From Bacillota bacterium (lineage in GTDB: Bacteria; Bacillota; Clostridia; Christensenellales; CAG-138), in assembly GCA_016286445.1 (NCBI GenBank), contig JAEESS010000027.1:1-33312 (forward strand): DNA of 33,312 bases, in the 5' to 3' direction. The position numbers and the translations under genes were made by a program. The notes under the pieces were generated by a model. That model had not been told where the DNA came from, did not search any database, and was given only the letters and a program-made list of their open reading frames with translations. Shown in pieces: positions 1 to 33,312 of this stretch (positions are counted from its first letter, which is position 1; each line of letters starts with the position of its first letter).

Positions 1-256
1 GCTTCAAGTCATCTATAACTTCTCGGCCTACGCGAAATACCCGCTTGCCATCTATCCGTGGCTCATCCGGACGCTTTTGATCTTCGTACTGCCGTTCGGG
101 CTGTTCATCTCGCTGCCGGTCGATACGCTGCTCTACGGCACGTACAATCCGTGGCTTCTCTGCCTTGCGATCATCGGCTGTTCCGCCGTCTTCTTCGCCG
201 TCGCCGCGTGGATCTGGACCCTCTGCGAGCGCCGCTACGAATCAACTGGGAGCTGA
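1..256 (+). CDS. ABC-2 family transporter permease, 3' end only
   Basis: This is the C-terminal 84 residues of a membrane protein, read in frame from base 2 to the TGA at 254-256; the rest lies outside the window. Two hydrophobic helices are visible (about residues 20-40 and 50-70 of the fragment). The phrase YPLAIYPWLIR before the first helix and the terminal RYESTGS are typical of the PF06182 (ABC2_membrane_6) permeases, which pair with an ATP-binding subunit as an exporter of unknown substrate. The family call is from remembered motifs. The gene converges on ytxC with only 5 bases between the stop codons, and its transcription terminator appears to lie inside the ytxC coding region. Confidence 0.72.
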   Translation, partial: LQVIYNFSAYAKYPLAIYPWLIRTLLIFVLPFGLFISLPVDTLLYGTYNPWLLCLAIIGCSAVFFAVAAWIWTLCERRYESTGS

Positions 257-261
257 AACGG

Positions 262-993
262 TTACCGGTACAGCTTCACCCGGCTGCCGAAGACCCGTAA
301 AATCGCCTCTGTAAGGCGGTTTTTTTCTTTGCCGGAAAGGTCGTAGACCGTGAGCTTGCCCGGCGCCATGTTGACAAGCAGGTTCAGTATCCCGTCCGGC
401 GCGCAGTCGACGTACTCGATGTGCACGTCATTGTCGTCGGAGAGCGTGATCGTGCCGTCCGCATGGATGCAGACGGACAGCGCGGCGACGCGGCTTACCC
501 GCCCGTCCACGAAGCGCCGGAGCGTTTCGATCAGCTCGCCGTACTCCTTGTTCATCAGCACCCTTGCGGCCGCCTGCTCGACCGCAAGCTCCCAGAGCAT
601 CAGAAATTCCTGCATGCGGAAGTGCAGAAAGCCCTCCAGGACGAGCGTGCGGTGCGCAGAAAGATAATCGACGATCTTCTCCCGGAGCACCGAAAGCTCC
701 TCACGGCGCGAAGCCGCTTCCAGGGCGTCGGTCAGGACCTTCTGCTTTTCGGCAAGCGTCAACGGCAGCGCGTCCGCAAACTCCGCAAGCGCAAAGAACC
801 GAAGATCCCGCCCGAGCACGACGAGCAGCGCCTCCGCCGCCGCGCGCTCCGGCGCGTCTCCGCGGATCTTCAGCACCACGCCGTCCGGGATCGCCTCAAG
901 CGCATACGCGCAGTCCAGCTCGCTCATGCGGCGATCCAAAAGCTTCAGCAGCGGAAGATCAAATTCATACGTCAGGATCTCAAAAACGACCAT
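262..993 (-). CDS. ytxC: YtxC-like sporulation protein
   Basis: The 243-residue protein matches the YtxC family (putative sporulation protein; the B. subtilis gene is thought to be sporulation-controlled, biochemical role unknown). The most telling part is the middle: LEGFLHFRMQEF near residue 120, followed by a helix with KEYGELIETLRRFV. This equals the family pattern of LEGFixFRLkeY followed by a KEY-efI-LkyFv segment. No signal peptide or transmembrane helix is visible, so it is probably cytoplasmic. The ATG at 991-993 is preceded by AAAAGGAG, a good ribosome binding site. It stands as a single gene behind the terminator of the lipoprotein gene, so it should have its own promoter; I could not identify one with confidence. 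Its presence suggests a spore-former. Confidence 0.8.
   Translation of the reverse strand: MVVFEILTYEFDLPLLKLLDRRMSELDCAYALEAIPDGVVLKIRGDAPERAAAEALLVVLGRDLRFFALAEFADALPLTLAEKQKVLTDALEAASRREELSVLREKIVDYLSAHRTLVLEGFLHFRMQEFLMLWELAVEQAAARVLMNKEYGELIETLRRFVDGRVSRVAALSVCIHADGTITLSDDNDVHIEYVDCAPDGILNLLVNMAPGKLTVYDLSGKEKNRLTEAILRVFGSRVKLYR
301..327 (+). terminator. Rho-independent terminator for the ABC-2 permease gene
   Basis: AATCGCCT (301-308) pairs with AGGCGGTT (314-321) through one T-G pair around loop CTGTA, and a T run extends to 327. It reads out in the + direction, 45 bases after the permease stop. It lies within the 3' coding part of the opposite-strand ytxC gene, so this stretch does double duty. 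Confidence 0.72.
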
Positions 994-1070
994 GCCTCGC
1001 TCCTTTTCTGTATCCTATGCCCGAATGGCGTTAGTTTGTGCCGCCGAACCAACAGAAAATACGCGCCGAC

Positions 1071-1097
1071 AAAAAAATCGCGCGGGAGCGCCGCGCG
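1071..1097 (-). terminator. Rho-independent terminator after the lipoprotein gene
   Basis: A 7-bp GC stem, CGCGCGG (1079-1085) with CCGCGCG (1091-1097), has a 5-nt loop and, reading leftward, is followed by ATTTTTTT (1071-1078). It lies 40 bases beyond the stop of the lipoprotein gene and separates it from ytxC. Confidence 0.85.
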
Positions 1098-1136
1098 AAA
1101 AAAGGGTTTATTATATAGATAGTACGAAAGGCCGAA

Positions 1137-2084
1137 TCAGTTTCCGAGCAAGCCCGCAAGGGACGACAGCGCGGTGGCGTAATCTTCGAGCACGACCTCC
1201 TCCGGGATCTCGAGCGGACCGACGGCGTTGAAATCGGACAGTGTTCCCTTGATCAGCAGCTTGTCGATGTGAAAATCGTTCTCGGGAAGGAGCCGTTCGA
1301 GCAGCTTGCTGAGGAACGCCGCGAAGTCGATCTCCTGATAGACCGGCCTGCCGTTTGCGTCGATTGCAACCCGGTGCCGGACGCCCGGAAGCTCGCTTAA
1401 AAGCTCGTCCGTGAACGTGATCAGCGGCTCGCCGTCGCCGACGGTGTACATCTCCACGAGCTTTCGCAGCGCTTCGCCCTCGAATACAGCCTCATAGACC
1501 GTCGCCGGTTCGCCGTTGACCGTGTCCTCTCCGACGAGCGTGAACTGCTCCGCCCAATCGCTGAGGAAGGTATGGTAATCCCCGAGGGTGTTTTGCAGCA
1601 GACCCAGTCCCGAGTTTTCAAATGTGCTGCCTATCCACTTGTCCATGTCACCATACCGGATCGCATAGCAGGTTTTCCCGTCCTGATTCCACACGCAGAA
1701 CGGAATCTCCGTCGGTCCCGATTCGTAACTCGCGTAAAGCGCATACGTCAGCGTCCCCTTCATGATATAAGGCGACGCGGTATAGTCCGTCTCGACCTGC
1801 ACCGCGGCTTTAACGTGCTGTTCCTCCGGCGATTCGTCACCGTTCAGGCGCACCGTCGCCTCGAATTCGATCTCCGTGCTCGCATGCTCGCTTTCAAGCG
1901 TCTGCAGCGCTTCCATCGACGCCCGAACCGCTTCCGCGGGCGCAGGCGTCGGCTCCGGAGTCGGGACAGGGGTCGGTGCGGCAGTCGTCTCCGCGGCGGT
2001 CTGCTCCGCTCCCTTCCTGTCGCGGCAGGCGCAAAGGGACAGCGCGAGCACAAGCACAAGGGTAAAGAGGATGACGCGTTTCAT
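1137..2084 (-). CDS. Putative lipoprotein with Pro/Thr linker (LppX/DUF6612-like fold possible)
   Basis: The 315-residue protein starts at the ATG at 2082-2084, preceded by GGGAGGT 8 bases upstream. The frame is open further upstream, but that extension runs through repeat DNA and is not credible. Residues 1-20 form a lipoprotein signal peptide: KR, a hydrophobic run, then LCAC with Cys20 as the likely lipidated residue. Residues 30-48 are a Pro/Thr/Glu-rich tether. The remaining 260 residues alternate short beta-like segments, with conserved-looking phrases such as GTLTYALYASYESG and DEVHRVAID-like strands. This resembles the LolA/LppX-like surface lipoproteins common in Clostridia, but I cannot name a family with certainty. 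It probably sits on the outer face of the membrane. It is monocistronic, with a strong terminator downstream. Confidence 0.7.
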   Translation of the reverse strand: MKRVILFTLVLVLALSLCACRDRKGAEQTAAETTAAPTPVPTPEPTPAPAEAVRASMEALQTLESEHASTEIEFEATVRLNGDESPEEQHVKAAVQVETDYTASPYIMKGTLTYALYASYESGPTEIPFCVWNQDGKTCYAIRYGDMDKWIGSTFENSGLGLLQNTLGDYHTFLSDWAEQFTLVGEDTVNGEPATVYEAVFEGEALRKLVEMYTVGDGEPLITFTDELLSELPGVRHRVAIDANGRPVYQEIDFAAFLSKLLERLLPENDFHIDKLLIKGTLSDFNAVGPLEIPEEVVLEDYATALSSLAGLLGN

Positions 2085-2121
2085 AAATACCTCCCGATAA
2101 ATGTTGAATATGGTTGATCCT

Positions 2122-2168
2122 GCGGACGCGCAATGCACGTCCCTATGGTTGGTTAAGCGTTTCGTCCG
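2122..2168. repeat. 47-bp direct repeat, copy 1 (palindromic core)
   Basis: This copy matches 2347-2393 at 44 of 47 positions. Its core, GGACGCGCAATGCACGTCC, is an almost perfect palindrome. The two copies flank a composite palindromic element (2190-2336). Confidence 0.85.
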
Positions 2169-2189
2169 TACCGTCCGTTGTTGACGGAT

Positions 2190-2336
2190 CCGCGAAAAGC
2201 TCTGCGCTTTTCTGCGTGTACTCCTCATCCGTCGCCTTCGGCGCCACCTTCCCCACATCAGAGGGAAGGCCTTTGGATGTGCGTATACCCTTGGCTCCCT
2301 TGTGTAAGGGGAGCTGTCACCGATAGGTGACTGAAG
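2190..2336. repeat. Composite palindromic element, copy A
   Basis: It contains the ordered modules also seen at 6716-6950 and 30876-31035. These are an AAAAGC/GCTTTT hairpin, a GTGTACTC-type link, CCTCATC plus a short hairpin plus CCACCTTCCCC, and a half with a GTCACC/GGTGAC stem near 2316-2332. The segment lies in the 436-bp gap between the lipoprotein gene and the putative anti-sigma gene; no gene is visible in that gap. Confidence 0.75.
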
Positions 2337-2346
2337 GGTTGTTGCC

Positions 2347-2393
2347 GCGGACGTGCAATGCACGTCCCTACGGTTGGTTAAGCGTTCCGTCCG
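2347..2393. repeat. 47-bp direct repeat, copy 2 (perfect 19-bp palindrome)
   Basis: This is the second copy of the 2122-2168 repeat. Bases 2349-2367 form a perfect inverted repeat (GGACGTGCA, one central base, TGCACGTCC). Confidence 0.85.
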
Positions 2394-2411
2394 CTGCACC
2401 GCGTTTCCCGG

Positions 2412-2474
2412 AATGTCATTCTGAGGAGCCATGGCAACGCGCGATCCTCACGCGTACCATGCTCGGGATGACAC
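2412..2474. repeat. Dispersed GTCATTCTGAG-type inverted repeat
   Basis: The ends AATGTCATTCTGAGGAG (from 2413) and CTCGGGATGACAC (ending near 2474) are complementary arms. The arrangement, with GATCCTCACGCG between the arms, matches the GTCATTCTGAGCGAAGC-type repeats I recall from many bacterial genomes. It has no coding content. Confidence 0.55.
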
Positions 2475-2520
2475 ACGTCAGGCAAGCAACGATACGGTGC
2501 AGCAAGGGCCGCGCATGCCC

Positions 2521-5436
2521 CTATCCCTGCCGCGCGTTGTCGAAATAATCCGCAAGCGGAACGCCATCGATCGTGGAGGCGGGACCGCCGTCAAGCCGCA
2601 CGAGGATCGTCTTGCTGCCGTCCTCAGTCACGAATTCGATACGATCGAACGATTCATGACAGCGCGTAAGATACAGATAGGTATCCGGCTCAAGCGTGGC
2701 GGGCTTGCCGTCGATCTCGCATGGGAGCGCGCGGATGAGATGCTGCAGCTCTCCGTGCTGCACAAGCCAATCGCGATCTTTCTCGCTCGAATAGACGTAC
2801 CTCGGTACGATCCACCAGTCCGATTCCGGCTGCAGCGCTTCCCCGGAAACTACGCGCTGTGCGTCAATACTGCCGAGCGGCGCGGGTTTGCACAGATAGA
2901 GCAGCTTTTCCATATCCGTTCCATACTCGATCGTACACCGCCCCTCGGCCGTATGTCCGCAGACGAGCGTAAAGCTATCGCGCCGATCCCCAAAGGCCTC
3001 CGCGTTCTTCTCCAAATGCAACTCATAGGTCCTTTCCGTTCCGTCCGCGCGCGTGGTCGACAGCAGCAGGTTGCCGTGTCCGTCGTTCGGATCGAGATCG
3101 ATATAGATGCCGCTGTCCATGACAAGCTTTTCATTTATCTTCCATTCGCAGGCGCCGATCTGTACGGTCAACTCGGATTCGCCTTCTTCCCCGGTAACAA
3201 CGTTGACGGGCGTGTATCCGTAGACCGATACGCGTACCGGTTCTCCGTCGCCGTTCAGATCGACAAGGTCCAGATAATGCACCCTGCCTTCGCCGGCGAA
3301 GATGTATTTGTCCTGTTTCATCGGCAGTTCCTCTGCCGTGATCGGAGTAAGCTTCAGAAATGTGTCGAATGTATGCTGTTCGGAATCATCCTTCCAAGGC
3401 GTCCTGTCCTCGTCTATTTCATCTTCGTTATGATCCCTGATGTATAGGATCAATTTGCGTTCGTGACCGTTTTCATTGGCAAAGGTAAACAGATACGATA
3501 TGCTGCAATCCTGTCTGTCAGATTCCTGTTCTTCCAACGTATAGGTATATCCATCGTACAGGATTCCGCTCTCATAGAAAGAAGCGCACCGGACGCCGCG
3601 TTTTTCGTCCTGATAAAACCTGATTTCCAGAAGCCCGTCCTGTCCTTCCTCCGTACGCATTGCGCACCAAAGCCCTTCAAGCCTCTCCTCCGGCGTCTTT
3701 ACGACCGCCATGTTCCAATGCGGATCGGCAAGCCCCCAGTATTCCATGGTTTCTCCCGTTTCCCTGTCGGTCAGCACGATCGCGCCGTTTTCTATCGTGA
3801 CGGCGTAAGCCGCAGTACTCCTCCCTGTGGTTTTGATACTGTCCGCATCATAGTAATACAGATTTAATCCGTCCGTCATGCGTTGGAAGCGAAAATACCC
3901 GTATGCCGTTTGGAACGTGTTGCGATAGACCGCCGTGCCGTTGCGGTAGACGGACAGCGTGAACGTAAAGAGCCCCGAAGTCGGTCCGTATGTCAACATG
4001 CAGGTCTCAAGCCGTCCGTCACCGTCGACGTCGCAGACCGTGCTGACTTCCAGATTGAGAATGCCGCCGATATCAACCTTGCTGTCGAGCGGCGCCGAAT
4101 ACAGCGGATCGTCGCATTCGAACGGGATTCCCGTGAGCAGCCACCGCACGCGTCCCGTATATGCTTCGTCGATCTCATACCAATAGCTTGAGATCGGGTT
4201 ATGGAACGGAACAACCTCGACCTGCTCCGGCTCGATATTGCAGTCCCGCGCTTCATAGTAGGTCGAAAGGATCAGGCGCATCTCTTCGATCGTTACGCCC
4301 TTCATCATGCCGATCTCGATTTCCGAGCGCTCGTCGGTTCCCGAAATCAGCGCGCAGGAATAGGACGCCGGGTTTATTTGCCAGACGTAGACCTTCAATA
4401 AGTTCTTCTGAAATGTGTCGATGCCGAAGTATTCCGGGTATTGCTTCCGCAGCTCGGAAAGCTTCTGCCGGTACGGATCGACGATCTCCGTTTCCGAAGC
4501 ACGCTCATAAATCTCCCTGCGTTGCGACGGAAATATCCAGCAGATCGTATCCGTTTCAGCGTCGTAACGAAGCACAAATCCGGACCACGTCAAGGTGTTC
4601 CCCGAAATTGTATAGGTGCTGCTTTGATTCCCCTGGACACCGCCGTCGGGCGCATATAAGAAATAATACATGCGGCCGTCTGCCGTAAACTCCAGATACC
4701 ACGGCTGCGGCTTGGCATCTTCTTCCCACGTTTGCTCCTTTTCCCACTTTAGATAATCGTAATCGAAACCGTCTAACGGAGAAGGATCGACGGCATGCTC
4801 TCTCCGCGTTTGTTTCCAAATGCCGGTCAGCGTCTGTTTGTTCAACACGCGCGAGAAAATCACCGCGCCGTCGCCGTCTTCGTTTGCAAAGCGCAGCGTG
4901 TTCATTTCCGGGTCATATACGCCGCTTGCGGGCAGCACCGGGATTTCTCCGCTCTCCGCCGTGAGTTCGACCGCGTTGTCGGCAAAGGCGTACCGATAGA
5001 CATACTGTCCCTCCGCACTGCCCGTCTGCGTCGAGACCGTGACGCTTTCGTCGGAAAATTGAAGCTGCATCTGAAGCCCGATCGTTTCGGGATCGACCGT
5101 TTCGCCGTTTTGCTCCACTTCCGTGAGTGTCCATCTTCCGCGCAGGGGATTGTATGCGACGGGATCGACCGCGCCGTGTTTGTTTCGTCCGATGCCCGGA
5201 GCGAACACCGCAATCACGATGCTTGCGGCAGCCAGGACCGCCGCGGCGGCGCCCGCAAGGATCTTTCCGACGGGGAACCGGTGCGCGGACCTCTGCGGTT
5301 CCTGCGCATCCGTTTCCGGCTGTACGGGCTGCGCGCCCGCCGTCTTTTGCGCGGCAAGCGTCAGTTTATCCGTGAACGACTGCGGCGTCTTCGGAAAGAG
5401 ACCTTTGCGCAGTCTGGTATCAAAATTCTGTTTCAT
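2521..5436 (-). CDS. Large membrane-anchored protein, putative anti-sigma factor partner
   Basis: The 971-residue protein has a short cytoplasmic N-terminus (1-54), one transmembrane helix (about 55-80, Ala/Val-rich) and about 890 residues outside the cell. The outer part has three segments starting with a G-x-W pattern typical of lipocalin-like beta modules (LRGRW at 98, LTGIW at 203, LEGLW at 586). It also has two calcium-loop-like segments, DVDGDG near 469 and DLNGDGEP further on, as in VCBS or dockerin-like folds. The start codon overlaps the stop of the ECF sigma gene (ATGA, 5433-5436), so the two are translationally coupled, the usual order for sigma and anti-sigma. No HxxxCxxC zinc anti-sigma motif is present. 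The anti-sigma role is therefore inferred from context and topology only; it could instead be an output or sensor protein. Confidence 0.62.
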   Translation of the reverse strand: MKQNFDTRLRKGLFPKTPQSFTDKLTLAAQKTAGAQPVQPETDAQEPQRSAHRFPVGKILAGAAAAVLAAASIVIAVFAPGIGRNKHGAVDPVAYNPLRGRWTLTEVEQNGETVDPETIGLQMQLQFSDESVTVSTQTGSAEGQYVYRYAFADNAVELTAESGEIPVLPASGVYDPEMNTLRFANEDGDGAVIFSRVLNKQTLTGIWKQTRREHAVDPSPLDGFDYDYLKWEKEQTWEEDAKPQPWYLEFTADGRMYYFLYAPDGGVQGNQSSTYTISGNTLTWSGFVLRYDAETDTICWIFPSQRREIYERASETEIVDPYRQKLSELRKQYPEYFGIDTFQKNLLKVYVWQINPASYSCALISGTDERSEIEIGMMKGVTIEEMRLILSTYYEARDCNIEPEQVEVVPFHNPISSYWYEIDEAYTGRVRWLLTGIPFECDDPLYSAPLDSKVDIGGILNLEVSTVCDVDGDGRLETCMLTYGPTSGLFTFTLSVYRNGTAVYRNTFQTAYGYFRFQRMTDGLNLYYYDADSIKTTGRSTAAYAVTIENGAIVLTDRETGETMEYWGLADPHWNMAVVKTPEERLEGLWCAMRTEEGQDGLLEIRFYQDEKRGVRCASFYESGILYDGYTYTLEEQESDRQDCSISYLFTFANENGHERKLILYIRDHNEDEIDEDRTPWKDDSEQHTFDTFLKLTPITAEELPMKQDKYIFAGEGRVHYLDLVDLNGDGEPVRVSVYGYTPVNVVTGEEGESELTVQIGACEWKINEKLVMDSGIYIDLDPNDGHGNLLLSTTRADGTERTYELHLEKNAEAFGDRRDSFTLVCGHTAEGRCTIEYGTDMEKLLYLCKPAPLGSIDAQRVVSGEALQPESDWWIVPRYVYSSEKDRDWLVQHGELQHLIRALPCEIDGKPATLEPDTYLYLTRCHESFDRIEFVTEDGSKTILVRLDGGPASTIDGVPLADYFDNARQG

Positions 5437-5921
5437 TGCAATGCCTCCTGTTCCGAAAGCTTCTGCCGGAGCGTTTCCCTCGCGCGGGAAAGCCGGGACC
5501 GGATCGCGCCGTCCGTCGTTTCGCAGAGCTTCGCGATCTCGCGGGTCGAATACCCCTCATAATAAAACAGCGTGACCGCAAGCCGCTCGTCCTCCGTCAG
5601 CGCGTCGAACGCGCGGTTCAGGTCGAGGTCCGGGACCTCCATGTCATATCCGACCGATTCACAGGCGTCGAGGCTTGCCGCGGGGCGATTCGACCGCGCA
5701 TAGTTCATGCATTCGTTTTTCAGGATGCGGATCATCCATGTCCTGAAATACCGACGTTCCTTCAGTGTGTCCAAACGGGTGTACGCCTTCAAAACCGCGT
5801 TCTGCGCGGCGTCCTCGCAGTCGGCGCGGTTCCGGAGGATCGCAAACGCGACGCGGAACATCGTCGGCGCCATCGCCTCGATCTCACGTGAAAACCATGC
5901 GTCCTCGCCTCTGCTTCTCAA
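5433..5921 (-). CDS. ECF-type RNA polymerase sigma factor
   Basis: The 162-residue protein is of normal ECF sigma-70 length. Region 2 covers about residues 10-80, with the helix ADCEDAAQNAVLKAYTRLDTL (DxxQ-type core binding) and RTWMIRILKNECMNYAR. Region 4 covers about 105-155, with LTEDERLAVTLFYYEGYSTREIA and the recognition helix TDGAIRSRLSRARETL. The start is TTG at 5919-5921: GGGAGG stands 8 bases upstream and no ATG fits. It redirects RNA polymerase to a small regulon, normally held inactive by the membrane protein encoded next. The -35/-10 pair just upstream has ECF character, suggesting autoregulation. The triggering signal is unknown. Confidence 0.93.
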   Translation of the reverse strand: MRSRGEDAWFSREIEAMAPTMFRVAFAILRNRADCEDAAQNAVLKAYTRLDTLKERRYFRTWMIRILKNECMNYARSNRPAASLDACESVGYDMEVPDLDLNRAFDALTEDERLAVTLFYYEGYSTREIAKLCETTDGAIRSRLSRARETLRQKLSEQEALQ

Positions 5922-5960
5922 AGCGCTTTCCTCCCTTCCGTTGCATGCTTTTATCTATTA

Positions 5961-5986
5961 GACACGCCGAAGCGTCGAAATGTTAC
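5961..5986 (-). promoter_or_regulatory. Putative autoregulated ECF promoter
   Basis: Reading leftward, GTAACA (5981-5986) and CGTGTC followed by TAA (-10 side, 5961-5966) are separated by 14 bases. The AAC and CGT cores are typical of ECF-dependent promoters, and the site is about 40 bases before the sigma gene. It is inferred from motif shape only. Confidence 0.45.
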
Positions 5987-6006
5987 GGGAAATTTCAGTA
6001 ATAATG

Positions 6007-6027
6007 AAAAAGAGCGGCGTTCCGCTC
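6007..6027 (-). terminator. Rho-independent terminator after the Ig-like protein gene
   Basis: The stem GAGCGG (6012-6017) with CCGCTC (6022-6027) has a 4-nt loop and is followed leftward by a CTTTTT run (6007-6012). It lies 12 bases beyond the stop at 6039 and isolates that gene from the sigma operon. Confidence 0.8.
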
Positions 6028-6038
6028 CGAAGATCCGG

Positions 6039-6656
6039 TTATCTGCGCGCAAGCGCCGTAACTATGCCGTCCGCGTCGAGACGCAGGGCGTCGTTGAGCC
6101 GGTCATAGTACAGGACGAGCCGCGCGCCGTCAACCGTCGCCGTAAGCTTTGTATAACGGTAAGTGTTTTTGATCTCGCCGTTGGTGAACGCGTCGCGCGT
6201 CCATTGGACCGGCTCGCTGCCCGCAGCGGTAATGAGCGTACCGGAAAGGTCGTTTCCGATCGAAAGCGCCGTACCGTCCGCCGCGAGCCATTCGCCCGCG
6301 ATCGCAGTGTTCTCTGTCACGGTCACGTCGATGACCGCTTCGAGCCCATCGAGCGTCGCCTTGACCTGACAAGCCCCCGGCGCGAGCGCAACGATCATTT
6401 CGTTCTGTTCGTCGACCCATGCGACGATGCCGCCCGGCGCGGTGACCTTGTATTTCACGAGCCGCTCCGCCGCGCGCGCGGGCTCGACCGTGTGCGTGAT
6501 GCAAAAGCCCTCGTCAAGCTTCAGCATCAGCGACGTTTCGGAAAGCGTCAGCTTTTGCGCCGGTACGGTGCGCACCAAAAGGAACAGCGTACCGGTCTGC
6601 GCCGCCGCAAACACGCAGAGCGCAAGGATGATGAGGATCTTTTTCGACCGTTTCAT
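6039..6656 (-). CDS. Membrane-anchored protein with a bacterial Ig-like (Big2-type) domain
   Basis: The 205-residue protein has a basic N-terminus (MKRSKK) and a single hydrophobic helix at 7-30, probably an uncleaved anchor. Residues 35-118 look like a Big2-type immunoglobulin-like module: LTLSETSLMLKLDEG, then a V-A-P-G-I-V-A-W-V segment and an ending ALAPGACQVKATLDG...VDVTV. From about 122 a small beta module starts GEWLAADGTALSI and resembles the G-x-W lipocalin-like pieces of the 971-residue protein nearby. The start is the ATG at 6654-6656 with AAGGAG upstream; the longer open frame crosses the promoter and is rejected. It has its own strong promoter and terminator, so it is monocistronic. 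Its role is unknown and its location is the outer membrane face. Confidence 0.75.
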   Translation of the reverse strand: MKRSKKILIILALCVFAAAQTGTLFLLVRTVPAQKLTLSETSLMLKLDEGFCITHTVEPARAAERLVKYKVTAPGGIVAWVDEQNEMIVALAPGACQVKATLDGLEAVIDVTVTENTAIAGEWLAADGTALSIGNDLSGTLITAAGSEPVQWTRDAFTNGEIKNTYRYTKLTATVDGARLVLYYDRLNDALRLDADGIVTALARR

Positions 6657-6684
6657 ATGCCGCTCCTTTCTTTCGGATGGTTTC

Positions 6685-6713
6685 ATTGTAGCCGTTCCGG
6701 CGGCGGATGTCAA
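6685..6713 (-). promoter_or_regulatory. Sigma-A type promoter for the Ig-like protein gene
   Basis: A perfect TTGACA (-35, 6708-6713), a 17-base spacer and TACAAT (-10, 6685-6690), reading leftward, stand about 30 bases before the start codon. This is one of the best housekeeping promoters in the window. Confidence 0.85.
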
Positions 6714-6715
6714 AT

Positions 6716-6950
6716 CACCCCTCATCAGTCACCTTCGGTGACAGCATCCTGAAAAGGGGGGCTCAGTTTGCGCACCCAAAAGCCTTCCCCCTGATGTGGG
6801 GAAGGTGGTCCCGCAGGGACCGGATGAGGAGTACACACAGAAAAGCGGTACGCTTTTCGCGGATGATCGGACGAACGTAGAGCGTTCGTTGCCCTGAACA
6901 CCTCATCAGTCACCTATCGGTGACAGCTTCTCCTCAAAGGAGAAACCTCA
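6716..6950. repeat. Composite palindromic element, copy B
   Basis: Modules in order are: CCTCATCAGTCACC plus TTC plus GGTGAC; an AAAAGCCTTCCCC...GGGGAAGG stem; GGTCCC/GGGACC; GGATGAGG; the 7-bp hairpin AAAAGCG/CGCTTTT (6841-6857); ACGAACG/CGTTCGT (6873-6891); and a second CCTCATCAGTCACC half (6901-6923). No credible gene is present in 6714-7600. Confidence 0.8.
6770..6863. repeat. Direct repeat, copy 1 of about 94 bp
   Basis: Nearly identical to 6956-7050: I count one single-base length difference and two substitutions. It spans the GGGGAAGG stem, GGATGAGG and the AAAAGCG/CGCTTTT hairpin, and points to a recent local duplication. Confidence 0.88.
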
Positions 6951-6955
6951 AAAAC

Positions 6956-7050
6956 GCGCACCCCAAAAGCCTTCCCCCTGATGTGGGGAAGGTGGTCCCG
7001 CAGGAACCGGATGAGGAGTACACGCAGAAAAGCGGTACGCTTTTCGCGGA
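6956..7050. repeat. Direct repeat, copy 2 of about 94 bp
   Basis: Second copy of 6770-6863, offset by 186-187 bases, with the same module order. Confidence 0.88.
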
Positions 7051-7053
7051 CAG

Positions 7054-7078
7054 ATGAATTATCCTGCGGATGTGAATT
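7054..7078. repeat. Single hairpin unit of the AATTCAY-spaced family
   Basis: ATGAATT (7054-7060), hairpin ATCC-TGC-GGAT (7061-7071) and GTGAATT (7072-7078) are the reverse-strand form of the units in the arrays at 11911-11999 and 12162-12251. The next unit to the right looks decayed. Confidence 0.7.
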
Positions 7079-7108
7079 GCACTCCGCGCATACGGGACGA
7101 TGATCTCA

Positions 7109-7208
7109 ACCTCCCTCTGATGAGGGCGGTGTCACCGTAAGGTGACAGAGGGAGAGACGACTACCCCTCAGTCGGCTTCGCCGCCAGCTCCCCTGACAAG
7201 GGGAGCTT
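7109..7208. repeat. Palindromic element, shorter relatives of the composite family
   Basis: GTGTCACC/GGTGACA with loop GTAA sits inside CTCCCTCT/AGAGGGAG arms (7111-7153). It is followed by CCCCTCAGTCGGCTTCGCCG and AGCTCCCC/GGGGAGCT (7187-7206). Confidence 0.7.
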
Positions 7209-7600
7209 GTGAAATGTGCGATCTGCCTATGTAAAGAAGCGGAGTGGAAAACGGAGCGAACGAGCGGTGACGATTTACGAAAGAATATTGGTTTACGCAG
7301 AAAACAAAAACATCGCCGCGAACGCAGCGACGTTCGCAATAACGCGCGCAATGAGGCGCGCAATACCCGCAAAGAGTTGGTAGCGACAGTTTTTCGTTGC
7401 GAAGGCGTTTACAACCGAGCAGAAAAACCGAGCGAGACATGGTACGCGCGATGGTACGCGCGGGAAGCGCGCGAACTTCCGCCGAAGCGAAGTGAAACGA
7501 AGCGGAGCTTGTGGAAGCGCGCGATCTGCCGCTGTAACGAAGTGGCTTGCGGAGAGGAGGAGCGGCGGAACAAGGCGAAGCGATGATTTGTATATGAAAT
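7209..7600. repeat. AAGCGAAGCGGAG-type dispersed repeat tract
   Basis: This purine-rich tract has recurrent phrases: GCGATCTGCC-TGTAA-GAAG (7218 and 7520), ACGAAGCGGAG, and GGAGGAGCGGCGGA (7555). Bases 7357-7390 align with 23544-23576, and the GGAGGAGCGGCGGA phrase recurs at 23649. The open frames across it encode Arg/Glu-rich low-complexity sequence without ribosome binding sites, so I call no gene. Confidence 0.7.
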
Positions 7601-7637
7601 AAAAAAATCGTCGCGAGCTAAGTGAAGCCCGCGACGA
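7601..7637 (-). terminator. Rho-independent terminator of the tRNA-Thr gene
   Basis: The arms at 7608-7619 and 7626-7637 form a 12-position stem with one mismatch and a 6-nt loop; leftward it ends in seven T (7601-7607). It begins 2 bases beyond the encoded CCA of the tRNA. Confidence 0.85.
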
Positions 7638-7639
7638 CG

Positions 7640-7715
7640 TGGAGCTGATGATCAGATTCGAACTGACTACCTCGTCATTACCAATGACGTGCTCTACCTA
7701 TTGAGCTACATCAGC
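7640..7715 (-). tRNA. tRNA-Thr, anticodon GGT
   Basis: The 76-nt gene, read leftward, folds as a standard cloverleaf. The acceptor arms are GCTGATG (7709-7715) and CATCAGC (7644-7650). The D arm has AGCTCAATAGGTAGAGC. The anticodon stem CGTCA/TGACG encloses loop TTGGTAA, giving anticodon GGT, which reads the Thr codons ACC and ACU. The T arm contains GTTCGAATC. CCA is encoded in the DNA (7640-7642). It is a lone tRNA with its own promoter and terminator. Confidence 0.96.
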
Positions 7716-7727
7716 GCTGCAACGCGC

Positions 7728-7756
7728 ATTATAACAAATACGCGTCAAGATTGCAA
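7728..7756 (-). promoter_or_regulatory. Sigma-A type promoter for tRNA-Thr
   Basis: TTGCAA (-35, 7751-7756), a 17-base spacer and perfect TATAAT (-10, 7728-7733) read leftward. The predicted transcription start falls a few bases before the tRNA 5' end at 7715. Confidence 0.87.
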
Positions 7757-7786
7757 GTCTTTTTTTCAAATTTCCGAAAAATGCCG

Positions 7787-8566
7787 TTATTCGGTCCTTC
7801 CGGGCTTGTTCTTCTCGTACAGGATCATGAGCCCGTCGATCAGAATATCCGGCTCCAGATGAAACCGGCGGCGGCACGCAGGCGCAATGACCGGGGACAG
7901 TCCGCCCGTAAGGATCGGCGTGACAGGTTCTTTGAGCTCGTCCTCAAGCCGGTCAAGTAGCCCGTCGAGCATGGCGGCGGTGCCGTTGATCGCGCCGGAG
8001 CGCATACAGTCGACCGTGTTGGTGCCGATGAGCTTTGCGGGACCGTTAAGGTCGATATACGGCAGCTGCGCCGCGTTTGCGGACAGCGCGTTCAACGACG
8101 TCCAAAGCCCCGGAATGATCATGCCGCCCATGTATTCGTTGTCGCGCAGAACGAGCGAAAGCGTCGTTGCGGTGCCCATGTCGACGATCGCGATCGGCGT
8201 TTTATACTTTGCACGCGCGGCGACGGCGGCGACGATCAGATCGCTGCCGACGCTTGCGGGGTTGTCCGTGCGGATATTGAGCCCGGTTTTGATCCCCGGT
8301 CCCACGACCATCAGCTCGACGCCCGTGAGGATCTTCACGGCGTCCGGCAGCACGGACTGTAAGTACGGCACGACCGAGGAAAGAATGCCGCCCTCGACCT
8401 CGCGGGGTGAGACGCCGTACAGCGTCAAAATCCCCTGGATGTCCAGCGCGTACTGGTCGGCGGTCTTGCTGCGGTCGCTCTTTAACCTTGCGGAAAAGAT
8501 CTGTTTGCCGTCGCAGATGCCGCCCAGAACGATATTGGTATTGCCTACGTCGATGGCAAGCAGCAT
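7787..8566 (-). CDS. coaX: Type III pantothenate kinase
   Basis: The 259-residue protein phosphorylates pantothenate to 4'-phosphopantothenate, the first step of CoA synthesis, in the cytoplasm. Family marks: the phosphate loop DVGNTN at residues 6-11; DMGTATT near 130 (ASKHA phosphate-binding); the pantothenate-side phrase PGLWTSLNAL; and GAINGTAAMLDGL near 190. CoaX enzymes are typically insensitive to CoA feedback and need a monovalent cation (family knowledge). The ATG at 8564-8566 has AAAGGAGG lying inside the end of the upstream gene, with only 3 bases between that stop and this start, so the two are one operon. No clear terminator follows; the tRNA-Thr promoter lies at once downstream. 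Confidence 0.97.
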   Translation of the reverse strand: MLLAIDVGNTNIVLGGICDGKQIFSARLKSDRSKTADQYALDIQGILTLYGVSPREVEGGILSSVVPYLQSVLPDAVKILTGVELMVVGPGIKTGLNIRTDNPASVGSDLIVAAVAARAKYKTPIAIVDMGTATTLSLVLRDNEYMGGMIIPGLWTSLNALSANAAQLPYIDLNGPAKLIGTNTVDCMRSGAINGTAAMLDGLLDRLEDELKEPVTPILTGGLSPVIAPACRRRFHLEPDILIDGLMILYEKNKPGRTE

Positions 8567-8569
8567 GGG

Positions 8570-9259
8570 TTATTCCTCCTTTTGCTCCTTCTGTTCGGTT
8601 TCTTCGATACACTGCGCGGGCTTCTTGAAGAACGGGATCGGCTCATAGCGCTTCAGCGCGACCGCAACGCCCTTTGCAACGGCGCCGCCGATCACGAGTC
8701 CGGTCGCCCATTCGATCAGTCCCTGCACGCCGACGACCAGCACCACGAACATGAGCGGGTTCACCGCGCCCTTGTTCGCCGCGAGGTTCTGCACAAACTC
8801 CGTGTGATAGAAGAACAGCACGATAAAGCCCATAAAGAGGATCGTGTTGAGCATCGGGGCAAGGAGCCCCCCCGCAAAGTAGCTCCAGATGCGGTGCCGG
8901 TCGAGCTTTTGGAAGACGCGGAACAGCAGTCCGGTCAGATACCCCACGAGCGCGCGCGTTCCGATGCATAAGAGAACCGTCAGAACCGGCGAGACCGCAA
9001 AGAACGCCGCGGTCATCAGCGACTTCCCCGTGATCGCATCGTACAGGCTCAAAAACCCGTAAAACGTGCCGAGGATCGTGCCTGCCAGCGGTCCCAAAAG
9101 CATCGCGCCGACGGCGATCGGGATCATGGTAAACGTCATGACAAGGGGTCCCACCGGAATCGAAGAAAGCCCGGTCAGCTTCATCAGCAGAATGACGCCG
9201 ATGAACAGTCCGAGCTCCGTGATGTAACGGGTGTTGACGCGTTTTTTCGTCTGTTCCAT
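8570..9259 (-). CDS. ECF transporter S component, probably for pantothenate
   Basis: The 229-residue integral membrane protein has about six hydrophobic helices. The first half carries the S-component signature: LTGLSSIPVGPLVMTFTMIP followed by VGAMLLGPLAGTILGTFYGF, including small-residue motifs where the helix contacts EcfT. The S component binds the vitamin substrate and relies on a shared EcfA-EcfA'-EcfT module, not encoded here (group II type). The close operon with coaX, and coaBC across the promoter region, suggest a PanT-like pantothenate specificity; this is inferred from neighbours. The start is the ATG at 9257-9259 with AAGGAGG upstream; the longer frame (to 9298) is a read-through of the leader. 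The C-terminal tail is charged (EETEQKEQKEE). Confidence 0.85.
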   Translation of the reverse strand: MEQTKKRVNTRYITELGLFIGVILLMKLTGLSSIPVGPLVMTFTMIPIAVGAMLLGPLAGTILGTFYGFLSLYDAITGKSLMTAAFFAVSPVLTVLLCIGTRALVGYLTGLLFRVFQKLDRHRIWSYFAGGLLAPMLNTILFMGFIVLFFYHTEFVQNLAANKGAVNPLMFVVLVVGVQGLIEWATGLVIGGAVAKGVAVALKRYEPIPFFKKPAQCIEETEQKEQKEE

Positions 9260-9384
9260 ATGTAATTGCCTCCTTACTTGTGTTCCCTTGGGATACACTG
9301 TTCAGATAATCGGAAACGCCGTCCGCGCTCTGCACTCCCGTCCCGAACGGGTACGAGGCGCCTGCGTCGTGCCTTTCCGCCTGC

Positions 9385-9413
9385 ATTATAGCGCAGTGCG
9401 GGCGTAAATGCAA
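9385..9413 (-). promoter_or_regulatory. Promoter for the ECF S component-coaX operon
   Basis: TTGCAT (-35, 9408-9413), a 17-base spacer and perfect TATAAT (-10, 9385-9390) read leftward. The leader of about 115 bases before the start at 9259 contains a CCCGT/ACGGG hairpin; I do not recognise a riboswitch in it. Confidence 0.85.
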
Positions 9414-9423
9414 GCGTTTTGCG

Positions 9424-9452
9424 TTGCAATTCCAGTCCGCGTATGCTATATT
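9424..9452 (+). promoter_or_regulatory. Promoter for coaBC
   Basis: TTGCAA (-35, 9424-9429), a 17-base spacer and TATATT (-10, 9447-9452), 30 bases before the start codon. It stands back to back with the leftward promoter; the two -35 boxes are 10 bases apart, so a single regulator could control both. Confidence 0.82.
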
Positions 9453-9482
9453 ATTGATACAGTCCAGATCGGGAGGGATCCT

Positions 9483-10673
9483 ATGTTAAGCGGAAAAACC
9501 ATCGTGCTCGGCGTCACCGGCGGAATCGCCTGCTTCAAGGCGGCGGCGCTCGCCAGTATGCTCAAAAAACAGCACGCGGACGTGCAGATCATCATGACGG
9601 AGAACGCGACGAAGTTTGTCACGCCTCTGACCTTTGAACAGCTCACCGGCAACAAGGCGCTCGTCGATACCTTCGACCGGAACTTTGTCCACGCCGTGGA
9701 ACACATCTCCGTTGCGGACCGCGCGGACTTCGTTCTGATCGCGCCGGCGACGGCAAACGTGATCGCAAAGCTCGCACACGGTCTGGCGGACGATATGCTC
9801 ACGACCACGGTGCTCGCCTGCCGGTGCAAAAAAGCCGTCGCGCCGGCGATGAACACTGGCATGTACGAAAACCCCGTCACGCAGGACAACATCGAAACGC
9901 TCCGTCATTACGGCTGGGAGATCGTGGACCCCGCCGAGGGGCGTCTTGCCTGCGGCGCGGAGGGAAAAGGGCGGCTGCCCGAGCCCGAAGACCTTTTGGA
10001 GGTCTGTCTTCACGCGCTTGCGCATGAAAAGGATCTATTAGGCAAACGCGTGCTCGTCACGGCCGGTCCCACGCAGGAAGCGCTCGATCCCGTGCGGTAT
10101 CTGACCAACCATTCCTCGGGACGCATGGGCTATGCGATCGCGGCCGCGGCGGCGCGCAGAGGCGCGATTGTAACGCTCGTTTCGGGACCTGTGGCTTTGA
10201 AAAAGCCCGCGTACGTGAACACGGTCGACGTCGTGACGGCGGAGGATATGTTTGACGCGGTGATGCAATACGCGAAGGATGCGGACATCATCATCAAGGC
10301 GGCGGCGGTCGCGGACTTCACGCCCGAAACCGTTGCGGACAACAAGCTGAAAAAGAAGGACAGCACGGTTTCGATCCCGTTCACGCATACGAAAGACATT
10401 CTGGGCACACTCGGAAAGAACAAGCGCCCCGGACAGTTTCTTTGCGGCTTTTCGATGGAAACCGAAAATATGCTCGAAAACAGCCGCAAAAAGCTCGAAA
10501 AGAAAAACCTCGACATGATCGCGGCAAACAATTTGAAGGAGGCCGGCGCAGGCTTTGCGGTCGAAACGAACGTGCTGACGCTGATCACGCGCGACAATGA
10601 ACTCGCGCTGCCGCTGATGAGCAAGGACGCCGCAGCGGACGCGCTTTTGGATGAAATTCTGAAACGCCTGTAA
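9483..10673 (+). CDS. coaBC: Bifunctional phosphopantothenoylcysteine decarboxylase / phosphopantothenate-cysteine ligase
   Basis: The 396-residue fusion carries out steps two and three of CoA synthesis: CTP-dependent joining of cysteine to phosphopantothenate (CoaB, C-terminal half), then FMN-dependent decarboxylation (CoaC, N-terminal half). CoaC marks are GVTGGIACFKA (10-20), a catalytic His in the FVHAVEHIS stretch near 75-83 and the PAMNTGMYENP motif near 120. CoaB marks are GPTQEALDPVRYLTNHSSGRMG near 193-215, the AAAVADF segment and NKLKKKD near 285 (the K-x-K-K substrate motif). The length matches the family (about 400). The start is ATG 9483 with GGGAGG upstream; an upstream in-frame ATG at 9408 lies before the promoter -10 and is rejected. 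A strong terminator follows 10 bases after the stop. Confidence 0.97.
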   Translation: MLSGKTIVLGVTGGIACFKAAALASMLKKQHADVQIIMTENATKFVTPLTFEQLTGNKALVDTFDRNFVHAVEHISVADRADFVLIAPATANVIAKLAHGLADDMLTTTVLACRCKKAVAPAMNTGMYENPVTQDNIETLRHYGWEIVDPAEGRLACGAEGKGRLPEPEDLLEVCLHALAHEKDLLGKRVLVTAGPTQEALDPVRYLTNHSSGRMGYAIAAAAARRGAIVTLVSGPVALKKPAYVNTVDVVTAEDMFDAVMQYAKDADIIIKAAAVADFTPETVADNKLKKKDSTVSIPFTHTKDILGTLGKNKRPGQFLCGFSMETENMLENSRKKLEKKNLDMIAANNLKEAGAGFAVETNVLTLITRDNELALPLMSKDAAADALLDEILKRL

Positions 10674-10683
10674 AACTGATTTC

Positions 10684-10709
10684 AAAAGACGGGTTCGCCC
10701 GTCTTTTTT
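10684..10709 (+). terminator. Rho-independent terminator after coaBC
   Basis: The stem AAAAGACGGG / CCCGTCTTTT around loop TTCG (10684-10707) is followed by more T. The symmetric A and T flanks could let it act in both directions. A second, weaker inverted repeat, AAAAACG/CGTTTTT, lies at 10719-10734. Confidence 0.93.
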
Positions 10710-10772
10710 ATTGTGCATAAAAACGAACGTTTTTCACACACTATCGGAAACAACCGCTTCGGAGGTTTTTCC

Positions 10773-11762
10773 ATGCATTTGACCCGCAAACAAACGATCC
10801 TGATCGCGTCGCTTTCCGGCGTTGCCGTACTGCTTTTGATCGGATTTCTGATCCTCTGGACGTATTTCCGCAGGAGCGATCCGATCCCCGCAGAACCGTC
10901 GCTTCCGCCCGCAACGGATACGCCTTCACCATCGCCGACGCCTTCGCCCTCGCCGTCTCCGACGGAAACGCCGACGCCGACGCCGTATATCCTGCCGCTG
11001 GTTCCGAGCGGCGAGGCAAACGTGCCTTCGACGATCCCCGCGGCGCCTGCGGCGTCCCCCTCCCAAACGCCGGCAGGTTCACCGGAGGCGGCGGGGCGAC
11101 TCGCGCGCGAGGGCGTATACAATGATGAGCGCAAGGAATTTATGGCGATCGGCACGCAGAACGGCGAAGCGATCGCCGTTTTGCTTGTTCGGGTGAAGCC
11201 GCCGGAGACGACGGTGGTCGCGATCCCGTGCGAAACGCTTTCAACCGTCTATACGCTCGGGGCGGACGCGAAGGTGATCAGCGTCGATACCGCCCCGATC
11301 CGCGCCGCAACGGCGCGCGCCGAAAGCGTGCGCGAAGGCTGCTGGAATCTTGTATGGGCGGTGAAAAACTGCACCGGCTACCGTGCGCCGGCGTATCTGT
11401 GCGTTGATTTTTCCTGCATGGAGGCGTTTTTTTCGTTCGCGCCGGGACTGTCCGCGGATGGAAACGAGATCGACCTCGACGCATTTTTACGGATGCTGGA
11501 CGAGCCGGACGAAACCCGCGCCGCTTCGATGGCGGAGCTCGGCGTCGGCGTTGTGGAGTATCTCAGCCGGGTATCGCTCTGGGACCTGCCTGCGTTCCGA
11601 AGCGCGACGCGCGGCTCGTTTACCTCCAGCCTATCGGTCCTGGAGCTTTTGCAGCTGATGAGCGATCTCAAAAAAACGAGCGCATTTTCGGTCGTCGTGC
11701 TGCCGACGGAACTGAAAAACGGCGCCCGTGTACTTTCGGACGCCGCCGTACTGCCGTTCTGA
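10773..11762 (+). CDS. Membrane-anchored LCP-like (LytR-CpsA-Psr) protein, divergent
   Basis: The 329-residue protein starts at ATG 10773 (GGAGG at 10761-10765). Residues 8-31 form a transmembrane anchor, and 40-105 are a Pro/Ser/Thr-rich wall-spanning linker with repeated SP and TP pairs. The domain from about 115 resembles the LCP fold, whose members transfer wall polymers to peptidoglycan from lipid pyrophosphate carriers. AIAVLLVRVKPPETTVVAIPCET (134-155 region) aligns with the usual dT-mLvridpekktv-vlSIPRDT. APAYLCVDFSCMEAFFSFAPGL aligns with the usual hyv.vdF-gf--lvdaiGGv. The pyrophosphate-contacting Arg-Asp of IPRDT is Cys-Glu here (153-154), so catalysis by the usual mechanism is doubtful. 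The LCP assignment rests on these two segments and is moderate. Confidence 0.6.
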   Translation: MHLTRKQTILIASLSGVAVLLLIGFLILWTYFRRSDPIPAEPSLPPATDTPSPSPTPSPSPSPTETPTPTPYILPLVPSGEANVPSTIPAAPAASPSQTPAGSPEAAGRLAREGVYNDERKEFMAIGTQNGEAIAVLLVRVKPPETTVVAIPCETLSTVYTLGADAKVISVDTAPIRAATARAESVREGCWNLVWAVKNCTGYRAPAYLCVDFSCMEAFFSFAPGLSADGNEIDLDAFLRMLDEPDETRAASMAELGVGVVEYLSRVSLWDLPAFRSATRGSFTSSLSVLELLQLMSDLKKTSAFSVVVLPTELKNGARVLSDAAVLPF

Positions 11763-11770
11763 CTGTCTCA

Positions 11771-11869
11771 TGCGCCTGCGGCGCAGTGATATCCGCGCTG
11801 CGCGCGGGTGATATACGCCTTCGGCGTGTGATATATCCTTGCAGGATGTGATATATGCCTTGCGGGCAT
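11771..11869. repeat. Array of five hairpins spaced by GTGATAT
   Basis: Hairpins at 11771-11785, 11793-11807, 11815-11827, 11835-11847 and 11855-11869 have stems of 5-6 bp and triloops TGC or TTC. Each neighbouring pair is separated by exactly GTGATAT (11786, 11808, 11828 and 11848). Stem sequences differ entirely from unit to unit while pairing is kept. The array starts 8 bases after the stop of the LCP-like gene. An 8-bp hairpin GATTCTCC-TGC-GGAGAATC follows at 11879-11897. Confidence 0.9.
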
Positions 11870-11910
11870 GTTCAGGAGGATTCTCCTGCGGAGAATCGTC
11901 TGATTATTAT

Positions 11911-11999
11911 GATGGCTGTGCCGTCAATTTATGTGCGAAGCATAATTCATGACCGTCAGGTCAATTCACGCGCGTAAGCGCAATTCATCCGCAATACGG
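11911..11999. repeat. Array of hairpins spaced by AATTYAY
   Basis: Hairpins at 11911-11925, 11933-11943, 11951-11962, 11970-11981 and 11989-11999 are separated by 7-nt spacers AATTTAT, AATTCAT, AATTCAC and AATTCAT. Stems are 3-6 bp and all different, with 3- to 5-nt loops. Confidence 0.88.
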
Positions 12000-12033
12000 T
12001 AACACGGGACGCCGGGGTCGGCATCCTCAACAA

Positions 12034-12155
12034 TCCCCCTCATCCGGTCCCTACGGGACCACCTTCCCCACCTAAGGGGGAAGGCTTTTGGTGCGTATCC
12101 AGAGGCTTCGCCCCCTTTAGGGTGGAGAAGCTCCGCGAAGCGGTGATGAGGGGGG
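12034..12155. repeat. Palindromic element of the CCTCATC family
   Basis: CCCCTCATCC, the hairpin GGTCCC-TAC-GGGACC (12046-12060), then CACCTTCCCC, an AAGGCTTTTGG segment, and the complementary end GGTGATGAGGGG. The overall ends are inverted. The whole gap 11763-12261 holds only repeats and no gene. Confidence 0.78.
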
Positions 12156-12161
12156 TATCAT

Positions 12162-12251
12162 GTGCGAAGCACAATTCATGTTCCTTTGGAACAATTCACG
12201 GCGAAGCCAATTCATGTGCCGAAGGCACAATTCACGTCGGCTCCGCCGTAC
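12162..12251. repeat. Second array of hairpins spaced by AATTCAT/AATTCAC
   Basis: Hairpins GTGC-GAA-GCAC (12162-12172), GTTCC-TTT-GGAAC (12180-12192), GGC-GAA-GCC (12200-12208) and GTGCC-GAA-GGCAC (12216-12228), plus a CGGC-TCC-GCCG stem (12238-12248), are separated by AATTCAT, AATTCAC, AATTCAT and AATTCAC in strict alternation. The array abuts the 3' end of the leftward ASCH gene. Confidence 0.9.
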
Positions 12252-12261
12252 TGAATAAAGA

Positions 12262-12603
12262 TCAAAGTTTCGCGATCCCGATCCCGACCACGCCGTATTG
12301 CCGCTGCCGTTCCAAGGAATAGTACGCAAGCATGTCGTCCGGGCTTGCCGTTTCAAGCTCCGTTTCCGTATACCCGCATTTTTGCAGCGGCAGCGCGCGG
12401 TATAGCTCCGAAAAGGTCGGGAAAACAGACAGGTCCGTAACGATCACGCGCATGCGCTCGCCGGTCTCCGTTTCGGTAAATGCGATCGTGTCGCCGATGG
12501 CGATCCTTCGCCGTTTTTCATCATACAGCCGCAGTTCGATCGTCTTTTGTCCGCTCTTGATCATGCGGAACGGCTCCGGGTCCAGCCGCATTTCGTGTTC
12601 CAT
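12262..12603 (-). CDS. ASCH domain protein
   Basis: The 113-residue single-domain protein opens MEHEMRLDPEPFRMIKSGQK and continues TIELRLYDEKRRRIAIGDTI, the hallmark of the ASCH family (beta-barrel related to PUA domains; proposed RNA-binding or nucleoside-hydrolysing role). The central G-D-x-I-x-F and the final VVGIGI strand fit the fold. The start at the ATG 12601-12603 gives a 16-base gap after the acyltransferase stop, with AAGGCGG upstream. A TTG at 12627 would add eight residues and overlap the upstream gene; I prefer the ATG. It is the last gene of the ddh-acyltransferase-ASCH operon. Its physiological role is unknown. Confidence 0.82.
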   Translation of the reverse strand: MEHEMRLDPEPFRMIKSGQKTIELRLYDEKRRRIAIGDTIAFTETETGERMRVIVTDLSVFPTFSELYRALPLQKCGYTETELETASPDDMLAYYSLERQRQYGVVGIGIAKL

Positions 12604-12619
12604 TGATCCTACCGCCTTC

Positions 12620-13894
12620 TCACGCAAGCCCCGGCTTTATGGGAATGCCCTTCTTGCGGCAGTCGGCAAAATAGAGCTCCTCGGTCGCGAGCGCCATCTT
12701 GGTGACGGCAAAGTCGCAGTCGTGCGGGTAAATGTACCAGGTGTCCTCGAGCGTATTGAGGTCGACGCAATCGCCGAATTTGCCGAGGTACTCGTATTCG
12801 ATGTGGCAAGAATACAGCGACGGCACGCTCTTTTCCATTTCGAACGGATCACCGTCCGGATCGACGCCCTGTACATGAAATCCGTTCATGTCGTGGCGCA
12901 TGACACCCTCGCCGAGCAGGATGAATTTCTTCGCGTTCGGCAGCGAGCGTACGGTCACCGGCATATCTCCGGTATCGTACGTCCCCGCTTCGACCTCGCC
13001 GCGTACATTTTCGCGTTCCCATTCGTACCAGTCCGGGATGTGGGAAAACTCCGTTTTGCCGGTCTCGGCAGAAAGAGACCCGTCCTCGTTGTAGAACCAG
13101 CGCTTGCCGCAGGCTTTGCAGAAAAGATGCGTGCCTTCGCTCGCCATTCTATACTCCGTTCTGCACGCAGGACACTGATACAGGATCTTATGAAGTCCCT
13201 CCGCGCGCTTTTCGTACGTCACGCGGATGCCTTTTTCCTTCTGCCATGCGTAATCGTCGTATTGAAATGCCCGCACCAGCTTCTCGTTGATCTCGTCCGG
13301 CGTCGCTTTTTTGAGCTGTTCCGCCGTAAACAGCAGCGTCATCTCCGCTTCCGTGGGCTTGACGCCGCGTTCGTGCAGGTTCCAGAACGGCGAATTGATG
13401 TGGTGCCCGTGGCAGATGAACGTGACGACCGGAACGCCGAGGAGCTTACAGAGCTTGCCGAGCGACGCGGGCAGCACCGCGGTCGTGCCGCACAAGGAAT
13501 AGCGCGCCTCGGGATAGATCACGTTGATGTCGCCGTTACTTACCACGCGCCGAAGCTGCCGGATCAGCGTGATATCGTTGGTGAACTTGCGCTTGCAGAT
13601 GCAGCCGACCTTCCGGAGAAGCCACTCGCGCCCGATGAACCCGTCGATCGCCACGACGTAGTTTGCGCGATCGGGGTAGATCGCCTTCGTCGCGACCTTG
13701 AAGTCCAGAAACGCGTTGTGGTTGCAAAGCAGCAGATACGGCGGCTTCAGCCCATCCACGCCAATCTTTCGGATGATCGCGCCGTGCTTTTTCACGTCCG
13801 GCGCGCTCAATAGATACGTCAGAGGACGCAGATACCACGCCGTGCGGTACGGCGGTTTTTTCATGTCGAAGCGTTTCAGCTTGCTCTGATCCAT
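12620..13894 (-). CDS. PlsC-like acyltransferase with C-terminal zinc ribbon
   Basis: The 424-residue protein starts at ATG 13892-13894 (GGAGGGGG upstream; longer frames overlap ddh and are rejected). The N-terminal half is a glycerolipid acyltransferase domain. It has NHNAFLD at 58-64, giving the catalytic H-x4-D pair His59/Asp64. VIYPEARYS at 126-133 stands where PlsC has F-P-E-G-T-R, and a VPVVTFICHGHH segment lies near 156-166. Such enzymes acylate lysophospholipids or related alcohols at the membrane. The C-terminal half has CPAC and CKAC pairs (242, 245, 260, 263) forming a zinc ribbon, followed by about 150 residues of unknown fold. The acceptor is unknown. It lies 19 bases after ddh in the same operon. 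Confidence 0.78.
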   Translation of the reverse strand: MDQSKLKRFDMKKPPYRTAWYLRPLTYLLSAPDVKKHGAIIRKIGVDGLKPPYLLLCNHNAFLDFKVATKAIYPDRANYVVAIDGFIGREWLLRKVGCICKRKFTNDITLIRQLRRVVSNGDINVIYPEARYSLCGTTAVLPASLGKLCKLLGVPVVTFICHGHHINSPFWNLHERGVKPTEAEMTLLFTAEQLKKATPDEINEKLVRAFQYDDYAWQKEKGIRVTYEKRAEGLHKILYQCPACRTEYRMASEGTHLFCKACGKRWFYNEDGSLSAETGKTEFSHIPDWYEWERENVRGEVEAGTYDTGDMPVTVRSLPNAKKFILLGEGVMRHDMNGFHVQGVDPDGDPFEMEKSVPSLYSCHIEYEYLGKFGDCVDLNTLEDTWYIYPHDCDFAVTKMALATEELYFADCRKKGIPIKPGLA

Positions 13895-13913
13895 CGGCGT
13901 TTCCCCCTCCTGC

Positions 13914-14891
13914 TTACAGCATCGTGCGGCGCTGCTCTTCGCGCGAAAGCGGCGAAAGATCCGCCGGCGCGATATCGAACACGGTGCGGCAGCCGGTCTC
14001 GCCGCGCGCCGCCATCCTTCCGATCGCCCGCGCAAACGCCACAAGCACGCCCGCGGTGAACTCCGGATTGGAATCGAGCTTCAAAGAATACTCGATCCGG
14101 TGCGTGTGTTCGTCATGAAGCCCCGTTTTTCCGGTGCGGATCACGAATCCGCCGTGCGGCAGGGCGGCGTGCTTTTCCCGCATTTCTTCCGCGGAAATAA
14201 AGGTCACCGTTGTGTCGTAATCGGCAAAATAGTTCGGCATCGTTTTGATCGCCTGCTCGATCGACGTCTTGTCGGCGTCCGGCGCGGCGACGACATAGCA
14301 TTCGCGCAGATGCTTCTCCCGCGCGCTAAGCTTCGGCGCTTTTCCGGCGCGCACGGCTTCGAGCGCCGTCTCGATCGGCACCGTGTACTGCCTGGCGTCC
14401 AAAACGCCCGGAATGCGCCGGATCGCGTCGGAATGCCCCTGGCTCACGCCGCGTCCCCAGAACGTGTAATCGGTCCCGTCCGGCAGGATCGCGTTCGCGT
14501 ACAGCCGGTTCAGCGAGAACATGCCGGGATCCCAGCCGCAGGAGATCAGCGCAAGCTTTCCGCTCGCCTTTGCCGACGCGTCGACCGCGTCGAAATGCGC
14601 GGGGATGTTCGCGTGCGTGTCGAAGCTGTCGATCACGTTGAAGTCCTTCGCGAGCATCGGCGTAAGCGCCGGCAGATCGGTCGCGCTGCCGCCGCAGAGG
14701 ACGACCGCGTCGATCTCGTCCTTAAAGCGCAGGATATCCTTTGCGGCGTATACCTTCGCGCCGGTTTCCGAACGGACCGCGCTCGGATCGCGCCGCGTAT
14801 AGACGCCGAAAAGCTCCATGTCCGGGTTCTTTAAGATCGCGGCTTCCACGCCGCGTCCGAGGTTTCCGTATCCGTAAATGGCAAGTTTCAT
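13914..14891 (-). CDS. ddh: meso-Diaminopimelate D-dehydrogenase
   Basis: The 325-residue protein makes meso-diaminopimelate in one NADPH-dependent step from tetrahydrodipicolinate and ammonia, feeding peptidoglycan and lysine synthesis. YGYGNLGRG (6-14) is the dinucleotide loop. VYTRRDP binds the cofactor phosphate. The family-specific stretches DSFDTHANIPAH and CGWDPGMFSLNR, then FWGRGVSQGHSDAIRRIPGV, line the substrate pocket, and the final LDSNPEFTAGVLVAFARA matches known Ddh proteins. The length is that of the family (about 326). The start ATG 14889-14891 has AAAAAGGAG upstream. It has a near-consensus promoter, heads the operon with the acyltransferase and ASCH genes, and is probably well expressed. 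Confidence 0.97.
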   Translation of the reverse strand: MKLAIYGYGNLGRGVEAAILKNPDMELFGVYTRRDPSAVRSETGAKVYAAKDILRFKDEIDAVVLCGGSATDLPALTPMLAKDFNVIDSFDTHANIPAHFDAVDASAKASGKLALISCGWDPGMFSLNRLYANAILPDGTDYTFWGRGVSQGHSDAIRRIPGVLDARQYTVPIETALEAVRAGKAPKLSAREKHLRECYVVAAPDADKTSIEQAIKTMPNYFADYDTTVTFISAEEMREKHAALPHGGFVIRTGKTGLHDEHTHRIEYSLKLDSNPEFTAGVLVAFARAIGRMAARGETGCRTVFDIAPADLSPLSREEQRRTML

Positions 14892-14922
14892 AGGGTGCTC
14901 CTTTTTCTGGTTTCACAAAATT

Positions 14923-14950
14923 ATTATATATTATTGCGAGGATTTGTCAA
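14923..14950 (-). promoter_or_regulatory. Consensus sigma-A promoter for ddh operon
   Basis: Perfect TTGACA (-35, 14945-14950) and perfect TATAAT (-10, 14923-14928) are separated by 16 bases, reading leftward, with an AT-rich spacer. It lies between the end of rsmF and the start of ddh. Confidence 0.9.
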
Positions 14951-14963
14951 CCGGACCCGCGGG

Positions 14964-16238
14964 TTATTTCAACAGCCGCAGTCCCTTCGGGTAATGGTTC
15001 TTCAGCATGCCGTCCGAAGCCTTATAAAGCCCCAGCGCGTGTCCCCTGTACATTGCCGCGCCGTAACCCTTTTCGGCGTCCTTCGGAAGCGTTTCGCCGC
15101 GAAGATACCGCATCGCCTCGTCGAAGGAAAGCTCGCATCTGCGGAAAAACGGCGTCTCACCGCCCGCAAGAGCAAGCGCGTGCGCGGGCTCAAACCGGCT
15201 GCCCTTGACTTCGCCCAAAAGAAGCCCCGCCCGCACGAGCTTCACGCCGTCGAACGGGAACGGCATTGCGGGCAGCAACAGCACGCGTCCGTCCTTCAAA
15301 AGCCGGAGCTGTCCCGCGGGAAGACGCACCTGTTCGGAAAACGCCTCGAACGCCGGGACCCGATCGGACCTGCCGGTCGAGAACGCGGCGGGGACCCGTT
15401 CCCCGTTCCGTGCAAGCACCGCGAAAAACTGCCCTTCGCCCGCGCTTGTATGCGGATACAGCCGCCGCATCGAGACAAGCGAAAAATCCGTGTGCCGATC
15501 GAGGAAGTACCGCACCGTCTCCTCGTTCTCCTGCGGGGAAAACGAGCAGGTGGAATAGACGAGCGTACCGCCGGGCTTTACCGCCTTTTGCGCTTCTTCG
15601 AGGATCGCGCGCTGCCGGACCGCGCAGGTCTCGACATGCTCCGGCGACCAGTCGCGCACCGCCTGTTCATCCTTGCGGAACATGGATTCGCCGGCGCACG
15701 GCGCGTCGACGAGCACGGCGTCGCAGCGTGCGGAAAGCCGGTTGCAGACCGTTTTCGGCTCGGCGTTGGTCACGATCGCGTTCACAACGCCCATGCGCTC
15801 CAGATTTCCGGCAAGCACCTCGGCGCGCGACGGCACGATCTCGTTTGAAAACAGCACGCCGCCGCGCATTTTCGCCGCAAGCTGTGCGCTCTTGCCGCCC
15901 GGTGCGGCGCAAAGGTCGAGCACGACCGGCTCGTCCGAAAGATCGAGCGCGGCGACCGGCGCCTGCGCCGTCGCCTCCTGCATATAGAAGAGCCCCGCGG
16001 CATGCAGCGGCGCCGCGTTCGGGTTGAACGTCAAAGGCACCGGCGCGCCGTCCGGGTTTTCCGAAAGGACCGGCAGCGGCAGATCCAGCAGCGCGGAAAG
16101 CGCATTTCGGTCGGTTTTCAGCGTATTGATGTGCAGCGCTTTTTTCGGCGGCTCGCCGAGCGCGGCGCAAAACGCCGGAAACGCCGCGCCGAGCTGCGCC
16201 TGCATACGCGTTAAAAATGCTTCGGGATAGTTTCTCAC
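14964..16238 (-). CDS. rsmF: rRNA cytosine-C5 methyltransferase, RsmB/RsmF family
   Basis: The 424-residue protein methylates a cytosine in ribosomal RNA using S-adenosylmethionine. Visible parts: an N-terminal helper region (1-95) with the ALHINTLKTD strand; the SAM loop DLCAAPGGKS (108-117); motif IV VDAPCAGE with Cys181; motif VI STCSFSPQENEE with Cys231 as the second catalytic cysteine; and a C-terminal PUA-like RNA-binding part ending HYPKGLRLLK, as in RsmF-type proteins. The start is the GTG at 16236-16238, overlapping the addA stop (GTGA), with GGAGG 7 bases before it. The frame open further upstream is a shadow within addA. Coupling to addA is by position; no functional link is evident. 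The exact rRNA target is not predictable. Confidence 0.9.
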   Translation of the reverse strand: MRNYPEAFLTRMQAQLGAAFPAFCAALGEPPKKALHINTLKTDRNALSALLDLPLPVLSENPDGAPVPLTFNPNAAPLHAAGLFYMQEATAQAPVAALDLSDEPVVLDLCAAPGGKSAQLAAKMRGGVLFSNEIVPSRAEVLAGNLERMGVVNAIVTNAEPKTVCNRLSARCDAVLVDAPCAGESMFRKDEQAVRDWSPEHVETCAVRQRAILEEAQKAVKPGGTLVYSTCSFSPQENEETVRYFLDRHTDFSLVSMRRLYPHTSAGEGQFFAVLARNGERVPAAFSTGRSDRVPAFEAFSEQVRLPAGQLRLLKDGRVLLLPAMPFPFDGVKLVRAGLLLGEVKGSRFEPAHALALAGGETPFFRRCELSFDEAMRYLRGETLPKDAEKGYGAAMYRGHALGLYKASDGMLKNHYPKGLRLLK

Positions 16239-19200
16239 AGCAAAACCTCCGTATCCGCGCCCAGGAACACGATATGCCGCTCCTTTACCGGCATGCCGGA
16301 AAGCTTTTCGAGCGCTTCCGCGTACAGCGTGACCTGCCGCGCGTGCTTCTGTGCATATTCCTTCGGATCGCCGGTCACGCGGTCGGTCTTGTAGTCGAGC
16401 AGCACCCATGCGCCGTTTTCGACAAAGCACGCGTCGATCACGCCCTGCAGCAGGATCGGCTCGTCCGAATCCGTGTCGGGCAAAAGCCTGTTTGCGGGCA
16501 TGGGGCAGAGGAAGCCCCATTCGCGCTCGACGCGCGCGGACGCCGCCATGCGAAGGAACAGGGGGGATGTTGCAAACCGCCGGATCGCGTCTGCATGGAA
16601 CGCGCTGACGCCGGAAAGCGCGGAAAGATAGCCTTCGCGCTGTTCTTCGTCCCGCAAAGGCAGGTACTCAAGCGCGCGATGCACCGCGCTGCCCTCCGAA
16701 AGCACGTCGTAGCCGGTCTCGAACGCGGGCTCGCAAAATTCCGGTGCGTCGTCCTTCGAAAGCCCTGTGACCGATGTTTTGTCCGGCAGCGTATCGACGA
16801 TCGGATGCGGGTAGACCCAATCGAAATTTGCCGCAAGCGCGTCCCGTTCCGCGTCGCGCGGGCGCGGGATGCCGCTTGCAGGGATCCGCAGGGCGGCGTA
16901 CGAAAACTCGCTCTTTTTGTGCACGACGGGCGTGATCCGTCCGTTCAGCGCTGAAAGCAGCAGCTTCAGCGCGGTATTGGATTTGCGGATCGAAAGCAGC
17001 GTCGGCACGCTCTGCGTTTCAAACAGCGTTCCGGCGTTCGACGCCGATCCCAAAAGATACAGATCCTGTTTGGCGCGCGTCATGCCCACATACAGCACGC
17101 GCAGCTCTTCCGCCCACGACGCGTCGGAAACCGCGTGCACGGCGTTCATATGCGTCAGCGTCTCGTGCGGTACGCCGTATTCGTCGAAGTACTTCAATCC
17201 CGTGCCGAGCGAAGCTTCCGGCAGCAGCGCCTTCGCTTCGTCCTTCCGATTGAACATGCCGCCGAGCCCCGCATAGAACACGAACGGGAACTCCAGCCCC
17301 TTCGAGGCGTGGACCGTCATGATGCGCACGACGTCCGCCGTGACCGTCGCCGCCGCGCCGAGCTTTTCCGTCGCGCGGACGTTCTCCATAAAGCGCAGAA
17401 ACCCGTGCACACCGCTCATGCCCGCCGCGTCGCAGTCCGCCGCCGCGCGGACGAGCGCGTTGATGTTCGCAAGCCGCTGTTCGCCGCCGGGCAGCACGCC
17501 GATCATCTCGCGGTAGTGCGTTTCGTCCGAGATCCGTTCGATAAGCTCCGAAAGCGGAATGCGCCGCGCCAGCGCTTCATACCGCCCGATCGCGTCGAAG
17601 AACGCCGCGACCTTCGGTTCGGTCTCCCTTGCGGCAAGCAGACAGTCCAAAAGCGCGCCTTTGCGGTCGCGGATGCGAAGCTCCGAAAGCTCAGGATCCG
17701 TAAAGCCGAACAGCGGCGAGCGCAGCACGGCAAGAAGGGGGATGTCCTGACGACGGTTGTCGATCACCGAAAGGAGGCTCAGAAGAAGCTTGACCTCGAT
17801 CGCGTCGAAGTACCCGCCGGACGCCTGCGCAAACGCCGGAACGCCCGCCTCGGCAAGCGTCTGCGCCCAGACGCGCGCGTGCTTTTTGTTCCGCAACAGC
17901 ACCGCAAAATCGCCGTACCGGCAGTCGCGCTCCCCCTTGCCGTCCCTGACCGGACGCTGCATGCGCTCCCGGATCGCGTTTGCCGCAAACCGCGCCTCCG
18001 CCTCGGCGTCTTCGAGCGTTTCTTCGTCGTCCGGATCGTTTTCCTTTTCAAACAGATGCAGCTCGCAGCAGCCGTCCGGCACGTCCGGATTGCCCTGCAA
18101 AAGCCTTGCGCGCGCGTCGTATTCGATCCCGGCGATCGGCTTTTTCATGATCGTCCCGAACACCGCGTTCACCGCGTCGACGACCGCCTTGCCCGAACGG
18201 AAGTTGTGCCCGAGGTCGATGCGCGCGCCGCGTTCGCCCCGGAACGTCTCGCATTTTTCCAAGAAGAGTCCCGGCTCCGCCATGCGGAAGCGATAGATCG
18301 ACTGCTTGACGTCGCCGACGAAGAACAGCCCGCCGGGCCGTGCGATGCGGTTCAGGATCGTCTCCTGCACGCGGTTACTGTCCTGATACTCGTCCACGAT
18401 GATCGCAAGATAGCGCTCGCGGTACTCCGCGGCGATCTCGTCGTCCTTTAAGATCTCGATCGTCATATGCTCAAGGTCCGAAAAATCGACCGCGTTTTTC
18501 TCGCGCTTCGCGTTTGCGAACGCTTCAAGATACGTCCGCATCAGCGCATAGAACGAGCGGAGGACCGGCGCCGCCGCAAGCTCGCGCTCCCAAAGCGTGT
18601 CGTTCGTCTCGGCATTGCGCTCCGCCTGCGCCTTGATGACGTCGCGGAACATGGCTTTTGCCTTCTGTACGCCCGCTTTGTCTTCCTCCGGCGTGCCGTT
18701 CGGAAAGCGCAGCGAGTCCTTGATCTCCAAAATGCCCGAGAGCGCCGCGGCATAGCCCGCGCGCGTATCCTGCAGCAGCGCGCCGCGTGCGCGCGCCAGA
18801 AGCTCGGACAGGATCGAAAGGATCTTGCCGTATGCGGATGGGACCCGATCGGTCTCCGCCTGCAGCGCGCCGATCGCGCGCAAAAGCTCCGCCTTGTCGC
18901 TTTCGAGCGCAAAGACGAGCTGTTTTTCAAACGCGTCCCGATCTTCGAGCGCCGCTTCATTCTGCGCCATCCAGCCCAAAGGATCCGGCTGCGCGGACAG
19001 AAAGTCTTCAAAGCTCTCCATTGCCGCAAGCAGCGCGGGCTCGTTGCCGAACGCGACGATCAGCGCGCGGTAGTCCGTCGCCTGCGTTCCGGCAAGCGCA
19101 TCGAGCGCTGCGTTTCGCGTTTCGGCGCGCAGGACCGCGGTCTCGGTCTCGTCGAGCGTTTTGCACGACGGCGTGAGCCCCACGCGGAAGAAGTGCCGGA

Positions 19201-19522
19201 ACACGACCCGGGCGCAGAACGCGTCGATCGTGGAGATGCTGGCGTTGGCGACCGCCGCCGCCTGCCTGCGGTATTCGGCTTTTTTCGCGCCGCTCTCCTT
19301 TTGCGCGGCTTCCGTGAGCCGCTTCGATATGCGCGCCTTCATCTCGCCCGCCGCGGCGCGCGTAAAGGTCAGCACGAGCATCCGGTCGACCGGCACGCCC
19401 TCGGTCACGAGCCGGAACACGCGCTCGGTGAGCACGGTCGTTTTGCCCGCGCCAGCCGCCGCGGATACGATCAGGTTGCCGTTTTTGGTAATGGCGTCGA
19501 TCTGTGCGTCGGTAAAGCTCAT
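16235..19522 (-). CDS. addA: ATP-dependent helicase/nuclease subunit A
   Basis: The 1095-residue subunit of the AddAB complex unwinds and resects DNA double-strand ends for RecA-mediated repair. All UvrD-type helicase motifs are visible: Walker A SAAAGAGKTT (20-29); LTFTRAAAGEMK; DEYQD (377-381); GDVKQSIYRF (403-412); IMTVHASKGLEFPF and YVGMTRAKQDLYLL further on. The C-terminal PD-(D/E)xK nuclease is intact: GVIDACF then LLDYKTD (DYK at 1043-1045), followed by QVTLYAEAL. At 1095 residues it is shorter than B. subtilis AddA (1232), with no missing motif. The ATG overlaps the addB stop (ATGA, 19519-19522). Confidence 0.97.
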   Translation of the reverse strand: MSFTDAQIDAITKNGNLIVSAAAGAGKTTVLTERVFRLVTEGVPVDRMLVLTFTRAAAGEMKARISKRLTEAAQKESGAKKAEYRRQAAAVANASISTIDAFCARVVFRHFFRVGLTPSCKTLDETETAVLRAETRNAALDALAGTQATDYRALIVAFGNEPALLAAMESFEDFLSAQPDPLGWMAQNEAALEDRDAFEKQLVFALESDKAELLRAIGALQAETDRVPSAYGKILSILSELLARARGALLQDTRAGYAAALSGILEIKDSLRFPNGTPEEDKAGVQKAKAMFRDVIKAQAERNAETNDTLWERELAAAPVLRSFYALMRTYLEAFANAKREKNAVDFSDLEHMTIEILKDDEIAAEYRERYLAIIVDEYQDSNRVQETILNRIARPGGLFFVGDVKQSIYRFRMAEPGLFLEKCETFRGERGARIDLGHNFRSGKAVVDAVNAVFGTIMKKPIAGIEYDARARLLQGNPDVPDGCCELHLFEKENDPDDEETLEDAEAEARFAANAIRERMQRPVRDGKGERDCRYGDFAVLLRNKKHARVWAQTLAEAGVPAFAQASGGYFDAIEVKLLLSLLSVIDNRRQDIPLLAVLRSPLFGFTDPELSELRIRDRKGALLDCLLAARETEPKVAAFFDAIGRYEALARRIPLSELIERISDETHYREMIGVLPGGEQRLANINALVRAAADCDAAGMSGVHGFLRFMENVRATEKLGAAATVTADVVRIMTVHASKGLEFPFVFYAGLGGMFNRKDEAKALLPEASLGTGLKYFDEYGVPHETLTHMNAVHAVSDASWAEELRVLYVGMTRAKQDLYLLGSASNAGTLFETQSVPTLLSIRKSNTALKLLLSALNGRITPVVHKKSEFSYAALRIPASGIPRPRDAERDALAANFDWVYPHPIVDTLPDKTSVTGLSKDDAPEFCEPAFETGYDVLSEGSAVHRALEYLPLRDEEQREGYLSALSGVSAFHADAIRRFATSPLFLRMAASARVEREWGFLCPMPANRLLPDTDSDEPILLQGVIDACFVENGAWVLLDYKTDRVTGDPKEYAQKHARQVTLYAEALEKLSGMPVKERHIVFLGADTEVLL

Positions 19523-22500
19523 TGTTCGTCGCCTCCCTTCGGAAGAAGGTCGGATAATTTCAGTTTCTGTACATAGCGCGTTTTGCAGTCGAGCTGCCGG
19601 TCAAAGCGGCAGACCGCGCCGTACGGGCACCAGGTGCATGCCGACTCGGTCGGATAGATGTTCGCTTCGCCGGAAAGGATGCGCCCGGCGTTCGTCGCCG
19701 CCGTTTTCAGCGCCTGCTCCTTCAGCGATTCGAGCTCCTCCCGCGTGACAAGATCTCCCGCGTAGCCATCCTTTTTGACCGTCAGCTTCTTGATCATCGC
19801 GGACTTTTTATCGAACAGGGCGTCGCTTGCGCGGATCGCCGTCTCGTCGCTCGCCGTCACGCCGGACAGCGGGTTCATCGGCGTTTCGTCCTGCGAAGCC
19901 GGCGGATCGGCGGACAGCGGCATATAATACATGCCGACCGCCTCGCCGCCGAGCTGCTTTGCGACTTCGAGGTACAGCGGAAGCTGGATGGTCTCGCCGC
20001 TGCTGAACTTCGACGGATCAAAGTTATGGTTTCTGCCGGTCTTATAGTCCACGATACGGAACATCGAGCCGTCCGGCGTTCGGTCGATGCGGTCGATCTT
20101 GCCGCTGACCCGGATCTTCGTGCCGTCCGAAAGCACCAGCGAAACGGGCTCCAGTTCGCCGTTTTTGCCGAAGCCAGCCTCGGTTGCGGCAATCGTGAAG
20201 CTGCCCGTCTGGATCTGCCGCAGCACGGAATAGACGCACCAGCGGATCATGCGGATGCGGATGATCAGCGCTTCCCGCTGCCGCACGTTGCGTTCAAAGA
20301 TGCCGTCGTTGTGCTCCTTCTGCAGCGGCGGCAGGATACGGTCCAGGATCGCGTCCGCCTCTGCGTTCGTCATGGCTCTGAGGTTCTTGCCTTCGCTCTG
20401 CGCGGTCCGCACAAACAAGTCCAGCGCGTCGTGCAAAAACGTCCCGACGTTGTCCGCGCGCTCGGTCGCTTCCTTGCGCTCCTCGGCGGACAGTCCGTAT
20501 TTCAGATACTGCGCGAACGGACAGCGCGCAAACTGCTCCAATCGGCTTGCGCTCATCGACGGCGCTTCGCCGTACAGCCTTCTTGCAAGCGTTTTGCCGA
20601 GCTGCGTCTCCGCTTTCGTACCGGCGCGCGCGGAAAGAAGCGCCTGCGCCGCGTCCGCGTAGTTCGGATCGTTTTCATAATAGGCAAGCAGCGGCGGAAG
20701 ATTCGGCAGGATCACGCCCTCGGTGCGATAGACCCTTAAAAGCTCCGAAAGCCGCTCAAAGCCGACCTCGACCGACGAAGGAAGCTTGCCGCTTTGCCGC
20801 ACGATCATCTCGGGCGCGGGCTCCGGCAAAAGCGTTTCGACCGTCTTGAGGAGCGGCGAGGGAACAAGCTCGCCCGACGCGCCGGCGCACGGGTATGAGA
20901 AGAAGATGCGTTCCGTCGCCTTGGTCAAAAGCGTATAGAGCTGCAGACGGTCCGCTTCCGAAAGGAGCTGCGTCTTGCCCCAGACCGACAGTCCCGTCGA
21001 TTCCATCTGATCCAGCTCCGCGTCGTTTAAAAGCGCGTCGTCGCTGCGCGACGGGGGAAACACGCCCTCGGTGCAGCCGAGCAGAAACAGTACGCGGCTG
21101 CGGTTCAGGCGCGTACGGACGAGATCGCCGAGCACGACCTGGTCCGAGCTTCCGGGCAGCACGCCGATCTGATAGCCGGAAAGCCCCTCTTCGAGCAGTG
21201 CGCAAAACTCTTTGCTTCCCATCGGCACGTCGCCCATGATCGCGTCGATCTGCGTGAACAGCGTCATCAGCGTGTTCCACATCTGCGCGTAGGTCTGCGC
21301 GTCCTGCGCTTCCCCGGAGGAAAGCAGCGCGTCCGCCTCGGCTTCAAGCCGTTCCCGAAGTCCCGCGTCCTTCAGATATCGGTACACGCCGCGGACCTTG
21401 CCGCCCGCCGTCTTTTCGGCAAGCGCTTCCTTGAGACGCAGAAGCTTCGGCACAAGGATCGCGCGCGCTTTTTCCGCTTCCTCGGGCACCTCGCCGATCG
21501 AAAGGGGCTCCTGCAGCGCGCTTCCGAACAGCCCGTAGCGCAGAAGATAGTTTTCGAGGATCTCGGTATCGAACGGATCGACGCCCGCGTAGCCGCTTTT
21601 GAGCACATGCAGCAGGTCGTTGACGTTCAGCGCGTTCGTCGCCGCGCGGACCGAGGACAGCACGAAATCCGCCGCCGCGTGTCCGAGGATCGGACGCGTC
21701 GTGTCAAAGAACAGCGGGATCTTCCGAAGCCGGCACGCGCGCCTGAGAAGCGGCGCATAGACCTCCAGCGAGGAAACGACGATCGCGATATCCGAATAGC
21801 GCAGGGTGTCGTCTGCCCGGATCATATCGAGGATCCGGTCCGCGGTCATGTCCGCTTCCATCGCCTGCGTCGCGCAGCCGGTGACGCGCACCGCGCCGTT
21901 TTCCCCGGCAAACGGCCTCGGCTCGGGCATAAAGAGCCCGCGGCAGAGATGGTTCAGCGCGGGATCGACCGGAACGCTCTGCTGCTCGAACGTGCGCACG
22001 GAAACCGGGATGCCGCGCTCGGCGCAGAATGCGGTCAGAACCGCCGCGCGCGCCTCCTCCGGCGCAAAGAGCGCCGAAAGCGCCGGATCCTCCTCAGCGC
22101 GAAGCGTGACGGTGACGTGCTTTGCGTGCGTGATGATGCCCTCTAAAAGACGGATCACCTGCTCGCGCGTGCGGTCGAGATCGTCGACGTACACGAACGT
22201 GTCGGAAAGGTCCGCCTCGGAAAGCGCCGCAAGCGCTTCGGAAAGAAGATCCTGCGCGGTAAGGTAGCGCGATGCGAGAAACGTTTCGCTTTCGCGGTAA
22301 ATGAGAAGGATGTCGTGCAGCTTCCGGTACAGAAGCGAATCGGGATCGAGCGACGCGATCGCTTTTTCAAGGTCGTCCGGCGTGATGCAGCTCTGCTTGA
22401 GCCTGCCGATCCAGTCGTCCATCACCCCGGCAAACCCGTGCGACTGCGACACACGCGAAAAGACCGTCAGCCGATTGCGCGTGCGGTATGCCGCGCGGCG

Positions 22501-22773
22501 CAGCACCATCTGGCGCCCCTCGACGGACAGGAACGGACGCGTATGCCCCGTACGCGTGAGAAGCCGCTCGGAGAAGCGTTCAAAGCTGTATACCTCTACG
22601 CCCAAAAGCCCGCCGAGCGCTTTCGTAAGCTTTTGCTCCGCGGCATAGGTCGCCTGCTCCGGCACAAGCAGGATCGCATGCTCGCCCCGTTCGCGATGTG
22701 TTCGGATCGCGTCGTACAGCGCAGTGCTCTTGCCGGTATGCGCGCCGCCGCGGTAAATCGTCAGTGATGCCAT
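19519..22773 (-). CDS. addB: ATP-dependent helicase/nuclease subunit B
   Basis: The 1084-residue partner of AddA processes the 5'-ended strand and, in the family, reads the Chi-like site. A Walker A of AddB type, GGAHTGKS (9-16), starts the inactivated helicase-like part. The C-terminal nuclease has RIVDYKTGRN. Four cysteines for a 4Fe-4S cluster are present: one in FARCPFAQYL (about 760), and Cys1046, Cys1049 and Cys1055 in CTWCPYGAVC, the same 3-6 spacing as in B. subtilis AddB. The start is ATG 22771-22773 with GAGGAG upstream. It leads the addB-addA-rsmF operon. No sharp promoter is visible in the 122-bp gap to thpR; co-transcription with thpR is possible. Confidence 0.97.
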   Translation of the reverse strand: MASLTIYRGGAHTGKSTALYDAIRTHRERGEHAILLVPEQATYAAEQKLTKALGGLLGVEVYSFERFSERLLTRTGHTRPFLSVEGRQMVLRRAAYRTRNRLTVFSRVSQSHGFAGVMDDWIGRLKQSCITPDDLEKAIASLDPDSLLYRKLHDILLIYRESETFLASRYLTAQDLLSEALAALSEADLSDTFVYVDDLDRTREQVIRLLEGIITHAKHVTVTLRAEEDPALSALFAPEEARAAVLTAFCAERGIPVSVRTFEQQSVPVDPALNHLCRGLFMPEPRPFAGENGAVRVTGCATQAMEADMTADRILDMIRADDTLRYSDIAIVVSSLEVYAPLLRRACRLRKIPLFFDTTRPILGHAAADFVLSSVRAATNALNVNDLLHVLKSGYAGVDPFDTEILENYLLRYGLFGSALQEPLSIGEVPEEAEKARAILVPKLLRLKEALAEKTAGGKVRGVYRYLKDAGLRERLEAEADALLSSGEAQDAQTYAQMWNTLMTLFTQIDAIMGDVPMGSKEFCALLEEGLSGYQIGVLPGSSDQVVLGDLVRTRLNRSRVLFLLGCTEGVFPPSRSDDALLNDAELDQMESTGLSVWGKTQLLSEADRLQLYTLLTKATERIFFSYPCAGASGELVPSPLLKTVETLLPEPAPEMIVRQSGKLPSSVEVGFERLSELLRVYRTEGVILPNLPPLLAYYENDPNYADAAQALLSARAGTKAETQLGKTLARRLYGEAPSMSASRLEQFARCPFAQYLKYGLSAEERKEATERADNVGTFLHDALDLFVRTAQSEGKNLRAMTNAEADAILDRILPPLQKEHNDGIFERNVRQREALIIRIRMIRWCVYSVLRQIQTGSFTIAATEAGFGKNGELEPVSLVLSDGTKIRVSGKIDRIDRTPDGSMFRIVDYKTGRNHNFDPSKFSSGETIQLPLYLEVAKQLGGEAVGMYYMPLSADPPASQDETPMNPLSGVTASDETAIRASDALFDKKSAMIKKLTVKKDGYAGDLVTREELESLKEQALKTAATNAGRILSGEANIYPTESACTWCPYGAVCRFDRQLDCKTRYVQKLKLSDLLPKGGDEQ

Positions 22774-22799
22774 AGCTGCTCCTCAAGCATATTGTTTGA

Positions 22800-22895
22800 A
22801 CCGAAAACTGAAGAATTAAAAACTGAAAAACGGAGGGGGATTTTCCGGAGGAAAATCTTCGATCATTCTTCGATTTTCAGTATTCATGATTCATT
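22800..22895. repeat. AT-rich inverted repeat tract between thpR and addB
   Basis: The hairpin GATTTTCC-GGA-GGAAAATC (22839-22857) is flanked by short GAAAACTGAAGAATT and AAAACTGAAAAA phrases; GAAAATC (22851) also pairs with GATTTTC (22873). AT-rich, it stands out from the GC-rich genes around it. It may slow or stop leftward transcription after thpR, but it lacks a clean T run. Confidence 0.6.
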
Positions 22896-23417
22896 TCAAA
22901 ATGTTTCCATATGCACGGGCGTATAGACCATGCGCCCGTTTTCGTTGGTGCTCTCATAGAGCACGATCGAGCGTACGGTAAACGCCGCGTTCGGAACGGC
23001 GACTTTTTTGAGGTCCCCGTGTTCGACGGCGCGGGCAAGCGTGATGTGCGGCGTGAACCGCACCTTGCCGCCCGCAAAGCCGTATTCAAAGAGCGCGGCT
23101 TCGAGCGTTTCGTGAATGCGGTTGAGCTCGTCCAGATCGCCGGTCACGGAGAGATAGCTTGTCCGCGCGCCGCCGTGCGTGAACGAGCCGAGCGCGCCGA
23201 GCCGCAAAAGAAACGGACGCGCGTCCCTGACCGCCGCGTGCATGGCGGACGCGATGTCGGCAAGCGCATTGCTTTCGCCCAGAAAGCGCAGCGTGATATG
23301 GAAATTGCCCGTCGGAACAAACCTGCCCGCGGTGCTGATGCTCCTTAAGCCCGCCTCAGCGGTACTGACGGCGCGCTGCACGTCCTTCGGCAGCGGCACG
23401 GCGATAAATAAGCGCAT
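22896..23417 (-). CDS. thpR: RNA 2',3'-cyclic phosphodiesterase (2H family)
   Basis: The 173-residue protein of the 2H phosphoesterase superfamily (formerly 2'-5' RNA ligase) opens 2',3'-cyclic phosphate ends to 2'-phosphates. The N-terminal MRLFIAVPLP is characteristic. Two H-x-T motifs form the active site: HITLRFLG (His40) and HITLAR (His124). The start is ATG 23415-23417 with AAAAGGGG upstream. It is transcribed from its own promoter and followed by addB 122 bases on. Cellular substrate is not known in most bacteria. Confidence 0.92.
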   Translation of the reverse strand: MRLFIAVPLPKDVQRAVSTAEAGLRSISTAGRFVPTGNFHITLRFLGESNALADIASAMHAAVRDARPFLLRLGALGSFTHGGARTSYLSVTGDLDELNRIHETLEAALFEYGFAGGKVRFTPHITLARAVEHGDLKKVAVPNAAFTVRSIVLYESTNENGRMVYTPVHMETF

Positions 23418-23446
23418 ATTGATCCCCTTTTTGCGTTGATAATACT

Positions 23447-23475
23447 ATTATACGAAACTTTCGGACATTTGTATA
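23447..23475 (-). promoter_or_regulatory. Probable promoter for thpR
   Basis: Perfect TATAAT (-10, 23447-23452) and weak TATACA (-35, 23470-23475) with a 17-base spacer, reading leftward. Confidence 0.65.
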
Positions 23476-23512
23476 GGTTTTCTCTTTCCTATTTGTGATT
23501 TATTTGCTATAC

Positions 23513-23518
23513 TATAAT
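23513..23518 (+). promoter_or_regulatory. Probable -10 element for the solute-binding-like gene
   Basis: Perfect TATAAT in an AT-rich stretch about 170 bases before the gene; no convincing -35 is seen. Transcripts from here would carry the repeat leader at 23544-23690. Confidence 0.45.
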
Positions 23519-23543
23519 CGGAGTATGTTAAAATGCGCCGAAG

Positions 23544-23690
23544 GCGCAAACCCCGCAAGAGGTCGGCAGCGACAGTGAGCCATGGCGATGCGCGGGTAGC
23601 GCGCAACGGCACTTATGTAACGAAGCGAAGCGGAGTGGATTGCGAAAAGGAGGAGCGGCGGAGCAAAGCGAAGCCCGCGACGACGTGGAA
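23544..23690. repeat. AAGCGAAGCGGAG-type dispersed repeat in a gene leader
   Basis: Bases 23544-23576 align with 7357-7390. ACGAAGCGAAGCGGAG and GGAGGAGCGGCGGA recur in the 7209-7600 tract. Bases 23670-23689 are identical over 20 bases to 7624-7643, which is the terminator arm plus encoded CCA end of tRNA-Thr. Confidence 0.8.
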
Positions 23691-24533
23691 ACAAAGTTCA
23701 ACGAATCCTTACAACCGAAAAAGAAACGCCTTCTGCGGCCGGGATGGCAGGAAAAGCTGCCGATCAAGCCGATTCTCTTCGCGACGCTTGCCGTTGTGCT
23801 TCTGACCGTGCTGGTGCTCATCAACCGTCCGACGGCGACCGCGCTTTCAAGCCCGGAGCTGGATGTGATCCGGAGCACCGGCGTTCTGCGCATCGGCGTG
23901 GACACCGATCTTGAAGGCATGTATAAGGGCGGCAAAGGCTACGAAAAGGCGGTTGCGGAACAGATCGCGACGCTGATCTTCGGTGATACCGAGGGGCTGA
24001 CGCTTACCGAGGTCGACCGATACACAGCGCCGTGGCGCATGAACGACGGCGAGCTCGACCTCGTGCTCATGAGCATGGACGCGTTCAAGCAGGACGGCTA
24101 CGACAGAAGCACGGTCCCGTTCTTTACGGATCGCTGCGTGATCCTCGCTTACGGACCGTTCGACACGCTTGCGGGCAAAACGATCGCCGTACTCGAAAGC
24201 ACGCCCTCCGAAAAGCTGCTCAAAGAGTATGTGAAGTCGACCGCGCCGGAGCTTGTGATCCATCCCGCGGCGGACTATTATTCCATGCGCGTTATGCTGC
24301 GCGCGGGCACCGTGGACGGGCTTTGCCTGCCCGAGACCGTGGCGCAGAGCCTTCACGAATCGCGCACGAAGATCCTGTCCTATGACATCGGCGCGATTCC
24401 CTATTACGCGATTGCGAAAAAAGACTCCGTTTTGCTCAGTTTAACGAGCGAACTGTTTTATGATTGGCAGCTCGACGGCACATTCCGCGACTGGGCGAGG
24501 GAATATGGCGTCGAATGGGGCGCGAACGGTTGA
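23685..24533 (+). CDS. Membrane-anchored solute-binding-like protein (SBP family 3)
   Basis: From the GTG at 23685 the protein has 282 residues. A basic stretch (about 11-27, KKKRLLRPGW) precedes a transmembrane helix at 29-47. Then comes a periplasmic-binding-protein type II domain: LDVIRSTGVLRIGVDTDLEGM, the usual start of family 3 amino-acid binding proteins, GELDLVLMSMDAF, and GKTIAVLESTPSEKLLKEY, the hinge and second lobe. A normal binding protein would have a cleaved lipoprotein signal and neighbouring permease and ATPase genes; here there is an uncleaved anchor and no transporter, so a sensory or orphan role is possible. The start is uncertain: AGGAGG at 23648 is 31 bases before the GTG, and a TTG at 23640 would place that site inside the gene. 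The N-terminus lies in a dispersed repeat. Confidence 0.72.
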   Translation: METKFNESLQPKKKRLLRPGWQEKLPIKPILFATLAVVLLTVLVLINRPTATALSSPELDVIRSTGVLRIGVDTDLEGMYKGGKGYEKAVAEQIATLIFGDTEGLTLTEVDRYTAPWRMNDGELDLVLMSMDAFKQDGYDRSTVPFFTDRCVILAYGPFDTLAGKTIAVLESTPSEKLLKEYVKSTAPELVIHPAADYYSMRVMLRAGTVDGLCLPETVAQSLHESRTKILSYDIGAIPYYAIAKKDSVLLSLTSELFYDWQLDGTFRDWAREYGVEWGANG

Positions 24534-24558
24534 CGGAATGTCCAAAATCCGTTAAACT
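24530..24558 (+). promoter_or_regulatory. Probable promoter for the murA operon
   Basis: TTGACG (-35, 24530-24535), a 17-base spacer and TAAACT (-10, 24553-24558). The -35 overlaps the stop codon of the preceding gene. Confidence 0.6.
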
Positions 24559-24604
24559 AAAAAGAAGGCTTTTGTTTCGATACAACAACGAAGGAAATTT
24601 GATT

Positions 24605-25885
24605 ATGGATTCTTTTTACAGCATTCACGGGGGCAAACGGCTTGAAGGCACGGTGACGATCAGCGGCGCGAAAAACGCGGCGGTGGCGATCATTCCGGCG
24701 GCGATCCTTGCGGGGGAGCCCTGTGTTCTCGAAAATCTTCCGAACATTGCGGACGTCGAAAGTCTGCGTGAGATCCTCGTCGGGCTCGGCGCCAAGGTCG
24801 ATATGACCGAGGGCGGCTGCATGCGCATCGATCCGTCGACGGTCAACACGCACGATGCGACAAGCCAAAAGGTCAGCTCCATGCGCGCGTCGTACTATCT
24901 TTTGGGCGCGATGCTCGGCGCGTACGGCGAGATCGAGCTCGCCCTGCCGGGCGGCTGCGTGATCGGACCGAGACCCATCGACCAGCACATCAAGGGCATG
25001 CGCGCGCTCGGCGCAAAGATCTACATGGACGAGAGCCGAAACGTCATCCGCGCGCAGGCGACGAAGCTGAAGGGCGCGGAGATCTTCTTCGACGTCGTTT
25101 CCGTCGGCGCGACGATCAACGTGATGCTTGCGGCGGCAAAGGCGGAGGGGACGACGGTGCTTCAAAACGTCGCAAAGGAGCCGCATGTCGTCGACGTGGC
25201 AAACTTTTTGAACATGATGGGCGCAAGCGTACGCGGCGCGGGCACCGACGTGATCCGTATCCAGGGCCGGAAGAAGCTGCGCGGCTGCGCCTATTCGATC
25301 ATTCCGGATCAGATCGAGACCGGCACCTATATGATCGCGGCGGCGGCAACGCGCGGCGACGTGGTCATCAAAAACGTGATCCCGACGCATATGGAGGCGA
25401 TCTCGGCAAAGCTGATGGAAAGCGGCGCACGCGTGATCGAGGGCGACGACGGACACGACTTTTTCCTGCGCGTCACGATGAACGACCGTCCGCGGGCGCT
25501 GAGCTTCCGCACGATGGTCTATCCCGGGTTCCCGACCGACCTGCAGCAGCCGATGATGGCGTACCTGACCACCGCAGGCGGCACGAGTGTGATCACGGAA
25601 AACATCTTTGAAAACCGCTTCAACCACGTCAGAGAGCTCCGTAAGCTCGGCGCGAGCATTTCGATCTCGAAGCGCGTCGCGCGCGTCAAGGGCGTGGAAG
25701 CGCTCCGCGGCGCGGATATCTATGCGAGCGACCTTCGTGCCGGCGCGGCGCTGATCGTTGCGGGGCTGATGGCGGGCGGCGAGACCCGCGTGCACAACAT
25801 CGGCTACATCGACCGCGGCTACGAATATCTCGACAGCAAGTTCCGAGCGATCGGCGCGGAGATCCTGCGCGCCGACGAGGAATAA
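24605..25885 (+). CDS. murA: UDP-N-acetylglucosamine 1-carboxyvinyltransferase
   Basis: The 426-residue enzyme of the first committed step of peptidoglycan synthesis transfers enolpyruvate from PEP to UDP-GlcNAc in the cytoplasm. The N-terminal GTVTISGAKNAAVAI carries the PEP/substrate Lys-Asn pair (K23, N24). The catalytic loop is LPGGCVIGPRPIDQH with Cys118, so fosfomycin sensitivity would be expected from the family. GTDVIRI and the final DLRAGAALIVAGLMAGGET and YEYLDSKFRAIGA match the EPSP-synthase fold. The length is typical. The start is ATG 24605 with GAAGGAA upstream. It heads a rightward cluster with short gaps or overlaps through to deoD. Whether another murA paralogue exists elsewhere is unknown. 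Confidence 0.97.
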   Translation: MDSFYSIHGGKRLEGTVTISGAKNAAVAIIPAAILAGEPCVLENLPNIADVESLREILVGLGAKVDMTEGGCMRIDPSTVNTHDATSQKVSSMRASYYLLGAMLGAYGEIELALPGGCVIGPRPIDQHIKGMRALGAKIYMDESRNVIRAQATKLKGAEIFFDVVSVGATINVMLAAAKAEGTTVLQNVAKEPHVVDVANFLNMMGASVRGAGTDVIRIQGRKKLRGCAYSIIPDQIETGTYMIAAAATRGDVVIKNVIPTHMEAISAKLMESGARVIEGDDGHDFFLRVTMNDRPRALSFRTMVYPGFPTDLQQPMMAYLTTAGGTSVITENIFENRFNHVRELRKLGASISISKRVARVKGVEALRGADIYASDLRAGAALIVAGLMAGGETRVHNIGYIDRGYEYLDSKFRAIGAEILRADEE

Positions 25886-25898
25886 CGGGAGGAACCCC

Positions 25899-26762
25899 AT
25901 GTATCTTGCATCCGGCTGGAAAGACTACGCGATTCTCGACGCGGGCGGCGGCGATAAATTCGAGCGCTGGGGCGGCGTAACATTATTGCGCCCCGATCCG
26001 CAGGCGGTCTGGACGATGGACCCGCGCGTTTCGGAACGCGCCGACGCGGTCTATCACAGAAGCAGCAGCGGCGGCGGGCACTGGGAATACAAACGAACGC
26101 TGCCCGAGCAGTGGACGATCTCGTACCGCGATTTAACCTTCATCGTGCGCCCGACCGGCTTCAAGCACACCGGGCTGTTCCCGGAACAGGCGGTCAACTG
26201 GGACTGGATGCGCAGTGAGATCGCGGCGCATGAGAAGCGCACCGGACGAGCCGCAAAGGTGCTGAACCTCTTTGCGTATACCGGCGGTGCGACCTGCGCC
26301 TGCGCAAAAGCCGGCGCGGAGGTCGTGCATGTCGACGCGGCGAAGGGCATGGTCGCCTGGGCGAAGGACAACGCCGCGGCGTCCGGACTCGCCGACGCGC
26401 CGATCCGCTACATCGTCGACGACTGCGTGAAGTTCGTCAAGCGCGAGATCCGGCGCGGCAACCGGTACGACGGCATTCTGATGGACCCGCCGAGCTACGG
26501 CAGAGGTCCGACCGGCGAGATGTGGAAGATCGAAAACGATCTTTATCCGCTCGTCGAGCTCTGTGCGGAGCTGTTGTCTCCCGATCCCTGTTTCTTTCTC
26601 ATCAATTCCTACACGACCGGTCTTGCGCCGACCGTGCTTTCTAACGTACTGCAGCTTGCGATCAAAGGCGGACATGCCGAAGCGGGCGAGATCGGACTGC
26701 CGATCGCGCGCGGCAATCTGATCCTGCCCTGCGGCGCGAGCGGACGGTGGACGAACGCATGA
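25899..26762 (+). CDS. Class I SAM-dependent methyltransferase, RlmI/RlmK-like
   Basis: The 287-residue protein has the SAM-binding segment VLNLFAYTGGAT (121-132), the acidic loop HVDAAKGMVAWAKDN (144-158) and the catalytic DPPSYGRGP (196-204). This set defines the PF10672-type methyltransferases related to RlmI, which methylate cytosine in 23S rRNA. The PUA domain present at the N-terminus of RlmI is missing; instead, 1-115 holds a beta-rich part with FKHTGLFPEQAVNWDWM. The target is not predictable but RNA is likely, given the pseudouridine synthase that overlaps it. The start is ATG 25899 with GGGAGG upstream, 13 bases after murA. The stop overlaps the next start (ATGA, 26759-26762). Confidence 0.88.
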   Translation: MYLASGWKDYAILDAGGGDKFERWGGVTLLRPDPQAVWTMDPRVSERADAVYHRSSSGGGHWEYKRTLPEQWTISYRDLTFIVRPTGFKHTGLFPEQAVNWDWMRSEIAAHEKRTGRAAKVLNLFAYTGGATCACAKAGAEVVHVDAAKGMVAWAKDNAAASGLADAPIRYIVDDCVKFVKREIRRGNRYDGILMDPPSYGRGPTGEMWKIENDLYPLVELCAELLSPDPCFFLINSYTTGLAPTVLSNVLQLAIKGGHAEAGEIGLPIARGNLILPCGASGRWTNA

Positions 26763-28057
26763 GCGCGCCGCATATTCTCTACGAGGACAACCACCTGCTG
26801 GTCGTCGAAAAACCGGAAAACCTGCCGGTCCAGGCGGACGCTTCGGGCGATGCGGACCTTTTGTCGCTCTGCAAGGCGTACATCAAGGAGACGTATCATA
26901 AGCCCGGGGACGCGTATCTCGGGCTCGTGCACCGGCTCGATCGCCCCGTCGGCGGCGTGATGGTCTTCGCAAAGACGAGCAAGGCGGCGGGAAGACTCAC
27001 AAGTCAGTTCAAGGATCGTACCGCGCACAAGCGCTACGTCGCGATCGTCGACGGAAACGCGCCGGCGTCCTCGGAATGCGTCGACTGGCTTTATAAGGAC
27101 GAACGCACGAATACGACCAGCGTCGTGCCCGAGGGTACGGACGGCGCGAAAAAGGCGATCCTGCGCTATCGCACGCTTGCACGGCAAAACGGCACGTCGA
27201 TCCTCGACGTCGAGCTTCTGACCGGCAGACCGCATCAGATCCGCGTGCAGTTATCGAGCAGAGGGCTGCCGATTCTGGGCGACATGCGCTACAATCCGAA
27301 CGCAAAGCCCGGCACGCAGATCCGGCTTTGGGCATACACGCTGACGGTGAAGCATCCGACGCTCGGAGAACCGATGACCTTCTGGTCGATCCCCGCGTGG
27401 CGCGAATATCCCGCGGTTTTAAGGTGCCTGCCCGCGCACGAGGTGTGCAGCGGCGTGTACTTCGACGACGATCTGCTCATCGCGGACAAGAACGCGGGCG
27501 CGGAGGTCGAAGGTGCGCTTTTGGGCGAGCTTTCGGCACTCTTTGATCCGCTTTATCCGATCCACCGGCTCGACGCGAACACCGAGGGGCTCGTCGTGTT
27601 CGCCCGTACGGAGACGATGCGCGACCGGCTTCTGGACGCGTTCTATCGGCACGAGACGCAGAAGATCTACCATGCGATCGTCGTCGGACGCCCGAAGGAC
27701 GGAAGCTATACGCACTTTGCGAAAAAGGACGCGGACGCGGCGTATATGCGGCTTTGCCGGGAGAACGATCCGGAAGCGCTCAGAATGGAGCTTGCCGTGC
27801 GGGTCCTTGAAACGCGGCGCGATCTCTCGCTTTGCGAGATCCGGCTCTTTACGGGGCGCACGCATCAGATCCGCGTGCAGATGAGCGCGATCAGCTGCCC
27901 CGTGCTCGGCGACGACAAATACGGCGACCGCGACGCGAACAAACGGTATAAGAAACGCCGCCAATGCCTGCTGCATAAGCGGCTGACGGTTTTGGGGAAG
28001 ACCTTTGAAAGCACCAAGGAACTCAATCTGAACGAATTTACGGAGGAAAAACGATGA
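26759..28057 (+). CDS. Double RluA-family RNA pseudouridine synthase (two catalytic domains fused)
   Basis: The 432-residue protein has two complete RluA-type catalytic domains head to tail. Domain 1 (about 5-215) has YEDNHLLVVEKPENLPVQ, the catalytic motif HRLDRPVGGVMVF (Asp61), TGRPHQIRVQLS (155-166) and the closing PILGDMRY. Domain 2 (about 233-425) has YFDDDLLIADKN, HRLDANTEGLVVF (Asp272), FTGRTHQIRVQMS (364-376) and PVLGDDKYGD. Both Asp residues that isomerise uridine are kept, so both halves may be active, on one or two sites of ribosomal or transfer RNA. No S4 domain precedes either. The usual family member has one such domain and 220-330 residues, so this is a fusion. The start is the ATG at 26759 overlapping the methyltransferase stop; a GTG at 26747 is possible but less likely. 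The stop overlaps the next gene (ATGA). Confidence 0.92.
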   Translation: MSAPHILYEDNHLLVVEKPENLPVQADASGDADLLSLCKAYIKETYHKPGDAYLGLVHRLDRPVGGVMVFAKTSKAAGRLTSQFKDRTAHKRYVAIVDGNAPASSECVDWLYKDERTNTTSVVPEGTDGAKKAILRYRTLARQNGTSILDVELLTGRPHQIRVQLSSRGLPILGDMRYNPNAKPGTQIRLWAYTLTVKHPTLGEPMTFWSIPAWREYPAVLRCLPAHEVCSGVYFDDDLLIADKNAGAEVEGALLGELSALFDPLYPIHRLDANTEGLVVFARTETMRDRLLDAFYRHETQKIYHAIVVGRPKDGSYTHFAKKDADAAYMRLCRENDPEALRMELAVRVLETRRDLSLCEIRLFTGRTHQIRVQMSAISCPVLGDDKYGDRDANKRYKKRRQCLLHKRLTVLGKTFESTKELNLNEFTEEKR

Positions 28058-29760
28058 ACGCACAAGAACGCTACGCATTCTGGATGAACAGCCCCGACGT
28101 CGACGAACAGACAAAGGCGGAATTACGGACCATTGCAAACGATCCCGCGGAGATCGAGGAGCGCTTTTACACCGAACTGGAGTTCGGCACGGCGGGCCTC
28201 AGAGGCATCCTCGGCGCGGGCGACAACCGCATGAACATCTACAACGTCCGCAAGGCGACCGAGGGACTTGCGCGTTACCTCGACGAAAACGTCAAAGGGC
28301 AGGCGCGCGTGTGCATCGCCTACGATTCGCGGCACTGCTCCGATCTCTTCGCAAAGGAGACCGCCTGCGTGCTTGCGGGACACGGCGTGCACGTTTATCT
28401 CTATTCGACGCTGCATTCCGTGCCGCAGCTGAGCTTCACCGTACGCGAGCTCAAATGTGACGCGGGCGTCGTGATCACGGCAAGCCACAACCCGCCGAAG
28501 TACAACGGCTACAAGGTTTACGGACCCTCCGCGGGGCAGGCGGCGCCGGATCTTGCAAACGAGATCACAAAGCACATCCGCGCGGTCGAGGGCTTCCAGA
28601 CCGGCTATAAGCCCTACGATGAAGCGGTAAAAGACGGCACGATTGAGCTGATCGGCAAAGAGATCGACGAGATCTACTATCAAAAGACCATGTCGCTTCT
28701 GACACAGCCGGAGCTGGTCAAGGCCAAGGGGCACGAGCTGAAGCTCGTCTATACCCCGCTGCACGGAAGCGGCAATGTGCCGGTCCGCGAGGTTCTGCGG
28801 CGCATCGGCGTCACGAACGTCACGGTGGTCAGGGAGCAGGAAGCGCCGGACGGCAGCTTCCCGACGGTGAAAGCGCCGAATCCCGAGGATCCGAACGCGT
28901 TCACGCTCGCGTTTCAGTACGCCGAGCGGGTCGGCGCAACGGTCATCATCGGCACCGACCCGGACAGCGACCGGCTGGGGCTTGCGGTCAAAAAGACCGA
29001 CGGCGACTGGGCGGTTCTGACCGGCAACCAGATCGGCGCGATTTTGATCCACTCGCTGCTCTCCTCCTATCAGGCGACCGGCAAGCTGCCGGAAAACGGG
29101 CTTGTCGTACGCTCGCTCGTATCCACGCAGCTTGCGGACGCGATTTGCGCAAAGTTCGGCGTAAAGATCAAAGAGGTGCTGACCGGCTTCCGCTTCATTG
29201 CGGAGGAGATCGCAAAATGCGAGGAAACGCACGAACACACGTTCCTGTTCGGCTTTGAAGAGAGCTACGGCTTCCTCGCGGGCAGCTTCGTGCGCGACAA
29301 GGACGCGATCTGCGCGGCGATGCTCGTCGCGGAGGCGTGCGTGGTCTATAAGGAGCGCGGTATGACGCTCTACGACGCTTTGATGGAGATCTACGGGATC
29401 TACGGCTTCTACCGCGAAAAGGTCAAGTCCTACACGCTGGAGGGTAAGGCGGGCATCGAGGCGATCCAGAACGCGATGGCACAGCTCAGAAAGAGCCCGC
29501 TCGACGCGATCGCGGGCACGGCGGTTGCAAAGTCCGAAGACTTCAACGAGCCCGAAAAGACGGGACTGCCGAAATCGAACGTGCTGCGCTTTACGCTTTC
29601 GGACGGCGCGTGGGTCACGGTGCGTCCCTCCGGCACGGAACCGAAGCTGAAGCTGTACATCGGCGCGCATGCGGACACGGACGCGGCGGTCGGCGCGCGG
29701 CTTGACGATCTCATGAACGATATGGACGCGAAGCTTTCGACGCTTCTCGGTCTTGCATAA
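28054..29760 (+). CDS. Phosphoglucomutase / phosphomannomutase family protein
   Basis: The 568-residue alpha-D-phosphohexomutase interconverts hexose 1- and 6-phosphates through a phosphoserine. Motifs in order: GTAGLRG (45-51); the active-site loop TASHNPPKYNGYK with Ser144; the metal loop DPDSDRLG near 310; the sugar-specificity loop FGFEESYG near 405; and the phosphate-binding RPSGTEPKLKLY near 530. The extended length is that of the PgcA/PgmB-type enzymes of Firmicutes that act on glucose phosphates, giving UDP-glucose and wall polymer precursors. The exact sugar is inferred. The start ATG overlaps the stop of the pseudouridine synthase gene, with CGGAGG inside that gene. Confidence 0.94.
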   Translation: MNAQERYAFWMNSPDVDEQTKAELRTIANDPAEIEERFYTELEFGTAGLRGILGAGDNRMNIYNVRKATEGLARYLDENVKGQARVCIAYDSRHCSDLFAKETACVLAGHGVHVYLYSTLHSVPQLSFTVRELKCDAGVVITASHNPPKYNGYKVYGPSAGQAAPDLANEITKHIRAVEGFQTGYKPYDEAVKDGTIELIGKEIDEIYYQKTMSLLTQPELVKAKGHELKLVYTPLHGSGNVPVREVLRRIGVTNVTVVREQEAPDGSFPTVKAPNPEDPNAFTLAFQYAERVGATVIIGTDPDSDRLGLAVKKTDGDWAVLTGNQIGAILIHSLLSSYQATGKLPENGLVVRSLVSTQLADAICAKFGVKIKEVLTGFRFIAEEIAKCEETHEHTFLFGFEESYGFLAGSFVRDKDAICAAMLVAEACVVYKERGMTLYDALMEIYGIYGFYREKVKSYTLEGKAGIEAIQNAMAQLRKSPLDAIAGTAVAKSEDFNEPEKTGLPKSNVLRFTLSDGAWVTVRPSGTEPKLKLYIGAHADTDAAVGARLDDLMNDMDAKLSTLLGLA

Positions 29761-29779
29761 TAAGAAAGGAGACAAAACC

Positions 29780-30094
29780 ATGTATCTGTACACCATTGAA
29801 TCCGTTCCCGGAAAAGAGATCGCCGCGCTCGGGCTGGTAAAGGGCGCGACCGTTCAGACGAAGCACTTAGGAAAGGATTTCCTCGCAGGCTTCAAAAATC
29901 TGGTCGGCGGCGAGATCCAAAGCTATACCGAAATGCTGAATGAAGCAAGACAGATTGCGACCGACAGAATGGTCAAGGAAGCGCAAGCGCTCGGTGCGGA
30001 CGCCGTCATCGGCATTCGCTATGCGTCGTCCGAGGTCATGCAGGGCGCTGCGGAGGTCTTCGCTTACGGCACCGCGGTCAAGTTCCTTTCGTAA
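29780..30094 (+). CDS. YbjQ-family protein (UPF0145, heavy-metal-binding-like domain)
   Basis: The 104-residue protein begins MYLYTIESVPGKEIAALGLV and contains GFKNLVGGEIQSYTEMLNEARQIATDRM, then EAQALGADAVIGIRY and a closing FAYGTAVKF strand. These are the marks of the YbjQ/UPF0145 family, a small pentamer-forming fold annotated as heavy-metal binding on weak evidence. The start is ATG 29780 with AGAAAGGAG upstream, 19 bases after the mutase stop. It lies in the same operon, 21 bases before deoD. The function is unknown. Confidence 0.92.
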   Translation: MYLYTIESVPGKEIAALGLVKGATVQTKHLGKDFLAGFKNLVGGEIQSYTEMLNEARQIATDRMVKEAQALGADAVIGIRYASSEVMQGAAEVFAYGTAVKFLS

Positions 30095-30115
30095 CCGTCG
30101 GAAAGGAGAGCGGCT

Positions 30116-30829
30116 ATGGCAACGATCACTCCCCACAACGGCGCAAACAAAGGCGATTTTGCAAAGACCGTGCTGATGCCCGGCGATCCGCTGCGCGCAA
30201 AGTTCATTGCGGAAACGTACCTTGATGATCCGAAGCTCGTCACGGGCATCCGCAACGTGTACGGCTACACCGGAACGTACGAGGGCAAGCGCGTTTCGGT
30301 CATGGCAAGCGGCATGGGCATCCCCTCGATCGGAATCTACTCCTATGAGCTTTTCCACTTCTTTGATGTGGAGAGCATCATCCGCATCGGCTCCGCAGGC
30401 GCGTATCATCCGGACCTCAGACTTTTCGACATCGTCATCGGCATGGGCGCCTGCACGAACTCGAACTACGCCGCGCAGTTCAACCTGCCCGGCACGTTCG
30501 CGCCGATCGCGGATTTCGGACTGGTCAGAAAGGCGGTCGACGCCTGCGAAGCGCTCGGCGCGCGGTACATGGTCGGCAACCTCATGAGCTCCGACGTGTT
30601 CTACAACGACGATCCCGAGTCGTGGAAACAGTGGCGCAAAATGGGCGTGCTTGCCGCGGAGATGGAAGCGGCGGCGCTCTATCTGAACGCGGCGCGCTGC
30701 GGCAAAAAGGCGCTTGCGATCGACACGATCAGCGACATCATCGGCACCGAGGAAGAAACGACGGCAGAACAGCGGCAGACCGCGTTCGATCAGATGATCC
30801 GCGTGGCGCTCTCCATTGCGGAGGAATGA
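30116..30829 (+). CDS. deoD: Purine-nucleoside phosphorylase, DeoD type
   Basis: The 237-residue enzyme of nucleoside salvage splits purine (deoxy)nucleosides with phosphate into base and (deoxy)ribose 1-phosphate. Visible marks: PHNGANKGDFAKTVLMPGDPLRAK with the phosphate-binding GDPLRA; GMGIPSIGIYSYEL; RIGSAGAY; the sugar-binding VLAAEMEAAALY (Met and Glu of the active site); and DTISDII with the catalytic Asp. The length and order match the hexameric DeoD proteins. The start is ATG 30116 with GGAAAGGAG upstream. It is the last gene of the murA-led cluster; the product ribose 1-phosphate could be isomerised by the upstream mutase only if that enzyme is promiscuous, which I cannot show. Confidence 0.97.
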   Translation: MATITPHNGANKGDFAKTVLMPGDPLRAKFIAETYLDDPKLVTGIRNVYGYTGTYEGKRVSVMASGMGIPSIGIYSYELFHFFDVESIIRIGSAGAYHPDLRLFDIVIGMGACTNSNYAAQFNLPGTFAPIADFGLVRKAVDACEALGARYMVGNLMSSDVFYNDDPESWKQWRKMGVLAAEMEAAALYLNAARCGKKALAIDTISDIIGTEEETTAEQRQTAFDQMIRVALSIAEE

Positions 30830-30875
30830 GGCGCTCTTCTATCCGGCAATTTTACAACACTTGACCGAATTCTTG

Positions 30876-31035
30876 CCTTCCCCTTTGAGGGGAAGGTGGC
30901 GAAGCGTGAGCGAGCCGGATGAGGTGGACACGCAAAAAACGTCAGTTTTTGCGGATCGGGCGAATGCAGTGCATTCGCCGTCCTGTACACCTCATCAGTC
31001 ACCTGTCGGTGACAGCTTCCCCTCAAGGGGAAGCC
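30876..31035. repeat. Composite palindromic element, copy C
   Basis: CCTTCCCCTTTGAGGGGAAGG stem, then a GGCGAAGCGTGAGCGAGCCG hairpin, GGATGAGG, GCAAAAA/TTTTTGC, a 9-bp hairpin GGCGAATGC-AGT-GCATTCGCC (30958-30978), then CACCTCATCAGTCACC-TGTC-GGTGACAG and a CCCCTCAAGGGG end. This is the same module order as at 2190-2336 and 6716-6950. It fills the 264-bp gap between deoD and the Dabb gene, where no gene is seen. Confidence 0.85.
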
Positions 31036-31093
31036 AAAGCCCTGTCCGCTCGCATGCCTGACAGACACAGGAACATAAAAGGAGGAATACCCC

Positions 31094-31378
31094 ATGATCA
31101 AGCACATCGTTCTGTTCAAGTTTGAAGACCCTGCGGTCAACGTCCCGATCGTGCGGGATTCGCTGTATGCGCTTGTCGACAAGATCCCCGAGATCGTGCA
31201 TATGCAGATCGGCGAGGACTTCCTGCATTCGGGCAGAAGCTACGACATGGCGCTTCTGGTCGATTTCAAGTCCCGTGAGGATCTGGAGATCTACGACAAG
31301 AACCCCGACCACGCAAAGGCGCGCGTTTATATCCACGCGCATCGGCTGGACAGTAAAACGGTCGATTTCGAGTACTGA
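31094..31378 (+). CDS. Dabb family (stress-responsive alpha-beta barrel) protein
   Basis: The 94-residue dimeric alpha-beta barrel type protein opens [12 protein letters not shown], the standard first strand of the Dabb family. [28 protein letters not shown] is the typical middle, followed by the last strand with KTVDFEY. Members occur in stress responses and polyketide cyclisation, but most bacterial single-domain forms are uncharacterised. The start ATG 31094 has a perfect AAAGGAGG upstream. Its stop overlaps the uvrB start by one base (TGATG), so translation of uvrB is coupled to it. Confidence 0.92.
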
Positions 31379-33312
31379 TGGGAACCTTCAAAGTCGTTTC
31401 CCCATACGAGCCGCAGGGCGATCAGCCGCAGGCGATCGAAGAGCTTACAAAGAGCATCGAAGCCGGCAATCCGCTGTCGGTCCTTTTGGGCGTCACGGGA
31501 AGCGGAAAAACCTATACCATGGCAAAGGTCATCGAGCGTGTGCAAAAGCCCACGCTCGTCCTTGCACACAACAAAACGCTCGCCGCGCAGCTCTGCTCCG
31601 AGTTTAAGGAGCTGTTTCCGGACTCCGCGGTCGAGTTCTTTGTGTCGTACTACGACTACTATCAGCCCGAAGCGTACCTGCCGGCAAGCGACACCTACAT
31701 CGAAAAAACGATCGACGTGAACGACGAGATCGACAAGCTGCGCCACTCCGCGACCTGCGCCCTAAACGAGCGGAACGACGTCATCATCGTCGCGTCGGTC
31801 TCGTGCATCTACGGGCTCGGCGATCCGAAGGAGTATCTGAAGCTTTCCATTTCGCTCAGAGAGGGCATGGAGATCGACCGCCGCGACGTGATGCGCCGGC
31901 TCATCGAAAACCAGTATCAGCGCAACGACATGGACTTTTCGCGCGGGACGTTCCGTTCCCACGGCGACACGCTCGACGTTTATCCCGTCAACTGGACCGA
32001 CAAAGCGCTGCGCATCTCCTTTTTCGGCGACGAGATCGAGCGTATCTCGGAGATCAACGTGCTGACCGGCGAGATCATCAGCCGCCGCAGCCACGTCGCG
32101 ATCTTTCCCGCCTCGCACTACGCGACCGGGCAGGAAAAGATGCAGCAGGCGCTTCGCGAGATCGAGGCGGACATGGAGGTGCAGGAGCAGATGTTCCTCG
32201 ACACCAACCGTCCCCTGGAAGCCGAGCGCATCCGCTCGCGTGTGCTGCACGACATCGAGATGATGCAGGAGATCGGGTTCTGCAGCGGCATCGAAAACTA
32301 CTCGCGCTACTTCGACGGGCGGAAACCCGGCGAACCGCCGTTTACGCTTCTCGATTACTTCCCGAAGGATTTTCTGATGTTCATCGACGAAAGCCACGTC
32401 ACGCTGCCGCAGGTCGGAGGCATGTTCCGCGGCGACCGCGCCAGAAAGGATGCGCTGGTCGAGTACGGCTTCCGTCTGCCGAGTGCAAAGGACAACCGCC
32501 CGCTGAAGTTCGACGAGTTCATGGCGCGTGTGCCGCAGATGGTGTGCGTGTCCGCGACGCCCGCGAGCTTTGAAATGAGCCGCGCCGCCGTCGTCGCCGA
32601 GCAGATCATCCGCCCGACGGGGCTCGTCGATCCGGAGGTCACGGTGCGCCCCGTAAAAGGGCAGATCGACGACCTTTTAGGCGAAGTGCGCATGCAGGCG
32701 GAAAAGGGCTTCCGCACGCTGATTACGACGCTGACGAAGCGCATGGCGGAGGACCTCACAGAATACCTCGACCGCATGGGCGTACGCGTGCGCTATATGC
32801 ACAGCGACATCGACACGCTGGACCGCATGGAGATCATCCGCGATCTTCGGCTCGGCGAATTCGACGCGCTCGTCGGCATCAACCTGTTACGCGAAGGGCT
32901 CGACCTTCCGGAGGTGGGGCTTGTCGCCATTCTCGACGCGGACAAGGAGGGCTTTCTGCGCAGCGAGACCAGCTTGATCCAGACGATCGGCAGAGCCGCC
33001 AGAAACGCCGAGGGACGCGTCATCCTCTATGCCGACACGATCACCGCGTCCATGCGCCGCGCCATGGACGAGACCGCCCGCCGCAGGGCGAAGCAGATCG
33101 CCTACAACACGGAGCACGGCATCACGCCGAAAACCATTCAGAAAAAGGTCTATGACACGCTGGTCATCTCGCGGCACGAGGAGGAACCGCCCGAGCGGCT
33201 CACCGAGTATCAGAAGCGCGAGCGCATCGCGATCCTCACCGAACAGATGCAGCAGGCGGCGCGTGAGCTGGAGTTCGAGACCGCGGCAAAGCTCCGCGAC
33301 GCGATCCTCGCC
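31378..33312 (+). CDS. uvrB: Excinuclease ABC subunit B, 3' end cut by window
   Basis: 645 codons are open from ATG 31378 to the window edge; the family is about 660 long, so only the end is missing. UvrB verifies damage handed over by UvrA and recruits UvrC in nucleotide excision repair. Walker A is GVTGSGKT (38-45). The damage-probing beta-hairpin is [20 protein letters not shown] (about 92-111). FIDESH is the helicase motif [16 protein letters not shown] and QTIGRAARN are motifs V and VI. The C-terminal UVR motif, which binds UvrC, starts with [18 protein letters not shown] just before the edge. No start other than the ATG overlapping the Dabb stop is plausible. Normally uvrA and uvrC follow nearby; they would be outside the window. 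Confidence 0.97.

Follow-up and report, generated by a model that had tools for sequence, protein, structure and literature searches.

The window, by which we mean the whole analysed stretch of 33,312 nucleotides, carries between two open reading frames an array of five short hairpins with different stems, joined by four invariant GTGATAT junctions (Table 1). The original prediction had described this array and a gene ending 8 bases before it; recomputing the coordinates confirmed the array base by base, and the stop codon of the upstream gene lies where hairpin 1 starts 8 bases on. The array is internal on its contig and, as the window has no rRNA match, it does not lie inside 23S rRNA. It is followed by a tail motif and a sixth hairpin whose stem, in contrast to stems 1 to 5, recurs across many copies in the genus. 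In some other copies the variant GTTGAGGA replaces the tail GTTCAGGAG, and at locus L528 this variant occupies the ribosome-binding position of a gene of the IVP family described below.

A second type of array, with the linker RTGAATT, lies on the minus strand at about 11925-12245. The last GTGATAT on the plus strand ends at 11854 and the RTGAATT-type linkers on the minus strand begin at 11944; the two linkers are not reverse complements of each other. RTGAATT arrays contributed 34 distinct units in the examined loci, with TNC loops in 6 clusters, TNNC loops in 6 and GNA loops in none.

The pattern of three linkers (GTGATATN{10,22}GTGATATN{10,22}GTGATAT) has two overlapping matches in the window and none in each of 100 dinucleotide-preserving shuffles, in agreement with the prediction that it exceeds chance frequency. 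When folded as RNA, the segment 11755-11900 has z = -4.33, and none of 200 shuffles folds as well.

Table 1. Positions of the features at the array locus, counted from the first letter of the window
Feature	Position	Strand	Remarks
RTGAATT sister array	7054..7078	+	similar hairpins
Stop codon of upstream gene	11762
Hairpin 1	11771..11785	+	sequence TGCGCC-TGC-GGCGCA
Gut-1 match (Rfam RF01706)	11784..11859	+	74.8 bits (cut-off 50)
Linker 1 (heptad)	11786..11792	+	GTGATAT, linker-pattern match
Hairpin 2	11793..11807	+	CCGCGC-TGC-GCGCGG, 6 bp, loop TGC
Linker 2	11808..11814	+	GTGATAT, linker-pattern match
Hairpin 3	11815..11827	+	ACGCC-TTC-GGCGT, 5 bp, loop TTC
Linker 3	11828..11834	+	GTGATAT, linker-pattern match
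Hairpin 4	11835..11847	+	ATCCT-TGC-AGGAT, 5 bp, loop TGC; one T-A pair is C-G in the orthologous G069 copy
Linker 4	11848..11854	+	GTGATAT, linker-pattern match
Hairpin 5	11855..11869	+	ATGCCT-TGC-GGGCAT, 6 bp, one T.G; C-G in G069
Tail motif	11870..11878	+	GTTCAGGAG, common to many copies in the genus
Hairpin 6	11879..11897	+	GATTCTCC-TGC-GGAGAATC, sequence common to many copies in the genus
RTGAATT sister array	11925..12000	-	similar hairpins
RTGAATT sister array	12155..12245	-	similar hairpins

Gut-1 as an interspersed many-copy repeat

By covariance score the window array is a member of the Rfam family Gut-1 (RF01706). Neither this membership nor the fact that relatives of the array precede PF05635 genes was part of the original prediction. 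Gut-1 was published as a likely noncoding RNA known from the human gut only, and the text on Gut-1 in that paper leaves its repeat nature unmentioned (PMC2864571). This genome (2.65 Mb in 109 contigs) has 23 Gut-1 matches on both strands, 13 of them above the cut-off and some of them the two halves of one element, and Gut-1 is here an interspersed many-copy repeat. Within the taxonomic family, matches were found in 60 of 103 genomes, in 41 of them above the cut-off, and a single genome has up to 32. An even sample of the phylum gave Gut-1 in 5 of 398 genomes, this one included, in a search with stricter filters that recovered just 11 of the 23 matches of this genome. E. coli, among the control genomes of the Gut-1 search, gave a match below the cut-off.

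A scan of named genomes for three GTGATAT linkers returned at least 118 stretches. Among the 80 titles of the matches listed, 62 are Clostridia, Oscillospiraceae or other Bacillota, many of these from ruminant gut, and the other 18 titles name something else. In L227, a Clostridia MAG from sheep colon among the matches listed, five matches recur with a regular period of 68 nt. On viral contigs 95 stretches fit the linker pattern, with chains of at least three folding linkers at 9 loci only. As for the expectation that other arrays of the genome would share the spacer, GTGATAT does recur, the two-linker pattern giving 28 overlapping matches over the whole genome compared to 0 for the reversed control pattern; it is not general, as other arrays carry GTGAAAT or RTGAATT instead.

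The copies come in two forms. Single arrays, of the window type, were counted where they have at least three linkers (n = 101): 45 have three, 51 have four, 4 have five and 1 has six. Two-sided elements consist of a first array, a stretch of about 30 nt that repeats the 3' arm of hairpin 1 and an antilinker, and a second array in which the linkers are reverse complements of those in the first. Several chains are present in 58 of 178 distinct elements, and the order is linker then antilinker in 54 of these 58; one of the four exceptions also contains the reverse junction. Both halves share the linker type in 61 of 63 distinct two-sided arrays. Covariation of the first base between mirrored linkers was considered and found unconvincing (GG 35, AG 4, AA 4, GA 3). 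In minimum-energy folds with DNA parameters of three two-sided elements, computed with no shuffled control, linkers pair with antilinkers and the hairpins on both sides form stacked four-way junctions. The idea that the tail GTTNAGGA is a general relic of a ribosome-binding site was dropped; its regular expression fits just 14 of the 101 single arrays, and the tail is consequently taken as lineage-specific.

Neighbouring genes were called with a home-made gene finder and ARAGORN. A tRNA gene adjoins 19 of 55 two-sided elements, often with a terminator hairpin, judged by eye, between the gene and the array. After one and the same tRNA gene, two-sided arrays with different stems stand in G069, G059 and G063 (L304, L305, L336, L545); at this site the linker in G063 is RTGATGT, and G000 has a decayed array and an IVP gene.

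PF05635 genes and tandem heptamers

Two-sided arrays are followed in G034, G026, G036, a viral contig and G413, which belongs to another taxonomic family, by small open reading frames of one family, and the three that we tested are PF05635 (23S_rRNA_IVP; E from 4e-24 to 6e-28). PF05635, also called IVP or S23, has been described as a family without known function, and its Xanthomonas representative as a homopentameric toroid (PMC4990558); a resemblance to the retroelement protein Avd has been reported (PMC10053308). A solved relative, 2rld, is one entry with five chains. Among the 103 genomes of the taxonomic family 47 have PF05635, and it co-occurs with Gut-1: 41 genomes have both, 6 only IVP, 19 only Gut-1 and 37 neither (Fisher p = 3e-8, with the genomes treated as unrelated). 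The 19 of 60 Gut-1 genomes without an IVP match include copy-rich ones (G004 with 32 matches, G011 with 17, G072 with 17 and G076 with 16), these MAGs being 78-90% complete.

The test set came from 77 IVP matches. Two that were known beforehand (L110 and L121) and five weak ones were set aside; of the remaining 70 we could locate 68, of which 65 have an upstream stretch of 150 nt or more. The two-sided repeat test looked within 360 nt upstream for a 6-mer of any sequence that recurs at 14-34 nt and is then followed by its reverse complement, likewise repeated, and 534 ORFs from array-rich loci served as controls. Such a repeat precedes 39 of 65 IVP genes compared to 17 of 534 control ORFs. When the units between the repeats are also required to fold, the counts are 27 of 65 and 7 of 534 (p = 1e-22); the 12 IVP genes lost by this demand include plain repeats (L545) and arrays missed by the strict frame (L525, L556, L574). 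The two-sided repeat is absent before 26 of 65 IVP genes, and folding units before 38 of 65. A TATAAT box with at most one mismatch lies between the second array and the IVP start in 21 of 32 cases, compared to 289 of 1600 random stretches.

The linkers before IVP genes vary by lineage and include GTGAAAT, ATGATAT, GTGATGT, ATGATGT, GTGAAGT, ATGAAGT, GCTAAAT and GTTATAT. Mean identity of the IVP proteins is 68% in pairs with a shared linker core (117 pairs) and 52% otherwise (478 pairs), which would be expected from descent alone. In the size of the hairpins and the polarity of the loops the arrays linked to IVP genes are like the window type. In none of the 65 upstream regions did we see an exact GTGATAT array; the TGATAT-type arrays before IVP genes (L546, L555, L557) carry ATGATAT, with at most one GTGATAT each. 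This genome has one IVP match, which lies on contig C77 (the window is on C73); upstream of it stand nothing more than a decayed array of ATGAAGT type and some plain heptamers.

In the phylum sample PF05635 was found in 73 of 398 genomes, this one included, and in 60 of them above its cut-off. Two-sided arrays are not a general feature of the family: a two-sided repeat precedes only 1 of 13 located IVP genes in this wider sample (L595), and this one is a plain heptamer repeat. Since only this gene passed, the two-sided test was replaced in the phylum sample by a heptamer test on 33 upstream regions, namely those of 29 of the 30 best-scoring loci, of three plasmid records and of one phage record. 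Tandem heptamers are frequent in this sample: a lag of 7 is the unique best in 20 of 33 IVP upstream regions and 29 of 323 controls, and strong lag-7 stretches are found in 16 of 33 and 12 of 323, respectively. Inspection by eye showed long purine-rich heptads and then their inverse together with IVP on a Treponema plasmid, and in the phage record a Gut-1-like two-sided array preceding the IVP gene. Of 30 IVP-bearing genomes chosen for the purpose, 13 contain the pattern AGGAGNNAGGAGNNAGGAG, with up to 154 matches, as does 1 of 30 genomes without IVP. At least four of the 30 IVP-bearing genomes were known beforehand for a AGGAGNNAGGAGNNAGGAG heptad before IVP, which leaves 10 of 26; the reversed control of the pattern has one match in each of four genomes. 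A Nostoc plasmid (L608) carries an IVP gene with tandem GGAAGTC-like heptads, then a XisI gene, and a site-specific integrase two genes on.

Loops, stem turnover and alternative explanations

Units were defined as the stretches between successive linkers. A first cut at 75% pairing set aside 123 of 490 distinct units; the main count of loops and mismatches used a 70% cut, which kept 436 units, and stem perfection is partly built in by this cut-off. Among 395 tri- and tetraloops, T..C loops number 240 and G..A loops 3: the 255 triloops include 150 TNC and 3 GNA, the 140 tetraloops include 90 TNNC and 0 GNNA, and the remainder are other loops. On the other strand these loops read GNA or GNNA, with C-G closure in 383 of the 436 units, and the window loops TGC, TGC, TTC, TGC and TGC become GCA, GCA, GAA, GCA and GCA. 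Hairpins with cGNAg or cGNNAg loops have unusual stability as DNA. The Rfam model has loop preferences of its own, and we therefore ran the test again on loci selected by other means; the polarity was again found in loci picked by the linker pattern alone (119 vs 2 of 232 units) and in arrays with other linkers reached via the protein alone (34 vs 2 of 59 units).

Mismatches on the linker strand are GU 18, AC 35, CT 56 and AG 9; the other strand thus reads G.A 56, G.T 35, A.C 18 and C.T 9 and is rich in G.T and G.A. With each similarity cluster counted once, GT 16 compares with AC 29 (p = 0.07) and CT 28 with AG 8 (p = 0.001). Tandem mismatches are present in 21 units, many of them related, which read as tandem G.A on the other strand and in 18 cases have, by eye, the YGAR motif on both sides. 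Without these units the cluster counts are CT 17 and AG 8 (p = 0.11), so that beyond this one group of related units there is little G.A excess, and the IVP-selected arrays with other linkers have no G.A excess (CT 3, AG 0, GT 3, AC 6, identical bases 13). The loop polarity is robust and the mismatch asymmetry weaker.

The linkers are nearly fixed, the most constant part of the arrays, and the stems vary, by cassette swap, by unit gain or loss and by paired substitution. At the window locus the array is retained in the more distant G069 (69% protein identity), where it is 96-98% identical in 100-nt windows compared to 58-85% in the upstream gene, 84-91% in the downstream gene and 49-74% in other intergenic sequence. 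That the array is better kept than its flanks could point to a function at this locus instead of a parasite. A full pair change of T-A to C-G distinguishes stem 4 in the two copies, the one case of paired substitution, and the T.G of stem 5 is C-G in G069. Repeats resembling a second one of about 200 bp with TTGAC...GTCAA ends (G000:C39, L091, L373), which in G000 lies inside the first hairpin of the rsmG array, fill the orthologous site in G058, G076 and G077.

The proposed gain and loss of units at orthologous loci was found in one case, G077 and G076 differing in one array by exactly one 24-nt unit. The suggestion that stems are copied in as ready palindromes agrees with the end of a gene to which we assigned the name rsmG from its sequence, and whose coding end KKPL is common to species with and without the array. 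Here three stem sets, or cassettes, stand between an identical first hairpin arm and an identical tail: set 1 in G000, G075 and G069; set 2 in G060 and in a contig-end fragment of G071; and set 3 in G073, with the linkers changed too, to GTGATGT. A complete rsmG copy without the array is also present in the G071 MAG, which may therefore be a mixture of strains. In G069 (G069:C82, L390, L391, L394) an rsmG-like gene lies as overlapping fragments beside its array, perhaps through partial duplication.

At two gene ends, coding sequence makes up one half of the first hairpin. G000 complements the end of its host gene exactly (CCGATCGGCGGAGT/ACTCCGCCGATCGG), and at one gene end the non-coding arm tracks a synonymous difference (GGAG/CTCC in G000, GGAA/TTCC in G077); G077 has a single mismatch at another position, and G076 also has one. 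We do not hold that the first hairpin is always copied from the host gene end, as it covers the stop codon in only 9 of 52 cases. At L097 (about 980-1011) and also at L339 a 14-bp hairpin spans the stop codon, one arm being the very end of the coding sequence and the other its exact reverse complement.

These copied gene ends and the paired change between orthologues are what would be expected if stems were kept perfect by mutation alone, through hairpin-templated correction or template switching, and the arrays were functionless slip products. The linkers, however, are beyond the reach of such correction and are the most constant part; inversion templated by an arm would erase the loop polarity of 240 vs 3; and the association with a PF05635 gene does not follow. 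We consider this explanation unlikely, and of the slip proposed in the original prediction we retain a possible part in the origin of stems, constant linkers and companion gene being left unexplained by it.

About as unlikely, in our judgement, is the published view of Gut-1 as a noncoding RNA (PMC2864571), that is, a multi-hairpin transcript whose exposed GUGAUAU segments bind protein, although the RNA fold is strong and protein-bound RNA would fit both the constant linkers and the paired stem change. Copies are many, dispersed and on both strands, and two-sided copies often stand (by eye) after terminators and before promoter-like boxes. On the linker strand, for which an RNA scaffold had been proposed, there is no excess of G.U (GU 18, AC 35) and TNCG tetraloops number just 1; the loops fit neither RNA rule. 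If RNA of the other strand were selected, GNRA should prevail among the complement tetraloops; it is found 41 times compared to 49 for GNYA. The lack of a GNRA, UNCG or G.U preference argues against RNA.

A further explanation, which we hold to be slightly more doubtful, is a role at the 3' end of a message: the array would stabilise or terminate the transcript of the gene whose stop codon lies 8 bases before it. Single arrays do favour the sense strand of the upstream gene (++ 34, -- 14, convergent 26, divergent 6), their first hairpin can overlap the stop codon, and the window array is retained at the same place in G069. Unrelated sequence nevertheless occupies this place in the closer relative G058 (81% protein identity) and in others, loops and mismatches favour the antisense strand, and the two-sided relatives often have, by eye, a terminator on one side of the array and a promoter-like box on the other (box in 21 of 32), which speaks against the mRNA stabiliser proposed earlier. 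That the arrays are REP/BIME-like repeats moved by a RAYT (Y1) transposase, as might be thought of dispersed intergenic palindromes in many copies, is very improbable and was rejected: Y1_Tnp, present in 41 of 103 genomes, has no association with Gut-1 (27 of 60 genomes with it, 14 of 43 without, p = 0.23), Gut-1 occurs without Y1_Tnp in 33 genomes and neither in 29, the copy-rich G026, G030, G011 and G038 lack it while G004, G034, G021 and G025 have it, and the palindrome sequence is not conserved.

A probable DNA element with a candidate protein partner

We regard the window array as probably, by a modest degree of confidence, an ORF-less copy of an interspersed DNA repeat (Gut-1) that is related to PF05635-linked heptad-hairpin elements; it is called ORF-less because the sole IVP match of the genome is on another contig. 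The observations behind this reading are the copy number, the architecture, the concordance of linkers and antilinkers, the gene association and the loop polarity, with one unit gain or loss, cassette replacement at one locus and a paired substitution as single cases. It is weakened by the finding that no exact GTGATAT array precedes an IVP gene, and a pure DNA role leaves the sense-strand bias of the single arrays unexplained, which also counts against it.

The fuller element would consist of an intrinsic terminator, often that of a tRNA gene, a heptad-hairpin array, an array with the reverse-complement heptad, a promoter-like box and the gene for PF05635, a four-helix-bundle protein. The element may act as DNA. 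The heptads would then be the likely recognition sites of the IVP protein, which might form a ring that places about one subunit on each heptad, and the hairpins would be likely spacers that need only fold; stems of free sequence could then drift and be swapped while the heptads stay. A ring protein with one subunit per site would explain the constant linkers, the number of about four repeats and the free sequence between them, by analogy to TRAP on its triplets. The hairpins are predicted to be most stable on the antilinker strand, through cGNAg and cGNNAg loops and tandem G.A pairs, and hence should form when that strand is single, in replication, repair or transfer, and the two halves might zip through linker-antilinker pairing into a ladder of four-way junctions. 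Copies like that of the window would spread or be converted in trans. Mobility of the Gut-1 copies is something we infer from their number, their exchange and their patchy distribution; we found neither an excision product nor a transposase, nor an empty site with a duplicated target.

A wider and more tentative idea, to which we give less than even weight, is that PF05635 proteins are the heptad-reading proteins of widespread mobile elements without a recognisable transposase, and that tandem heptamers and Gut-1 arrays are their cis sites and ORF-less copies, which would multiply via folded single-stranded DNA and ladders of four-way junctions.

Several known systems resemble the arrays in part. 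The Rfam family RF01706 is the same object, hairpins joined by GUGAAAU-like linkers, modelled as an RNA gene of three hairpins on the linker strand; here there are many copies of variable length, often two-sided, with better loops on the opposite strand and relatives tied to PF05635. The heptameric tandem repeats named STRR, such as TAACTGA in Beggiatoaceae and GGGNATC in Xanthomonas and Nostoc, are likewise 7-nt, dispersed, intergenic and lineage-specific; in Gut-1 the heptads are kept apart by hairpins. REP, BIME and REPIN sequences are interspersed palindromes after genes, as Gut-1 is; Gut-1 lacks their conserved stem sequence and the RAYT association. Integron attC sites also conserve structure over sequence and use one strand, whereas Gut-1 has many small hairpins with a fixed linker. 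Intervening sequences (IVS) of 23S rRNA with an S23/IVP ORF are also stem-bearing and encode the same protein family, and the Coxiella IVS has tandem heptamers before the S23 start (PMC4990558); Gut-1 differs in lying outside rRNA, in its hairpin arrays and in its many ORF-less copies. Streptomyces telomeres have closely packed palindromes whose GCA loops, on one strand, are closed by a sheared G:A pair (PMC4513846), and they share with Gut-1, in its other-strand reading, GNA loops closed by C-G on one strand, but Gut-1 arrays are not at chromosome ends and their stems are unconserved. Two papers on heptamer repeats (PMC4679880, PMC4692102) nowhere use the terms S23, four helix or PF05635 in their main text, and among open-licence full texts we found no paper in which Gut-1 is treated as a repeat or PF05635 is connected with heptamers or with arrays of hairpins, save for the heptamers of one IVS.

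With this analysis a noncoding RNA of the catalogue is recast as what is probably a DNA repeat, whose relatives have a companion gene, and the PF05635 family gains a concrete and testable partner or target. Two unexplained bacterial oddities, heptamer repeats and S23 proteins, are linked to each other, and the arrays offer a natural case in which structure and short linkers persist although the greater part of the sequence is replaced.
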